From Chlorobiota bacterium (GTDB lineage Bacteria; Bacteroidota; Bacteroidia; Bacteroidales; VadinHA17): 64,000 nt of DNA. Below, piece after piece: positions 1-64,000 of the stretch (positions are counted from its first letter, which is position 1; the number at the start of each line of letters is the position of its first letter). The notes under the pieces are model-generated. The model was not told the DNA's origin. It ran no database searches and was given only the letters and a program-made list of their open reading frames with translations. Both the position numbers and the translations under genes were made by a program. The stretch covers positions 90,572 to 154,571 of the forward strand of contig JAADHC010000052.1 in assembly GCA_013152085.1 (NCBI GenBank), read 5' to 3'.

Positions 1-2
1 TA

Positions 3-971
3 ACGAATAAAGCCAAACGCAATCCGAAACGCGTGGTTTTTGCAGATGCGGATAACTTCAATGTTCTCAAAGCCGCCCAGATCGCCAGGGAAGATGGCAT
101 TGCCAAGCCCGTTCTCCTGGGAGATACGAAAATCATCCAGAAACTCAATAGTGAGAATAACCTGGGCCTGGAAAAGGTAAGAATGATCAACCCACATTCT
201 TCCGCTGCTGCAATAATGCGCAGGAAATATGCAGAAGTCCTGTTCGAGAAACGAAAACGCAGAGGGGTAAATATGGATGAAGCAGAAGACCTGATCCATA
301 ATCCCAACTATTTTGGTGTGATGATGGTCGAATCCGGCGATGCCGATGCTTTTATATCAGGTTTTTCCAGTAAATATGCCGATACCATCCGTCCGGCGCT
401 GCAAATTGTCGGAACACAACCAAACGTAAACTATATTGCCGGGATGTATATCATGATGACTGATCGAGGACCATTCTTTTTTGCCGATACTACGGTAAAC
501 GTTGAACCCTCTCCTGAGGCCCTGGTGGATATTACCCTCCTCACTGCCGAGCAGGTCAGAAAGTTCAATATCGAACCACACATCGCCCTGCTTTCCTACT
601 CAAACTTCGGCTCGGCACAGGTAGGTCAAAGCCCGGAGCGTGTCCACGAGGCCGTAGATATCTTACACAGGGATCACCCCGGGCTGATCGTCGACGGGGA
701 ACTACAGGCCAATTTTGCCCTCAACCCGGAATTGATGAAAACCAAGTTTCCCTTTGCAAAACTGGTGGACAAGCAGGTTAATACCCTGATTTTCCCTTCC
801 CTGAATGCCGGCAACATTGCTTATAAGATGATGCAGGAAATCGGGGGTGCCGAAGCCATCGGACCCATCCTGATGGGATTGAACAAACCGATACACGTAC
901 TGCAGATTGAAAGCTCGGTTCGCGAGATCGTGGATATGACCGCTATGGCGGTAGTAGATGCACAAGATTAG
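3..971 (+). CDS. maeB: NADP-dependent malic enzyme, C-terminal phosphotransacetylase-like part (5' truncated)
   Basis: The reading frame is open from the left edge of the window, so this is the 3' part of a longer gene; the GTG at 33 is only an internal codon. The visible 320 or so residues match the phosphate acetyl/butyryltransferase-like domain that follows the malic enzyme domain in MaeB proteins (NPKRVVFADAD at the domain start, then the SGDADAFISG and SYSNFGSAQ segments). Full MaeB proteins are about 750-760 residues and decarboxylate malate to pyruvate with NADP; the C-terminal domain is thought to be regulatory (acetyl-CoA sensing) rather than catalytic. It ends 33 bases before mdh in the same direction, so the two malate enzymes may be cotranscribed. 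A stand-alone Pta is less likely, because a true Pta would usually carry further upstream domains of its own and this C-terminal sequence has the MaeB type of spacing. Confidence 0.88.
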   Translation, partial: TNKAKRNPKRVVFADADNFNVLKAAQIAREDGIAKPVLLGDTKIIQKLNSENNLGLEKVRMINPHSSAAAIMRRKYAEVLFEKRKRRGVNMDEAEDLIHNPNYFGVMMVESGDADAFISGFSSKYADTIRPALQIVGTQPNVNYIAGMYIMMTDRGPFFFADTTVNVEPSPEALVDITLLTAEQVRKFNIEPHIALLSYSNFGSAQVGQSPERVHEAVDILHRDHPGLIVDGELQANFALNPELMKTKFPFAKLVDKQVNTLIFPSLNAGNIAYKMMQEIGGAEAIGPILMGLNKPIHVLQIESSVREIVDMTAMAVVDAQD

Positions 972-1004
972 TTTTTAACCATAACCACTAAAATACCATT
1001 TATT

Positions 1005-1940
1005 ATGAAAGTTTCAGTAATCGGAGCAGGTAATGTCGGAGCCACCGTTGCTTTCAACATTGCCCGTTTAGAATTAGCCAACGAAGTTATCCTCCTCGAC
1101 ATTGTCGAGAACCAGGCCGAAGGGAAAGCCCTCGATATGTGGGAATCCTCCCCGGTTCATCTGTTCAATACCCGCGTTAAGGGTTCTACAAATGACTACA
1201 CGAAAACAGAAAGCTCGGATGTCGTGGTAATCACCTCAGGCAAACCCAGAAGCCCCGGGATGAGCCGAGACGACCTGATTGGCACTAATGCCAGGATCGT
1301 GAAATCTGTTACGGAAAATGTGATCAAACATTCTCCGGATGCCATCCTGATCCTGGTTACCAACCCGTTGGATGTGATGTCCTACACCGCCTACCTCACC
1401 TCAAAGTTTGATTCTTCGAGAGTCTTTGGTATGGCAGGTATCCTTGACACCGCAAGATATCGCGCCTTCCTGGCCGAAGCATTGAACGTATCGCCTAAAG
1501 ACATCCAGGCTTTATTGATGGGCGGTCATGGTGATACTATGGTCCCTTTGCCCCGCTACACTTCTGTTGCCGGAATTCCCGTTACCCAGATGATTGATAA
1601 GGAAAAACTCGATGCCATCATCACCCGTACCCAGAAAGGTGGCGGAGAAATTGTCAAGCTGCTGGGAACATCGGCATGGTATGCACCGGGAGCTGCCGTC
1701 GCCCAGATGGTGGAATCCATTCTTCGTGACGAAAAACGAATTTTCCCGGTATGCAGTCTGCTGAAAGGCGAATACGGCCTCAATGATATCTATCTGGGAG
1801 TTCCTGTACAACTTGGTCGTAAAGGGATTGAGAAAATCATCGAAGTTGACCTTAATGCAGAAGAAAAAGAATTACTCAATACTTCCGCAAAAGCTGTACG
1901 TGAAGTTATGGATATTCTGGATAATATGCACCTTTTTTAA
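1005..1940 (+). CDS. mdh: Malate dehydrogenase, LDH-like type
   Basis: 311 residues, normal length for the NAD-dependent LDH-like malate dehydrogenases. The N-terminus carries the Rossmann nucleotide motif GAGNVG (about residues 7-12), with an acidic residue after the second strand (LLDIVE) that favours NAD. The VTNPLDVM segment and the catalytic histidine in GGHGDTMV (H175) are present, as is the arginine-rich substrate loop (KPRSPGMSRDDL). It interconverts malate and oxaloacetate in the cytoplasmic citric-acid or reductive C4 pathway. Placed directly after maeB, it fits a malate node. A terminator-like hairpin lies about 20 bases after its stop codon. Confidence 0.96.
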   Translation: MKVSVIGAGNVGATVAFNIARLELANEVILLDIVENQAEGKALDMWESSPVHLFNTRVKGSTNDYTKTESSDVVVITSGKPRSPGMSRDDLIGTNARIVKSVTENVIKHSPDAILILVTNPLDVMSYTAYLTSKFDSSRVFGMAGILDTARYRAFLAEALNVSPKDIQALLMGGHGDTMVPLPRYTSVAGIPVTQMIDKEKLDAIITRTQKGGGEIVKLLGTSAWYAPGAAVAQMVESILRDEKRIFPVCSLLKGEYGLNDIYLGVPVQLGRKGIEKIIEVDLNAEEKELLNTSAKAVREVMDILDNMHLF

Positions 1941-1961
1941 CATGACCTTACTGTAATGATG

Positions 1962-1990
1962 AAGGACGGACATAAGCCCGTCCTTTTTTT
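1962..1990 (+). terminator. Rho-independent terminator after mdh
   Basis: An eight-base-pair stem (AAGGACGG with CCGTCCTT) closes an eight-base loop and runs into a tract of seven T. It would end the maeB-mdh transcript; plsY then needs its own promoter, and a candidate is visible at 2060-2091. Confidence 0.85.
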
Positions 1991-2059
1991 ATGCCAGCCT
2001 GCCAACCTGTATCTCACGGCATTGCAGCAAATATTATCAGGTAAACCCTGGCCGGACCG

Positions 2060-2091
2060 TTTGCCTGAAAGAAACAGAATGCTTTACTTTG
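2060..2091 (+). promoter_or_regulatory. Bacteroidota-type promoter of plsY
   Basis: TTTG at 2060-2063 and TTACTTTG at 2084-2091 are separated by 20 bases. This fits the Bacteroidota -33/-7 pattern (TTTG, TAnnTTTG) with one mismatch in the -7 element. Transcription would start about ten bases before the plsY ATG, giving a very short leader. Confidence 0.5.
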
Positions 2092-2109
2092 TAAATAAAG
2101 CAACCGGCA

Positions 2110-2766
2110 ATGACATTTTATCTGCAATACGTAATATTTGTTCTTGGTGCCTACCTGCTAGGCTCAATACCCACATCTATCTGGGTAGGAAAGTTTTTTT
2201 TTCATACGGATATCCGTAACCACGGCAGCGGAAACGCCGGAGCAACCAATACCATCCGTGTTTTTGGATGGACCGCCGGTGTACCGGTGTTATTGTTTGA
2301 TATTTTTAAGGGCTGGCTCGCAGTACACCTGGCTGTTTTCAGCCATTTGTATTCTCCGGGATCAGCACCCTTTGTCACGTTTCAGATATTTCTGGGTATA
2401 GCTGCAGCATTGGGACATATTTTCCCGGCTTTTGCCGGTTTCAGGGGTGGAAAAGGTGTGGCAACATTGCTGGGTGTGGCCATCGGAATCAACCCACTGG
2501 CCACGCTTGTATGTATCGGTGTATTTTTCGTTACCCTGTTTATCTCCAATTACGTATCCCTAAGCTCTATTATGGCAGGAATTACATACCCGGTTTCAGT
2601 GATCGTAATATTCAGAATTCATATTCTTTCACTCACCATCTTTTCCATCATCATTGCCATCGTACTGGTGATCACCCACCACAAGAATATCGCACGTATC
2701 TTACGCCACGAAGAATCGAAAGCAACCTCCCTGCTTAAAAGGAAGAATAAGGGACCTACGAGTTAA
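2110..2766 (+). CDS. plsY: Acyl-phosphate:glycerol-3-phosphate acyltransferase PlsY
   Basis: 218 residues, integral membrane protein with about five hydrophobic segments. The three signature regions of PlsY are visible: GSIPTS near residue 18, GSGNAGATNTIR near residues 38-49, and FRGGKGVAT in the middle. It transfers the acyl group from acyl phosphate to glycerol-3-phosphate in the first step of phospholipid synthesis. The ATG at 2110 gives the usual N-terminus directly entering the first membrane helix. The stop codon lies in the middle of an 18-base perfect palindrome. Confidence 0.95.
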   Translation: MTFYLQYVIFVLGAYLLGSIPTSIWVGKFFFHTDIRNHGSGNAGATNTIRVFGWTAGVPVLLFDIFKGWLAVHLAVFSHLYSPGSAPFVTFQIFLGIAAALGHIFPAFAGFRGGKGVATLLGVAIGINPLATLVCIGVFFVTLFISNYVSLSSIMAGITYPVSVIVIFRIHILSLTIFSIIIAIVLVITHHKNIARILRHEESKATSLLKRKNKGPTS

Positions 2767-2773
2767 CTCGTAG
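2756..2773 (+). terminator. Palindrome spanning the plsY stop codon, possible weak terminator
   Basis: CTACGAG-TTAA-CTCGTAG forms a seven-base-pair hairpin whose four-base loop contains the TAA stop. It is followed by ATATTTCT, a poor U-tract, so termination is uncertain. The 259 bases from here to the next gene are AT-rich and hold no ORF or RNA gene I could recognise; TACCTTTA at 2980-2987 may be the -7 element for the next gene. Confidence 0.45.
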
Positions 2774-3025
2774 ATATTTCTAGTCATGAGACAGATTATA
2801 AGCATATTATCAAATTATAACATACCTGATAATTACCATTTTTCAAGTAAAATCATAAAAATAAAATAAATACAAAAACAAACTTCAATAATCACGGACC
2901 CGTAAATAATCAAGAGGCTGGGAAACAACAGTATGACTTAATTTCTCATTAAGTTATTCCAATTCTGGCAATAAAACCGTACCTTTAGGAAAATTTTAGT
3001 AATCATTTTAATTGAATAGTATAAT

Positions 3026-3469
3026 ATGGGCAGATCGCAGGAATCATTCAACAAGAAAGAAGTAAGAAACAAAAAAGAGAAAAAACGGAAAGAAAAAGAA
3101 AAGAAGAGGCTGGCAAAAAAGGAAAGCGGAAAAAGCAGCCTGGATAATATGATTGCCTATGTCGATGAAAACGGGAAAATTACATCCACTCCTCCCGATC
3201 CCACCAAAAAGAAAGAAGTTAAACTGGAAGATATTGAAATCGGAGTTCCCGCACGGGAAAAAGTTGAACTTGACCCCATACGCAAAGGTGTAATAACTTT
3301 TTTCAATGATTCAAAAGGATTCGGGTTTATCCGTGACCTGGAAACAAACGAGAGTATTTTTGTCCATGTAAATAATGCACTTGACGAGATCGCTGAAGGC
3401 GACCGGGTTACCTTTGAAATTGAAAAAGGACCCAAAGGCCTCGCCGCTGTACGCGTAAAGCTTACCTGA
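3026..3469 (+). CDS. Cold-shock-domain protein with basic N-terminal extension
   Basis: 147 residues. The first 40 are extremely rich in lysine, arginine and glutamate (KKEKKRKEKEKKRLAKKE) and probably form a charged helix. The C-terminal 65 residues are a cold-shock domain: GVITFFNDSKGFGFI contains the RNP-1-type aromatic strand, ESIFVHV the RNP-2-type strand. Such extended CSD proteins are common in Bacteroidota and probably act as RNA chaperones; the basic tail may bind RNA or ribosomes. It is monocistronic, with an AT-rich upstream leader. Confidence 0.88.
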   Translation: MGRSQESFNKKEVRNKKEKKRKEKEKKRLAKKESGKSSLDNMIAYVDENGKITSTPPDPTKKKEVKLEDIEIGVPAREKVELDPIRKGVITFFNDSKGFGFIRDLETNESIFVHVNNALDEIAEGDRVTFEIEKGPKGLAAVRVKLT

Positions 3470-3554
3470 TACTTTATTTGGCGGTTTCCGGTAAACCGAC
3501 ACCCTTTCCCGACTTCAATAATCCGCAAGTAAATGATAATACTTATTTCTGATC

Positions 3555-4388
3555 TTATTTCAACGGGTGCCGTATATGAATATCATATTGCGGGTAGGGA
3601 ATGGAAATATCATTCTTCCGGAACGTTTCATTGATGGAAAAACGAAGCTCACTTTTGATCCGCTCCACCTCAAAACCTTTAACCGTCCAGAAATAGAGGG
3701 CAAAATCCAGTGATGACTCACTGAAATTCTTAAAAAACACAAAGGGTTTTTTTCTTTTGGAAATATCGGGATGATTCGTGGCGCAAGAGATCAGTAACGC
3801 CTCCACTTTCCGCACATCACTGCCATAAGCCACCCCCACCTCGACATGAAAACGGGTTTGTTCGTCCAGGGTACTCCAGTTGATGACGTTCCCTTCGATA
3901 AAACGGGAGTTGGGAATGATCATCACAATATTGTCACGGGTCAGGATGCTTGAGGTCCGGATACCGATATCCTGAACTTTTCCGATAAACCCTTCTGTTT
4001 CCACCACATCACCCACACGTATGGTACGCTCAAAAAGGAGAAAAAATCCGGAAATAATATCCTTGAATATCTGCTGAAGACCCAAACCGACACCAACCAG
4101 CAGGGCGGCAGAACCGGCAATCAACAACGTAATCTTGATTCCGATTGATTGCAGGATCAGCGCAATAGCGATAACCCAGAGCGTATATTTCAATACGGCG
4201 TAAATAGTATAACGAGCCCGCATATCCACCAACCTGGTTTTGTCTGAACGCAGAAAAAATTTACGGAACGACCAGTTAACCAGCCAGGTAATCACAAAAA
4301 TCAGAATAATTTCCAGCAGGTTATATATGGTGATATGCATCAGGTCTGCAGATACCAGTGTGGTTTCAAGGATTTGTTTCAGTTTCAT
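3555..4388 (-). CDS. MscS-family small-conductance mechanosensitive channel
   Basis: 277 residues, typical for the small MscS type. Two to three hydrophobic helices occupy the first 100 residues. The pore-lining helix and following beta domain are recognisable in VGVGLGLQQIFKDIISG and GDVVETEGFIGKVQDIGIRTS. It should release solutes on hypo-osmotic shock. It begins only 12 bases after the end of the c-di-AMP cyclase gene on the same strand, so the two are probably cotranscribed; c-di-AMP is a known regulator of osmolyte and potassium balance, which makes the pairing meaningful. Confidence 0.93.
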   Translation of the reverse strand: MKLKQILETTLVSADLMHITIYNLLEIILIFVITWLVNWSFRKFFLRSDKTRLVDMRARYTIYAVLKYTLWVIAIALILQSIGIKITLLIAGSAALLVGVGLGLQQIFKDIISGFFLLFERTIRVGDVVETEGFIGKVQDIGIRTSSILTRDNIVMIIPNSRFIEGNVINWSTLDEQTRFHVEVGVAYGSDVRKVEALLISCATNHPDISKRKKPFVFFKNFSESSLDFALYFWTVKGFEVERIKSELRFSINETFRKNDISIPYPQYDIHIRHPLK

Positions 4389-4400
4389 CTTCTCCGAAGT

Positions 4401-5177
4401 TTAACCAAAAAGGATATTAATTTCATTTTTCAGTTTCACCAGCGAAAGGTTAAAATGTATTTCTGCATCGTAAGCCAGGGATATTTCACCGGTTTCTTCA
4501 GAAACGATGATAGTAACGGCATCGTTTTGTTCGGCCAGTCCAAGCGCTGCGCGGTGTCGCATTCCATATTTGGATGGAAGAAAAATATTTTCCGTGATGG
4601 GCAATACACATCCGGCAGCTTCGATCCTGTGATGCCTGATGACTACAGCTCCGTCATGGAGCGGATTGTTTTTGAAAAAGATACTCTCCAGGAGGCGGGA
4701 GGATATTACCGCATCCAGGTTCTGGCCTGTTTTAATCACCGCCGCAAGTTCGCTTTGGCGGGCCATTACAATCAGTGCACCTGTTTTGTTTTTGGACATG
4801 TTCCCGACAGCATGGTAGATATGATCAAGGACTTCCTGCTCCATAGGACTTTGGCTATCCGAGAAGATCCCGGATGAGAACCATGGTTGTTTCATATACC
4901 GGTTTCCGATCATCAACAGGAAGCGTCTTATTTCCTGTTGAAATACCACGATCAGGGCAATGACGCCTACGCCGATCACCTGTCCCAGGATTGAGGCCAG
5001 CATCTCCATATTCAGTGCCTTAACAATCAGCCAGAAAAGATACACCAGGAAAATGCCGGCAAAAATATCCATCGCAACGGTACCACGGATAAGCCGGTAA
5101 AGCTGATAGAGTAAAAAAGCTACGAGGAATATATCAACGACATCGAGAAACCGGAGTGTGATAAAGAGTAAGCTCAT
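4401..5177 (-). CDS. cdaA: Diadenylate cyclase (CdaA/DacA type)
   Basis: 258 residues from the ATG at 5177 (MSLLFITLRFLD). A GTG 33 bases further upstream would add 11 residues, but the later ATG gives the usual CdaA N-terminus. Three membrane helices fill the first 90 residues, followed by a DAC domain with the two ATP-site motifs, DGAVVI (after PLH) and RHRAALG. The enzyme joins two ATP to cyclic di-AMP at the membrane. In many bacteria cdaA is followed by a YbbR-domain regulator gene; here an MscS gene takes that place. folP lies 124 bases upstream in the same direction. Confidence 0.94.
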   Translation of the reverse strand: MSLLFITLRFLDVVDIFLVAFLLYQLYRLIRGTVAMDIFAGIFLVYLFWLIVKALNMEMLASILGQVIGVGVIALIVVFQQEIRRFLLMIGNRYMKQPWFSSGIFSDSQSPMEQEVLDHIYHAVGNMSKNKTGALIVMARQSELAAVIKTGQNLDAVISSRLLESIFFKNNPLHDGAVVIRHHRIEAAGCVLPITENIFLPSKYGMRHRAALGLAEQNDAVTIIVSEETGEISLAYDAEIHFNLSLVKLKNEINILFG

Positions 5178-5301
5178 ACCTGCATCGTCTGTAAAGGGGG
5201 ACAGTGGCACAAATGTAATAAAAATCAGGGCATTTTGCGACCCCGGACAGGGTCAGCCAGTGTAAATCCGGTTATACCGGATCAGGGCGACAAACATACG
5301 A

Positions 5302-6177
5302 TCAACGGCCGGGTAACTTTGCCCGGTTAAATATCTGCACCAGTCGAATCGTTTCGAGTGCCTCGCGGGGATCATGGACACGGAGAATATCCGCCCCGCC
5401 CAGAAGGGCCAGGGTATGCAGCACTGTCGTCCCGTTGAGTGCCTCTTCGGGAGGGACATTAAGCACCTTGTATATCATAGACTTACGGGACAGTCCCACC
5501 ATTAATGGAACGTCAAGTATCCTGAATGCTTCCAGCCCTTTTAACAACTGGTAATTATGTTCCATGGTTTTCCCGAATCCGAATCCCGGATCAACAATAA
5601 CATCTTTCACACCCCGCTCCCGAAGCTGTGCCAGTTTCCGGCTGAAATATTTCAGTATATCTTTAACAACATGATCATAACGCGGATCATCCTGCATATC
5701 CTTCGGTGTTCCCTGCATGTGCATGATCACATAAGGTACGCCGAGATCAGCGATTGTATCGAACATATCCGGATCCATATCCCCCGCCGAGATATCATTG
5801 ATCATATCCACATCCCACTGTTTGACGGCTACCCGTGCGACAGCAGCGCGAAAAGTATCCACGGAAACAGGTACCCCGGGAAAGCGTTTCCGGATGATGG
5901 CAAGCCCCCTTACCAGTCGTGCTGACTCCTCCTCCGGGGATACCTCTTCTGCTCCCGGGCGTGAAGAAAAAGCCCCTGCATCAATAATATCACATCCCTG
6001 CTCCAGTAACTGCTCTGTCCTGGCCATAATGGCATCTTCCGTAATATATCTGCCCCCGTCGTAAAATGAGTCGGGTGTCAGATTCAGGATGCCCATAATC
6101 CGGGGCGTGGAAAAATCAAAGAGTTTCCCCTGCAACCGAATGGTTTTCGTTATCGAAAATGATGTATCTTTACGCAT
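5302..6177 (-). CDS. folP: Dihydropteroate synthase
   Basis: 291 residues. The TIM-barrel signatures are clear: MGILNLTPDSFYDGG near residue 28, a DVGA-like region (IIDAGAFSSRPGAEEV), VDTFR, NDISAG, and the DPGFGFGKT pterin-binding motif. It condenses p-aminobenzoate with dihydropterin pyrophosphate in folate synthesis. The gene is divergent from tmk, and a good promoter match lies just upstream (6206-6237 on this strand). Confidence 0.96.
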   Translation of the reverse strand: MRKDTSFSITKTIRLQGKLFDFSTPRIMGILNLTPDSFYDGGRYITEDAIMARTEQLLEQGCDIIDAGAFSSRPGAEEVSPEEESARLVRGLAIIRKRFPGVPVSVDTFRAAVARVAVKQWDVDMINDISAGDMDPDMFDTIADLGVPYVIMHMQGTPKDMQDDPRYDHVVKDILKYFSRKLAQLRERGVKDVIVDPGFGFGKTMEHNYQLLKGLEAFRILDVPLMVGLSRKSMIYKVLNVPPEEALNGTTVLHTLALLGGADILRVHDPREALETIRLVQIFNRAKLPGR

Positions 6178-6205
6178 CGGTAAGACGGTTTTGTATTTGT
6201 CTTTT

Positions 6206-6237
6206 CAAATGTAAAGCAGCCCTGTCGAATCCGCAAA
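6206..6237 (-). promoter_or_regulatory. Promoter of folP
   Basis: Read on the minus strand, TTTG (6237-6234) is followed after exactly 20 bases by TACATTTG (6213-6206). This is a full match to the Bacteroidota TTTG/TAnnTTTG consensus. It predicts a leader of about 20 bases before the folP ATG. Confidence 0.75.
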
Positions 6238-6246
6238 CTTTTTTTT

Positions 6247-6930
6247 ATGAGCTTTATTGTCATAGAAGGCCTTGATGGTTCGGGAAAATCGACCCAGATC
6301 AGACTCTTGCGGGAATATTTTGATCGCCGCCGGATTGCCCACTACTTTATTCATTTTCCTCGTACCGATACCGGTCTTTTCGGTGAACTGATTGCCCGTT
6401 TTCTGCGGGGAGAGATGGGGCACAACCGTGAGGTGGATCCGTACCTGGTAGCGTTGTTATATGCCGGCGACCGGAAAGAAGCTGCAGTACAGATCAGAAG
6501 AGAAATGGATGCCGGGAAACTTGTCCTCATCGACAGGTATACCTATTCCAATATTGCTTTTCAATGTGCCAAATTTATCCGGCACGAAGATCAGGAGAAA
6601 CTTCAGCAATGGATCCTGGATCTTGAATTCAACCATTACGGAATCCCGAAACCCGACCTGAACCTGTTCCTTGATGTTCCGTTTTCCTTTACGCAGGATA
6701 ATCTTTCGAGGGAAAGAAATGGCATCGAGCGCGGATATCTTAAAGGATCGCAGGATATACACGAACAGGACCTCACTTTTCAGCAACGCGTAGCGGAAAT
6801 TTACCGGCGTCTGATTACTTCCGGCGAAATGATTGCTGTAAATTGCGCCGGCGAAAAAGACATTATCCTTCCGACTGAAGAAGTTTTTTCCCGAATCCTT
6901 GAAAAACTAAACACAGCAAACATCTTCTGA
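6247..6930 (+). CDS. tmk: Thymidylate kinase
   Basis: 227 residues. The P-loop GLDGSGKSTQ sits at residues 8-17 and the DRYTYSN motif in the middle, as in dTMP kinases; GYLKGSQDIHEQD forms the later substrate region. It phosphorylates dTMP to dTDP, using ATP. The divergent start lies in a short A/T-rich spacer shared with folP. Confidence 0.94.
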   Translation: MSFIVIEGLDGSGKSTQIRLLREYFDRRRIAHYFIHFPRTDTGLFGELIARFLRGEMGHNREVDPYLVALLYAGDRKEAAVQIRREMDAGKLVLIDRYTYSNIAFQCAKFIRHEDQEKLQQWILDLEFNHYGIPKPDLNLFLDVPFSFTQDNLSRERNGIERGYLKGSQDIHEQDLTFQQRVAEIYRRLITSGEMIAVNCAGEKDIILPTEEVFSRILEKLNTANIF

Positions 6931-7036
6931 TAAACGGATATGTTTTATCCGTTACTTTGGAAAATATCCCTTTTTGTTCTTACACATTTGATTATATTTA
7001 GTGCCTCGATTGTTTTGTCTGCTTTTAATTACGGCT

Positions 7037-8293
7037 ATGGGAAAAGTGTACAAGAATCTGCTGACGGTTTTACGGCTGATTGCCGGGATTGTATTTATTT
7101 TTTCCGGTTTTGTCAAAGGTGTTGATGTTACAGGATCAGCGATAAAATTCCTTGATTATTTGTTGGCTTTCCACCTGGATTCTTTTCAGTTTCTGGCCCT
7201 GCCGATGGCTTTCATCCTTCCGTTACTTGAGTTCCTTACCGGGATATCATTGGTTTTCGGTTATAAACTGCGTACCGGCATTATCGTGTTCCTGCTTTTC
7301 ATGCTTGTTTTCACTCCGCTTACTTTGGTTCTTGCCATATTGAATCCCGTAAAGGATTGTGGTTGTTTCGGAGATGCGCTTATCATTACAAACTGGCAGA
7401 CATTCTGGAAAAATGTAATCCTCCTGGCTGTAGCACTTGTCCTTTACCTCAAAAGAAAAGAAATTCAATCCGTATACCTGCCCTTTACCCAGTGGATAGC
7501 CTTGTTGATATTTACCGTGGTTTTTGTTTTTATTTCCACCTATTCGTACCGCAACCTTCCTCTTCTTGATTTTCGACCTTTCCATACCGGTGCCTCCATC
7601 CCCGAAGGAATGACCATACCGGAGGGGGCCCCCGAAGATGAGTATGAGACCGTGCTGATCTATGAGAAAAACGGGCAAAAACAGGCTTTCAGTATGGAAA
7701 ATTTTCCATGGCAGGACAGCACCTGGTCCTTCGTCGAGCAACGCACCCGCCTGATCCGGGAAGGCTATGTGCCGCCAATCCATGATTTCGACATTATTCT
7801 CCCTGATGGTCAGGACATTACTAATGATGTTCTGGAGAATCCGGGATACACTTTCCTGCTGATATCCCCCGCCATTGACAAAGCCAGTCCTGAAGGGCTG
7901 AAAAAAGCTTTTGACCTTTTCATGGCAGCTCAGGACCACGGCGTTGGATTTTATCTCCTTACTTCCAGCGGAGATGATCGTATCCGGCATTTATTCGAAA
8001 AGCAAGGGATATTCTTCAACTATGCAAGCACCGATGAAACGACCCTGAAAACCATCATCCGTTCCAACCCGGGCTTACTATTGATCCGCAACGGTGTGAT
8101 ACTGCAAAAATGGGCGGCACGGAAGATCCCGGCTCCGGAAATCTTCAATTATTCCCTGTTATCAGAAAGTGTTACTGCCATTCATCACGGCAGGGAAACC
8201 TGGATTACATTGTTTCTGATCCTGCTACTTGCAGCACTCGGCTCATGGATGAACAGGCTTTTACATGCCATTACCGCATGCAGGTCAAAATGA
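7037..8293 (+). CDS. DoxX-like membrane protein with thioredoxin-like C-terminal part (BT_3928 family)
   Basis: 418 residues from the ATG at 7037 (MGKVYKNLL); an upstream GTG at 7001 would add 12 residues of poor fit. Four hydrophobic helices in the first 150 residues resemble the DoxX/MauE fold and contain a conserved cysteine pair in the sequence DCGCFGDA, which is typical for redox-linked members. A fifth segment precedes an approximately 200-residue periplasmic or cytoplasmic domain with thioredoxin-like patterning but no CxxC, and a last helix closes the protein. This family lies immediately before tpiA in many Bacteroidota, as here. Its biochemical role is not established; a role in thiol redox at the inner membrane is inference. 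Confidence 0.8.
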   Translation: MGKVYKNLLTVLRLIAGIVFIFSGFVKGVDVTGSAIKFLDYLLAFHLDSFQFLALPMAFILPLLEFLTGISLVFGYKLRTGIIVFLLFMLVFTPLTLVLAILNPVKDCGCFGDALIITNWQTFWKNVILLAVALVLYLKRKEIQSVYLPFTQWIALLIFTVVFVFISTYSYRNLPLLDFRPFHTGASIPEGMTIPEGAPEDEYETVLIYEKNGQKQAFSMENFPWQDSTWSFVEQRTRLIREGYVPPIHDFDIILPDGQDITNDVLENPGYTFLLISPAIDKASPEGLKKAFDLFMAAQDHGVGFYLLTSSGDDRIRHLFEKQGIFFNYASTDETTLKTIIRSNPGLLLIRNGVILQKWAARKIPAPEIFNYSLLSESVTAIHHGRETWITLFLILLLAALGSWMNRLLHAITACRSK

Positions 8294-8319
8294 TCAGCCG
8301 ACAGTACGGGATATTTTTA

Positions 8320-8327
8320 TAATTTTG
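8320..8327 (+). promoter_or_regulatory. Possible -7 element before tpiA
   Basis: TAATTTTG matches TAnnTTTG completely and lies 29 bases before the tpiA ATG. No TTTG is present at the -33 position, so this is a partial promoter match only. Confidence 0.35.
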
Positions 8328-8355
8328 GCTTTTTACAACTTTTAAATCTGTACTC

Positions 8356-9111
8356 ATGAGAAAAAATATTGTTGCCGGAAACTGGAAAATGAATAAAACC
8401 CTTGATGAAGGAATAGCTCTGGCAGGAGAGATTCAAAAACTGCTGAAAAATAATCCTCCGGAAGATTCCGGTGTCATCATTGCCCCTCCTTTTATCCATA
8501 TTGCCAAAATAGCCGGGCTTCTTGACGGAAATATCGGCATTGCAGCACAGAATTGTGCTTCGGAGCCTGCCGGTGCATATACCGGCGAAGTCTCTGCAGC
8601 CATGATCAGATCGGCAGGCGCCGGTTACGTCATTATAGGACATTCGGAAAGACGACATTATTACGGGGAAGACAATCCTATCCTGAAGAAAAAAATAGAA
8701 ATGGTCCTGGAGAATAACCTCATACCCATTTATTGTTGTGGGGAGATCCTTGAGGAGAGAAACAATAAAGATCATTTCAATGTAGTAAAAAATCAGCTTA
8801 ACGATGCTTTATTTTTTCTCTCACCCGAAGAATTTACGGGTGTCATTGTTGCTTACGAACCGGTATGGGCAATCGGTACCGGAGTAACGGCAACACCTGA
8901 ACAGGCTCAGGAAATGCATGCCTACATCCGGGGATTGATCGCCGACCGCTACGGCAGTGAAATTGCCGGGAATACTTCAATCCTGTACGGAGGAAGCTGT
9001 AAGCCGGACAATGCTGCCGAACTCTTTGCCAATCCTGATGTTGATGGCGGCCTGATTGGCGGGGCCTCACTTAATGCCGAAGATTTTACAGCCATCATCC
9101 GTGCGTTTTAA
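8356..9111 (+). CDS. tpiA: Triosephosphate isomerase
   Basis: 251 residues, full length. AGNWKMNKT at the N-terminus carries the active-site lysine (K13 type), GHSERR the electrophilic histidine, and [11 protein letters not shown] the catalytic glutamate; the phosphate loop [10 protein letters not shown] and GGLIGGASL close the barrel. It interconverts dihydroxyacetone phosphate and glyceraldehyde 3-phosphate in glycolysis. Confidence 0.98.
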
Positions 9112-9298
9112 AATATTTTCATTTCCGGAAATACTTCCGGTATCGGCAGATCATCCTGACTTGTACGGTCAGATGCTTCTCAGCAGGCTTCTCCATGAGG
9201 ACCGGGAAAGGATTCTCAGAAAAGCAGATGCCCTAAAATCGCGGTTCAGAGATATCATCCGTGAAGATCCATGGGTAGTTCTTTCCCGGTGTAAGTAA
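9101..9298 (+). CDS. Possible small protein overlapping the end of tpiA
   Basis: A 65-codon frame from a GTG at 9101 overlaps the last 11 bases of tpiA and ends at 9298. The product ([16 protein letters not shown] and so on) is charged and could form a helix, with no signal peptide or known domain. Overlap with tpiA would allow translational coupling. I do not recognise a family, and the frame may be chance; the only other content of the 9112-9377 gap is a TATCTTTA element near 9340, possibly the -7 site for the next gene. Confidence 0.3.
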
Positions 9299-9377
9299 TG
9301 AGGATACATAAAAAGTTTTTTTTCAAGACAACAGTTTTTATCTTTAAACTCTGGAGACTTCAATAACCTGTCTGATC

Positions 9378-12300
9378 ATGAGAAGGATATCCCTTTTTTC
9401 CGGAAAATTACGGCCGTACAAACGATTAAAATGGCTGGTTATGGTACTGTTGTTTTTCCCGGTCATTCCCGCCCGTGCACAATCGTTCAAGACCTTCCCT
9501 AATGATACCTCTGCATTTACTGAAGCATTACGAACCTATATGGGACCTAACCTGAATGAGCAAAATATGGCCGTTCTCAACAATTTTCTGGACCGGTTTC
9601 GAAACGGAACATTAACGGAGGAAGAAAAGAACAGGGTCATTGATGTTTGCAACAGGTTGAAAGCCCGTAAAGCCCGGGGAGTACCTTATTTTATAACCTA
9701 TATGCAAACGGTAACACTGCTTAAAGATAAGCAGGTGAAACCGGAGTATTATACTGCATGGGAAGAAGGATTGACAGATTTGATCTCAATCCGCAGAAGC
9801 CAGCTAAGGTATGTTCTCCGGTACCTGAAGATCACCAGGGATTTTCTCACAAACTTTACGCTTTTTGCCAGCCCGGCAGTTACCTGGCGAGCCGATTCAG
9901 CAAGCTTCGCTTTTGAATTCGACAAAGAGTTTACGATATGGCTGGATAAAACAACGATTACTGGGTATAGCCAACGGGATAGTGTGAGAATATTGAAAAC
10001 ACATGGATCGTTTATTCCTGCCCAGGTACGGTGGAATGGTCTGGAAGGCCATGTTACCTGGGTAAGAGCAGGATATCCTGCCGAAGATGTTTGGGCAGAC
10101 CTGCCGTCCTATACTATTGATATGACCAAATCACATTATCATGCCGACAGTGTCTCTTTCATGAATACAACCTATTTTACCAAACCGGTAAAGGGTTCAT
10201 TTGATGATAAAATCCAGAAGATCAGCCAGCCGGGAAGAGCCTTATACCCTGTTTTTGATTCTTATGAAAAAGTTTTCAAAGTTGATAATATCCAAAAAGG
10301 GATTTTCTATGAAGGGGGATTATCCATGGCCGGAGCCGTAGTAAAAGGAACCGGGACAGAACGTAAGCAGGCAAAGCTTACTTTTTACCGTCAGGACACT
10401 TTGCAACTGGTTATCCGGTCGTTAAGTTTTTCATTTCGTAAAGACCGTTTCGTGTCCTCAGACTGCAGTATGACTTTTATGCTTGATGAAGATTCCATTT
10501 ACCATCCGAATATCGCTTTTACGTACAATCTGGCTACACGTGAAGTATCTTTTTATCAGACAAACAATCTGCTGACGAGCGCTCCGTTTTATGATTCTTA
10601 TCATCAGATCAATGCCACAGCCAAGTCTTTTACCTGGCGTATGGATGAACCTGTAGCCCGTCTTACAAGATTGCGGGGGACAACCATCGGTGAAGCCCGG
10701 TTCTGGTCGACTCATTTTTTTAATACCAGGCATTTTTACAGTTTACAGGGAATGGACGAACAGAATCCGCTGGTTACGGTAAAACGTTTTGTCGAATGGT
10801 ATTACCGGGATGAATTTCCGGTAAGCGAGCTGGCCAGATGGATGGGGATGCCTGAGCATACGGCCCGGAGAATGCTGGTAAACCTTGCCCTGGAAGGATT
10901 TATCTATTACAATCCGAAAACCGGTGAAGCCAAAGTCAAACAGGAGCTTTACGATTATCTGGAAGCTTTTGCCGGACATATTGATTATGATGTTATGATG
11001 TTTTATTCCAAAACCAAGGCCCCCGAAGATAATGCCATCCTGAATCTCAGAAACCAGGAACTCATTATTAATGGTGTCCCTACTATTTACCTTTCGGATT
11101 CACAAAATGTAGCCATTCATCCTGCCGGAAACCGGATCATAATGGCTAAAAACCGCAGTTTTAGTTTCAACGGAACGATTCAGGCCGGTTTTTCCATTTA
11201 CAGCGGTAAAAACTTCTTTTTCAACTATGACAGCTTCAAAATAGAGATGCATAACATCGATTCGTTACGATTGTATGCCTATGGTGACAAAAAAGACGAT
11301 TTGGGCAGACCCGTTCCTGAAGAAATTGAGAATATTGTTGAGGTCATTACGGGTTCGTTATACATTGACAAACCGGACAACAAGGCAGGTCTCAGGAATT
11401 ATGCGATCTATCCCTACTTTCAAAGCACTGAAAACTCTTATGTTTACTATCAGGAAACTTCCGTATATGACAGCGTTTATACCCGTGATAAATTCCGTTT
11501 TGTCATCTACCCGTTTACGCTATCCAATCTCAACAAGCTTACCAAAGAGAATTTACGATTTGACGGAGAGTTTATCAGTGGGGGAATTTTCCCGGGCATT
11601 CCCCAAAAGCTTATCGTACAAAATGATAATTCTCTGGGATTCACTTCCGATGCTCCCCCGGAAGGATTTCCGATATATAACGGTAAAGGACGATTTTATA
11701 ATGTGGTAAAAATGAGTAACCACGGTCTGGAAGGCAGTGGAAAACTCACATACCTTACCACTACTTTCGGCTCTGACCAGTACATCTTTTTCCCTGATTC
11801 CATGGTCGCAACGGCTCACGATTTTCAGACCACAGCACAAAATACCGGAACACCATTTCCGGACATTACCGGAAAGGATGCAGACCTCAGATGGTATCCC
11901 GATGAGGATCGGTTCCATATTAAGAAGCGCAGCGAAAACTTTCAGGTATTCGGAAACCGTACTTCACTTAACGGGAATCTGACACTTTCACCGGAGGGTA
12001 TGTACGCCGACGGAACATTTATACTACCTGATGCCACACTATGGTCAAACACTTTTGTTTTAACCGACAAAACATTTTCTGCAGATACAGCCAATTTTAC
12101 CGTTACTGCGGAAAACCAGGGATCAGCAAGGTTACTGGCTGACCAGGTACGTGCACAAATTGATATTGACAGGGGATCCGGTATATTTCAGGGATTGAGT
12201 GACACTATCCATCTGCAATTTCCGGAAAACCGCTATATCACATCACTCGACCACCTTACCTGGGACATTAACCGGAGAACCATAGGGCTGACAAACAAGC

Positions 12301-13919
12301 GTACCAGCGATGATCCTTACCTCTTTGATAACGATCCTGCGGCATTGATAGGCAAATGGCAGGTTACTCCCACTTTTTTGTCGATGAACCCGAAAACCGA
12401 TACGCTGGGATTCCGTTCCGATTCGGCATTCTATGATCTCGGCACACATGTACTGTCAACCTATCATGTTGATTTTCTTGAGATTGCCGACGCCATTATC
12501 TACCCGGACAAAAATACCGTAACTGTTGAAAAGGATGGAAATCTTCGTACCCTCCAAATGGCCAGACTTCTGGCAAACCAAAACCATACACTCGACTCGG
12601 TAAAAATCAATATTTTCAGCAGGAAAGATTTTTTCGGATCCGGACGTTACACCTACACAATGATTGACGGAACTGAAGAAAAAATCCTTTTCAGTAATAT
12701 TAAGACAGATGATTCTCTCCATACGTACGGAGAAACAGATATTCCCCTGGAACAACATTTTATGCTCAGTCCTGCATTCGAATACCGGGGAAAGGTGGAA
12801 TTATTCGCCTTGAAGCCGTTCCTTACCTTCAGCGGGGGAGTACGCATCTTACATGATTGTAAACCCATCAGCAGGAACTTTTTCAAATTTTCTGCAACAA
12901 TTGACCCGCAGAATGTTATGATACCGGTAGAAGGACAACCGATGAGCGATAATAATGTTAAAATCTACAATGGACATTATATTACGATTGATTCTACCCA
13001 TATTTACCCTGCTTTCTTATCCCGCAGGAAAAATTATAGTGATATACCCATCAGTACGGCAGAAGGATTTCTTGCTTTTGATGCTGCGTCGGGAGAATAC
13101 CGTATCGGAAGCCGTGAAAAACTTGCAGATACGGCAGCCATAGGAAACTACCTTGCTCTGAACCGGAATTATTGTACCCTCTATAGTGAAGGAAATCTGG
13201 ACCTTGGTGTGAATTTCGGCCAGATGAAAATGGTCACTGCAGGGAATATTCAACAGGATATGGAAACCGACACGGTACGGCTGCACGTAGCCATCGGGCT
13301 TGATTTCTTCTTTCATCCCGATGCCTTAAAGATGATGTCTGCAAGTATTGACTCCCTGACCGATCTGAAGCCTGTGAATGTGCGCAACTCATATTACCAG
13401 AAGACTTTACGCATGCTGATACCTGAGGAAGCTGCTACCCGTATGAACGAAGAAACAAACCTTTTTGGCCCTGCAGCCGAACTCCCGCAAGCCATCAGAC
13501 ATACGATCTTCCTCACTAACGTTACTCTCGTTTGGAATCAGATGACCAACTCTTATCAATCGGAAGGAAAGATGGGTGTCGGAAATATTGACGGACAACC
13601 ACTGAATGTCATTGCAGACGGATATCTTGAGATACAAAAAAAACGAAGTGGTGACATGCTTGACCTGTATTTAAAATTTGATGAGAAGGACTGGTACTAT
13701 TTTGGTTACACCCGTGGAGTAATGCAGGTACTGGCTTCAGACAGATCGTTCCTGGATATTTTCCGTGATCTCTCACCCAACCAGAGGAGGGTTAAGGCAG
13801 GGCACGGAGAAACGCCCTATACCTATATGGTAGGTGTGGATATTAAACTATCCAGGTTCCTGAGAAAAATGCAGATGCTTCATGAGCAACCCCCGGGAGA
13901 TACAGAACCGGAACGGTAG
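9378..13919 (+). CDS. Very large exported protein of unknown function, beta-rich, with an internal winged-helix-like segment
   Basis: 1513 residues. A signal peptide is clear (basic start, hydrophobic WLVMVLLFFPVIP, cleavage near ARA-Q at about residue 34). Most of the rest is a long series of beta-strand-like segments with aromatic and polar alternation (ADSVSFMN, KLTFYRQDTLQLVIRS, GKGRFYNVVKMS), somewhat like the stacked strands of OstA/LptD-type or AsmA-type proteins, but I cannot assign either. Around residues 470-530 there is a helical segment with the pattern of a winged helix (EFPVSELARWMG, then HTARRMLVNLALEGFI). Related 1500-residue proteins appear to be a lineage-specific family in Bacteroidota; none has a role known to me. 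It is monocistronic and ends five bases from the convergent phosphoesterase gene. Confidence 0.7.
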   Translation: MRRISLFSGKLRPYKRLKWLVMVLLFFPVIPARAQSFKTFPNDTSAFTEALRTYMGPNLNEQNMAVLNNFLDRFRNGTLTEEEKNRVIDVCNRLKARKARGVPYFITYMQTVTLLKDKQVKPEYYTAWEEGLTDLISIRRSQLRYVLRYLKITRDFLTNFTLFASPAVTWRADSASFAFEFDKEFTIWLDKTTITGYSQRDSVRILKTHGSFIPAQVRWNGLEGHVTWVRAGYPAEDVWADLPSYTIDMTKSHYHADSVSFMNTTYFTKPVKGSFDDKIQKISQPGRALYPVFDSYEKVFKVDNIQKGIFYEGGLSMAGAVVKGTGTERKQAKLTFYRQDTLQLVIRSLSFSFRKDRFVSSDCSMTFMLDEDSIYHPNIAFTYNLATREVSFYQTNNLLTSAPFYDSYHQINATAKSFTWRMDEPVARLTRLRGTTIGEARFWSTHFFNTRHFYSLQGMDEQNPLVTVKRFVEWYYRDEFPVSELARWMGMPEHTARRMLVNLALEGFIYYNPKTGEAKVKQELYDYLEAFAGHIDYDVMMFYSKTKAPEDNAILNLRNQELIINGVPTIYLSDSQNVAIHPAGNRIIMAKNRSFSFNGTIQAGFSIYSGKNFFFNYDSFKIEMHNIDSLRLYAYGDKKDDLGRPVPEEIENIVEVITGSLYIDKPDNKAGLRNYAIYPYFQSTENSYVYYQETSVYDSVYTRDKFRFVIYPFTLSNLNKLTKENLRFDGEFISGGIFPGIPQKLIVQNDNSLGFTSDAPPEGFPIYNGKGRFYNVVKMSNHGLEGSGKLTYLTTTFGSDQYIFFPDSMVATAHDFQTTAQNTGTPFPDITGKDADLRWYPDEDRFHIKKRSENFQVFGNRTSLNGNLTLSPEGMYADGTFILPDATLWSNTFVLTDKTFSADTANFTVTAENQGSARLLADQVRAQIDIDRGSGIFQGLSDTIHLQFPENRYITSLDHLTWDINRRTIGLTNKRTSDDPYLFDNDPAALIGKWQVTPTFLSMNPKTDTLGFRSDSAFYDLGTHVLSTYHVDFLEIADAIIYPDKNTVTVEKDGNLRTLQMARLLANQNHTLDSVKINIFSRKDFFGSGRYTYTMIDGTEEKILFSNIKTDDSLHTYGETDIPLEQHFMLSPAFEYRGKVELFALKPFLTFSGGVRILHDCKPISRNFFKFSATIDPQNVMIPVEGQPMSDNNVKIYNGHYITIDSTHIYPAFLSRRKNYSDIPISTAEGFLAFDAASGEYRIGSREKLADTAAIGNYLALNRNYCTLYSEGNLDLGVNFGQMKMVTAGNIQQDMETDTVRLHVAIGLDFFFHPDALKMMSASIDSLTDLKPVNVRNSYYQKTLRMLIPEEAATRMNEETNLFGPAAELPQAIRHTIFLTNVTLVWNQMTNSYQSEGKMGVGNIDGQPLNVIADGYLEIQKKRSGDMLDLYLKFDEKDWYYFGYTRGVMQVLASDRSFLDIFRDLSPNQRRVKAGHGETPYTYMVGVDIKLSRFLRKMQMLHEQPPGDTEPER

Positions 13920-13924
13920 AAAAG

Positions 13925-14419
13925 CTACCTTGTACCCAGCTCTGCTACTTCCAGTTCTTTAACCTGATCACCATGGATTTCAAACCTGACAACGGTCCTT
14001 ACCCGGTGAAAACCCTGCTTTCCGGCTGATCCCGGATTTATATGCAGGAGACGCAGCTTTTTGTCATGCATGATCTTCAGGATATGGGAATGCCCTGAGA
14101 TGAACAATCCCGGCGGGTCTGCCAGTAGTTTTTCCCGGATACCGCGTGCAAAATGGCCCGGATAACCACCAATATGTGTGATCCAGACGTTAAGCAGCTC
14201 ACAGGTAAATCGCTGAGAAACAGGACATATATTTCGTATCTCCTGACCATCAATATTACCGTAAACCGCCCGTACAGGTGCAATCTTCATCAACCTCTGT
14301 AATACGTCAGCCGAACCGATATCCCCTGCATGCCAGATCTCATCGCACTCACTGAAAAGTTGAAAGATTCGTGAATCCAGAAAACCATGTGTATCCGAAA
14401 GCAGTCCGATTCTTTTCAT
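13925..14419 (-). CDS. YfcE/MJ0936-family metallophosphoesterase
   Basis: 164 residues from the ATG at 14419 (MKRIGLLSDTHG); an earlier start at 14458 adds 13 residues not seen in the family. Metal-binding motifs are in order: LLSDTHG, HAGDIGSADV, YGNIDG, THIGGYPGH, and SGHSH. These enzymes hydrolyse phosphodiesters with Mn or similar metals; the natural substrate is unclear. It is convergent with the large exported-protein gene. Confidence 0.88.
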   Translation of the reverse strand: MKRIGLLSDTHGFLDSRIFQLFSECDEIWHAGDIGSADVLQRLMKIAPVRAVYGNIDGQEIRNICPVSQRFTCELLNVWITHIGGYPGHFARGIREKLLADPPGLFISGHSHILKIMHDKKLRLLHINPGSAGKQGFHRVRTVVRFEIHGDQVKELEVAELGTR

Positions 14420-14631
14420 TATCCGGTTCTTTAACTTATAGATCAGGACAGGTTGCAAATCATACCCAAGCCTGCCTGTTCAGAGAATAAGTCAGCTTTT
14501 ATGTTTTTATGGAATAAAAATAGCTAAATCATTCTTCTCCGGCAATGCAGGAGTTTGACCTGAATTCGACATAACAGACCTTTGAGATACATATTGTTCA
14601 GGATTTTTAACTTTGTGCAGACGATCAAGGC

Positions 14632-15354
14632 ATGGCAGACAAACAATATTTTTTTTCAAGGGAAACCGGAGATAAGCAAGTGATTCTGGATACGGATGAA
14701 TCAAAACACTGTATCCGTGTATTGCGTCACCGTAAAGGAGATCATCTGGAAGTTCTGGACGGCCGGGGAAATCTATACTACTGTACCCTTATGGAGGCAA
14801 ATCCTGCAAGGGCAGTGTTGATGGTTGACCTGAAATTAAAGACAGAACCTATGCGGAGTTTTTATCTTCATATTGCCATCGGGCCTACAAAACATCTTAA
14901 CCGGTTTGAGATTTTTCTGGAAAAAGCTACGGAGATCGGCATCGATGAAATAACCCCAGTTATTTCTGCCCACAGTGAAAGGCGCAACCTCCGTACAGAA
15001 CGATTGGAGAAAGTACTCATTTCGGCCATGAAACAATCCGGACAAGGTATTTTACCGTTACTCCATCCACCTGTTGGCATAGCGCAATTCATTCGGCAGG
15101 ATCCCGCCGGTGTCCGGTTTATTGCCCACTGCCTCGACCCGGATCTCCCACCCCTGGCTGCTGCAGATATTCCGTCCACCCGGATAACCATTCTTATTGG
15201 CCCCGAAGGCGGATTTACCACTGAAGAGGTTAAAAATGCTGTTGAGCATGATTTTCGCGAAGTTAGTCTTGGTAAATCACGCCTCAGAACAGAAACAGCC
15301 GCAATTACGGCTGTTGCTACCTTACATGCCCGCATGATATTCAAAAACAGGTAA
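14632..15354 (+). CDS. rsmE: 16S rRNA (uracil-1498-N3)-methyltransferase
   Basis: 240 residues. The N-terminal PUA-like part (DESKHCIRVLRHRKGD) is followed by a SPOUT methyltransferase domain with the knot motifs KATEIGIDEITP, IGPEGGFTTEE and SLGKSRLRTETA. It methylates U1498 in the decoding region of 16S rRNA using S-adenosylmethionine. The ATG at 14632 gives the expected short N-terminal arm. Confidence 0.94.
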   Translation: MADKQYFFSRETGDKQVILDTDESKHCIRVLRHRKGDHLEVLDGRGNLYYCTLMEANPARAVLMVDLKLKTEPMRSFYLHIAIGPTKHLNRFEIFLEKATEIGIDEITPVISAHSERRNLRTERLEKVLISAMKQSGQGILPLLHPPVGIAQFIRQDPAGVRFIAHCLDPDLPPLAAADIPSTRITILIGPEGGFTTEEVKNAVEHDFREVSLGKSRLRTETAAITAVATLHARMIFKNR

Positions 15355-15442
15355 TAAGGAATATTTCCTTTTGAACTAAGCTGATCCAGAGCCATCTCAA
15401 CCATACTCACGGCACCTTCAACTTTCCAAATTCCTGCATAAA

Positions 15443-15466
15443 AAAAACCGGTGTAAACCGGTTTTT
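15443..15466. terminator. Bidirectional terminator between rsmE and a minus-strand small gene
   Basis: A nine-base-pair stem (AAAAACCGG / CCGGTTTTT) with a six-base loop carries a run of A on one side and T on the other, so it can act on both strands. It lies between the end of rsmE (plus) and the end of the small ORF at 15486 (minus). Confidence 0.8.
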
Positions 15467-15485
15467 AAGTTTTCTGCAACCTGAA

Positions 15486-15713
15486 CTAATTTTTTGCTGG
15501 ATGCATAATTAGTTTTAACCTGTTAAAAAACCACGTCATCAGGTTCCCGGAAGGTTTAATAATCAAACCTCCCAAAACGTCATCCAGGACATCATCAATC
15601 GATGCATCATAGTCAACAGGAAGGAGATCGTTGGCAGAATCATCGGTTAAACAGGCATCATGGGTAACATTTTTGTGTGTAAATGAAAGTGTAGCATGTT
15701 TCTTCATAGGCAA
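15486..15713 (-). CDS. Small acidic protein of unknown function
   Basis: 75 residues, or 73 if the second methionine (MKKHATLSF) is the start. The middle is acidic (DYDASIDDVLDDVLGG), the C-terminus is more basic and hydrophobic. No known domain. Support for a real gene: it is followed at once by the bidirectional terminator at 15443-15466 and lies downstream of the sigma-factor gene on the same strand, 142 bases after it. It could be a small partner of the sigma factor, but nothing in the sequence proves this. Confidence 0.5.
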   Translation of the reverse strand: MPMKKHATLSFTHKNVTHDACLTDDSANDLLPVDYDASIDDVLDDVLGGLIIKPSGNLMTWFFNRLKLIMHPAKN

Positions 15714-15855
15714 TCCGGCTTAAGGTTAAACATCCTGTGCAGATGGAATATTCCCGGAATAACCGGGAAGCGCCCGTGTTCGGGGAAAAGTTATCCATTT
15801 GCCGTAATTAGAACGCCGGAGTATCAAACTTATTATTCAAAACGGAGGGAAAATG

Positions 15856-16446
15856 TTATTGCACTGTAAGATTCAGGTTTTTCTCTTTTATCATTTTACG
15901 CATATTAATCAGGGCATAGCGCATACGCCCCAGCGCAGTGTTAATACTTACCTGGGTTTGTTCGGCAATCTCCTTAAAACTAAGGCCTCCATAATGCCGG
16001 AGCATGACCACCTCTTTCTGTTCAGGCGGCAGATACTCGATCAATTGTTTAACTTCGTTCAGTATCTGATCTTCAACCAGCATTTCTTCGATCGTTTTAT
16101 CGGAAAACCGGGAATGGTTGAAGATATCATTTTCGTAATCATCATTCGACAAGGTGTACAGTTGGTTTTCCTTGCGGAAATAATCGATAGACAAATTATG
16201 TGCAATACGGATTACCCACGACAGGAACCGGCCGTTTTCCACATATTTCCCCTGTTTCAGGGAATGTACTACCTTAATAAAGGTATCCTGAAATAAATCT
16301 TCTGCCAGAACAGGGTTCCGGACAGTCATCAGAATATAGGTATAAACTTTGTTTTTGTGCCTGTTGATCAGAACTTCGATACTCTGATGGTCGCCGTCAA
16401 TATATCTTTTAATCAGGTCCTGATCGGATAACTTTTCACGTGCCAA
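15856..16446 (-). CDS. ECF-type RNA polymerase sigma factor, TTG start
   Basis: 196 residues. Region 2 is clear (AEDLFQDTFIKV, then FLSWVIRIAHNLSIDYFRK), as is region 4 (LPPEQKEVVMLRHYGGLSFKEIAEQTQVS, a helix-turn-helix). No ATG exists near the expected N-terminus; the frame opens at TTG 16446, and a full Shine-Dalgarno sequence AAAGGAGGT (16459-16451, minus strand) lies five to six bases before it, so the TTG start is well supported. The protein would direct RNA polymerase to an alternative promoter set. No membrane anti-sigma gene is next to it, unlike many Bacteroidota ECF factors that pair with FecR. Confidence 0.93.
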   Translation of the reverse strand: MAREKLSDQDLIKRYIDGDHQSIEVLINRHKNKVYTYILMTVRNPVLAEDLFQDTFIKVVHSLKQGKYVENGRFLSWVIRIAHNLSIDYFRKENQLYTLSNDDYENDIFNHSRFSDKTIEEMLVEDQILNEVKQLIEYLPPEQKEVVMLRHYGGLSFKEIAEQTQVSINTALGRMRYALINMRKMIKEKNLNLTVQ

Positions 16447-16450
16447 AATG

Positions 16451-16459
16451 ACCTCCTTT
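16451..16459 (-). promoter_or_regulatory. Strong ribosome-binding site that fixes the TTG start of the sigma-factor gene
   Basis: AAAGGAGGT on the minus strand is fully complementary to the 16S rRNA 3' end. Strong Shine-Dalgarno sequences are uncommon in Bacteroidota, where initiation usually relies on A-rich leaders. Confidence 0.8.
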
Positions 16460-16629
16460 GTTGGTTAATCAAGGGTAGAATTTTTCAATAGGCATTTTGG
16501 TTTTGGTTAAACAATCCGTTAAACAGGCAATACGAATTACGGAAAAAAAAATCACATCACAAAAACTACCTTCATAAAATGCTGTTAATTTTTGTTAAAA
16601 TGCAGTATCTTTAAAGCTTTTCAATTTCC

Positions 16630-19458
16630 ATGCCACAAAAGAAGGACAAACAGCAATATATTCATTTAAAAGGGGTTAGGGTACACAATCTTAAGAACAT
16701 CGAAGTAAAGATTCCGCTTAACCACTTTGTTGTCATTACCGGATTATCCGGATCGGGAAAGTCATCGCTGGCTTTTGACACGATATACGCGGAAGGGCAG
16801 CGCCGGTATGTAGAAAGTCTGAGTGCTTATGCAAGGCAATTCCTCGGAAGAATGCAAAAACCGGATGTGGATTTTATTGAAGGGATACCTCCTGCCATTG
16901 CCATAGAACAGAAGGTCAATACATCAAATCCGCGCTCAACCGTTGGGACAAGTACCGAGATATATGATTATATTAAGTTGCTGTATGCCAGGATAGGAAA
17001 GACGTTTTCTCCGGTATCCGGAAAAGAGGTAAAGAAACATTCCGTGGATGATGTCCTGGATTTTATCCTCAGGGAAGCTCCGGGTAAGAAAATGATGATC
17101 GCTGTCCCCTATTCCGAACATCCCGGGGACAGCATCCCTGCACGTCTCAGGCATCTTTTTCTGGAAGGGTTTTCAAGGGTTATGGTAGATAAAGAAATCC
17201 ACACGATCGAAGAGATCATGAACAATGAAGCCATCCTGAAAGGAACACACTTATTTTACCTGATCATAGACCGGCTTATCCCTGATACCGAAGGTGATAC
17301 CCGGGCCAGAATGGCAGATTCCGTTCAGACGGCTTTCCAGACCGGGAATGATACATGCACAATAATCTTTTTTGATGGTGATGAAATTATTAAGAAAAAT
17401 TTTTCTGCCCGTTTTGAGGCTGACGGAATTGTATTTAACGAACCATCCATTCATATGTTCAACTTTAATAATCCTCTGGGTGCCTGCCCGCGATGTGAAG
17501 GTTACGGAAAAGTTATCGGAATAGATGAAGATCTCGTAGTTCCCGACAAATCTCTTTCTGTTTTTGAAGATGCTATTGTTTGCTGGAAAGGGGAAAAGAT
17601 GAAAAAATGGAAGGAAAACCTGATCCGGAATGCGGTTTATTTTGATTTTCCGGTACATAAACCTTACGATCGGTTAACAGCGGAACAGAAAAGGCTAATC
17701 TGGACCGGAAATAAATACTTTAAGGGACTCGACCGTTTTTTCGTAATGCTGGAAGCAAAAAAGTATAAAATCCAGTACAGGGTAATGCTGGCAAGATACC
17801 GGGGAAAAACGATCTGTCCGGAGTGCCATGGGAAGAGATTGAGAAAGGAAGCTTCGTGGGTAAAAATTAACGGAGTGTCTATTCCCGATCTGGCAGACTG
17901 GTCTCTGGAAAGGGTTTCAGCTTTTTTCTCAGGTTTGGATCTTACAAATCATGACCACAAAATTGCAGAGCGTATCTTAACGGAGATCAATAACCGTATC
18001 CATTACCTGCTACAGGTTGGCCTGGGATATCTGACACTTAACAGGCTTTCCTCAACACTTTCAGGTGGAGAATCGCAACGTATTAACCTTGCCACATCGC
18101 TGGGCAGCAGCCTGGTAGGATCTTTATATATCCTGGATGAACCATCCATTGGCCTGCATCCGCGGGATACAGACAAACTGATCCGTGTATTAAAAGACCT
18201 GAAAGAGCTGGGAAACACGGTACTTGTTGTTGAACACGATGAAGATTTTATGAAAGCGGCTGACGATATTATCGATCTCGGACCGAGGGCGGGGAAAGAA
18301 GGCGGCAGGATTATTTTTGCAGGTCCTGCAAAGAAGATCCATAGCAGCAAAGAAAGTCTTACAGCACAATACCTAACCGGTCAAAAAGAAATTCCCGTAC
18401 CTTCTGTCAGAAGGCAATGGAACAGTTCGGTTATTTTACGTGGGGTAAAACATAACAACCTGAAAAATATTGATGTCACTTTTCCGTTGCACGTTTTGAC
18501 GGTTGTCACTGGTGTCAGTGGTTCGGGGAAATCATCGCTGGTTAGTGACACCCTCTGTCCTGCTTTAAGAAAAGTTATTGAAAGATCTTCCGTTAAAGGA
18601 GGTGCATATTCGGCGCTTGAGGGTGATCTTGCGCAGATACAGGCCATTGAACATGTCGATCAGCATCCGATTGGAAAGTCTTCACGGTCAAATCCTGTCA
18701 CCTATCTGAAAGCATGGGATGATATTCGCAAACTGCTTGCAGACCAGCCTATGGCAAAGCATAGTCATCTTAAACCCGCACATTTTTCTTTTAATGTGGA
18801 TGGTGGCAGATGTGATGAATGTAAAGGCGAAGGGGTTATTCATGTTGAAATGCAATTTATGGCTGATGTTGAACTGGTTTGTGAGCATTGTAAAGGAAAA
18901 AGATTCAAACCTGAAATTCTGGAAGTTAAGTATCGTGGGAAATCAGTATATGACCTTCTTGAACTCACGGTTAACGAGGCCATAGCTCTTTTTTCAGAAG
19001 GGACCAGTACAACGGAAAAGAAAATTGTCGAGAAATTACAGACCCTTGAAAACGTCGGAATGGGTTATGTGCACCTTGGACAGGCCTCCAATACACTTAG
19101 CGGAGGGGAAAGCCAGCGGATCAAACTGGCATCATTTCTGAAAAAGGAACAACAACATATTCATAAGCTTTTTATCTTTGATGAACCCACCACAGGATTA
19201 CATTTTGATGATATTCGTAAACTTCTGGCAGCCTTTGATGCTCTGATCGAGCATGGCAATACCGTCCTGCTAATTGAGCACAACCCTGAAGTTATCAAAT
19301 CTGCCGACTGGGTTATTGACCTTGGCCCCGAAGGTGGAGAAAAAGGAGGGACAATAGTATGTGAAGGAACTCCTGAGGAGATTATCACCTGTTCCTCATC
19401 GCATACGGGAAGGGTGATCAGGGGAAAACTCAGACATATCGCGGAAAGGATCGATTAA
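16630..19458 (+). CDS. uvrA: Excinuclease ABC subunit A
   Basis: 942 residues, normal length. First Walker [10 protein letters not shown] at residues 38-46, followed by the UvrA-specific [19 protein letters not shown] region; zinc modules CPRCEGYG and CPECHGKR; signature [16 protein letters not shown] and Walker [16 protein letters not shown]. The second half repeats this with Walker A near residue 630, the zinc module [17 protein letters not shown], and [12 protein letters not shown]. It finds DNA lesions together with UvrB at the start of nucleotide excision repair. TATCTTTA lies 22 bases upstream of the ATG and may be a -7 element. Confidence 0.98.
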
Positions 19459-19510
19459 ACATAAGACCAACCAAACAAGATAAAATAAGGAAAAGTCAAA
19501 AGAATAAAAA

Positions 19511-19529
19511 ACCCGCAACGAATGCGGGT
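19511..19529 (-). terminator. Terminator of the minus-strand exported-protein genes
   Basis: A seven-base-pair stem ACCCGCA / TGCGGGT with a five-base loop has a run of six A on its left side, which becomes a U-tract for minus-strand transcripts. It ends the 20937-19562 transcript and lies in the convergent gap after uvrA. Confidence 0.78.
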
Positions 19530-19561
19530 CATGTAATATAAAACCATTTTTGAAACAGAAA

Positions 19562-20002
19562 CTATTTCACCTTAAAGCCGAACATTATGGCCACACAGCC
19601 ACTTTCCGGTTCGGCCGATTTATCTCCACGAGTAGGGACTTTCACTGCAATTTTCAACTGCTGGCTGGTTTCCAGCTTAAAGTCCCAGGTTTTTGTAAAG
19701 TCCTTATCTTTATTACTAAATAACACGTTCTGGCTGGCATCCATGATTTTGAACTCAATTTCAGGAAGGTTATCCGATCCACAGATCGCAATACGATACT
19801 CCTGTCCTGAATAAAAGGTTTTATACAACTCTGCCTCTTCCCCTTCAGTCAGCACTGCTGCATGGTAGTTTCCATCATGGGTATACGGAACCAGTTCCAT
19901 TTTGCATACATTTTTTGCAAAACCTTTACATTGTGCATGACTATTCAGCGGAATAAAAATCAGAAAAAAAGATATAAAGATTAGCGTAACGTATCGTTTC
20001 AT
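19562..20002 (-). CDS. Small exported protein of unknown function
   Basis: 146 residues. A signal peptide is visible (MKRYVTLIFISFFLIFIPL, cleavage near SHA-Q). The mature part has several cysteines (CKGFAKNVC, ICGS, GCVAIMFG) that could form disulfides, and a beta-rich pattern. I recognise no family by name. It follows the lipoprotein gene by 11 bases on the same strand, so the two are likely one operon and may act together in the envelope. Confidence 0.72.
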   Translation of the reverse strand: MKRYVTLIFISFFLIFIPLNSHAQCKGFAKNVCKMELVPYTHDGNYHAAVLTEGEEAELYKTFYSGQEYRIAICGSDNLPEIEFKIMDASQNVLFSNKDKDFTKTWDFKLETSQQLKIAVKVPTRGDKSAEPESGCVAIMFGFKVK

Positions 20003-20013
20003 GGGGATAATTT

Positions 20014-20937
20014 TTATGAAATATAATTACTTCTGATAATTTCAACTTTTTTCTTAAGCTCTTTAAACACCTCAGGTGTAAGTGTAACCTGGGTTTGTGA
20101 TTTAATGGTAGTCACATCAGTGGCTGTATCAACAGATGTTTCAAGGTTAGAGCTTGTTTTCATAATGATTTTATCGAAGATAGCTTTCAGATCATCGATA
20201 TCTTTTTGAATGGACTGTACGTCCGGGTTATCTGAATTATCGGCAAGGAGCCGCATCACAATATCCAGCGAAAGTTTCTGGTCTACGATTCTGTCAACCA
20301 GTTTATTATTCTTCAAACTAACGGAATCCGGTACCATTTGAGTGGCAAGGTACAAACCTTCAACCCATCCTCCAACCAGGACGATAGCAGCAATGGCAGT
20401 CCTGTCGTTTTCTTTAAGATAGGAACTTGAGTTCATAAAGGTTTCGGATATGATGTCCATAATGACATCCCGGTTATTAATATTTTCTTCAAGCCTTTCG
20501 ATGGTTTCATCATTTATTGCATCGAGGATTCCCAGTCCGTCAGCCATTTTCTTCGCAGCATTCATATAACTGATGGATGCTTGTGTCTGATCGTAAAGAC
20601 TGGCAAAACTCAGATCACAGGTATAAATACCCAAATTTAATGCCATGCTTTTATTTGTGGTATAATTACCACTGTTATCTACGTTATTCAACAGATCTTC
20701 ATCATATATCGCACCGGCCGAACGGATTAGCATAGCCGTCTCCAGCGGTGAAGGCAGGGAATAAAAAATCTGTTTTGCCTCGTTGATATCCTGAAATAGG
20801 TCCTGATTTAATTCGGATACATCTACGGTTATCTCCGATTCTTCTGCGGGTTGTTTTTGATTTCCTGATTTACAGCCAAAAAGAAACATGGACAAAAAAG
20901 CAAGAAATACCGCACGGGTAAACATTTTATTAACCAT
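20014..20937 (-). CDS. Lipoprotein of unknown function
   Basis: 307 residues from the ATG at 20937 (MVNKMFTR); an in-frame ATG at 20952 would add five residues. The signal peptide ends in a lipobox, FLFGC, with C near residue 22. The mature protein is mostly helical and acidic, with no enzyme motif that I recognise (YTCDLSFASLYDQT, VGGWVEGLYLATQ). It is the first gene of a pair with the exported protein at 19562. The 265 bases upstream are AT-rich with no recognisable element apart from T-runs. Confidence 0.75.
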   Translation of the reverse strand: MVNKMFTRAVFLAFLSMFLFGCKSGNQKQPAEESEITVDVSELNQDLFQDINEAKQIFYSLPSPLETAMLIRSAGAIYDEDLLNNVDNSGNYTTNKSMALNLGIYTCDLSFASLYDQTQASISYMNAAKKMADGLGILDAINDETIERLEENINNRDVIMDIISETFMNSSSYLKENDRTAIAAIVLVGGWVEGLYLATQMVPDSVSLKNNKLVDRIVDQKLSLDIVMRLLADNSDNPDVQSIQKDIDDLKAIFDKIIMKTSSNLETSVDTATDVTTIKSQTQVTLTPEVFKELKKKVEIIRSNYIS

Positions 20938-21217
20938 AATCGACATGATCAAAATTTATACTAAATCAACGTTTTTCAAATTTATCAAAGTAAAATTAAT
21001 ATTTTTTTTAAAACCGCCACAATTTTTTTATAAAAACATGCCCGTTGCATATTTTATACAAAATCATTTTTGAATATTTAAATATACGGTTAATCCTGAA
21101 AGATGTTACCTGAAATCAATTTAGCAGAAAGCGAAAAAATCATATTACATCAGCATCCCGTTTTTTTCTGGTTATTAAATATCATGTAAATTTGCATGGC
21201 AGTAAGCTTTATGATTT

Positions 21218-21766
21218 ATGACGCCGGCAGAAAAGAAAAACAAGGAGATCATTAAACGACTTTTTTCTCCTGATGAAAAAGTTGTGATTCGTACCATAAC
21301 AGAGATCCGGGAACAAGGAACGGCAGCTCTGATCCCGGCGATCCTCGAAATATACCGGTCAACCTCTTCCCCGGTAATCAGGATGCAAATCCAACGCTTA
21401 CTCACCGATCTTAAAAACCAGGAAGCAGCAGGTCCACTGACGGAAGAGATATTTAAAATAAGTAATCCGGAACTTAAAAGAGCGTTGATGGCTGCCTGCT
21501 GGCAATCCGGACTTGATTTCTCTCCTTTTCTTAAGAAGTTTTTTAAATCCCTGTTGACAGAAGATTATGTTATTGCGCTGGAAGCCTTTTCTGTTATTGA
21601 GAATAACCTGAATCCGCTGGATAAATTGCAGCTTCAATTCTACTACGATTATCTATCCGAGCACATGGATCATTGCAGCCCGGTCACCCGGCCATTGACA
21701 CGTCAACTGGAGCAGATCATTACTGATACGATCCGGTCTTTCGATATGGATGATTACGAAATGTAA
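21218..21766 (+). CDS. HEAT-repeat-like protein of unknown function
   Basis: 182 residues, all-helical, with repeat-like pairs of amphipathic helices (DEKVVIRTITEIREQGTAALIPAILEI and so on), as in HEAT/armadillo adaptor proteins. No signal peptide. Such short proteins are conserved in Bacteroidota without an assigned role. It ends six bases from the convergent DHOD-like gene. Confidence 0.75.
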   Translation: MTPAEKKNKEIIKRLFSPDEKVVIRTITEIREQGTAALIPAILEIYRSTSSPVIRMQIQRLLTDLKNQEAAGPLTEEIFKISNPELKRALMAACWQSGLDFSPFLKKFFKSLLTEDYVIALEAFSVIENNLNPLDKLQLQFYYDYLSEHMDHCSPVTRPLTRQLEQIITDTIRSFDMDDYEM

Positions 21767-21772
21767 ACAGAA

Positions 21773-22750
21773 TCAGTGTAATTCCGAAAAATATTTCATG
21801 AATTGCGACCTTTCGTAAAAAGAAGGATCCGGAATGTTACGGTAACTCAGTTTTCCGCAAATTTCACGTACCGATGCATATTCATGCCTGTCGAGCCACT
21901 GATCCATTTCATCAATAATGGTTTTCAGATAAGGAATACCTTTCTGGTACAGAACCGAACATACCTGAACAACGGATGCCCCGGCCAGTAAGAGTTTAAT
22001 GACCGATTCACTTTCATGCACACCGGTCGAGGCAGCAAAATCAAGAGGCTCAAAATAACCGGAGAGAATCCCTATCCAGCGCAGGGTTTGCCTGATCTCG
22101 GAAGGATGACTAAAAACCTCAGCAGCCTTAAATTTTAACTTTTCAGGGTCAATATCAGGCTCATAAAAGCGATTAAAAAGAACGACCCCATCAACTTTTC
22201 TGAAATAAAGCTGGTTAATCAGGCCGGTAAGATTGGTAAATTGTCTGCCCAGTTTAAAAGATACAGGAATTTTAATTCTGTTTTTAATCTTTTCAGCCAG
22301 ATCATAATAAAGCTGTTCATAATCAGCAGCGGTTTTCCCGGGATCTGCGGGCAGAAAATAGACATTCAGTTCCAGGGCATCCGCACCGGCTTTTTCAATC
22401 TTTGAGGCAAAATCAATCCATTCACGGCTACTGATACAGTTGATGCTGGCAATTATGGGTATGGAAGTATTTTTTTTGGCATCCTCAATCAGGGTAAGAT
22501 ACTCATCTACTGAATGATGGCGCAAGTAATTCTTTACATAATCTACAGCCTCGGGATAATCCGTATCAGCCAGGAAAGTTCCGAACTCAAAAGCGATCTG
22601 TTCTTCGAAAAGCGATTTTAATACCACTGCAGCGGCACCGGAATCTTCCATTTCACATATTTTTTCTATATCTGATGTAAGACCCGAACTACTCACAACA
22701 ATGGGATTTCTGAGATTCATCCCAAGATACTTTACCTTTAAATCTGCCAT
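21773..22750 (-). CDS. Dihydroorotate dehydrogenase-like flavoprotein
   Basis: 325 residues. TIM-barrel pattern of the class 1 DHOD superfamily: NPIVVSSSGLTSD at the N-terminus, IIASINC, ALELNVYFLP, IPVSFKLGRQF, and GASVVQVCSVLYQKG (phosphate-binding end). It differs from true PyrD in the substrate loops, and the family is usually annotated as DHOD-like. Its substrate is unknown. It closes the long minus-strand series from gcvT, 24 bases after yggS. Confidence 0.82.
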   Translation of the reverse strand: MADLKVKYLGMNLRNPIVVSSSGLTSDIEKICEMEDSGAAAVVLKSLFEEQIAFEFGTFLADTDYPEAVDYVKNYLRHHSVDEYLTLIEDAKKNTSIPIIASINCISSREWIDFASKIEKAGADALELNVYFLPADPGKTAADYEQLYYDLAEKIKNRIKIPVSFKLGRQFTNLTGLINQLYFRKVDGVVLFNRFYEPDIDPEKLKFKAAEVFSHPSEIRQTLRWIGILSGYFEPLDFAASTGVHESESVIKLLLAGASVVQVCSVLYQKGIPYLKTIIDEMDQWLDRHEYASVREICGKLSYRNIPDPSFYERSQFMKYFSELH

Positions 22751-22774
22751 ACTTGTGGGTTTATGGTTTAGCGT

Positions 22775-23440
22775 TTAATGTCGTGTCCCGAAGATTTTCG
22801 TACCAATCCTGACTATGGTACTGCCTTCCGCAATAGCAGCCTGATAATCACCTGACATGCCCATTGAGATTTCGCTAAAATTATCTTCCTGCATAAAAAA
22901 ATCCCTGCTCAATGTGTGAAAGATCTCTTTCAGTTTCCCAAACTCCCTTTTCACCCGCGGGATATCATCGGTAAATGTGGCCATTCCCATTACCCCGCGC
23001 CAGCGTATATTTTGGAGGTTTTTCCATTCCTCCTCCCGCAAGATATCCAATAATTCTTCATAAGCAAAACCGAATTTCGATTCTTCTTCGGCAATGTGCA
23101 TCTCGAACAGGCAATCCTGTATTTTATGCAGTTTCCCTGCTTCGCGGTCAATCACCTGCATCAGTTTCCAACTGTCAACACTGTGAATTAAATGGACAAA
23201 AGAAATAATATATTTCACTTTATTGGTCTGCAGATGACCGATCATGTGCCAAAGGATATCGTCAGGCAACTGCGGTTGTTTTAAAATCAGTTCCTGAACC
23301 CTGTTTTCGCCAAAATGCCGCTGTCCCGTATCATAAGCCTCCCGGATCGCGCTCACAGGCATTGTTTTGGATACGGCAACCAGCGTAACATTGTCCGGGA
23401 TTTCCTGTCGTATTTTTTCCAGGTTTTGGCGAATACTCAT
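22775..23440 (-). CDS. yggS: YggS/PLPBP-family pyridoxal-phosphate homeostasis protein
   Basis: 221 residues. The PLP lysine lies in VTLVAVSKTMPV, followed by FGENRVQEL, WHMIGHLQTNKVK, HSVDSW and MGMSGDYQAAIAEGSTIVRIGT, all family signatures. These proteins bind PLP without a known catalytic reaction and keep vitamin B6 and amino-acid pools in balance. Co-location with serine synthesis (SerC is PLP-dependent) fits. Confidence 0.93.
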   Translation of the reverse strand: MSIRQNLEKIRQEIPDNVTLVAVSKTMPVSAIREAYDTGQRHFGENRVQELILKQPQLPDDILWHMIGHLQTNKVKYIISFVHLIHSVDSWKLMQVIDREAGKLHKIQDCLFEMHIAEEESKFGFAYEELLDILREEEWKNLQNIRWRGVMGMATFTDDIPRVKREFGKLKEIFHTLSRDFFMQEDNFSEISMGMSGDYQAAIAEGSTIVRIGTKIFGTRH

Positions 23441-23473
23441 CTCCGTAAAGATTGTAAAGCTAATAGAATAAGA

Positions 23474-24724
23474 TTAATCTTTAAGACTATGAATAACCAG
23501 ACCGCTACGTAATTTCGGCTCAAACCAGGTTGTTTTGGGCGGCATAATATTTCCGGTATCGGCTATGGTTATCAATTGTTCAAGGGATACAGGGTACAGG
23601 GCAAAAGCCACCTGCATCTCTCCTGAGTCCACACGGCGTTTCAGTTCTTCCAGTCCGCGGATGCCTCCGACAAAGTCGATCCGGTCCGAACGCCTCAGGT
23701 CGGTAATGTTAAACAAGGGTTTCAGAACCTGCTCAGTAAGTACTGTCACATCCAGTATTCCGATAGGATCGTCATCACTGTAGGTTCCGGGCAGAGCGGT
23801 CAGGGCATACCAATATCCGTCAAGATACATCGAAAAACAGTGTAGTTTATCCGGCCGGAAAGGAGATGTTCCTTTGTGCTCGATCATAAAAGATTTTTCA
23901 AGTTGTTTAAGAATTTCGTCAGGGGTATGACCATTAAGGTCACGGATCACACGGTTATAATCAATAATGGTAAGCTGATCGTGGGGAAAATGAACGGCAA
24001 GGAAATAATTATACGCTTCCTCCCCGGTGTGGTTTGGATTATTTTTTCGTTTTTCCATCCCGACACGAGCGGCGGCGGCAGTGCGGTGATGGCCGTCGGC
24101 AACGTATGTTGCAGGAACGGCAGCAAACTGTTCCACCAGATCGTCGATAACTTCCCGCTTCCTGATCACCCAAAACCGGTGTCCCACGCCATCATCTGCT
24201 GTGAAATCATATTCCGGATCATGCGTATCAATATAACGGGCTATAATATCATCAATTGCAGGTTCTTTCTTATAGGTAAAGAATACCGGCTCGATATTGG
24301 CATTATTTACCAGGATATGTTTCATCCGGTCTTCTTCCTTTTCCGGCCGTGTAAGTTCATGCTTTTTGATAATACCATCGTTGTAATCATCCACCGATGC
24401 ACCGGCGACCAGGCCGTATTGTGTTTTTCCCTGCCATGTCTGTGCATAAACATAAAGGTATTCCTCATCATCCTGAACCAGCCAACCCTGTTCTATAAAA
24501 GCATGAAAATTTTCCCTGGCTTTGTTGTAAACGGCTTCACTATGGACATCAATCCCCGGCTCAAGGTCAATTTCAGACTTAATAATATGCAGGAGCGAAT
24601 AGGGATTGTCTGCAGCTTCTTCCCGGGCTTCGCCAGAATTTAAAACATCATAAGGGCGGGATGCAATTTTTGCAGCCAGTTCCCTTGGAGGCCGGAATCC
24701 CCTGAAAGGTTTAATTTTTGCCAT
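23474..24724 (-). CDS. DUF1015-family protein
   Basis: 416 residues. The N-terminus IKPFRGFRPPRELA and PYDVLNSGEAREEAADNP, and the central YVADGHHRTAAA motif, are typical of DUF1015. The GHHR part resembles ParB/SerK-type nucleotide-dependent kinases; an ADP-dependent serine kinase role (SerK-like) is a plausible inference given the neighbouring serA and serC, as in other Bacteroidota. It follows the small lipoprotein gene by 12 bases. Confidence 0.88.
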   Translation of the reverse strand: MAKIKPFRGFRPPRELAAKIASRPYDVLNSGEAREEAADNPYSLLHIIKSEIDLEPGIDVHSEAVYNKARENFHAFIEQGWLVQDDEEYLYVYAQTWQGKTQYGLVAGASVDDYNDGIIKKHELTRPEKEEDRMKHILVNNANIEPVFFTYKKEPAIDDIIARYIDTHDPEYDFTADDGVGHRFWVIRKREVIDDLVEQFAAVPATYVADGHHRTAAAARVGMEKRKNNPNHTGEEAYNYFLAVHFPHDQLTIIDYNRVIRDLNGHTPDEILKQLEKSFMIEHKGTSPFRPDKLHCFSMYLDGYWYALTALPGTYSDDDPIGILDVTVLTEQVLKPLFNITDLRRSDRIDFVGGIRGLEELKRRVDSGEMQVAFALYPVSLEQLITIADTGNIMPPKTTWFEPKLRSGLVIHSLKD

Positions 24725-24736
24725 ACCGTAAAAAAA

Positions 24737-25153
24737 TTAATGATAAACATCGACTTTCCAGCTTCCCGGTTTTCTGATATTTATATCCGCTTTACAAATT
24801 TTTTCAATGGGACTTGTCCCTTCGTTAACATTGATTCTGTAATTCATAAAAAGATGAAAAGGTAAAGAAACGTCATGATAGACAATCTGGTTGTTTTGAA
24901 AATCCCCAAATTCCCTGGTTTGAAAGCTATATCCCGGTAAAACAGAAAAACCACTATAAGTCATTGCTTTAAAATTCACATAAACGGTATTTCCCTCTCC
25001 CAGATAACGAAAAATAATATTTCGGATTTCACTATCCGGGTCGTTTTGATACGAGGCCATATCGGGTGTGACTTTTATACGCTCTGTTGTACCACACCGG
25101 GAAAATGAAACCAGAAATATTATCAGGCTGAGAAAACAGATATTAACTTTCAT
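24737..25153 (-). CDS. Small lipoprotein-like protein
   Basis: 138 residues. A hydrophobic start (ICFLSLIIFLVSFS) runs into RCGTTE, a possible though non-ideal lipobox (SFSRC). The mature part is beta-rich (NTVYVNFKAMTYSGFSVL). No family recognised. It sits between serA and the DUF1015 gene with gaps of 13 and 12 bases, so it is part of the operon even though its role in serine metabolism is not evident. Confidence 0.68.
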   Translation of the reverse strand: MKVNICFLSLIIFLVSFSRCGTTERIKVTPDMASYQNDPDSEIRNIIFRYLGEGNTVYVNFKAMTYSGFSVLPGYSFQTREFGDFQNNQIVYHDVSLPFHLFMNYRINVNEGTSPIEKICKADINIRKPGSWKVDVYH

Positions 25154-25166
25154 ATACGTTTATTCT

Positions 25167-26090
25167 TTATTTGTTTACCTGAAAGGTTGTATCGCCGTTA
25201 TTAAAGAAGTTTACAATCTGTCTGGCAGCAGCCACTCCCGCATTTATATTGGCTTCTGCAGTTTGTGCTCCCATCTTTTTAGGGGTAAAATAAAATCTGC
25301 CGGAATATTTTTCTGCAATGGCCGGGGCACAGTCCGGAGCAATATCGGACACATACCTGAAATCCTCCCTTTCTTCAAACATTTTCAATAAACCATCCTC
25401 ATCAATCACTTCTTTTCTGGCTGTATTTACAAGCGTAGCACCCTGTGGCAGGCGGTTTAACAGGGTAAAATTGATAGATTTTCTCGTTTCGTCCGTTGCC
25501 GGGATGTGCAGGGAAAGATATTGTGATTTATCAAAAAGTCCTTCCATTGCAGCCACCGGAATCACCCCGTCCTGTTTTATTTGCCCGTCCGGAATAAACG
25601 GGTCATAAGCATAAACCTCCATACCGAAACCTTTTCCAATGGCTGCTACCATACTTCCCACATGTCCATAAGCAAGGATTCCCAGTGTTTTTCCTCTCAG
25701 CTCGGTTCCCGGTTTTCCGGAAAATAATCCGCGGGCCATGTAAATCATTAATCCGAAAGCCAGTTCAGCGACAGCATTGGAATTTTGCCCCGGAGTATTC
25801 ATTACCACAATATTTTTCGAGGAGGCAGCCACAAGATCGATATTATCGTAACCTGCACCGGCACGTACGATAATATCCAGATGAGGAGCAGCGCTGATTA
25901 CCTCAGAAGTGATTTTATCACTCCGGACAATCAGTGCATGTACATTTTCCACAGCGGAAAGCAATTCATCCCCGGATGTATATTTTTCGAGGAGCGAAAC
26001 GGTAAAACCCGCTTCTTTGAAAATGTCTGTCATCTGCTCTGCGGCAACGGGGGCAAAGGGTTTTTCGGTAGCTATCAGAATATTCTTCAT
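25167..26090 (-). CDS. serA: D-3-phosphoglycerate dehydrogenase, short form without ACT domain
   Basis: 307 residues. Substrate domain with RSDKITSE and VRAGAGYDNID, NAD domain with LGILAYGHVGSMVA, catalytic arginine in VNTARKEVIDE and a late catalytic region. It makes 3-phosphohydroxypyruvate, the first step of serine synthesis. The regulatory ACT domain of the long SerA is absent, so feedback by serine in the E. coli manner is unlikely. Located 38 bases after serC. Confidence 0.92.
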   Translation of the reverse strand: MKNILIATEKPFAPVAAEQMTDIFKEAGFTVSLLEKYTSGDELLSAVENVHALIVRSDKITSEVISAAPHLDIIVRAGAGYDNIDLVAASSKNIVVMNTPGQNSNAVAELAFGLMIYMARGLFSGKPGTELRGKTLGILAYGHVGSMVAAIGKGFGMEVYAYDPFIPDGQIKQDGVIPVAAMEGLFDKSQYLSLHIPATDETRKSINFTLLNRLPQGATLVNTARKEVIDEDGLLKMFEEREDFRYVSDIAPDCAPAIAEKYSGRFYFTPKKMGAQTAEANINAGVAAARQIVNFFNNGDTTFQVNK

Positions 26091-26128
26091 TTTAGTATAT
26101 TTTCAGTTAATCAAAGGATAACAATGAT

Positions 26129-27202
26129 TTAAGCATTGTGCGATTCAAATTCCCGCATAACCTCAATCAAAGCTTTTACACTTTCCGGAGGCAGGGCATT
26201 ATAAAGTGAAGCACGGAATCCTCCAACAGAACGATGGCCTTTAATACCGATCATGCCCCGGGAGGTAGCAAACTCAAGAAATGATTTTTCAAATTCTTCA
26301 TACCCTTCTGACATCACCCAGCACACATTCATCACCGACCTGTCAAGCTCGTCGGCAACCGTTGTTTTAAAGAGTTTATTCCGTTCAATTTCTGCATACA
26401 GCATAGATGCCTTTTCGGCATTTCTTTTTTGCATAGCATCAACGCCACCCTCATTTTTAACCCATATCATGGTTTGGAGCGCAGCATAAACCGGTAATAC
26501 CGGGGGGGTATTAAACATCGAACCTTTTTCAATATGTGTCCGATAATCAAACATTGTTGGAATTTTTCTATCCACTTTCCCCAGTACATCTTCACGAACA
26601 ATGACAAAAGTAACGCCTGCCGGGGCAAGGTTTTTCTGTGCTCCGCCATAAATCACGGCATATTTCGAAACATCTACAGGCCGGCTCAGGATATCCGACG
26701 ACATATCTGCGACCAATGGTACCGGACAATCCATATCTTCCTTTATCTCCGTACCATAAATAGTATTGTTTGTGGTAATATGAAAATAATCTGCATCCTT
26801 AGGTACCTGATATCCTTTGGGGATATAGTTAAAATTAGCATCTTTTGATGATGCCATTTCAACCACTTCGCCGTAAAGCGCAGCTTCTTTTACGGCTTTT
26901 GATGCCCAGGCACCGGTATTCAGATAGGCAGATTTTTTCTGCATCAGGTTCATAGGCACTACAGTAAACTGCGTACTGGCACCACCTCCAAGGAACAACA
27001 CATGGTAACCTTCAGGTATATCCAATAATTCCTTAAAATATTGCTGTGCCTGCTCCATTACTTCGGTAAACTCCTTACTTCGATGGGACACTTCCATAAT
27101 CGAGAGGCCCATTCCGGCAAAATCCTTTACCGCTTCAGCTACATTATTAATAGTGAACTCCGGCAGTATTGCAGGTCCGGCATAAAAGTTGTGTTTTTTC
27201 AT
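26129..27202 (-). CDS. serC: Phosphoserine aminotransferase
   Basis: 357 residues. [11 protein letters not shown] at the N-terminus, the GGGASTQF phosphate-binding loop, and the PLP lysine in [13 protein letters not shown] mark SerC. It transaminates 3-phosphohydroxypyruvate to O-phosphoserine. It is followed by serA on the same strand. A weak -7-like GAAATTTG occurs about 40 bases upstream on this strand, so serC may also have its own promoter. Confidence 0.96.
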
Positions 27203-27297
27203 CGTACGGGATTTTATGTTTTTCTTGATGCAAATTTCGAATATTCAGGAGGAAAAAAAAATAAGTTACATTAAAAAATCAAATTTTATCCGAAAAA

Positions 27298-28014
27298 TTA
27301 TATTTTTCTTAACGAGCCGTTTTCAAGAACCGGAATAACGTCCGTAATATCTATCGAATGACAATATTCGATAGCGTTATCCAATCCCAGTTCCCTCAAC
27401 CTGGTTCGCTGAGCCACTTTATCAATATAATTCAAGAGATCCGGACGGGCCATGATCCACAGGTCACGGGCAGCTTTTGCCGAATCACAAATGGTTTCAA
27501 ACTTTCCTGATTCCAACAATCTATCGGCGAGAAACCCGGCAAAGACGGAATCTTCAAGGCTGAATCTGTCTTTCCAGGCAGCACAGAGAATAATTACGTC
27601 CCTGTCCATATTTATCAGATGTTTTTCCAGTGCAGAAATGTTTAAAAACCCACCGATCACAACCTGGGCACAATGGCCGGCTTGCTGAATAGCCTGCGTA
27701 CCGTTGGTGGTACTATAGACAATTGTATGGCCTTTGACTTTTTCCGGGGTAAAATTATCAGGCGAGTTCCCAAAATCAGCAAAATCAAGCACTTTACCAT
27801 CTCGTTCGGCAGCTATCAGGAATCCCTTATCCTTATAGTTTTTTGCTTCATCAATTGTCCGGACGGGAATCAGTCGTTCCACTCCATTCTGAAAAGCCGT
27901 AATAATCGAAGAGGTTGCCCTGAGGATATCCACCACCACAACCACTGCATCAGGTTTCTCATACAATGGGAACATGATCGGTGAAAAACAGACTTCAAGA
28001 ATATGTTTCTTCAC
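27298..28014 (-). CDS. comB: 2-phosphosulfolactate phosphatase-family protein (ComB)
   Basis: 238 residues. Family signatures: VVVVDILRATSSIITAF near residue 25, LIAAERDG, FGNSPDNF, TTNGTQAI, and CAAWKDRFSLEDSVFAG. ComB removes phosphate from 2-phospho-3-sulfolactate, a step of coenzyme M synthesis in methanogens and of sulfolactate formation in some bacteria. Seven bases separate it from gcvT and 95 from serC. In a Bacteroidota host its natural product is not certain; sulfonate metabolism is the best guess. Confidence 0.88.
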   Translation of the reverse strand: MKKHILEVCFSPIMFPLYEKPDAVVVVVDILRATSSIITAFQNGVERLIPVRTIDEAKNYKDKGFLIAAERDGKVLDFADFGNSPDNFTPEKVKGHTIVYSTTNGTQAIQQAGHCAQVVIGGFLNISALEKHLINMDRDVIILCAAWKDRFSLEDSVFAGFLADRLLESGKFETICDSAKAARDLWIMARPDLLNYIDKVAQRTRLRELGLDNAIEYCHSIDITDVIPVLENGSLRKI

Positions 28015-28021
28015 AAATAGC

Positions 28022-29137
28022 TTATTTATCCGTTTCGGGATGATAAAACGGGAAATTTACAATGACTGCTTTCAGTAATTTATTTCGAACTTCCACGAAG
28101 ATCTCGGTACCCGTCTTCCAGAATCCTTTTTTCAGATATCCCATGCCAATACCTTTCTTCAGCATTGGCGATACAGAACCGGAAGTTACCTCACCGATAC
28201 GATTTCCTTCGACATCAACAAGATTATAATGTTGTCGCGGAATTCCCCGGTCAATCATAATAAATCCTTTCAGTCTTTTATCCGTACCTTCTTCTTTTTG
28301 TTTCAGGAGGAAATCTTTATCGATAAAGTCCTTATCGTCCGTAAATTTGGTAATCCAATCCAATCCGGCTTCTATAGGAGAAGTAGTATCGTCGATGTCA
28401 TTTCCATAGAGACAAAATCCCATTTCGAGGCGCAGGGTATCCCTGGCTCCAAGTCCTATAGGTTTGATTCCGTACTCTTTGCCAGCATTCATAACAGCCT
28501 GCCAGATTTCCGGTCCTTTTTCAGCCGGCATATAAATCTCACACCCTCCGGCACCGGTATACCCCGTTGTGGAAAAAATCACATCGTCAATACCGGCAAA
28601 AGAAATCTTCTTAACCATATAATAAGGCATGTCAACCACAGATATATTTGTAAGTTTCTGCATGGCCTTTAAAGCAAGTGGTCCCTGGACAGCCAGTTGT
28701 CCATACCGGTCCGAAGCATTGAGAAGTTCTTCGCCAACCACCAGGTCAAACGGTTTACCTTGCTCACAAAGCCAGTTAAAATCTTTCTCTGTGTTATAAG
28801 CATTCACAACCAAAAGGTATTTTCCTTCATCCAGACGATAAACAAGTAAGTCATCCACGATACCGCCCCTGCCATTGGGCAGGCAACTGTATTGAACTTT
28901 CCCGTCAAAAAGCACGGATACGTCATTGGAAGTCACATATTGTAAAAATGGCATGGCTTTCGGTCCTGTTACCCATATCTCACCCATATGCGAGACATCG
29001 AAAACGCCCAGTTTTTCGCGCACCGTAATGTGTTCATCCTGAATTCCGGAATATTCAAGGGGCATCTGAAACCCTGCAAAGGGAATAATCTTAGCACCCA
29101 GGTTCCTGTGAATATCAATAAAAGGTGTCTTTTTCAT
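28022..29137 (-). CDS. gcvT: Glycine cleavage system T protein (aminomethyltransferase)
   Basis: 371 residues. Folate-binding fold of Gcv[21 protein letters not shown] at the start, [34 protein letters not shown], and the late [19 protein letters not shown] segment. It moves the methylene unit from lipoyl-bound aminomethyl to tetrahydrofolate. It starts the minus-strand series that includes serine synthesis, consistent with one-carbon and serine-glycine interconversion. Confidence 0.96.
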
Positions 29138-29301
29138 ATGATATTTTTATATTTTCTGATCATGAAGAAAATAATAATATTTTTGATTTATATCACAGTC
29201 TGCTGTCTTAATAAAGTCATTTTATACATTGATTAATCACAATTATCCCGTAAATACAGATTATATAGTTTTATCTTTTTTACGTTATAATCCGGTGAAG
29301 G

Positions 29302-29309
29302 CAAAAGTA
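29302..29309 (-). promoter_or_regulatory. Possible -7 element of gcvT
   Basis: TACTTTTG on the minus strand matches TAnnTTTG fully. No -33 TTTG is seen. It would give gcvT a leader of roughly 155 bases, AT-rich, in which I see no known glycine riboswitch features. The remaining 29138-29438 gap holds only this site and the terminator at 29378-29416. Confidence 0.35.
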
Positions 29310-29377
29310 GCGATTTTAACCGGTCTTGCCATCCGTTAAAATATCTTCTGCAACAGATTTTTTATCATATAAAAAAA

Positions 29378-29416
29378 GATACCCGCAATAACGTACAAAA
29401 GACCATGCGGGTATCT
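29378..29416 (-). terminator. Terminator of the OmpA-family gene
   Basis: An 11-base-pair stem (AGATACCCGCA / TGCGGGTATCT) closes a 17-base loop, with seven A on the left that become a U-tract on the minus strand. It lies 23 bases after the stop of the 29439-31562 gene. Confidence 0.82.
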
Positions 29417-29438
29417 GCCAGTTTAAGTTCACAAATGC

Positions 29439-31562
29439 TTACATACCTATGATTTTGAATTCAACACGACGGTTTCTAGCACGACCTTCCTCCGTTTCAT
29501 TGGTATCCACCGGTTGTGAAAATCCAAACCCTTTATACAGGATCCTGGATGCGTCAACCCCATGTTCAATCAGGTAGCGGGCTACGGATTTTGCTCTTTG
29601 CTCGGATAATTTCAAATTATACTCAGCCGAGCCGACATTGTCGGTATGTCCATCGATTTCAACACGAATAGACGGGTTGCTATCCATAAACTTTATGACC
29701 CGGTCCAGTTCGGGATAAGATGAAGGTGTTAGTGTAGCTTTCCCAAATTCAAAGAAAATATTGTTCAAAACCACAGCAGCACCAACTTTCATTTTCTTCA
29801 TCAGGAAATTACGAATAATCAGGGTATCATCCGGAGATGAGGGCGCCGGAATAATATCCAGGAGAAACATATATCCCGGGGCATTGATTTCGGCACCATA
29901 ACTTTTCCGCTCCTTCATCAATATTGAATACGCCCCGTTGGCACGATCCGAAATGGTTGTTCCGACGATGTTATTCTGGTTAAGATCAATAATATCAATA
30001 CGAGCCATGATCGGTGCCGTATTGTCTTCGTCCATTACCACCCCTTTTACAACGAGCGGTTTGATTTTCGGTTCTTCAACAGGAGCGGCTACCGGAATCG
30101 TATCCATTACCTGCACAACCTGCTCTACTTTAACCGTATCCATAACCACAACATGGACGGTATCCACTAACGGAACCGTATCAGCAACCACCTCGGTCGT
30201 ATCCACAGGGGGCGGAATATACTTTACCGAATAGATATCCATCAGCCCCTCGGACTTTTCACGTATTCCTGATACATAAGCCAGTAACGAATCATTGGAG
30301 AAAACAAAGAAAAGGTCATCATCAGGAGTATTTACCGGATATCCCAGGTTTACCGGTTCTCCCCACGAGCCGTCATCCTGCCTTACCGATTTAAAAATAT
30401 CGTAACCGCCCATGGTATTGTGTCCTTTTGAGCTGAAGTACAAAACTTTTCCATCATCAGTCAAATAGGGACTTTCTTCATCAAATGGCGTATTGATCAC
30501 TGAATCAACAGAGACCGGTTTGCTCCATCCCCCTTTCTCGTCCGGAAACATTACAAAGATATCTTTCCCACCCGTGGTTATTTTTTTATTGTTTGAAACA
30601 AACAGGATCATCGAACTGTCGCGGGCAATATAAATGGCTGTTTCTTTCCCGCGGGAATTAATTTTTGAAGCAGCATTTACGGGTCTCGACCAATTCCCCT
30701 GGATATTTTCGCTTACCAGGATATTTCCGTTTTTCTTATCTCCCCGATAAATATATAGGTCCAAATCATCCGGCGAAAAATCAAGTGCGGCATCATTATA
30801 TTTTGAATTGAGTGGTTTTTTCATCATCTGGCCGTTTCCCCATCCATTTTCATCAGCGAAACTCTGATAAATACTTTCATTGAATTTATAATCAGAAATA
30901 TTAGGCAGGGCTTTGGGAGAATCGGGACGTCTGGATGTATAAAACATGTGACGGTCGGTGGAACTCAGGACTACTTTATAATCATCAAAAGCCGAGTTAA
31001 TCGCCGGTCCCAGGTCTGCAATCTCCACCTTTACGGTATCTTTCATCAATTCAATCCCGTTTTTACATTCACGGATATGGTTTTGTGCAGCTGCCTGATA
31101 CTTTTTCAACATTTTTTTATCCGCCTGATTGAGAAAAAGCTCATATTCTTTCTGTGCCTGCTCAAACTTATAATTCTCCTGATAGGCCCATCCAAGGAAA
31201 TAATGGATATCCCGGGAAACTTCAGGATCTCCCTCAAAAGCTGTCAGTAAGAAAGAAAGTGCTTTCTGTTTATGATCAGTAAACAGATAACATACTCCTA
31301 TTTTATAATTTAAACGCGGATTGTAGGGATTATAAACATTTGCAGTAAGATATTTTTCCCGGGCAGCAACATAATAACCCAAACCCTGGGCAAACAACCG
31401 GTCACCTTCACGCAGATTTTTCCAGGCCTGGTCAAAACCTTGCTCCTGCGACTTAAATTCATCTCTATTAACACGTATCATCTCCTGGGACAAAACAAGG
31501 TTTCCCGTGAAGAGACCAAGTGCCAAAAAGAATAGGATTGCTTTTTTAACCATCTTTTTCAA
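29439..31562 (-). CDS. OmpA-family envelope protein with TPR and PD40 repeats (PorE-like)
   Basis: 707 residues. Signal peptide (AILFFLALGLFTGNLVLS-Q). Residues about 35-175 form TPR-like helices (NPRLNYKIGVCYLFTD, YFLGWAYQENYKFEQAQKEY). Residues about 185-440 are PD40/WD40-like blades (MFYTSRRPDS, ALDFSPDDLDLYI, SPYLTDDGKVLYFSSKG). A proline/threonine-rich linker with DTV repeats and a carboxypeptidase-regulatory-like domain follow, then a C-terminal OmpA domain (EIDGHTDNVGSAEYNLKLSEQRA). The same domain order occurs in PorE of the type IX secretion system; other members of this architecture exist, so PorE itself is not certain. It probably anchors an outer-membrane assembly to peptidoglycan. 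Confidence 0.88.
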   Translation of the reverse strand: MKKMVKKAILFFLALGLFTGNLVLSQEMIRVNRDEFKSQEQGFDQAWKNLREGDRLFAQGLGYYVAAREKYLTANVYNPYNPRLNYKIGVCYLFTDHKQKALSFLLTAFEGDPEVSRDIHYFLGWAYQENYKFEQAQKEYELFLNQADKKMLKKYQAAAQNHIRECKNGIELMKDTVKVEIADLGPAINSAFDDYKVVLSSTDRHMFYTSRRPDSPKALPNISDYKFNESIYQSFADENGWGNGQMMKKPLNSKYNDAALDFSPDDLDLYIYRGDKKNGNILVSENIQGNWSRPVNAASKINSRGKETAIYIARDSSMILFVSNNKKITTGGKDIFVMFPDEKGGWSKPVSVDSVINTPFDEESPYLTDDGKVLYFSSKGHNTMGGYDIFKSVRQDDGSWGEPVNLGYPVNTPDDDLFFVFSNDSLLAYVSGIREKSEGLMDIYSVKYIPPPVDTTEVVADTVPLVDTVHVVVMDTVKVEQVVQVMDTIPVAAPVEEPKIKPLVVKGVVMDEDNTAPIMARIDIIDLNQNNIVGTTISDRANGAYSILMKERKSYGAEINAPGYMFLLDIIPAPSSPDDTLIIRNFLMKKMKVGAAVVLNNIFFEFGKATLTPSSYPELDRVIKFMDSNPSIRVEIDGHTDNVGSAEYNLKLSEQRAKSVARYLIEHGVDASRILYKGFGFSQPVDTNETEEGRARNRRVEFKIIGM

Positions 31563-31708
31563 AAATTAACGACAACATCTGTCAAACGAATGTAGAATAT
31601 TTTTTGTTTTTACGGAAACTATCCGAACTTGTTTTTCATTTTTGAAGGTTTTTTCCCATATTTGAATAAATTATTGCACATACTGCTATAGTACCCAAAA
31701 CTTTTATC

Positions 31709-32065
31709 ATGGGAGGGAAAAGCCAAATTGTAAATCTTGATTACCTGAATAGCATGTCGGGTGGAAATCCGGATATCATCCGGGAGATGATAGAAATGTT
31801 TAACCAACAGATACCCGGGTTTATTCAGGAAATGAACGATCTGTATAACCGACAGGACTGGATCAAACTGGGTGCTCTGGCTCATAAAGCCAAATCGTCT
31901 ATTGCCATTATGGGTATGGACGAACTTACCGGGAAAATGAAAGAGCTTGAAATGAAAGCCAGGAACAGTGAAGACACCGATACCTACAAGCATTATATCA
32001 CGCTATTCGAAGACCAGACAAACCAGGCGGTTGAAGAGTTAAAAGAAATTATCAAAACCCTCTAA
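31709..32065 (+). CDS. Histidine phosphotransfer (Hpt) domain protein
   Basis: 118 residues, a single helical Hpt domain. The phosphorylatable histidine is H59 in ALAHKAKSS, with the usual following K/S positions and a GMDELTGKMKELE helix. It should relay phosphate between a histidine kinase and a response regulator. No kinase or receiver gene is next to it; instead it is followed after 11 bases by a STAS protein gene, and the two share one terminator. Confidence 0.9.
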   Translation: MGGKSQIVNLDYLNSMSGGNPDIIREMIEMFNQQIPGFIQEMNDLYNRQDWIKLGALAHKAKSSIAIMGMDELTGKMKELEMKARNSEDTDTYKHYITLFEDQTNQAVEELKEIIKTL

Positions 32066-32076
32066 CCTGAAAGATT

Positions 32077-32427
32077 ATGAAACTTTTTAATATTGAGAAA
32101 AAAGACGACATTGTCATTGTAACTTTTGACGAAAGCGTAAAAAAGTTTAATGCGCTTATCACCGAAGAAGCAAAAAAACAATTGACGGCATTGTTTGACA
32201 AACCGAATACTAAAGTTATCCTGAGTCTGAAAGGGGTCAGTTATGTTGACAGCTCAGGATTCGGTGTCTTTTTATCTCTGATGAAAACAGCAAATAACAA
32301 TTACAGTTTTTTTAAAATCTCGGATATTTCCGATGAAGTTATGGAATTATTCAAATTATTACAATTACATAATGTTTTTGATATTTGTGAGACGGTGGAA
32401 GACTGCCTGAAAACTTTTCCTTCCTGA
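32077..32427 (+). CDS. STAS-domain protein (anti-anti-sigma type)
   Basis: 116 residues. The phosphorylation motif of STAS antagonists is present: VDSSGFGVF, with the first serine, S59, at the usual site. Such proteins bind an anti-sigma or phosphatase/kinase partner according to phosphorylation. The operon with the Hpt protein suggests a joined two-component/partner-switch circuit; the partner is not in the immediate neighbourhood. Confidence 0.9.
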   Translation: MKLFNIEKKDDIVIVTFDESVKKFNALITEEAKKQLTALFDKPNTKVILSLKGVSYVDSSGFGVFLSLMKTANNNYSFFKISDISDEVMELFKLLQLHNVFDICETVEDCLKTFPS

Positions 32428-32435
32428 TCACATTA

Positions 32436-32465
32436 AAAAAGGGTGATTTTTTAGTCACCCTTTTT
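32436..32465. terminator. Bidirectional terminator between the Hpt-STAS operon and clpB
   Basis: Stem AAAAAGGGTGA pairs with TCACCCTTTTT around a short T-rich loop. A-run and T-run flank the stem, so it serves the plus-strand STAS gene and the minus-strand clpB gene. Confidence 0.85.
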
Positions 32466-32470
32466 CATTT

Positions 32471-35059
32471 TTATTGATTGATAAAGACCAGCCCTTCCTG
32501 CCCTGTATCAACAGTTATTTTCTTATTTTTATCCAGTGTTTCGGCAATAATTGATCTGGACAATTCATTTATGATCTCCCGTTGCATCATCCGCTTTATG
32601 GGTCTGGCGCCATAAACAGGATCAAAACCGACTTTTGCAATCCATTTAACGGCATCTTCCGTAATGTCTATATTTACCTTTTTCTCAGCCAACAACTTGC
32701 GGATTCTGTTAAACTGCAGGTATACAATCTGCCGTATTTCCTCCTCACTCAATGGTGTAAAGACAATGATTTCATCCACCCTGTTTAAAAATTCAGGCCG
32801 GATTGTTTTTCGCAACAACTCCAGAACTTCATTCCTCACCAGTTCGGTGTTCTTCCTGCTATTACCTGTTTGTTGCAGAAGCCGCTCCTGTATCAGTTGG
32901 CTTCCCAGATTACTTGTCATAATAATCAAGGTATTACGAAAATTTACCACCCTGCCTTTGTTATCCGTAAGTCTGCCGTCATCCAGCACCTGGAGAAGAA
33001 TATTAAAGACGTCGGGATGTGCTTTTTCAATCTCATCGAGAAGCACCACAGAGTAAGGTTTTCTCCTCACCGATTCCGTAAGCTGTCCACCCTCTTCATA
33101 TCCTACATATCCAGGAGGGGCGCCAATCAGACGGGAAACAGAATGTCTTTCCTGGTATTCGGACATATCTATTCGAGTCATCAGGTTTTCATCATTAAAC
33201 AACACTTCGGCAAGGGCACGAGCCAGTTCGGTTTTACCTACACCTGTAGTACCCAGGAAAATAAATGAGCCTATAGGCCGTTTTGAGTCCTGCAACCCTG
33301 CCCTGCTGCGCCTGACAGCATCCGATACTGCAGTAATGGCCTCCTCCTGTCCCACCACACGCTTATGAAGCTCTTCTTCCATATGCAGCAATTTCTCCCT
33401 TTCACTCTGCAACATTCTGCTCACCGGAATACCGGTCCAGCTGGAAACAATCTCTGCAATATCCTCTGCGGTAACTTCTTCACGAATCAAAGCCGTATCT
33501 CCCTGTTGTTTTTTCAGCTTTTCCTGTAAAGATGTAATCTGCTCCTCAAGTTCGGACAGTTTCCCATACCTGATTTCCGCCACACGGCCATATTCACCGC
33601 TACGCTCGGCTTCATCTGCTTCACGTTTTAACTGCTCAATTTGTAATTTGTTCCCCTGAATTTCATTGATAATATTTCGTTCAGACTCCCATTTAGCTTT
33701 CAAACGGTTCATCTCTTCACTCAGTTCTTCAATTTCGCGGGACATTTCAGCGGTTTTGGTTTTATCACCTTCCCGCCTCAGGGCTTCCCGTTCAATCTCA
33801 AGCTGACGGACCTTACGTTCAATCTCATCAATTTCTCTGGGAAGTGAATTCATCTCCAGTCGCAGGCGTGAAGCTGCTTCATCGATCAGGTCAATTGCCT
33901 TGTCAGGCAGGAACCGATCTGTAATGTAACGGCTGGAGAGTTCAACGGCAGCCAGAATTGCTTCATCCCTGATCCGAACTTTATGGTGATTTTCATAACG
34001 TTCTTTAAGACCTCTCAGGATGGAGACCGCACTGTTCATGTCGGGTTCATCAACCATAACAATCTGAAAACGACGTTCCAGGGCTTTGTCTTTTTCAAAA
34101 TATTTCTGATATTCATTCAGTGTCGTGGCACCAATGGCCCGGAGCTCTCCCCTGGCCAGTGCAGGTTTAAGGATATTGGCCGCATCCATGGCACCCTCCG
34201 ATTTTCCTGCCCCCACCAGCGTATGAATTTCATCAATAAACAGGATTACTTCTCCATCTGATGAAACAACCTCCTTCACTACGGCCTTAAGTCGCTCCTC
34301 AAACTCACCTTTATATTTTGCGCCGGCAATCAACGCCCCCATATCCAGTGAGTAGATCTGCCTGCTTTTCAAATTCTCGGGCACATCACCACGGATAATC
34401 CGGTATGCCAATCCTTCGGCAATCGCAGTTTTACCTACTCCGGGTTCTCCGATAAGAATAGGATTGTTTTTCGTCCTCCGGCTCAGAATTTGTAGTATCC
34501 GGCGAATTTCCTCATCCCGGCCAATGACGGGATCAAGTTTTCCGCTACGGGCCATCACATTAAGATTTATGGCAAACCGGTCCAGGGCATTAAAACTGTT
34601 TTCTGCATTCGGATGATCAACTTTTGAGCCTTTTCTCAGATCGCCAATGGCCATTTTAAGTTCTTTTTCCGCAATTCCTGCATCTTTCATCGCCTGTGAT
34701 ACCTGATCATTCGAAGCAAGAATACCCAACAGAAGCATTTCTATCGACACAAACTGATCCCCGAAATCCCGTGAATATTTCAGTGCTTTATCAAAAGTTT
34801 TTTGTACCGTAGAAGACAGATAAGGCTCTGCTCCCGAAACCTTCGGATAACTTTCAACAATTTTCCCGAGTATTGTTGAAAAATGCTCCGGAGTAACACC
34901 CAGCTTTTGAAATAAGTATTTGGTAATATTCTCACCTTCGGACATAATCCCTTTTAACAAATGTCCGTTTTCAATAGCCTGTTGCTGGTTTCCCCGGGCG
35001 ATCTCAATACCTTTCTGTATCGCTTCCTGCGCTTTTATGGTAAATTGATCCAGTTTCAT
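32471..35059 (-). CDS. clpB: ATP-dependent disaggregase ClpB
   Basis: 862 residues, full length. N-terminal Clp_N repeats, first AAA domain with [15 protein letters not shown], the coiled-coil middle domain (about residues 400-530, [16 protein letters not shown] and onward), and second AAA domain with [18 protein letters not shown] and sensor/arginine-finger regions. It pulls aggregated proteins apart with DnaK. A good ribosome-binding site AAAGGAGAT lies 8 bases before the ATG. Direct repeats further upstream (35139-35183) may be heat-shock control sites. Confidence 0.97.
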
Positions 35060-35138
35060 TTATTTTAATCTCCTTTCTATATTAAAATGTGTTTTATATA
35101 CTCAAATTCTCTGCCATCTTACCGGAAAATAAAGTATA

Positions 35139-35183
35139 TGTCAATATGTCATTATTTAAATAGAGTAAGTGTCAATATGTCAT
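35139..35183. repeat. Two 14-base direct repeats upstream of clpB
   Basis: TGTCAATATGTCAT occurs exactly at 35139-35152 and again at 35170-35183, start-to-start 31 bases, close to three helical turns. Each unit itself contains TGTCA twice, 8 bases apart. The pair lies 80-125 bases upstream of the clpB ATG and 160-205 bases upstream of the divergent protease gene, a plausible operator position. It is not the CIRCE sequence. Confidence 0.6.
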
Positions 35184-35342
35184 ATTCACTTATTTAAGTC
35201 ATGTACCAGAAGATTTGAGGATAATATATTTGCAGGAACCAAAGGTGGCAATAAAATATACGGGTTTACTTTCTCTGACAACAATTTCAGTATTCACAAA
35301 TCGTTTAGATGGAATAAGCAGGATTTTTTCTATCTTCAAAAT

Positions 35343-36605
35343 ATGATAACAGCCCGTAAAAAACATGGTATAATCTGCTTTCTATCTCTTATTCTGTTTG
35401 TTACATCCCATATGTTATACGGACAGATCGCAGTAAAGAGTTTACATTTCATTAACAAAGAAGACAAAAAAGTTTCGTTCCGGTTTAAATTTGTCAATAA
35501 CCTGATAATCATTCCTGTCATCGTTAATGATTCGGACACCTTACATTTCATCCTTGATTCGGGTATAAATACATCTATTATTACTGAACTGTCACTCGGC
35601 GACAGCCTGTCGTTAAACTACGTGCGGCAAATAAAACTGCATGGACTTGGCAGCGGGGAGTCTATTGATGCCCTGGTTTCCTCCGGTAATGTTTTCTCTA
35701 TACCCGGTATACAGGGGACCAATCAAAGCTTGTATATAATGTTGCAAAATATTTTTAACCTGTCTTCTATTTTAGGCATGCGGGTACATGGCCTGACCGG
35801 GTACAATTTGTTCAGTAATTTTATTGTGGAAATCAATTATGTAAGACAGGTCATTACCCTGCATAATCCTGATTATTATGTCTATAAACATAACCGGAAT
35901 GCACGGACGCTCCCACTGATCATTAACAATTCCAAACCATTTATTTACGGAGACATTCGTTATCAGGGAGGGGATTTCTTTCCTGTAAAGCTGATGATCG
36001 ATACAGGAGCAAGTCATGCTCTCTGGTTGTTAAAGGGAACTGACGGGAGGATAAAACTACCGGAAAAAAATATTGATACTTTCCTCGGCACCGGATTAAA
36101 CGGAAAAATCAGTGGAAAACTGGCTCGCATTGTTTCTTTCCGGCTGGGTTCTTTCACATTCGAAAATCCGCTGGTGGCATTTCCCGATACTTTCTCAATC
36201 AGATATACCGGAGCTCTGGGCAACCGTAACGGAAGTCTGGGGGCAGAAATACTCCGACGGTTTGATGTTATTATGGATTACCCGAACCATCTGATCACTC
36301 TGAAACCGAACCGGTACTATAACGAACCCTTCAGGCTTAACCGCAGCGGAATAGAGATCATCGCCCCCATCCCCGGGTTTCACTATTACACCATTTCAGA
36401 TGTACGTAAGGGATCACCGGCCGGTAAAGCAGGTCTTAAAAAAGGAGATACCCTGGAAAGCATCAACTACCGGAATGTAAAACACATGGATATTGATGAA
36501 ATATACAGGGTGCTTCAGGAAAAACCGGGAAAGGTAATCAAGATGGTCGTACGCCGGAAGGGGTTACCTTTTGTTACCTATTTCAGGCTGGAAAAACTTA
36601 TCTGA
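35343..36605 (+). CDS. Exported aspartic-protease-like protein with PDZ domain
   Basis: 420 residues from the ATG at 35343, which gives a proper signal peptide (basic start then GIICFLSLILFVTSHML). A longer frame opens at 35169, but its extra 58 residues do not look like a secretion signal. Two retropepsin/pepsin-like active-site motifs are seen, FILDSGINTS near residue 80 and MIDTGASHA near residue 220, so the chain may form both lobes of an aspartic protease. A PDZ domain ends the protein (GFHYYTISDVRKGSPAGKAGL). Family annotated in Bacteroidota as aspartyl protease with PDZ; proteolytic activity is not proven. Confidence 0.82.
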   Translation: MITARKKHGIICFLSLILFVTSHMLYGQIAVKSLHFINKEDKKVSFRFKFVNNLIIIPVIVNDSDTLHFILDSGINTSIITELSLGDSLSLNYVRQIKLHGLGSGESIDALVSSGNVFSIPGIQGTNQSLYIMLQNIFNLSSILGMRVHGLTGYNLFSNFIVEINYVRQVITLHNPDYYVYKHNRNARTLPLIINNSKPFIYGDIRYQGGDFFPVKLMIDTGASHALWLLKGTDGRIKLPEKNIDTFLGTGLNGKISGKLARIVSFRLGSFTFENPLVAFPDTFSIRYTGALGNRNGSLGAEILRRFDVIMDYPNHLITLKPNRYYNEPFRLNRSGIEIIAPIPGFHYYTISDVRKGSPAGKAGLKKGDTLESINYRNVKHMDIDEIYRVLQEKPGKVIKMVVRRKGLPFVTYFRLEKLI

Positions 36606-36614
36606 TCCATCCGG

Positions 36615-38792
36615 CTAATGTTTTGGCACCTCTTTCAGCCAGGTGTCAAAATAGTCTGATACTTTTCGCATCAGGTGCACGCGGTCGATACCCCTGACAT
36701 TGTGCGGATGTCCGGGATAAACAAAATAATCCACTTGTTTACCTTCTTTTATAAACGCATGCAGTAAAGTAAGACTGTTTTGCCAGACAACTGTACTGTC
36801 CATGGCTCCGTTAATAATCAGACATTTTCCCCGGAGATTGTTTACATCGTTTTTCAAATCTGCCTCAGCATATCCCGTCGGGTTTTGTTCCGGCCTGTCC
36901 ATATATCTTTCTCCGTACATCACTTCATAATATTTCCAGTCGGTAACGGGCCCTCCGGCAACAGCGACACGGAACACACCGGGATTTTTCAGCATCATGG
37001 ACAAAGTCATAAATCCGCCATAGCTCCAGCCATGAACGCCGAGCCGGGTAGTATCTACAAAAGGAAGCGTTTTTAAGAATATTACACCCCGCATCTGATC
37101 AGCCACTTCCAACTGTCCGAGATGCCGGTGGATAACATTTTCAAAAGAGAAACCACGCCCCTCGGTTCCACGGTTATCAAGGGTAAAGGAAACATATCCC
37201 TGACCGGCCATATAATGCTGCCACATACGCGATTGTCCCAACCATGAATCCGTAACCAGTTGTGAATGAGGTCCCCCATAAACATAAATAATCACCGGAT
37301 ATTTTCTTGCCGGATCAAAATCAACGGGTTTTATCAGGCGGTAAAACAAATCGGGCTGATTTCCCGATCCCGGAATAACGCCCAACTCCACTTTTCCGAG
37401 TTTTCTGTCTTTCCATGGATTGCCGGCAGTTAAAAGATTTCTTATCCTCCGTCCTTTACGGTCTACCAGATTTACCACCCGTGGTATTTCCAGATTGGAA
37501 TAATTGTCGGTAAAAAACATCCCGTCATCACTTTTAGTTACACGATGCATACCATGTACCGGAGTAATGTTTTTCCTTTTTCCGGTCTGTCGGTCTAAAA
37601 TAAAAAGGTGACGTTCGACAGGGCTCACTGCCGTAGAAATGTAAGCGAAATAACGGTCATGATCAGCAAAACCAGTCACCCCGTCTACATCGGCATGTTC
37701 GGGTGTCAGGTTTTGCATCAGTCTTCCGTCCGAATTATAAAGAAACACCTGGTTAAACCCATTCCGCCTGCTTTGCCAGATAAACTGTTCCGGATGATCC
37801 GGGAGAAAACGTGCCGGATGTAACGGTTCCACATAAGCATCATGTCTTTCTTCAAAAAGGGTCTTTTCCAGTCTGCCGGAGGTTACATTATATTTATTAA
37901 ACCACAGGTGGTTCTGGTCACGGTTTATAATGGCAACATAAATATATTTCTCTTCGGGTCCCCAGCTAATATTGGTCAGATACTGATCCGAATCTCCCGA
38001 AACCTGAAGATCAGTAATCTTTTTTGTATCCGGATTAAAAATATGCAGGGAAACCTGCTCGCTGGCCATACCTGCCATCGGATACCGGATCATCTTAAGT
38101 GTTGCAATCCGGGTTGTGGTATTTACCAGCGGATAATCAGCTACTTTTCTTTCATCTTTTGTATAATAGGCCAGATATTTTCCGGTTGGTGACCAGAAAG
38201 TCCCTTTACTGATCCCGAATTCATTGCGTGATACGGACTGCCCACTAACCAATCCCGGATCCTTTTCTTCCGTAACATAAAACTCCGTGATATCAGAAGT
38301 CGTAATCACCAGGTTATTCCCGTGTGTATAAGCTATGGCAGGCCTTGCCGCACAAAAATCAATATTTGCCGCATAAACAGGCAATTCAAAACTTCTTATA
38401 ATTTTTTTGTCCGGGACATTCACAAGCATTCTGATTTTTTGAACGGATATCAATAACGTGTTCATATCATACCAGTGAACCTGAGGAAAATGAGTTAAAG
38501 GATAACTTTTCTCCTTAAACTCCTCCGTCATCATCCGTTTCAGGTCTGAAAGTGTCAGCAGGGTTTGCATGTCAGCAGAGGTACCGGCATCAACGGATAC
38601 GAGGGCCGTATCCTTAACCCAGGTATATTCATGCGTGGCGGGTCTCCAGCTACTCTGCGAAAGATTTTCGGTTCCGAACTGCATATAGGGACCCAAAATG
38701 GCTTCTTCAAGGGTAAGCGGAGCAGGTTGCGAAAACAACGGAAATGTCAGTAATAATCCAAAAAGAAAGGAATAATGGAAATGATTTTTCAT
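36615..38792 (-). CDS. S9-family prolyl peptidase (dipeptidyl peptidase IV-like)
   Basis: 725 residues. Signal peptide (MKNHFHYSFLFGLLLTFPLFS). A beta-propeller DPP4 N-terminal domain fills about residues 80-470. The alpha/beta-hydrolase domain has the nucleophile in GWSYGGFMTL, the acid in INGAMDSTVVW and the histidine in YPGHPHNVRG. DPP4-type enzymes release Xaa-Pro dipeptides in the periplasm or at the surface. It ends 9 bases from the convergent aspartic-protease gene. Confidence 0.94.
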   Translation of the reverse strand: MKNHFHYSFLFGLLLTFPLFSQPAPLTLEEAILGPYMQFGTENLSQSSWRPATHEYTWVKDTALVSVDAGTSADMQTLLTLSDLKRMMTEEFKEKSYPLTHFPQVHWYDMNTLLISVQKIRMLVNVPDKKIIRSFELPVYAANIDFCAARPAIAYTHGNNLVITTSDITEFYVTEEKDPGLVSGQSVSRNEFGISKGTFWSPTGKYLAYYTKDERKVADYPLVNTTTRIATLKMIRYPMAGMASEQVSLHIFNPDTKKITDLQVSGDSDQYLTNISWGPEEKYIYVAIINRDQNHLWFNKYNVTSGRLEKTLFEERHDAYVEPLHPARFLPDHPEQFIWQSRRNGFNQVFLYNSDGRLMQNLTPEHADVDGVTGFADHDRYFAYISTAVSPVERHLFILDRQTGKRKNITPVHGMHRVTKSDDGMFFTDNYSNLEIPRVVNLVDRKGRRIRNLLTAGNPWKDRKLGKVELGVIPGSGNQPDLFYRLIKPVDFDPARKYPVIIYVYGGPHSQLVTDSWLGQSRMWQHYMAGQGYVSFTLDNRGTEGRGFSFENVIHRHLGQLEVADQMRGVIFLKTLPFVDTTRLGVHGWSYGGFMTLSMMLKNPGVFRVAVAGGPVTDWKYYEVMYGERYMDRPEQNPTGYAEADLKNDVNNLRGKCLIINGAMDSTVVWQNSLTLLHAFIKEGKQVDYFVYPGHPHNVRGIDRVHLMRKVSDYFDTWLKEVPKH

Positions 38793-39003
38793 TTTTTAGT
38801 TTTTCTGCAAGTTTAGCAATTCCGGAACACTCCACAAATCAGCTCCGGAACAAAATTTCAATAATCCTGTATCCCAAATAGTTATATAGCCTACCGGCAA
38901 AATGATAACCTTAAAGTTTGGATAATTCACAAAACTTTTCGTAATTTCAGCAACAATTATGTAATAACTATATTGAAATTCATTCTGAACTGATTCCTGA
39001 TCC

Positions 39004-42000
39004 ATGAGTGAAAAGATTCTTAAAGCCCTTATGCAGTTGTTCGCCATCATTGCAAGGCCTGAGAGCAACCGTCAGGATCGGCGTACCATAGTGGAATCGT
39101 TTCTGAAACGTCAGCTAAACAATGAGCTGGTTATTGAGTACCTGAAGGTTTTCGACAATTATTACAAAATCCACCAGGAAAAACAAAAGGTTAAGGAAAA
39201 AAGGGTTCATCGCATTTCTTCATCTTCAGTGCGTGTATTGAAGATATGCACCGAGATTAATGAAGAACTTACCCAGCAACAGAAAGTGATTGTTCTTTTT
39301 CAGTTACTTGAATTTGCACGCTCGGATGAAGATACCGTTTCCGATCAGGAGATGGAATTTATCAAAACCGTTTCCGACACTTTTAATTTTCCGGAATCCG
39401 AATTTTCCGAGTTGAGTAATTTTGTCCTTTTCACACAGACACCGAAAGATACGCCGAATGTTCTGATGGTTTCTGATGCCGAGAAAAATCCCTTTGAAAA
39501 ATCAAAACACATATACAGGCCCGGTGTTGAAGGACAAATTTATATCCTTCACGTATTAAACAGTAATATTTTCCTGATACGTTATCTTGGCAAGAGTGAA
39601 TTGTATATGAACAGTCAGCTCCTGCATGCAGATAAGATTTATGTATTCACTCCGGGTTCTGCATTGCGTGAAAGGAAGATTCAACCGGTATATTACAGTG
39701 ATGTAATGAGCCGTTTCCAGGAGGACAAGATCAAGGAAAAAATCTTCTATCAGGTAAAAAATCTGGAATACAGGTTTAAAGGTGGGAAAACCGGGCTCCA
39801 CGATATGAGTTTTGAAGCCGAATCGGGGATGCTTTTCGGAATCATGGGTGCCAGCGGCGCAGGAAAATCAACATTGCTGAATGTCCTCAACGGTACCAAT
39901 CCACCTTCCAAAGGTGAGGTTTTAATCAATGGTGTGGATATTCACCACGAAAATGAACAGATTGAAGGATTGATCGGTTTTGTGTCGCAGGATGACCTGC
40001 TTATTGAAGAACTGACGGTTTTCCAGAACCTTTATTACAATGCCAAACTTTGTTTCGGGCGTTACACGGAGGAAGAGCTTACCGAAACCGTTCATACCGT
40101 ACTTAGAAATCTGGGGCTTTTTGAGATCAGGGATATTCTTGTAGGCAGCCCTCTGAACAAGAAGATCAGCGGGGGACAGCGTAAAAGGCTCAACATAGCT
40201 CTTGAGTTAATCCGTGAACCTTCGGTACTGTTCCTGGACGAACCTACATCAGGATTATCCTCCAGGGATTCGGAAAACATTATGGATCTCCTGAAAGAAT
40301 TATCTCTGAAGGGAAAACTGGTCTTTGTAGTTATTCACCAGCCTTCATCAGATATCTTTAAAATGTTTGATACCCTGGTGATACTTGATACCGGCGGATA
40401 TTTGATCTATAACGGTAACCCCATCGATTCGATCATTTATTTCAAATCCAGGATGCATCATGCCAACTGGAATGAAAGTGAATGTCATGTTTGTGGGAAT
40501 GTTAATGTAGAACAAATCTTTAACATTATTGAATCACAGGTACTCGATGAATATGGGAAGGTAACCGGCACCCGAAAGGTCTCACCTGCCGAATGGAACG
40601 AATATTACCGTGAATATTTTCCGGAAAAAGAGTCCAGGGAAGAAAAGAAAGGTAAAATCCCGTCCATCAATTTTAACGTTCCCAGTCAACTGACTCAGTG
40701 GTTTGTATTTGTAAAACGTGATATTATCTCCAAACTGGCCAACACCCAGTATCTGGTGATTAATTTTGTAGAAGCGCCCCTGCTGGCGTTCTTCCTGGCA
40801 TTTCTGATCAAGTACTATAATGAGAGTACTACCAATAAACTGGGATATACGCTTTTAGATAACTCAAACCTTCCTGTTTATTTATTCATGGCTGTTATTG
40901 TTGGTATCTTTATGGGTCTGACAGTCAGCGCCGAAGAGATTATCAAGGACCGGAAAATACTGAAACGGGAAGCATTCCTGAATCTGAGTTGGACGAGTTA
41001 TCTCTTCTCAAAGGTCGCGGTACAATTTGTTATTTCAGCCATTCAGGCCCTGACTTTTGTACTGGTAGGCAATTCCATTATGGAAATTCATGGAATGTAT
41101 TTTGAATACTGGCTGGTGCTTTTCAGTGCCTGGGCTATGGCAAATGTTACCGGATTATTGATCTCAGACAGTTTTAAAACTGTGGTTACCATTTATATTC
41201 TGATACCTTTCCTGGTTATTCCGCAAATCATCCTCAGTGGCATCATTGTTAAATTTGAAAAACTTAATCCTGCCATTTCTTCCCCGAACCGAATCCCGTG
41301 GTACGGAGAAATTATTACCGCCAGATGGGCTTATGAAGCACTTGCGGTTTACCAATATATGGACAACAAATATGAAAGGATGTTTTATCAGCTGGATAAA
41401 GCCAAAAGCATCTCTGATTACAAAAAGCTTTATTGGTACAACGACCTGAAGAATAAAATTGACTTTGTCGAACGAAATCACGATAATCCTGCAAAGGCTG
41501 AAGATGTCAAAAGTGACCTGACCTTACTGATCAATGAAATCGGACATGAGCTGATTTTTAACCCCAAATTAAAAATGCCTCTCTATCCGGAGTTACAAAA
41601 GGGTAATATCTCACCAGAAGTATTGGATGGAGCCAAAAAGTACATGGAACTGGTGAAGCGATATTATATAAAACTTTATAATACGGCTGACAGCAAACGT
41701 GATGAGATTATTAATCAGGAAATGAACCGTGACAAAGAAGCATTTATACAGCTCAAAAGAGATTATATGAACAACCAGTTGGAAGAATTTGTTACCAACT
41801 CTAATGAGTCTGAAAAATTTGTAGAATACAAAGGGAAACTTATACAAAAAATGGATCCTATTTTCCTTGATCCCGAATCCAGGTTTATTAAAGCTCATTT
41901 TTATGCTCCGCGGAAACAACTATTTGGTAAATATTATCCGACATTGACCGTTAATGTCCTGGTTATCTGGTTTATGACAATTCTATTGTTTATTGCGCTG

Positions 42001-42075
42001 AAATACCGTTTACTCAAACGGCTTCTGGATCAGCTTGAAATCTGGAGTAGCCTTATTTTCCCTTCAGAAGATTAG
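39004..42075 (+). CDS. ABC transporter fusion: TerB-like N-terminus, ABC ATPase, ABC2-type membrane domain
   Basis: 1023 residues. Residues 1-150 are helical and resemble TerB-like domains (IVLFQLLEFARSDEDTVSDQE). Residues about 155-240 are beta-rich, like the FHA-type region seen before some ABCG ATPases. The ATPase has Walker A GASGAGKST (282-289), signature SGGQRKRLNIALE and Walker B VLFLDEPTSGLSSRD, the ABCG type. A CxxC follows (SECHVCGNVN). The membrane part starts near residue 590, with six helices; a hydrophilic region of about 190 residues (NKYERMFYQLDKAKS to RFIKAHF) separates the last helix from the others. Probably an exporter of a lipid or hydrophobic compound; the substrate is not evident. 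Confidence 0.85.
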   Translation: MSEKILKALMQLFAIIARPESNRQDRRTIVESFLKRQLNNELVIEYLKVFDNYYKIHQEKQKVKEKRVHRISSSSVRVLKICTEINEELTQQQKVIVLFQLLEFARSDEDTVSDQEMEFIKTVSDTFNFPESEFSELSNFVLFTQTPKDTPNVLMVSDAEKNPFEKSKHIYRPGVEGQIYILHVLNSNIFLIRYLGKSELYMNSQLLHADKIYVFTPGSALRERKIQPVYYSDVMSRFQEDKIKEKIFYQVKNLEYRFKGGKTGLHDMSFEAESGMLFGIMGASGAGKSTLLNVLNGTNPPSKGEVLINGVDIHHENEQIEGLIGFVSQDDLLIEELTVFQNLYYNAKLCFGRYTEEELTETVHTVLRNLGLFEIRDILVGSPLNKKISGGQRKRLNIALELIREPSVLFLDEPTSGLSSRDSENIMDLLKELSLKGKLVFVVIHQPSSDIFKMFDTLVILDTGGYLIYNGNPIDSIIYFKSRMHHANWNESECHVCGNVNVEQIFNIIESQVLDEYGKVTGTRKVSPAEWNEYYREYFPEKESREEKKGKIPSINFNVPSQLTQWFVFVKRDIISKLANTQYLVINFVEAPLLAFFLAFLIKYYNESTTNKLGYTLLDNSNLPVYLFMAVIVGIFMGLTVSAEEIIKDRKILKREAFLNLSWTSYLFSKVAVQFVISAIQALTFVLVGNSIMEIHGMYFEYWLVLFSAWAMANVTGLLISDSFKTVVTIYILIPFLVIPQIILSGIIVKFEKLNPAISSPNRIPWYGEIITARWAYEALAVYQYMDNKYERMFYQLDKAKSISDYKKLYWYNDLKNKIDFVERNHDNPAKAEDVKSDLTLLINEIGHELIFNPKLKMPLYPELQKGNISPEVLDGAKKYMELVKRYYIKLYNTADSKRDEIINQEMNRDKEAFIQLKRDYMNNQLEEFVTNSNESEKFVEYKGKLIQKMDPIFLDPESRFIKAHFYAPRKQLFGKYYPTLTVNVLVIWFMTILLFIALKYRLLKRLLDQLEIWSSLIFPSED

Positions 42076-42102
42076 GGATCACGGGCTTAAAACCGTGAAA
42101 TA

Positions 42103-42130
42103 AAAAAAAGAGGTATGCCGTGGCATACCT
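42103..42130. terminator. Bidirectional terminator between the ABC fusion gene and siaC-like gene
   Basis: AAAGAGGTATGCC and GGCATACCTCTTT form a stem of at least 13 base pairs with a two-base centre, with long A and T tracts on the two sides. It serves both convergent genes. Confidence 0.88.
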
Positions 42131-42155
42131 CTTTTTTTTAAACCATGAGCAGTAT

Positions 42156-42536
42156 CTATTCTACAATTTCAATCATCTTAAAGGGTATCCGGATAATGGA
42201 TTCGTAATCTTCCCCGGCCTCAAGCATATCTTCATCATCTTCTTCATAATACCAGTTGATTTCCACATCATGCTTGGCCTTATGGATAGCTTCAAGTTTT
42301 TTAAAGACATCCAGGATACATTTCGAAGAACTGGTATTAAAATATTCGAGTTGGATATTTACCTGCGTTTTGGACGCAGGACTGGCTTTATATTCCTCCA
42401 GCCAGTCGACAAGCGGTTTATAAAATTCAACAGAGTTTTCGGGAATAGATCTTCCCTTGATCTCAACAACGCCGGTTTCAGCATCAAACTTTACGGTCGG
42501 TGTTTTAGGAGTCCCTTCAATAATCAGCGGTTCCAT
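42156..42536 (-). CDS. SiaC-family regulatory phosphoprotein (DUF1987)
   Basis: 126 residues. The N-terminus PLIIEGTPKTPTVKFDAETG and the central YFNTSSSKCILDVF are DUF1987/SiaC signatures. The threonine of YFNTSS is T68, the same number as the phosphorylated threonine described in Pseudomonas aeruginosa SiaC. In that system SiaC is phosphorylated by SiaB and, unphosphorylated, binds a diguanylate cyclase. It follows the siaB-like gene by 13 bases on the same strand. Confidence 0.88.
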   Translation of the reverse strand: MEPLIIEGTPKTPTVKFDAETGVVEIKGRSIPENSVEFYKPLVDWLEEYKASPASKTQVNIQLEYFNTSSSKCILDVFKKLEAIHKAKHDVEINWYYEEDDEDMLEAGEDYESIIRIPFKMIEIVE

Positions 42537-42549
42537 AGGCCAAAATTAT

Positions 42550-43110
42550 TTAATTATTCGATTCGTCAATATATACATCAAGATTAAAAAAATAAAATTC
42601 TTCATCAAATTTATCAAAAACATAATCCAGTTTATTGCCTGTTTTTCTGGCAATATCAACCAGGCCCAGACCACCACCACCTTTTTCAGATATTTTCTGG
42701 TGGTTCAGGATAAACTTGTACATTTCCTTCAGCTCCTCTTTGGATAAAGAATTAATCTTATCAATTTTTTCCTTAAGATACTGAACTTTTTCAGACCTGA
42801 TAAAATTACCTGTTGAGATCTTATACTGGGTTTTTTCTTTTGAGACAACAAGAATACCGAAATGTGATTCATAAGTTTCACGGAATTTTTCAGGAAGATC
42901 ATCAATGTGATGGAAGAGGTTCTGTAAACTTTCTACCAAAACATTGTAAACTTTCTTCCTGATCTTTGAGGCCTCATTAAAATCCTGCAGTTTTGATTCA
43001 ACAGTATCCAGAACATTATTAATCAGTTCTGTAGTAATACTCCCTTTGTAAGCCAGCAGTATTTCCCCTCCGTTCTGATCAGTATAGTAATCTTCGATGT
43101 TAAAGCTCAT
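42550..43110 (-). CDS. SiaB-family protein kinase (DUF6272)
   Basis: 186 residues from the ATG at 43110 (MSFNIEDYYTDQ); an earlier start at 43158 would add 16 basic residues. It has the GHKL-type layout of the SiaB family: ESLQNLFHH where the Mg-binding asparagine should be, and GGGGLGLVDIARKTG as the glycine-rich ATP lid. It probably phosphorylates the SiaC-like protein encoded next. No SiaA phosphatase or SiaD cyclase gene is in the window. Confidence 0.87.
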   Translation of the reverse strand: MSFNIEDYYTDQNGGEILLAYKGSITTELINNVLDTVESKLQDFNEASKIRKKVYNVLVESLQNLFHHIDDLPEKFRETYESHFGILVVSKEKTQYKISTGNFIRSEKVQYLKEKIDKINSLSKEELKEMYKFILNHQKISEKGGGGLGLVDIARKTGNKLDYVFDKFDEEFYFFNLDVYIDESNN

Positions 43111-43218
43111 CCGAAGCCTAGGTTTAAATTTCCCTTTTTTACGGAGTTTATTTAACAAACAAATATATAAAAAATTCTATCTTCCCAAAAACAAGCATCT
43201 TCTTTATTACAATCGGGC

Positions 43219-44433
43219 TTATTTTTCCTGATTTCCGATCCGGGGACGTCGCGGTTTTTTTCTGTTCTCGGCTTCTTCATGCAGATGTCGCTGACTTATC
43301 CGGTAATGTACCAGCCTGACATCCAGCCCGCCATGATTTAATGAAAAAATTTCCGAAACTTTAAGGTTGATATTTTTCAGCAATTTCGGGACACCGGTTA
43401 AAATCCATGATTCATATCCACCAAAATTCCGTTTAAGGTCTGTTCCAATAGTATAATATAACGACCCAAGTTCCTTTATTTTCATGCGTTTCCCGAAGGG
43501 GGGATCGAACATTACTGTTCCCGGAGGAGAAGGAGGTACCAAATCATGCATAGGCAAAATTTTCAATTTCACCGATTCTTCCAGGCCCGTATTGGACACA
43601 TTCATTCTTGCAAGCCTGATGGCCACCGCCGAACGGTCTGAGCCAAGTATCAAAAAGGGAACCTTACGACGGATATCCGCATGATTCCGAACGGATTGAT
43701 ACAGCGATGCGTCAAAATCCTTCCAGGCAATAAAACCATATTTTTTACGCATAAATCCCGGAGGGATACCAAGGGCATACATGGCTGCCTCAATAGGCAG
43801 TGTTCCGGAACCACACATCGGGTCAATAAAATGACTCTCTGCGTGCCATCCCGATTTTAAGATCATCCCGGCTGCCAATACCTCATTTAACGTAGCCAGT
43901 CCCTGCCGTACGCGGTACCCTCTTTTATGTAATGATTCTCCTGATGAATCCAGCGAAAGCACACCTTTTTTCCCCGAAACAAGGATATTCACCCGGATAT
44001 CCGGATTATCCTTGTCAATATTCGGGCGGCGGCCGGTTTCCTTCCTGAACCTGTCTGCAATGCCATCCTTTACACGCTGTGCAAGGTACATGGAATTCCG
44101 AAATAAAGGGGAAAAACTGATGGCATCGACAATAAATGTCTGACGAACTTCCATCAGATTCTGCCAGGGGATCTCCATAACCTTCCTGTAGACATCCGGC
44201 TCGTTTTCCACAGGGAACTCTGCAAGTATACGCAAAACTCTCAGTGCCGTACGCAAGTTATAATTTGCGGAATAAAGCAAACGCTTATCCCCTTTAAAAG
44301 CGACAGCCCGTGACAACACCCTGATATCCTCAGCACCCAGGCGCAGGAGTTCACCGGCTAAAATATCTTCCAGTCCCATAGCTGTTTTGGCCAGCATCGG
44401 AAACCGCTGTATCCCTGGTAAGTATATATTCAT
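43219..44433 (-). CDS. THUMP-domain rRNA N2-guanine methyltransferase family (RlmL/YpsC-like)
   Basis: 404 residues. A THUMP domain (about 60-160) precedes a Rossmann methyltransferase domain with FIDPMCGSGTLPIEAA (SAM site). The catalytic loop, normally NPPY/F in this family, reads FDPPFG here, an Asn-to-Asp change. The C-terminus is a basic tail (AENRKKPRRPRIGN) that may bind RNA. Its start overlaps the end of the kinase gene by four bases, the usual sign of an operon and support for the ATG at 44433. Confidence 0.87.
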   Translation of the reverse strand: MNIYLPGIQRFPMLAKTAMGLEDILAGELLRLGAEDIRVLSRAVAFKGDKRLLYSANYNLRTALRVLRILAEFPVENEPDVYRKVMEIPWQNLMEVRQTFIVDAISFSPLFRNSMYLAQRVKDGIADRFRKETGRRPNIDKDNPDIRVNILVSGKKGVLSLDSSGESLHKRGYRVRQGLATLNEVLAAGMILKSGWHAESHFIDPMCGSGTLPIEAAMYALGIPPGFMRKKYGFIAWKDFDASLYQSVRNHADIRRKVPFLILGSDRSAVAIRLARMNVSNTGLEESVKLKILPMHDLVPPSPPGTVMFDPPFGKRMKIKELGSLYYTIGTDLKRNFGGYESWILTGVPKLLKNINLKVSEIFSLNHGGLDVRLVHYRISQRHLHEEAENRKKPRRPRIGNQEK

Positions 44434-44972
44434 AATTCACTTGTATTTTCTTTCAGCATTTCCCGGATAAAAACGATAGCCCTTCGAATACGTTCCTTTC
44501 CCCTGCCGTGGACTACACGATAAGGAAATCCATAGTTCTGAAGCTCTTCCTGGTAGATTCTAAACAGTGCTTCTCTTTTGTTTCCCGGGTTTTCCCTTAC
44601 CGGATCAGGCAGCCAGGGAAGGTCTGTGGCACATAACAGGTAACCGGAAACCGGCCGCCGCAAAATTTCCCCCTCCAGCCATTCCGGAACACGCGAATAT
44701 ACTTCACCGAACCAGACTTTCAGGATGATCAGATCCGTGTCCAGGAACAACATATTCCCGGTTCCGGCTTTTTCATGTTCATGAATCACCCCTATCTGAT
44801 GTTTTGTTATCCGTTCAACATCATCATACGTATAGGGTTTATTTAGATTTTCAACATACTTACGCGCATACTCCGGGATCCATGTTCCCTGAAAATAAAC
44901 AGAAAGATCAGCTGCCAGGGTTGTTTTCCCCGTTGACTCCGGACCCGTGATGACAAAGATTCTGCGCTTCAT
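44430..44972 (-). CDS. NadR-like nicotinamide riboside kinase family ATPase
   Basis: 180 residues from the ATG at 44972 (MKRRIFVITGPESTGKTT). P-loop GPESTGKTT at residues 10-18, then WIPEYARKYVE and FLDTDLIILKVWFG, as in the kinase domain of NadR. It should phosphorylate nicotinamide riboside to NMN. The start lies four bases after the pnuC stop, so transport and trapping by phosphorylation are coupled. The DNA-binding and adenylyltransferase domains of full NadR are absent. Confidence 0.85.
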   Translation of the reverse strand: MKRRIFVITGPESTGKTTLAADLSVYFQGTWIPEYARKYVENLNKPYTYDDVERITKHQIGVIHEHEKAGTGNMLFLDTDLIILKVWFGEVYSRVPEWLEGEILRRPVSGYLLCATDLPWLPDPVRENPGNKREALFRIYQEELQNYGFPYRVVHGRGKERIRRAIVFIREMLKENTSEL

Positions 44973-44976
44973 TTTT

Positions 44977-45630
44977 TTAACCTTTTCCGGAAACAACACC
45001 GGATTTTTCAGTAGAGGAGATATTTTTCTTCCAGGCATAATATCCTGCTACGGCCAATCCTGAATAAACCAGGAACAATCCGGCTGTCGGCAACAATCCC
45101 TTATAAATGTAAAGGATCATGGAGGTTGCATCTACCACCACCCAAATCCACCATTGTTCAATCATCTTCCGTGCCAGCATCCAGGTTGCCACAATACTTG
45201 CACTGGTTGTAAAAGCATCCCAGTATATCAACTGAGATGCCGGGATATCAAGCCAGGCAGGAATGGTTTTCAGTGTCCAGACCAGCACCCAGTAAATACC
45301 GAACGCAACCACGGCCAGCCAAACTCCCTGCCGGAGGGTTACTTTGGAAACAGGCAGGCTGTCTTTCTTTCCGGGTTGTCCGCCATTAAACCAGTAATAC
45401 CATCCGTAAATACTGATGATAAGATAGTACACCTGCAATCCCATATCCGCATATAAGCGGCTTCGAAAAAAAACGATAATATAAAATGCAGAGGTCAGGA
45501 TACCAAACGGCCAGAGCCAGATTTTCTGCCTGATACTGAAGTAAAGGTAAATCAGGGCAAAGATCACCCCCAGATACTCAATCATCTCAGGGCCGTGTCT
45601 GTAAAACCAGTGATACAGTATCTCAGCCAT
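44977..45630 (-). CDS. pnuC: PnuC-family nicotinamide riboside transporter
   Basis: 217 residues, seven to eight hydrophobic helices. Family motifs: IFALIYLYFSIRQKIWLWPFGI near the start, YLIISIYGWYYW in the middle (aromatic substrate site) and WWIWVVVDATSMILYIYKGL at the end. Vitamers other than nicotinamide riboside (thiamine, in PnuT) are possible in this family, but the neighbouring NadR-like kinase favours nicotinamide riboside. Confidence 0.88.
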   Translation of the reverse strand: MAEILYHWFYRHGPEMIEYLGVIFALIYLYFSIRQKIWLWPFGILTSAFYIIVFFRSRLYADMGLQVYYLIISIYGWYYWFNGGQPGKKDSLPVSKVTLRQGVWLAVVAFGIYWVLVWTLKTIPAWLDIPASQLIYWDAFTTSASIVATWMLARKMIEQWWIWVVVDATSMILYIYKGLLPTAGLFLVYSGLAVAGYYAWKKNISSTEKSGVVSGKG

Positions 45631-45654
45631 TATTTTTAAATTCCGGGGAATGAA

Positions 45655-47259
45655 CTAGTGTGCAGCAAGCCGGGAACGATACAACGCATTATCATTCAAC
45701 AACCTGATGGCCCGGTTTACCACCGGCGAATCTTCATTGATCACCCTGAAATATTCGTTCGCCGACCACAGATCACGGGCGATAAGTGCCTTGAATAACT
45801 TTGCGAACAGTGCTTTTGAACGAAAGGTATCAGCAGAATCAGGTACGATACCCTCCTGTCTGGCTTTCGATATCAGTGATTGATAATCCTGATCCATCAG
45901 TTGAAAACCTTTCATAAAATCATCAAAGTCCGAATATTTACGATGTAACCGGTCGCGGTTGTTATCGACATAAGCCAATGTAAAAGAAGTCAGTAACCCG
46001 TTGCTTACCACTTGTTGATAAAAACCGGTAATACCGTTGGTATCCGCGGGTATAAAAATATCCGGCATGATACCGCCACCGCCATAGACGGTCCGCTTTT
46101 CGAGCATAGTTGAATATTTTAAGGTATCGGGAAAATGAATGCTGTCAGCTGAAAAGTATTCACCCCTGATCTGTCTCAGGGAAAGATCGGCAAGATATTT
46201 TTCGTATCCCTGCTTATAGGATTTCTGGATTAACCGCCCCGAAGGGGTATAATACCGTGCAACGGTAAGCCTGATCAAACTGTAATCAGGCAAATAAAAC
46301 GGACGTTGCACCAGGCCCTTTCCAAAGGATCTTCTGCCGATTACCAGACCACGATCCCAATCCTGCACCGCTCCGGCAACAATCTCGCTGGCTGAAGCGG
46401 TCCCTTCGTTTATCAGGATTACGAGGTGTTTATCTTTTAACCGTCCTTTGGCTGTAGTAAAAAAATCCTGGCGGGACAGATGGTCCCCCTGCATATAAAC
46501 AATCAGTTTCTTTTCAGGCAGAAACTCATCTACCAGTTCGGTGGCAGCCATAAGTACCCCTCCGCCATTGTCCCGCAGGTCAAGAACCAATCCGTCCATC
46601 CGGTCCAAAGGCAGGTGATCCAGCGCACGATGAAATTCATCCATAGTGGTTGCAGAAAAACGGTTCAGTTTGATGTAACCGGTATGCTGGTCAAGCATAT
46701 AGGAAGCATCGAGACTGTAAATCGGAATTTTATCCCTGGTAATCGTAAATGACAATAATTTCTTCACTCCCCGGCGGAGGATATCAACATTGACCTGTGT
46801 GCCTTTCGGACCCATAAGCTTTTCCTTGACTTTCGCGGTAGTAATTCCTTTCCCTGCCACATTCTCTCCTTCAATCCTGACGATCCGGTCGCCGGCACGG
46901 ATACCCACTTTTTCTGAAGGGCCACCACTTACCGGTGAAATGACAATAATAGTATCTTCAAGCAAATTGAAATAAATCCCGATTCCTTCAAAATTCCCCT
47001 GCAACGGTTGGTTCATTTCCTTTACCTCATCGGCTGTAATATATACCGAATGGGGATCAAGATCGTGTAACATGGCACGAATCACATCTTCAGCCAGTTT
47101 TTCCTCGTTGACACTATCCACATAGTAACCTGAAATCAGGTTGATAACTTTATTCAGTTTGAACGCCTGCTCGGAAAACACCTGTCCCCTGGCGATACCG
47201 CCAAAGACCATCCATACTGCAATCAAAACGGTTAAAGATACCCTGCCAATTCTTGTCAT
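45655..47259 (-). CDS. S41-family C-terminal processing peptidase
   Basis: 534 residues. Signal peptide (VSLTVLIAVWMVFGGIARG-Q). A PDZ domain (about 85-165, GIGIYFNLLEDTIIVI) precedes the catalytic domain, with the serine in NEGTASASEIVAGA and the lysine in GRRSFGKGLVQ, the Ser/Lys dyad of CtpA/Prc proteases. The C-terminal extension is helical. It acts in the periplasm on protein C-termini. It starts 37 bases after guaA on the same strand. Confidence 0.94.
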   Translation of the reverse strand: MTRIGRVSLTVLIAVWMVFGGIARGQVFSEQAFKLNKVINLISGYYVDSVNEEKLAEDVIRAMLHDLDPHSVYITADEVKEMNQPLQGNFEGIGIYFNLLEDTIIVISPVSGGPSEKVGIRAGDRIVRIEGENVAGKGITTAKVKEKLMGPKGTQVNVDILRRGVKKLLSFTITRDKIPIYSLDASYMLDQHTGYIKLNRFSATTMDEFHRALDHLPLDRMDGLVLDLRDNGGGVLMAATELVDEFLPEKKLIVYMQGDHLSRQDFFTTAKGRLKDKHLVILINEGTASASEIVAGAVQDWDRGLVIGRRSFGKGLVQRPFYLPDYSLIRLTVARYYTPSGRLIQKSYKQGYEKYLADLSLRQIRGEYFSADSIHFPDTLKYSTMLEKRTVYGGGGIMPDIFIPADTNGITGFYQQVVSNGLLTSFTLAYVDNNRDRLHRKYSDFDDFMKGFQLMDQDYQSLISKARQEGIVPDSADTFRSKALFAKLFKALIARDLWSANEYFRVINEDSPVVNRAIRLLNDNALYRSRLAAH

Positions 47260-47296
47260 ACCATAAAGTTTTATTAAATATTCATTAATTCAGATT

Positions 47297-48829
47297 CTAT
47301 TCCCACTCAATAGTGGCCGGAGGTTTAGAGCTGATATCATAAACAACACGGTTAATTCCTTTTACCTTATTAATAATATCCGAAGATACTGAAGACAGAA
47401 AATGATGGGGCAGATGCGCCCAGTCAGCAGTCATCCCATCTGTTGAGGTAACCGCCCGCAGCACTACCACATTTTCATAGGTCCGTTCATCACCCATCAC
47501 CCCCACGGTTTGTACAGGCAGGAGGATCACTGCTGCCTGCCATACCTCATCATATAAACCCTCGCTTTTCAGCATTGCAATGAAGATATCATCTGCATCC
47601 TGTAACATTCTGACTTTTTCCCGGGTAACATCACCCAGGATACGTATACCCAGCCCCGGTCCGGGAAAGGGATGCCGGTTAAGTATTAACGGGTCCATGC
47701 CCAGCGACCTGCCTACCCGTCTCACCTCATCTTTAAATAACAGTTTAAGGGGTTCGACAACTTTCAGGCGCATTTTTCCCGGTAACCCGCCTACATTATG
47801 ATGTGATTTGATCGTTGCTGACGGACCATTAACAGAAACCGATTCGATCACATCAGGATAGATGGTTCCCTGTGCAAGCCATTTGACATCCCTGATCTTC
47901 CGTGCTTCTTCATCAAACACCTCAATAAATACCCTTCCAATGGTTTTACGTTTTCTTTCGGGGTCAGCAATACCTTCCAGTGCCTCCAGAAAACGATCGG
48001 ATGCATCCACTCCAATAACGTTCAGTCCCATATGCTGGTAAGAATCAAGTACCTTTGTGAATTCATTTTTCCGGAGCAATCCGTTATCCACAAAAATACA
48101 GGTCAGTTGATCGCTAACAGCCTTATGCAAAAGAGTGGCGGCAACACTCGAATCTACCCCGCCGGATAATCCCAGCAATACCTTGTCCTTTCCCAGTTGT
48201 TTCCTGAGAGATGCCACTGTAGAATCAATAAAGGCATCAGGAGTCCAGTCCTGCCGGCAACCGCATATATTCACCAGAAAATTTCCCAGGATCTCTTTCC
48301 CCTCGGTAGTATGATAAACTTCGGGATGAAATTGAATGCCGTATGTTTCTTCACCATTGATATGGTAAGCCCCGACTTTCACATCTTCGGTACTTCCAAT
48401 GATTTCATAATCATCGGGAACGAACGCAATGGTATCTCCATGAGACATCCACACCTGGGCACCGGTACTGATACCATGAAACAACGGGTTGTCCGTTTTA
48501 ATAAAACTCATGCGGGCACGGCCATATTCCCTGGTTTCCGAAGGCAGTACCTCTCCCCCATAATTCTGGGCAAGATACTGGGCACCATAACATACGCCAA
48601 GCAGTGGCAGCTTGCCTTTGATTTGTGCTAAATCCGGTTCCGGAGCCTCTTTGTCACGGACTGAAAAGGGACTTCCGGACAAGATAACGCCTTTTACGTC
48701 TGTATCACGGTCAGGAATCTTATTCCACGGATGTATTTCACAATAGACATTCAACTCCCTTACCCTTCTGGCTATCAACTGGGTATACTGTGAACCAAAA
48801 TCCAGGATAATGATTTTATCGTGCGACAT
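47297..48829 (-). CDS. guaA: GMP synthase (glutamine-hydrolysing)
   Basis: 510 residues, full length. Glutaminase part with the nucleophile cysteine in [12 protein letters not shown] and the histidine in [11 protein letters not shown]-pyrophosphatase part with [13 protein letters not shown]-terminal dimerisation domain ending in KPPATIEWE. It converts XMP to GMP. It heads the minus-strand series guaA, S41 protease, pnuC, nadR-like, methyltransferase. A TATCTTTA element lies about 25 bases upstream on this strand. Confidence 0.97.
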
Positions 48830-49013
48830 TTTGCATGCTTTTAAAGACGTAAAGATAAGATTATTCCGGGAGTCTGCCAGCAGTAAAACAATACCGGTAA
48901 TCCTGGAGATATCTTTTACAGTCAGATCAAAAGTTAAGGCAAAAAAAGGAGGAAACAGTTTAAAAAATAAAGGATTATTCCCTCTGATTATTATGTTCTT
49001 TATGTATCTTTAA

Positions 49014-49031
49014 CCGGACAGTATAGTCCGG
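49014..49031 (+). promoter_or_regulatory. Short hairpin at the start of the Moco-type leader
   Basis: CCGGAC (49014-49019) pairs with GTCCGG (49026-49031) around a six-base loop. Its right arm overlaps the left arm of the outer stem P1 of the leader, so the two cannot form together. A -7-like TATCTTTA lies just upstream at 49005-49012, so this hairpin would fall at the very start of the RNA or just inside it. Confidence 0.45.
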
Positions 49032-49150
49032 CTCCGAGTCTGGTGATCTTAAACAGGCGGTAAAATGAGACCCAGACCAATGGGTTAAACGGGAAACCGT
49101 TTGGCCTCCCGATTCCCGGAAATGCGGGATGAATTGGAAAGGAGATCCGA
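49027..49150 (+). promoter_or_regulatory. Structured leader resembling the molybdenum-cofactor (Moco) RNA motif
   Basis: About 125 bases with the layout of the Moco motif: an outer stem in which CGG/CTCC (49029-49035) pairs with GGAG and CCG (49141-49149); a stem GTCTGG/CCAGAC (49038-49043 with 49072-49077); a six-base-pair hairpin with a GAAA tetraloop (49087-49102); the segment GGCCTCCC (49103-49110); and a hairpin CCCG/CGGG (49115-49128). The words CTCCGAG, AGGCGG and GGCCTCCC are those I remember as conserved in this motif. The genes that follow are for Moco synthesis, which supports the call. The remaining 48830-49013 stretch contains guaA leader sequence and the likely promoter. Confidence 0.72.
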
Positions 49151-49154
49151 TGCT

Positions 49155-49212
49155 AAACCATATCCGTATGGTTTTCAGTCATTCGTAATCTTCTTTCCGT
49201 AACGGCTGAAAA
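49155..49212 (+). promoter_or_regulatory. Candidate expression platform of the Moco-type leader
   Basis: AAACCATA / TATGGTTT (49155-49162 with 49167-49174) make an eight-base-pair hairpin with loop TCCG. TTTTCAGTC / GGCTGAAAA (49172-49180 with 49204-49212) make a second nine-base-pair hairpin. The two share bases 49172-49174, so they partly exclude each other. The second ends just before the AAAAGGA ribosome-binding site at 49215-49220 and the ATG at 49222, so control at translation start is plausible. Confidence 0.5.
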
Positions 49213-49221
49213 TAAAAGGAT

Positions 49222-49944
49222 ATGGAAACATCACTCCTCATTGCAGTCTTTTTCATCGCCATTCTTTATGCATCCGTCGGACATGGCGGGGCAAGTGGTT
49301 ACCTGGCCGTCATGGCTCTGTTTGCCATGGACCCCGTAATGATGAAAAGTTCGGCCCTGACACTGAATCTTTTTGTAGCCGGGATTTCTTTTTACGCTTT
49401 TTACAAAGCCGGTTATTTCAACCCCCGGCTATGGTGGCCGTTTGCCCTTACTTCTGTTCCCTTTGCTTTCCTTGGCGGTACCATGAATGTCAATCCCCGC
49501 ATCTATAAGGTCATTCTCGGTATATTTCTCATTTTCGCCGTTTTCCGTATCGTTTTCAGACCAAAAGGTTCAAACGAAATAACAAAAATACATCTCCCGT
49601 TGGCACTGTTCACAGGGGCAGTCCTGGGGATATTTTCCGGAATGATCGGCATCGGCGGCGGTATAATCCTCAGTCCATTGATCCTGCTTCTCGGATGGGG
49701 AAATATTAAAGAAACTGCCGCCACGTCAGCCTTGTTTATACTTGTTAATTCCGTAGCAGGCCTGGCAGGACTTATTTCACAGGGTGCAACTTTCAGTCCC
49801 CTGATACCTTTTCTTGCCGGAGCCGGGATCCTGGGCGGATTGATCGGCGCAAGAATGGGCAGCATGAAAGTATCTTTCGTCCAGCTCAAGTATCTGCTTT
49901 CTTTCGTTCTTCTTTTTGCCGGCATCAAACTCATTCTCTTTTGA
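49222..49944 (+). CDS. TauE/SafE-family anion transporter
   Basis: 240 residues, about seven to eight membrane helices in two similar halves. Family motifs are YASVGHGGASGYLAVMAL near residue 17 and the second-half repeat SGMIGIGGGIILSPLILLLGWGN near residue 145. Characterised members carry sulfite, sulfoacetate and other organosulfonates or oxyanions, mostly outward. Here it is the first gene after the Moco-type leader and lies 19 bases before moeA, so a substrate connected to Moco (molybdate, tungstate, or sulfite from a molybdoenzyme) is a reasonable inference, but the direction and ion cannot be read from sequence. Confidence 0.88.
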   Translation: METSLLIAVFFIAILYASVGHGGASGYLAVMALFAMDPVMMKSSALTLNLFVAGISFYAFYKAGYFNPRLWWPFALTSVPFAFLGGTMNVNPRIYKVILGIFLIFAVFRIVFRPKGSNEITKIHLPLALFTGAVLGIFSGMIGIGGGIILSPLILLLGWGNIKETAATSALFILVNSVAGLAGLISQGATFSPLIPFLAGAGILGGLIGARMGSMKVSFVQLKYLLSFVLLFAGIKLILF

Positions 49945-49963
49945 CCTTTTAATCACAACATAT

Positions 49964-51151
49964 ATGACCGATAAAGACAACCCTTTGACTTTGCCCGTTG
50001 CAACTGTCCTCAACCTTGCTCCCGAATACACAACCGTGCAGGTATCCCTTGAAGATTCCCTCCACCGTATACTTCAGGAAGATATTTTTGCCGACAGCGA
50101 CATCCCTCCATTTGACAAATCAGCTATGGATGGGTATGCATGCAGGAAACCGGACCTCGGCAATCCACTCGAATGTATCGGAATCGTACAAGCCGGCATT
50201 TTCCCAAAAATGAAAATCGGTCCCGGACAATGTGTAAAAATCATGACGGGGGCGGCAGTCCCGGAAGGTGCCGGAATGGTCTTCAAACTTGAAGATGCAG
50301 ACATATTGCCGGACGGCCGGATACAATGCACTGACACCGGCTCCAAACGCAATATCTGCAACCGCGGTGAGGATGTAAGAAAAGGAGACATTCTGATAAC
50401 AAAAGGGACACTGATTACCTCACGACATATCCCGGTACTTGCAGGGGCCGGATATGACAAGGTCATTGTGGCACGGCACCCTGTAACCGGGATCATTGCC
50501 AACGGTACTGAACTGGTTGAACCCGGTTCAACCCCGCAAAAAGGACAGATCCGGAATTCGAACAGCTACCAGCTCGCTGCACGGCTTCATGAACTCTCGG
50601 TACCATACAAGTATTTTGGTATTGCTCCGGATATTTCTGAAGCACTCACGGAGATTATCCGGGAAGCCGGAAAGGAAACAGATATTCTCCTGGTAACAGG
50701 TGGCGCTTCAAACAGCGACTTTGATTTGGTTCCCGGGGCCCTGACCCGACTGGGATATAAACTGCTTATCCGGGAAACCGGTATGAAACCCGGCAATCCG
50801 ATGACCTTTGCTACCCGGAACGGGAAAGTTTGTTTCGGACTTTCCGGAAATCCTGTATCGTCCTATATCCAGTTCGAGGTTTTCGTCAAACCATTCATTA
50901 TGAAGTTTATGGGTATGTCCAGGAATAGTGAGATAAAAAAATACCGTATGGGGGAAAAGTTTACCCGAAAAAATGCCGGAAGATTCGGTTTCCATCCGGT
51001 CCGCATTACTAAGGAAAACGAAGTATTTCTTGTTGAATACCATGGTTCTGCACATATCCGGGCCCTCACCGTTGCTGACGGACTAATTGAAATTGAGGCC
51101 GGTAAAACCACAATAAATAAAGGAGATATTGTCAATGTTAGACCGTTTTAA
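49964..51151 (+). CDS. moeA: Molybdopterin molybdenumtransferase MoeA
   Basis: 395 residues from the ATG at 49964; an upstream in-frame start at 49916 would overlap the transporter gene. MoeA signatures: DIPPFDKSAMDGYA near residue 50, VKIMTGAAVPEGAGMV, NICNRGEDVRKGDILI, the molybdopterin-binding VTGGASNSDFD, and GKVCFGLSGNPVSS. It inserts molybdate into adenylylated molybdopterin. Its last 17 bases overlap the start of moaA. Confidence 0.95.
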   Translation: MTDKDNPLTLPVATVLNLAPEYTTVQVSLEDSLHRILQEDIFADSDIPPFDKSAMDGYACRKPDLGNPLECIGIVQAGIFPKMKIGPGQCVKIMTGAAVPEGAGMVFKLEDADILPDGRIQCTDTGSKRNICNRGEDVRKGDILITKGTLITSRHIPVLAGAGYDKVIVARHPVTGIIANGTELVEPGSTPQKGQIRNSNSYQLAARLHELSVPYKYFGIAPDISEALTEIIREAGKETDILLVTGGASNSDFDLVPGALTRLGYKLLIRETGMKPGNPMTFATRNGKVCFGLSGNPVSSYIQFEVFVKPFIMKFMGMSRNSEIKKYRMGEKFTRKNAGRFGFHPVRITKENEVFLVEYHGSAHIRALTVADGLIEIEAGKTTINKGDIVNVRPF

Positions 51152-51935
51152 CCGGAAAATAACCTACCTGAGAATCTCGGTAACCGACCGATGCAATCTC
51201 AGATGCACTTATTGCATGCCCGAAGAAGGAATTACACTGATCAACCGTTCAGATATCCTCAGCTTTGTTCAAATCGCCGAAGCTGTCAGGACAGGAAGTG
51301 AACTGGGTATCCGGAAAATACGGATTACGGGCGGAGAGCCCCTGGTGAGAAAAGACCTGCCTGAACTGATCACCATGATCCGGAGAATTAAAAAGATTAA
51401 GGAAATCGGCATGACAACCAACGGTACGCTACTCGACAAATACGCCGGTACACTTAAACAGGCGGGACTGGACAGGGTAAATATAAGTATGGACACCATA
51501 GATCCTGAAAAATACAAGAAGATTACACGGATGGGAAACCTCGAATCGGTATTCAGAGGAATCAAAGCAGCGCTGGATGCCGGACTTACCCCCGTGAAGA
51601 TTAACTTTGTCCGGATCCCGGAGGTAAATGAGGAAGATGAAGAACAGGTAAGGTTATTTTGTAAGGCAAACGGTCTTAAAATACGGGCGATCAGGCAAAT
51701 GAACCTGGCTACAGGAGAATTTTACCCTGTCGAAGGCGGAATGGGCGGTGTCTGCAAAATCTGTAACCGGCTACGGCTCACCGCTGACGGTTATCTCAAA
51801 CCCTGCCTCTACAGCGATTTGGGTGTTCCGATCCGTGAAATGGATATGAAAAAAGCTTTTCTGACGGTAATCGGGCAAAAACCAAAAGAGGGAGAAACCT
51901 CAACTTCACATCAATTTTATAATATAGGAGGATAA
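51135..51935 (+). CDS. moaA: GTP 3',8-cyclase MoaA, unusually short
   Basis: 266 residues from the ATG at 51135, which has AAGGAG 10 bases upstream; normal MoaA is about 320-330. The radical-SAM cluster is intact (C20, C24, C27 in RCNLRCTYC), as are TGGEPLVRKDL and MTTNGTLL. The second cluster, C207-X2-C210-X13-C224 in CKICNRLRLTADG, is present but begins about 50 residues earlier than in E. coli MoaA, because the stretch between the barrel strand IRQMNL and this site is shortened. The C-terminal GG needed for activity is kept (NIGG). The frame is continuous and stands in the right operon place, so I read it as a compact active form rather than a decayed gene. It makes the cyclic GTP intermediate of Moco synthesis with MoaC. 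Confidence 0.88.
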   Translation: MLDRFNRKITYLRISVTDRCNLRCTYCMPEEGITLINRSDILSFVQIAEAVRTGSELGIRKIRITGGEPLVRKDLPELITMIRRIKKIKEIGMTTNGTLLDKYAGTLKQAGLDRVNISMDTIDPEKYKKITRMGNLESVFRGIKAALDAGLTPVKINFVRIPEVNEEDEEQVRLFCKANGLKIRAIRQMNLATGEFYPVEGGMGGVCKICNRLRLTADGYLKPCLYSDLGVPIREMDMKKAFLTVIGQKPKEGETSTSHQFYNIGG

Positions 51936-51937
51936 CC

Positions 51938-52393
51938 ATGACACAAAAGCTCACGCACGTTGACAACCGCGGGAATGCCCGGATGGTAGATGTAAGTAAC
52001 AAACCTATTCAGATGCGGGAAGCCCGTGCCACAGGTGAAATAAAACTCCTGGAATCCACCTGCAGGCTGATCCGCGATAACCAGATAAAAAAAGGAGATG
52101 TGCTCACTGTGGCCAGGATCGCCGGTATCCAGGCAGCAAAGAATACAGCCGGTCTGATCCCGCTCTGTCATCCCCTGAATCTTGACGGGATCGAAGTCAA
52201 CTGTACCGTTGATCAAAACAGGGTAATCGCCGAAAGCCGGATAAAAACCACCGGAAAAACCGGTGTCGAAATGGAAGCCCTTACAGCTGTCTCCGTCGCT
52301 CTTCTTACGGTCTATGACATGTGTAAAGCCGTCGATAATTCCATGGAGATCGGAAAGATCAGATTACTGGAGAAAATAAAAAAGGATATATAA
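51938..52393 (+). CDS. moaC: Cyclic pyranopterin monophosphate synthase MoaC
   Basis: 151 residues, normal length. LTHVDNRGNARMVDVSNKP, KGDVLTVARIAGIQAAKNT, LIPLCHPLNLDGIEV, and GVEMEALTAVSVALLTVYDMCKAVD are all family blocks, with the active-site lysine and histidine. It turns the MoaA product into cyclic pyranopterin monophosphate. A strong ribosome-binding site GGAGG overlaps the last codons of moaA. Confidence 0.96.
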   Translation: MTQKLTHVDNRGNARMVDVSNKPIQMREARATGEIKLLESTCRLIRDNQIKKGDVLTVARIAGIQAAKNTAGLIPLCHPLNLDGIEVNCTVDQNRVIAESRIKTTGKTGVEMEALTAVSVALLTVYDMCKAVDNSMEIGKIRLLEKIKKDI

Positions 52394-52398
52394 AAACT

Positions 52399-53331
52399 AT
52401 GGAACAGTTCATTGATATTATATCGGTAAATATTTCGGCTGAAAAAGGAACCGTCAAAAAGCCTGTTCCGGAGATCACCATTACCGGTACCGGTATTGCG
52501 GGAGATGTACATGCGGGCCACTGGCACCGCCAGGTCAGTCTGCTTGCCTCCGAAAGCATTCAGGCTGCAGCCGAAAAAGCCGCTGCTGATTTTCCCCCGG
52601 GGATTTTCGCCGAAAATATTACTACGCGGGGATTTCCGGTACACAAAGCCCGGATATTGGACAGGTTCGCCGGCAAGAATATCGAACTGGAAGTGACCCA
52701 GATAGGAAAGGAATGTCATACCCAGTGTGAAATCAGCCGGAAAACAGGAAACTGTATCATGCCCATTGAGGGGATTTTTTGCCGTGTAATTACCGGAGGG
52801 AAAATGGTTCCGGGAGACAAAATGATTTATAAACCGTTTGTTTTCCGGTCAAAGGTCATTACCCTGAGTGATCGCGCTGCAAAAGGAATTTACAGCGATC
52901 GCAGCGGACCGGAGGTTAAAAGAATCCTCGAAGGGTTTTTCAAGAACCAGGAACGGCATTTCGCAATTGACAATACCATCATCCCGGACAATCCGTCAGA
53001 ACTGGAACACATTCTGGATGAATCGATATCGGATGGTTACCATGCCATATTTACAACGGGTAGTACCGGGGTCGGCCCGCAGGATATTGCACCTGACGTT
53101 CTCAAGCCCCTGTTCGACAAGGAAATTCCGGGAATCATGGACCACATACGCCTGAAATACGGACAAACCAACCCCAATGCCCTGATCAGCCGTAGCGTGG
53201 CCGGGACCATAGACAAAACCATGATATTCGCACTGCCCGGTAGCGTTAAAGCAGTAAAGGAATATATGACAGAGATTACACCCCTGCTTGAACACCTGTT
53301 ACGGATGATACACTCAATTGATAATCACTAG
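52399..53331 (+). CDS. MOSC domain fused to MogA/MoaB-type molybdopterin adenylyltransferase domain
   Basis: 310 residues. Residues about 1-145 are a MOSC domain (GIAGDVHAGHWHRQVSLLA, then CHTQCEISRKTGNC with the conserved cysteine). Residues about 150-310 are a MogA/MoaB domain (ITLSDRAAKGIYSDRSGPEV, IFTTGSTGVGPQDIAPDVL, ALPGSVKAV). The MoaB part should adenylylate molybdopterin before MoeA; MOSC domains act in sulfur transfer to molybdenum enzymes. The fusion occurs in other anaerobes. It ends the Moco operon; moaD, moaE and mobA are not here. Confidence 0.9.
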   Translation: MEQFIDIISVNISAEKGTVKKPVPEITITGTGIAGDVHAGHWHRQVSLLASESIQAAAEKAAADFPPGIFAENITTRGFPVHKARILDRFAGKNIELEVTQIGKECHTQCEISRKTGNCIMPIEGIFCRVITGGKMVPGDKMIYKPFVFRSKVITLSDRAAKGIYSDRSGPEVKRILEGFFKNQERHFAIDNTIIPDNPSELEHILDESISDGYHAIFTTGSTGVGPQDIAPDVLKPLFDKEIPGIMDHIRLKYGQTNPNALISRSVAGTIDKTMIFALPGSVKAVKEYMTEITPLLEHLLRMIHSIDNH

Positions 53332-53361
53332 TAAACTGGTTCTCTGCTTTCTATACAATAA

Positions 53362-53397
53362 TAATTACCTATTTAATTACCTAATTAATTACCTAAT
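53362..53397. repeat. Three tandem 12-base repeats
   Basis: TAATTACCTATT, TAATTACCTAAT, TAATTACCTAAT follow each other, with a degenerate fourth unit. They lie 30 bases after the Moco operon in a 373-base gap that otherwise holds only the terminator at 53612-53634 and an AT-rich stretch. Length variation between strains is possible. Confidence 0.7.
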
Positions 53398-53611
53398 TAA
53401 CTCACTGATGTCCATAATAGTCTCATTTTTTTTGATTAAGGATTCAGATTCTCAACGCTCCCGTCAGGCCTACCCTGACACAAAAGGTCATCAGGGGATC
53501 GAATTATTGTAACCTAAATGTAACACTCTTTCTGCGCCCCCGGAGTGTACCGCAATATCCTTTCAGGAATCGAAGAAGTGTCTTGTCCTGAAACAGGTTT
53601 GCAAAAAAGGG

Positions 53612-53634
53612 AACCCCGGGATGAGTCCGGGGTT
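53612..53634 (-). terminator. Terminator of the C1-peptidase gene
   Basis: An eight-base-pair GC-rich stem (AACCCCGG / CCGGGGTT) with a seven-base loop has six A on its left side, a U-tract for minus-strand transcripts. It lies 70 bases after the peptidase stop codon. Confidence 0.78.
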
Positions 53635-53704
53635 ACACATTTACCGTTTAAGAAATCATAATCCGGTATATTGTTACCAGTATTCGAAAAGTCAGCGAAA
53701 CGGA

Positions 53705-54940
53705 TTACTTGAATTGTTTCAAAAGGTTTTTCACAGCATCTTTATGTACGGTGAATCCCATCATCTTCAGTTTCACATAATCTTCGCTGAAAAAGTAATA
53801 ACCAAAGCGTGGATCCTTTTCTCCCACATTCCGTGACCCTGAGCTTGAATCCTTGATCAGGTACCAGTTTTTACCATCTTTTTGAAGGTAGCCGATCAGG
53901 TGCATCCCATGATCATCGGTAGTGGAATGGTTCGAGAACCTGAACTGGCGGGCATCTTCGTTGATATATGCAGAAGGAATATCAAAGTCAGGAATCAGGG
54001 CTACATTGGTTTCACGACTAAAACCGGCTTCGGAAACATCCCCGCCAATACTGACGGTATATCCGGCACGAATCGCTTTTTTCAGTGCCTGCATAAAATC
54101 ATCCAGCGGAATGTTATAATACTCTTTGCTGTGCCACCAGTTATCGGGGACCTTGTACTCAACCTGTTGCCAGTAAGGTTCCTGTTTGTAGCTCAATATT
54201 TCGACGTAATCATCCGGATTAATTTTCAGGACTTCAGAGAGGAACTGCTCAGGTGTATAGATTTTGCCTTCCCAGTTAAAGGAGACCGGTGGTTTGCCCA
54301 TATAGTGATTCATAATATTTTTAATGGTTGCCAGAACAGCTTCTTCATTCCAGGCATTTGATTTTTTTACCGACATAAGGTACCCACGCATTTCTTTCAT
54401 CATATCCCCGTGATCATAAAATTTCCGTCCGCCCGTCAGTCCGTTGTAAACTTTCTCGGGGACAGCGCCATACATCTTATAAATCCGGGCTACGGCATTT
54501 CCTTCCGAACCTTCGTCAAAAAGAGATTCTCCGCGTGTACGAACAAATCCCCTGGCTTTTTCCACATATTCCCAATACACTGTGAACATTTCTGAAATTT
54601 TTATTTCCCGTCCGGATAATCTTTTTACCTCCGATTCATACATCGAAGTAGTGGAAAAGCACCAGCATGTCCCGGTATTCCCCTGAGATATGGGATCGAA
54701 ATGCCATTGTGTTTTATACAACGAAGGATCATTGGGCAGGTTCATACCACTCTGGTCCATCACAAACCGCTTGTCCACACGGACAGGTTGTTGTTTTTGT
54801 TTTATCTCACGGATATCTTTCAGGATAAAATTCTGATAAAATCCCGGTTTGTACTCCCGGAAAACAGCTTTATCCCTGGGTTGTGCCCAGGAAATCTGCG
54901 CCAGCAGCACAGCACTGAGAAGAAAGACTAACTTTTTCAT
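53705..54940 (-). CDS. Exported C1-family cysteine peptidase (bleomycin hydrolase/PepC-like)
   Basis: 411 residues. Signal peptide (LVFLLSAVLLAQISWA-Q). Active-site region QGNTGTCWCFSTTS: oxyanion Gln 86 and nucleophile Cys 92. The histidine lies in DDHGMHLIGY. The third residue, normally Asn in an NSWG-type motif, is Asp here (YLIKDSSSGSRN). Bleomycin hydrolases trim peptides from the N-terminus; an exported version would act on peptides in the periplasm or outside. It is the last of the series rpsA, STAS, rnz, peptidase, 23 bases after rnz. Confidence 0.9.
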   Translation of the reverse strand: MKKLVFLLSAVLLAQISWAQPRDKAVFREYKPGFYQNFILKDIREIKQKQQPVRVDKRFVMDQSGMNLPNDPSLYKTQWHFDPISQGNTGTCWCFSTTSMYESEVKRLSGREIKISEMFTVYWEYVEKARGFVRTRGESLFDEGSEGNAVARIYKMYGAVPEKVYNGLTGGRKFYDHGDMMKEMRGYLMSVKKSNAWNEEAVLATIKNIMNHYMGKPPVSFNWEGKIYTPEQFLSEVLKINPDDYVEILSYKQEPYWQQVEYKVPDNWWHSKEYYNIPLDDFMQALKKAIRAGYTVSIGGDVSEAGFSRETNVALIPDFDIPSAYINEDARQFRFSNHSTTDDHGMHLIGYLQKDGKNWYLIKDSSSGSRNVGEKDPRFGYYFFSEDYVKLKMMGFTVHKDAVKNLLKQFK

Positions 54941-54963
54941 AATTTATTTATTTAGGTTACACA

Positions 54964-55905
54964 TTAAGTTAAGTATGTTTGATTTTTCTTTAAAGGAAGG
55001 GAAAAAGTTTCACCATCCTCAGCAATATATGTTTCGGCAAACTCTTCCCGGGCTTCCTTTAATAATACTCCGAGATCTTTATACCGTGCGGAAAAATGGC
55101 CGATAATTAATTTTCCGACACCGGCTTCGCGTGCCAGCTTCGCGGCCTGTCTGGCTGTTGAATGGCCTGTTTCTGCAGCCCTGGTTTCGTCTGCATCGGA
55201 AAAGGTAGCTTCATGATACAGCATGTCAACACCCCGGATACGGGAAACGATACCCCGGTTATAAAGAGTGTCACTGCAAAATGCATAAGAGCGGGGAGCC
55301 GGTCCGGCATAGGTCAGTGTTTCATTTGCAATGACATTTCCGTCAGGCATGGTAAAATCCTGTCCGTTTTGTATTCCTTTTCTGTAGGCGACAGGAATAT
55401 CAAATGTTTCAAAGATCCCCGGTTTAAATTTACGCAGCCTTTCTTTTTCACGGAACAGGAAACCACATGTCGGAATTCTGTGCTTAAGCGGGAAACCATA
55501 AACTTCAACTTTCCTGTCTTCATAGATAATGCCGGATTTCCGGCAATCGAGTGGGTAGAAAATCACCTTGTAAGGCAGGTGTATATCAAACATTTTAAGG
55601 TGTTTTAACACTACCTGTTCAAGATCTGCAGGACCGAAAATGTGCAGGTCATGTTCACGACCCGTCAGCCCGAGAGATGACAAAAGCCCGAACAACCCAA
55701 ATACATGGTCACCATGCAGGTGACTAATAAAGATATGATTGAGTCGGCCCAGGCGGACCTTGAATTTCCGCAGTTGTATTTGTGTTCCCTCGCCGCAATC
55801 GATTAAAAAAAACCGCTCCTGTACATTCAGTACCTGAGCGGTTGGAAATCTTTCTGAAGTTGGTAAGGCCGAACTGCTTCCCAGTATCGTTAGTGCAAAA
55901 GACAC
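54964..55905 (-). CDS. rnz: Ribonuclease Z
   Basis: 313 residues. Metallo-beta-lactamase fold: LTILGSSSALPTSERFPTAQ at the N-terminus and the metal motif SHLHGDHVFG (H62, H64, D66, H67), with CSDTLYN and IIGHFSARY later. It cuts the 3' trailer of tRNA precursors lacking CCA. It starts 11 bases after the STAS gene. Confidence 0.95.
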   Translation of the reverse strand: MSFALTILGSSSALPTSERFPTAQVLNVQERFFLIDCGEGTQIQLRKFKVRLGRLNHIFISHLHGDHVFGLFGLLSSLGLTGREHDLHIFGPADLEQVVLKHLKMFDIHLPYKVIFYPLDCRKSGIIYEDRKVEVYGFPLKHRIPTCGFLFREKERLRKFKPGIFETFDIPVAYRKGIQNGQDFTMPDGNVIANETLTYAGPAPRSYAFCSDTLYNRGIVSRIRGVDMLYHEATFSDADETRAAETGHSTARQAAKLAREAGVGKLIIGHFSARYKDLGVLLKEAREEFAETYIAEDGETFSLPLKKNQTYLT

Positions 55906-55916
55906 AGCCGAAAAGC

Positions 55917-56264
55917 TTATTCCTCTTCGTCGATGAGCGCCAGGGCCTCATCTACTGTCTGAGTAATATTCAGCACGGTATCTAACTGGGATATGGTAAT
56001 AAGCCGCTCAACGGCCTCATTCAGTCCACATACCACAAAAGTACCGTTGGCATTTTTACATAACCGGTTCGCAACCAGAATAGCGCTTAATCCGCTGGAG
56101 TCACAATATTTGACCTTACTAAGATCCAGAATAATATTCTTCTCCCCGTTTCCCGATATTAACACCAGTTCTGATTTCAGATTAGGGGCAATGTGGGTAT
56201 CCAGTTTCTCAGGAAGAACCTGGATCAGGGTATGACTTTCTTTTTTTTCTATATTAAACTCCAT
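55917..56264 (-). CDS. STAS-domain protein (anti-anti-sigma type)
   Basis: 115 residues. Central motif CDSSGLSAILV with S56 as the phosphorylation site, LPEKLDTHIAPNL at the N-terminal half. It belongs to the same class as the STAS protein at 32077 but in a different context, between rpsA and rnz. STAS next to rnz is seen in other Bacteroidota; its partner kinase is not adjacent. Confidence 0.9.
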   Translation of the reverse strand: MEFNIEKKESHTLIQVLPEKLDTHIAPNLKSELVLISGNGEKNIILDLSKVKYCDSSGLSAILVANRLCKNANGTFVVCGLNEAVERLITISQLDTVLNITQTVDEALALIDEEE

Positions 56265-56301
56265 GGCAAAAGATTTTGAGGACTAAAGATAAATATTTTT
56301 T

Positions 56302-58581
56302 CTATTTATCGCTACCCTTTTGATCTTTTTCTTTAGCTTCTTCCTCTTCAAGTTCGGTTTTCAAAGCAGCCAGATCGGCGATATCGCCAAGGGTTGTTTT
56401 TTCCAGTTTACTTTTAATCCGTCGGGTAGCCTTTTCAGATTCAGTTGCCTGAACATGTTTTACTCCCTTGATCTTATCTTCCCAGACACGCGCGTGTGAG
56501 ACAACAATTTTCTTACCGCCCTTGTTAAATTCAAGAACTTTGAAAGGCAATTTCTCATCAACCTTAGCTTTTGTTTTATCCTCTTTAACAAGATGTTTCG
56601 GGGTCACAAACCCTTCGACACCGTAAGGTAAGGCAACAATGGCTCCTTTATCAAATACTTCGGTAATAGTACCTTCATGAACGGATCCTACCGTAAAGAC
56701 GGTCTCGAAAACATCCCATGGATTTTCTTCAAGTTGTTTATGCCCGAGGCTGAGGCGGCGGTTTTCCACATCAATTTCAAGCACGACGACTTCTATATCG
56801 TCACCAATGGCAACAAATTCTGACGGATGTTTGATCTTCTTGGTCCAGGAAAGGTCTGAAATGTGGATCAGACCATCTACGCCTTCTTCAATCTCTACAA
56901 ACACCCCGTAGTTGGTAAAGTTTCTCACTTTGGCTTTATGCTGAGAGCCTACCGGATAGCGTTTTTCAATATTTTCCCATGGATCCGGTTTCAGTTGCTT
57001 CATGCCAAGAGACATTTTTCTTTCTTCCCTGTCGAGGGTCAGGATAACAGCTTCGACTTCGTCACCCACTTTCAGGAATTCCTGTGCACTGCGTAAATGC
57101 TGTGACCAGGACATTTCCGACACATGAATCAGGCCTTCCACGCCCGGAGCTATTTCCACAAATGCTCCATAATCAGCCAGTACCACCACTTTCCCTTTCA
57201 CTTTATCTCCCACTTTCAGATTTTCATCGAGAGAATCCCAGGGATGCGGGGTAAGCTGTTTCAGTCCCAGGGCAATTCTTTTCTTTTCATCATCGAAATC
57301 AAGAATAACCACATTCAGCTTTTGATCGAGCTGGACAACTTCTTCGGGATGGTTTACACGACCCCAGGAAAGATCGGTAATATGGATCAGTCCGTCAACA
57401 CCGCCCAGGTCAATAAAGGCACCATAGGAAGTGATATTTTTCACGGTACCTTCGAGTACCTGTCCTTTTTCAAGTTTGGCAATAATTTCTTTTTTCTGCT
57501 GTTCCAGCTCAGCTTCGATGAGAGCTTTGTGTGATACAACCACGTTTTTAAATTCGGGATTGATTTTCACCACTTTAAACTCCATATTTTTCCCGACAAA
57601 CACATCATAATCCCGAATAGGCTTGACATCGATCTGTGATCCCGGAAGGAACGCTTCGATCCCGAAAACATCGACAATCATCCCTCCCTTGGTGCGGCAT
57701 TTAATATACCCTTTAATGATTTCATCATGATCAAAGGCTTCATTCACACGATCCCATGACCGCAGCATCCTGGCTTTTTTATGTGAAAGCAAAAGCTGAC
57801 CTTTATTATCTTCAGGGCTTTCCACGTACACCTCGACCTTATCGCCGATGGTAAGGTCAGGATTGTATCTGAATTCATTAAAACTTACAACACCTTCGGA
57901 TTTGTAACCGATATTGACTACAACCTCACGTTTGTTCATGGAGATGACGGTACCTTCTACTACCTCGTTGGGAGCAATGGTATTCAGCGTCTCGTCATAT
58001 ATATTCGCATATTCAGCCTTTTTTTCGGGAGAATATTCCTCTTTGCCCTTTTCAAGTTCATCCCAGTTAAAATCAGGATTGGGAGAGATATTTTTTTCGT
58101 TGAACTCCGGTGTTTCGGTTTCAGTACTTTTTGTCTCTTTCGTTACTGTTTTTTCTTTTTCATCAACAGCCTCAGGAGTTATTCCGGCTGTTTCGGGCTG
58201 TTTCACAGGTTCTGTTTCCTCTTTTTCTTCTGTGGCAGGTTCTTCTGTTTTATCTTCAATAACCTGCACTGTTTTCGTTTCTTCTGCCGGTTCGGGTTCT
58301 TCCTTTTTCTTGTGTTCTGTTTCTTCTTTCACCGTATCTGCCGTTTCAACGGTCCGTTCAGTTTCTGTCGGTGCTTCAGCAGACATGTCAGCTTTTTCTG
58401 CATCTTCTTTCTTCTCCCGTACAGGTTCTGCTGCGGTTTCTTTTTCAGCTTTTACCCCTTCGGGTTGTGATTTTTCTTCTGTCACGGGAACTTCAGTTTC
58501 GGCAGTAACAGCCTGTTCTTCAACATTCTCATTTTTTACCTGCTTTTCTTCCTCAGCAGTTTTTCTTGTTTGTTCTGTCAT
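56302..58581 (-). CDS. rpsA: 30S ribosomal protein S1 with long acidic N-terminal extension
   Basis: 759 residues. Six S1 RNA-binding repeats begin near residue 205 (VVEGTVISMNKREVVVNIG) and continue to about 720 (for example VEGTVKNITSYGAFIDLGGVDGLIHITD). The first 200 residues are low-complexity and rich in Glu, Lys, Thr and Ala (for example ETEHKKKEEPEPAEETK), with no folded domain expected. Most S1 proteins of this group are nearer 560-620 residues. S1 helps the 30S subunit bind mRNA. It heads the minus-strand series with STAS, rnz and the peptidase. Confidence 0.93.
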   Translation of the reverse strand: MTEQTRKTAEEEKQVKNENVEEQAVTAETEVPVTEEKSQPEGVKAEKETAAEPVREKKEDAEKADMSAEAPTETERTVETADTVKEETEHKKKEEPEPAEETKTVQVIEDKTEEPATEEKEETEPVKQPETAGITPEAVDEKEKTVTKETKSTETETPEFNEKNISPNPDFNWDELEKGKEEYSPEKKAEYANIYDETLNTIAPNEVVEGTVISMNKREVVVNIGYKSEGVVSFNEFRYNPDLTIGDKVEVYVESPEDNKGQLLLSHKKARMLRSWDRVNEAFDHDEIIKGYIKCRTKGGMIVDVFGIEAFLPGSQIDVKPIRDYDVFVGKNMEFKVVKINPEFKNVVVSHKALIEAELEQQKKEIIAKLEKGQVLEGTVKNITSYGAFIDLGGVDGLIHITDLSWGRVNHPEEVVQLDQKLNVVILDFDDEKKRIALGLKQLTPHPWDSLDENLKVGDKVKGKVVVLADYGAFVEIAPGVEGLIHVSEMSWSQHLRSAQEFLKVGDEVEAVILTLDREERKMSLGMKQLKPDPWENIEKRYPVGSQHKAKVRNFTNYGVFVEIEEGVDGLIHISDLSWTKKIKHPSEFVAIGDDIEVVVLEIDVENRRLSLGHKQLEENPWDVFETVFTVGSVHEGTITEVFDKGAIVALPYGVEGFVTPKHLVKEDKTKAKVDEKLPFKVLEFNKGGKKIVVSHARVWEDKIKGVKHVQATESEKATRRIKSKLEKTTLGDIADLAALKTELEEEEAKEKDQKGSDK

Positions 58582-58636
58582 TAGTAAAATCTCTAAAAAT
58601 TAATAGGTTAGACATTATATTTGTAAAATTGAGCTG

Positions 58637-58667
58637 CAAAATTAAAATTATTTCGGTAGAAAAGAAA
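58637..58667 (-). promoter_or_regulatory. Promoter candidate of rpsA
   Basis: TAATTTTG (58644-58637, minus strand) matches the -7 consensus fully; 19-20 bases upstream is TTTC (58667-58664), one change from TTTG. The predicted leader is about 50 bases. The rest of the 58582-58880 gap is AT-rich. Confidence 0.45.
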
Positions 58668-58795
58668 ATATAGTTAAGGATTCGATCCAAAACTTTTCCG
58701 GATTTTCAAGGCCTGAAGGAACCTGACAATATCCTTAAAGAATAAAAGTTAATAAAGAATAAATGATCAATATCCATTATCGGACTAAATTCTTA

Positions 58796-58803
58796 TATAT
58801 TTG
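58796..58803 (+). promoter_or_regulatory. -7 element candidate of the nucleotide-sugar operon
   Basis: TATATTTG matches TAnnTTTG fully and lies 77 bases before the ugd ATG. No -33 TTTG is seen. A second TATATTTG is at 58616-58623. Confidence 0.4.
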
Positions 58804-58880
58804 CAGCAAATATGTAGAATTCTTATGCATTATGCATCAGTGGCTTACAAAGTATAATTTAATTTTAAAAAAATACATTT

Positions 58881-60215
58881 ATGAAAATTGCAGTTATTGG
58901 CACCGGATATGTCGGATTGGTAACCGGTACCTGTTTTGCCGAAACCGGTATCGAGGTTTATTGTATTGACATCGATCCTGTTAAAATCAAAATGCTAAAC
59001 GAAGGGAAAACCCCGATATATGAACCCGGATTGGAACCGATGATTCGACGGAATCTTGAAAAGCAAAGATTATTCTTCTCCACTGACATGGCTGAAGGGA
59101 TCAGGAATGCAGAAGTTGTCTTTATTGCTGTAGGAACGCCTCCGGATGAAGACGGAAGTGCCGATCTGAAGCATGTGCTGAATGTTGCCGGAGAAATTGG
59201 TGAACTCATGGATAAGCCCATCGTCGTGGTCACAAAAAGTACGGTTCCTGTGGGAACGGCTGATGCTGTCAGAAAGGCTATCCGGAAATCACTGAAAAAA
59301 AGAGGGACAGATATTAATTTCGATGTGGTTTCAAATCCGGAGTTCCTGAAAGAAGGAAATGCTGTCCAGGATTTCCTCAAACCCGACCGGATCATCATCG
59401 GCCTGGATTCCGACAATGCCGAGGTCATGATGCGCAAATTATACAAACCATTCCTGCTGAACCAGCATCCTATTTATTTCATGGATATCCCGTCTGCCGA
59501 GATGACCAAGTATGCGGCCAATGCCATGCTGGCAACAAAGATCAGTTTTATAAATGATATTGCCAATTTGTGCGAACGGGTTAGCGCTGACGTGGAAATG
59601 GTCAGAAGGGGAATCGGGAGTGACCCGCGTATCGGCTATAAATTTATCTATCCCGGAACCGGTTATGGCGGTTCCTGTTTTCCCAAGGATATAAAAGCCC
59701 TGATCAGAACTGCAGACGAAAAAGGATATTCCCTGGAAGTCCTCAAAGCTGTAGACCGGGTAAACGAACAGCAGAAATCCGTACTTTTCAACAAGATCAT
59801 GCATCATTTCAATGGACAAATCAAAGGCCTGACTTTCGGAGTCTGGGGACTTTCTTTCAAGCCGCTTACGGATGATATTCGTGAAGCTCCTTCCCTGACA
59901 CTCATCAAATTACTGCTGGAGCAGGGCGCAAAAGTAAAAGCCTATGATCCTGCAGCCATGGAAGCGGCAAAACGGATTCTGGGCAATCGGATTTCTTACA
60001 GCAAGGAACCTTATGACGCCATTATTGATGCGGATGCCATAGTATTGGTTACCGAATGGCCCGAATTCAGAAACCCCAACTTCCAGGTTGTCGACAGGTT
60101 ATTAAAGCAAAAGCTTATCTTTGATGGGAGAAATATTTATGATCCTCATGAGCTGCAGGAACTGGGCTTTACTTATTACGGCATTGGCAGAAAAAACGGA
60201 TCAGCACTGGCATAG
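58881..60215 (+). CDS. ugd: UDP-glucose 6-dehydrogenase
   Basis: 444 residues. NAD-binding GTGYVGLVTG at residues 7-16, then AVGTPPDEDGSADL, KSTVPVGTADAV, SNPEFLKEGNAV, and the catalytic cysteine in GTGYGGSCFPKD. It oxidises UDP-glucose to UDP-glucuronate. Its product is the substrate of the next gene (uxs). Confidence 0.96.
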   Translation: MKIAVIGTGYVGLVTGTCFAETGIEVYCIDIDPVKIKMLNEGKTPIYEPGLEPMIRRNLEKQRLFFSTDMAEGIRNAEVVFIAVGTPPDEDGSADLKHVLNVAGEIGELMDKPIVVVTKSTVPVGTADAVRKAIRKSLKKRGTDINFDVVSNPEFLKEGNAVQDFLKPDRIIIGLDSDNAEVMMRKLYKPFLLNQHPIYFMDIPSAEMTKYAANAMLATKISFINDIANLCERVSADVEMVRRGIGSDPRIGYKFIYPGTGYGGSCFPKDIKALIRTADEKGYSLEVLKAVDRVNEQQKSVLFNKIMHHFNGQIKGLTFGVWGLSFKPLTDDIREAPSLTLIKLLLEQGAKVKAYDPAAMEAAKRILGNRISYSKEPYDAIIDADAIVLVTEWPEFRNPNFQVVDRLLKQKLIFDGRNIYDPHELQELGFTYYGIGRKNGSALA

Positions 60216-60247
60216 TTTACGTTGACATAGCATAAAATAATTTCAGA

Positions 60248-61189
60248 ATGAAAAGAATTCTGGTAACCGGCGGAGCGGGATTTATCGGCTCACATCTTTG
60301 TGAAAAGTTACTTAACGAGGGAAATGATGTTATTTGTCTGGATAACTATTTTACCGGCAGCAAGGCGAATATTGCACATCTGCTGGGCCACCCTTACTTT
60401 GAGGTTGCACGTCATGATGTAACCATGCCGTTTTTTGCCGAAGTAGATGAAATTTACAACCTGGCATGTCCCGCCTCCCCGATACATTATCAGTACAATG
60501 CCATCAAAACGGTCAAGACTTCGGTCATGGGCGCCATTAACATGCTTGGTCTGGCAAAGCGTGTGAAAGCCAAAATCCTGCAGGCTTCCACCAGTGAAGT
60601 TTACGGTGATCCGAAGGTACATCCCCAGACGGAAGATTATTGGGGGCATGTCAACCCCATCGGGCTGAGAGCCTGTTATGACGAAGGAAAAAGATGTGCC
60701 GAAACCCTCTTCGTCAATTATCACCGGCAGAACGGTGTCCGGATCAAGATTGCCCGGATATTTAACACTTATGGCCCGCGGATGCTACCCGATGACGGCA
60801 GGGTTGTATCAAACTTTATTGTTCAAGCATTATCAGGCAAGCCTGTCACTATTTTTGGTAATGGTTCCCAAACCCGCAGTTTTCAGTATATTGATGATCT
60901 TGTGGAAGGACTGATCAGGCTGATGAACAGTGATGATGAATTTACAGGGCCGGTAAACCTTGGGAATCCGTCTGAATTCAGTATTCTGGAACTTGCCGAA
61001 AAGGTAATGAAAATGATCCCGGGTTGCAATATAACACCTGATTTCAAGCCTTTACCTGAGGATGATCCGATGCAGCGGCAACCTGATATTGCCCTCGCCC
61101 GTAAAAAACTGGAATGGGAACCTGTCATACCCCTGGATGAGGGATTAAAACATACCATTGATTATTTTGCGAAAATCCTGAAAAGATGA
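60248..61189 (+). CDS. UDP-glucuronate decarboxylase (UDP-xylose synthase)
   Basis: 313 residues, extended short-chain dehydrogenase. [15 protein letters not shown] at residues 8-22, [22 protein letters not shown], and the catalytic YDEGKR (in [12 protein letters not shown]), which together are typical of Uxs rather than RmlB. It would turn UDP-glucuronate into UDP-xylose, following ugd. It overlaps rfbA by four bases (ATGA). Confidence 0.9.
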
Positions 61190-62076
61190 AAGGTATTATT
61201 CTGGCGGGTGGAGCCGGAACACGCCTGCACCCCATTACACAAAGCATATCGAAGCAGATCATTCCGGTATATGACAAACCGATGATCTATTATCCCCTGA
61301 GTGTCCTGATGCTTGCCGGTATCAGGGAGATACTGATTATTTCCACACCACGCGATATACATTTATATGAAGATCTTTTTGCAGACGGCACCCATATCGG
61401 TCTGCAAATTTCCTATGCCGTACAACCCGAACCCGACGGACTGGCTCAGGCATTCCTTATCGGAACGGATTTTATCGGAGAAAGTTCTGTCAGCCTTGTT
61501 TTGGGAGATAACATTTTTTACGGACATGGTTTTGGAAAAGCCCTCTCCGACATCGGACAGAACCTGAAAACCGGTGCGCTTATTTTTGCATATTATGTTC
61601 AGGATCCTGAAAGATACGGTGTCGTAACTTTTAATAAAAAGGGGCTGGCCGTCTCGATCGAGGAGAAGCCCAGGCATCCCAAATCCAACTATGCCATCCC
61701 CGGACTTTATTTTTATGACCAGACCGTTGTGTCCAAAGCCAAAACACTCAGACCTTCGGCACGCGGAGAACTCGAGATCACAGATCTGAACCGCCTGTAC
61801 CTCGAAGAAAATAACCTGCATGTGCAAATCCTGGGACGCGGTATGGCATGGCTGGATACCGGTACGCCTGACAGCCTGTTGCAGGCATCAAATTTTATTG
61901 CCACACTGGAAGCCCGTCAGGGCCTCAAGGCAAGTTGTATCGAAGAAATTGCATATAAACGCGGTTATATTACCAAGGAGCAATTACTTATACTGGCAGA
62001 AAAAATTCGCAATTCGGCTTACGGACAATATTTGTTCAACCTTGTCAGGAACCGTTATAAAACCATCGATTTTTAA
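61186..62076 (+). CDS. rfbA: Glucose-1-phosphate thymidylyltransferase
   Basis: 296 residues. [11 protein letters not shown] at the N-terminus, [47 protein letters not shown], and [11 protein letters not shown]. It makes dTDP-glucose, the first step to dTDP-rhamnose. Translation is probably coupled to uxs through the overlapping start. Confidence 0.96.
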
Positions 62077-62088
62077 GACCTTAATTGT

Positions 62089-62640
62089 ATGAACGTCGAA
62101 GAAACCTCCATTTCCGGATTGCTTATACTTACTCCTAAGGTACATCAGGATACCAGAGGATATTTTACCGAAAGTTATAACCGGAAAACCCTGTCCGGCC
62201 TTGGCCTGTCGCAGGACTGGGTACAGGATAACGAGTCAAAATCCGTTTACGGCGTCGTTCGCGGATTGCATTTTCAGCTCCCGCCGTTTTCACAAACCAA
62301 ACTGGTACGCGTAATTTCAGGCGAAATTTATGATGTGGCCGTTGATCTCCGCCCTGGAAGTCCGACATCCGGAAAATGGGTAGGGGTCATTCTTTCCGGC
62401 GACAACCACAGGCAATTGCTCATCCCCAAAGGTTTTGCTCATGGATTCTCGGTTTTGAGTCACGAAGCCATCGTTTTTTACAAATGCGATCAATATTACC
62501 ATCCTGCATCCGATACGGGAATCCGTTACAATGACCCTGTCCTGAAAATCAACTGGAAAATCCCACTTCCGGACATACAGGTATCTGAAAAAGACCGGCA
62601 ACTCCCCTGGTTTGACGCCGGCAGGAAATACTTTGACTGA
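62089..62640 (+). CDS. rfbC: dTDP-4-dehydrorhamnose 3,5-epimerase
   Basis: 183 residues, full length. Cupin-type core with DTRGYFTESYN, QDNESKSVYGVVRGLHFQ (catalytic His), VDLRPGSPTSGKW, IPKGFAHGF, and YKCDQYYHP. It acts on dTDP-4-keto-6-deoxyglucose, which is made by RfbB; no rfbB gene is next to it. It ends just before a long hairpin at 62646-62681. Confidence 0.95.
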   Translation: MNVEETSISGLLILTPKVHQDTRGYFTESYNRKTLSGLGLSQDWVQDNESKSVYGVVRGLHFQLPPFSQTKLVRVISGEIYDVAVDLRPGSPTSGKWVGVILSGDNHRQLLIPKGFAHGFSVLSHEAIVFYKCDQYYHPASDTGIRYNDPVLKINWKIPLPDIQVSEKDRQLPWFDAGRKYFD

Positions 62641-62645
62641 ATCGT

Positions 62646-62681
62646 CCAGCAACAGAAAGGTCCGGGACTTTTCTGTTGCGG
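62646..62681 (+). terminator. Long hairpin between rfbC and rfbD
   Basis: A 14-base-pair stem with one G-T wobble (62649-62662 with 62666-62679) and a three-base loop, extended by two more pairs around a bulged A. No T-tract follows, so it may slow or stabilise rather than end transcription. Confidence 0.5.
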
Positions 62682-62710
62682 AATTTGGATTAAAATTTGA
62701 AAGAGGAAGA

Positions 62711-62741
62711 TTTCACAATCCGTGAAGTTTGACTACTTTTG
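62711..62741 (+). promoter_or_regulatory. Promoter candidate of rfbD
   Basis: TTTC at 62711-62714 and TACTTTTG at 62734-62741, 19 bases apart; the -7 element matches the Bacteroidota consensus fully. With the hairpin before it, this suggests that rfbD and the mutase gene have their own transcript. Confidence 0.5.
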
Positions 62742-62768
62742 TTTTGCACAATCTAGTTTCGGAGATGT

Positions 62769-63662
62769 ATGGCAAGAATTGTGATAACAGGGGCAGAAGG
62801 CCAGTTGGGACAGTCTCTCCGGGTATCCGCCGGAAGATTTTCCGGCCACCGTTTTGCTTACACCGATATCAACGACCTCGACCTTACCGACACACCCATT
62901 ACTGAAAATTTTATTAGGAAAATTCAGCCGGACTACCTCATCAACTGTGCCGCCTATACTGCTGTAGACCTTGCAGAAGAACATCGTAAAGCAGCATTTC
63001 TGCTTAATCGTGATGTGCCGGCAAACCTTGCCCTGCTGGCGGAAAGGTACAATTTCCGGTTGATCCACCTCTCAACGGATTATGTCTTTGACGGGAAAAA
63101 TCATCTTCCCTATACAGAAACCGATAAACCGGCACCGCCGTCGGTATACGGGCAATCAAAACTGGCAGGTGAAGAAGCTCTGGCCGGCACTTCCGCCATG
63201 ATCATCAGAACAGCCTGGTTGTACAGTGAATATGGCAGCAATTTTGTCAAGACAATCCTGAAATTTGCAAAAGAGAAGAATACGCTGGACGTGGTTTATG
63301 ACCAGACCGGTTCGCCGACCTATGCTTCGGACCTGGCCCTTACCATCCTTGCAATAATTGACAGCATCGAGCAGGGAGAAAACAGTTACATCCCGGGGAT
63401 TTATCACTATGCCGACGAAGGTGTCTGTTCCTGGTATGATATGGCTGAAGAGATTATCCGTTATACGGGACTGACCTGCCGGATTCAGGCTGTCCGTACC
63501 GAAAGATTTTCCCGGCCTGCCCCACGGCCTGCTTACAGTGTTCTGGCAAAAGAAAAAATAAAAGACAATTATCATGCAGAAGTTCCTTATTGGCGGGAAA
63601 GCCTGCAAAAATGCTTAACCCAATTGAAATCAAAAGATCATGGAAAACAGATCACTCATTGA
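62769..63662 (+). CDS. rfbD: dTDP-4-dehydrorhamnose reductase
   Basis: 297 residues. GAEGQLGQSL at residues 8-17, NCAAYTAVDLAEE, STDYVFDGKNHLPYTE, and YGQSKLAGEEA with the catalytic Tyr/Lys. It gives dTDP-rhamnose as the last step. Its 3' end overlaps the phosphohexomutase gene by 23 bases. Confidence 0.94.
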   Translation: MARIVITGAEGQLGQSLRVSAGRFSGHRFAYTDINDLDLTDTPITENFIRKIQPDYLINCAAYTAVDLAEEHRKAAFLLNRDVPANLALLAERYNFRLIHLSTDYVFDGKNHLPYTETDKPAPPSVYGQSKLAGEEALAGTSAMIIRTAWLYSEYGSNFVKTILKFAKEKNTLDVVYDQTGSPTYASDLALTILAIIDSIEQGENSYIPGIYHYADEGVCSWYDMAEEIIRYTGLTCRIQAVRTERFSRPAPRPAYSVLAKEKIKDNYHAEVPYWRESLQKCLTQLKSKDHGKQITH

Positions 63663-64000
63663 ACAGGTAAAGGCCCGGGCCCAAAGCTGGCTGGAAGGTC
63701 ACTACGATGAAGAGACCAAAAACGAAATCCGCAATATGCTGACAGGAGATGAGGAAACGCTGATTGATGCATTCTATAAAGATCTTGAGTTTGGCACAGG
63801 CGGATTGCGCGGAATTATGGGTGCCGGCACTAACCGGATGAATATTTACACCGTCGGAATGGCTACCCAGGGATTGAGCAATTACATAAAAAAAACATTT
63901 GAAGGGAATAAGAAAATCAAGATCGCTATTGCCCACGATTGTCGCAATAACAGCAGGCTTTTTGCCGAGACTGCTGCCGGTATTTTTTCCGCAAACGGTT
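63640..64000 (+). CDS. Phospho-sugar mutase, N-terminal part (3' truncated by window edge)
   Basis: 120 residues visible from the ATG at 63640. AFYKDLEFGTGGLRGIMGAGTNRMN and IKIAIAHDCRNNS are the N-terminal blocks of alpha-D-phosphohexomutases of the phosphoglucomutase/phosphomannomutase type found in Bacteroidota. The catalytic phosphoserine lies further on, past the window edge or near it. It would supply glucose-1-phosphate or mannose-1-phosphate for the sugar-nucleotide genes before it. The first 23 bases overlap rfbD. Confidence 0.88.
   Translation, partial: MENRSLIEQVKARAQSWLEGHYDEETKNEIRNMLTGDEETLIDAFYKDLEFGTGGLRGIMGAGTNRMNIYTVGMATQGLSNYIKKTFEGNKKIKIAIAHDCRNNSRLFAETAAGIFSANG

Follow-up and report, generated by a model that had tools for sequence, protein, structure and literature searches.

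A P3-less Moco/Tuco-family riboswitch ahead of a TSUP transporter gene and molybdenum cofactor genes in Bacteroidota

The operon and its leader RNA

Five genes stand in a row on the + strand of the window, the whole 64,000-nt stretch of DNA that was analysed. The first gene encodes a TSUP (TauE/SafE, PF01925) membrane transporter (49222-49944; Pfam PF01925, E 1.7e-31, 110.1 versus 32.6 bits). It is followed by four genes recognised by profile matches: moeA (49964-51151), a short form of moaA (51129-51935, 268 aa), moaC (51938-52393), and a MOSC-MogA/MoaB fusion (52399-53331). The initial annotation gave the last four in the right order and left out the transporter. The 268-aa MoaA matches TIGR02666 in two stretches with 274.0 bits, just below the cut-off of 284, and the MoaA frames of relatives are about as short.

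The RNA in front of this operon is a genuine member of the Moco/Tuco riboswitch family (RF01055). The covariance model of the family scores 45.1 bits at positions 49020-49161 (+ strand), above its gathering score of 36 (E 1.5e-7 for the whole window), and all of its 135 positions are covered. The window contains no other Rfam match, and RF01055 matches nowhere else in the genome. The leader had been named a candidate Moco-type riboswitch at 49027-49150; the name is borne out by the model score and by covariation, and the aptamer is real but slightly longer than first drawn.

In the aptamer, P1 is formed by CTCC (49032-49035) with GGAG (49141-49144). The P2 hairpin (49038-49077) pairs 49038-49048 with 49067-49077; its inner pairs are imperfect in this RNA, and ten of its 11 pairs show two-sided changes among relatives. 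The place of P3 is taken by a 5-nt linker (49078-49082), which the model alignment finds with the same length in all 32 aligned RNAs of the order. Next come the P4 hairpin (49083-49106) with its GAAA tetraloop (49093-49096) and the P5 region (49108-49137), in which CC at 49108-49109 pairs with GG at 49136-49137 around a distal hairpin. P1 and P4 are placed by the model alignment and covariation, and P5 by the fold and covariation. Three of the sequences first picked out as conserved-looking are indeed conserved: CTCCGAG (49032-49038), which covers P1 and the beginning of P2, GCCTCCC (49104-49110) in P4/P5, and the GAAA loop. AGGCGG is present but, in the alignment of relatives, lies within the variable P2 loop.

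Covariation supports P1, P2, P4, and P5. In the alignment of the 32 order RNAs, 87.4% of the cells are paired and two-sided changes occur in 22 of the 27 pairs. The covariation score is 0.534 compared with 0.187 in shuffles (none of 500 as high), two-sided changes number 187 against 65 in shuffles, and the signal is lost when the pairing partners are slid. Family membership is thus indicated by the score, by covariation in these four stems, by the GAAA tetraloop, and by the position upstream of Moco genes on the same strand.

The best known relative is the leader of moaABCDE in E. coli (RF01055), which has the same P1, P2, P4 with GAAA loop, and P5 and controls the same pathway. Unlike the E. 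coli leader, the RNA described here has no P3, and the first gene behind it is that of the TSUP transporter.

Directly 5' of P1, a hairpin CCGGAC-AGTATA-GTCCGG is predicted at 49014-49031. Upstream of it, TATCTTTA (49005-49012) resembles the Bacteroidota -7 element, TAnnTTTG. Together with TCTG at 48983-48986 it forms a possible promoter, from which transcription would begin near the first base of the aptamer. A sigma-70 promoter scan of the + strand gave nothing useful.

Distribution and the TSUP transporter

The abstract of Regulski et al. 2008 (PMC2408646) names gamma- and deltaproteobacteria, Clostridia, Actinobacteria, and Deinococcus-Thermus as carriers of this riboswitch, and Bacteroidetes are not mentioned in the text consulted. 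The RNA is not a lone Bacteroidota case: when 393 genomes of the order were sampled, RF01055 scored above the cut-off in at least 32, and in a 395-genome sample of the phylum it did so in at least 19 (this genome and 18 others), both counts being lower bounds owing to strict filters. A known riboswitch class is thereby extended to a phylum absent from the abstract of its founding paper. Carriers include a cultured Carboxylicivirga, which has both the RNA and TSUP, and metagenome-assembled genomes of Prolixibacteraceae. Judged by these relatives, the window probably belongs to the Bacteroidales. The riboswitch was not found in any of 35 sampled members of the family to which this genome belongs, and no missed copy was found at three further loci that were searched (L145, L250, and L251). 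Two matches of 29.1 and 30.2 bits (G396 and G706) resemble terminators and are not counted.

TSUP is found directly behind 20 of the 33 RNAs of the order. In a panel of 80 genomes, all 20 strong TSUP matches lie behind the RNA, and the 29 genomes picked for lacking the riboswitch contain none. Two weaker clade members (E about 1e-70, G595 and G758) have no RNA directly upstream. The 80 nearest TSUPs in named genomes were drawn from 85,000 genomes. The RNA lies just upstream of 14 of them, and 60 of them have Moco genes at a distance of 7 kb or less, compared with 0 of 17 distant paralogue loci (some of which are short). Riboswitch-linked TSUPs also cluster on the tree, with 2 changes versus 25 in shuffles.

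Searches of the genome itself, one draft assembly that is 99% complete, found no ModA/WtpA, no TupA, and no MOT1, that is, no known molybdate/tungstate transporter of the ModABC, WtpABC, TupABC, or MOT1 kind. In the order, all ten MoaC-positive panel genomes without ModA/WtpA carry TSUP, and they belong to ten different families. Of the MoaC-positive genomes that lack TSUP, 17 of 17 have ModA/WtpA, compared with 9 of 19 among those that carry TSUP (Fisher p 0.0004, a guide only, as are all p-values here, since related genomes are not independent samples). In one genome (G202), the place of TSUP is occupied by MFS_MOT1, a known molybdate transporter family.

The position behind 20 of 33 RNAs, the linkage to Moco genes, and the presence in 10 of 10 genomes without ModA/WtpA make TSUP a candidate molybdate (or tungstate) importer. 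This would be the new part of the operon, beside a riboswitch of a known kind, and the riboswitch, taken as a marker, suggests what an orphan transporter clade may do. A less likely alternative is that TSUP is no molybdate carrier and serves dithiolene or sulfur metabolism by exporting sulfite or another sulfur anion. The name of PF01925 and its known members, which act on sulfur anions, agree with such a role, as does the occurrence of TSUP relatives in a different Moco-containing cluster in Flavobacteriia. What argues against export is the distribution of TSUP and ModA/WtpA in MoaC-positive genomes (10/10 and 17/17 versus 9/19, as above) and the molybdate-transporter family that stands in for TSUP in G202. 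By sequence, no relatives of TSUP with solved structures were found, and its fold match to BacA is weak (E 0.0098). A search of mostly open-access literature found no paper linking TSUP with a Moco riboswitch.

A locus comparable to the one proposed here as an uptake and synthesis operon is found in Caldithrix abyssi (PMC5317091). It also has a Moco riboswitch, moaA, moaC, moeA, and MOSC genes, and a transporter gene, but the transporter there is MFS_MOT1, of a known family, in place of TSUP.

Other first genes exist. TonB-dependent receptors come first behind P3-less Moco RNAs in two genomes (G357 and G088; L061:389-2434 and L075:1131-3398), which suggests outer-membrane uptake of a molybdenum or tungsten compound, and similar 755-aa frames are seen at L079 and L080. 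In two others (G329 and G392; L065:1063-2310 and L071:912-2096) the first gene encodes a protein of 395-416 aa and is followed by that of an NTPase_1 protein; the L065 protein has no Pfam or NCBIfam match.

P3 and the choice of metal

P3 is missing from this RNA and from all 32 aligned RNAs of the order, which places it in the P3-less subclass. The first assignment to the Moco type was right as to the family; by the 2008 classification, the missing P3 makes the RNA Tuco type. An extra stem at the place of P3 is seen by eye in some other Bacteroidota RNAs. In Regulski et al. 2008 (PMC2408646), P3-less RNAs are proposed as sensors of the tungsten cofactor (Tuco), tupA/tupB or wtpA serving as markers for tungsten, and 17 of the 19 organisms with such RNAs have tungsten genes. 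Those RNAs likewise stand before genes of MPT/Moco synthesis. In contrast to them, the genome described here lacks the tupA and wtpA markers, and AOR, added here as a further marker, was not found in the draft either. The genome has one MoaC and a single PF00384 enzyme, of the DMSO-reductase family. The gene of this enzyme is followed by genes for an iron-sulfur subunit and a PLP enzyme of Cys/Met metabolism, with a caspase-domain protein nearby (L249:1660-6250).

Proteins of PF12849 were considered as TupA and rejected: the eight examined are all PstS-like or PstS-GcvH fusions, including the only one from this genome. This protein, 576 aa long, is PstS-like in its N-terminal part and GcvH-like in its C-terminal part (L238:1366-3096), and one is also found in G164. 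AOR was likewise tried as a predictor of P3-less RNA and showed no correlation. It tracks ModA/WtpA: in the order, 22 of the 26 MoaC-positive panel genomes that have ModA/WtpA also have AOR, as against 0 of the 10 that lack ModA/WtpA.

Judged by its gene content, the genome is an exception by the rule's own markers, and the P3 rule is neither confirmed nor broken. The uniform lack of P3 in the order, taken with the 17 of 19 organisms reported in 2008 (PMC2408646), keeps alive the reading that these RNAs specifically sense Tuco and that TSUP brings in tungstate. We regard this as conceivable but not favoured: the genome has neither AOR nor ModA/WtpA, its sole PF12849 protein is a PstS-GcvH-like fusion, the ten TSUP genomes without ModA/WtpA are also without AOR, and the metal of its only PF00384 enzyme, of the DMSO-reductase family, is unreadable from sequence. 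We tentatively propose, at somewhat less than even odds, that the TSUP clade marked by the riboswitch imports molybdate (or tungstate), a role so far unrecognised, and replaces ABC transporters in many Bacteroidota. On this reading, P3-less riboswitches of Bacteroidota would be at work in genomes that lack tungsten markers, and loss of P3 would not equal tungsten. Genomes such as these can test the long-standing, unproven rule that P3 loss switches the RNA from the molybdenum to the tungsten cofactor.

Expression platform and proposed control

Unlike in the E. coli moaABCDE leader, P1 does not itself hold the ribosome site here; a separate helix over the start codon is predicted downstream of the aptamer, along with an anti-P1 strand. 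The switching strand GGAAAGGAGA (49136-49145) belongs to P5/P1 in the closed aptamer and to the anti-P1 helix in the open state. Its partner is the anti-P1 strand TCTTCTTTCC (49189-49198), with which it can form 10 bp; a complement this good occurs in 0.5% of shuffles. In this alternative fold the 10-bp helix encloses the AAACCAUA hairpin (AAACCATA-TCCG-TATGGTTT, 49155-49174). In the other fold, CCATATCC (49158-49165) pairs with GGATATGG (49218-49225) across the start codon of TSUP, and a hairpin TTTCAGTC:GGCTGAAA joins 49173-49180 to 49204-49211. The segment downstream of the aptamer folds with -27.2 kcal/mol, a stability that none of 500 shuffles reaches, and in this stable fold CCAUAUCC is paired across the AUG.

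The two mutually exclusive states, as modelled, fit feedback repression of translation. With the cofactor bound, the aptamer would hold GGAAAGGAG (49136-49144) in P1/P5; CCAUAUCC could then pair with GGAUAUGG across the TSUP start codon and block translation of the first gene. With no cofactor, UCUUCUUUCC (49189-49198) would capture GGAAAGGAGA, the hairpin nested in the anti-P1 helix would sequester CCAUAUCC, and the start codon would be freed. In this way, plentiful cofactor would shut off the import of the metal and the making of the cofactor at the same time. When the growing chain is folded without ligand, the anti-P1 state is predicted at 49200-49220, at a length where the start-codon helix is not yet possible, and the OFF fold from 49225. 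The lowest energy without ligand is -82.6 kcal/mol for OFF versus -78.3 for ON; since equilibrium favours OFF, the ON state would require kinetic control. The start codon is still partly paired in the ON model (mean unpaired probability from -4 to +4 of 0.28 versus 0.00 in OFF), the wider region from -8 to +3 is nearly equal between the states (0.40 versus 0.35), and occlusion of the start region alone is not exceptional (170 of 500 shuffles). Only 7 of 33 relatives have a significant anti-P1 complement, and platforms therefore vary. In two genomes (G280 and G230), for example, the start codon follows GGAG at a distance of 6 nt.

Control mainly of transcription, by termination or antitermination, is improbable here: although three relatives (G350, G203, and G087) combine the anti-P1 strand with a terminator hairpin followed by a T run, and the E. 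coli Moco RNA is reported by TaRTLEt to act through termination (PMC12121620), no terminator was found between aptamer and start codon in the window, and what comes after the TTTCAGTC:GGCTGAAA hairpin is ATAAAAGG instead of a T run.

A P3-less riboswitch that turns translation off when the cofactor is bound, ahead of an operon for metal uptake and cofactor synthesis, is as a whole the best explanation, with a probability of about 0.8. Membership of the aptamer, covariation, the operon, and the conserved TSUP linkage are observed at the locus and among its relatives. From these and the two modelled RNA states we infer the ligand, the sign of control, and the import of molybdate (or tungstate) by TSUP. 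Within the expression platform there is also a 12-codon open frame (MLNHIRMVFSHS, 49150-49188), 5 nt behind the AAGGAG of P1, which may be due to chance.
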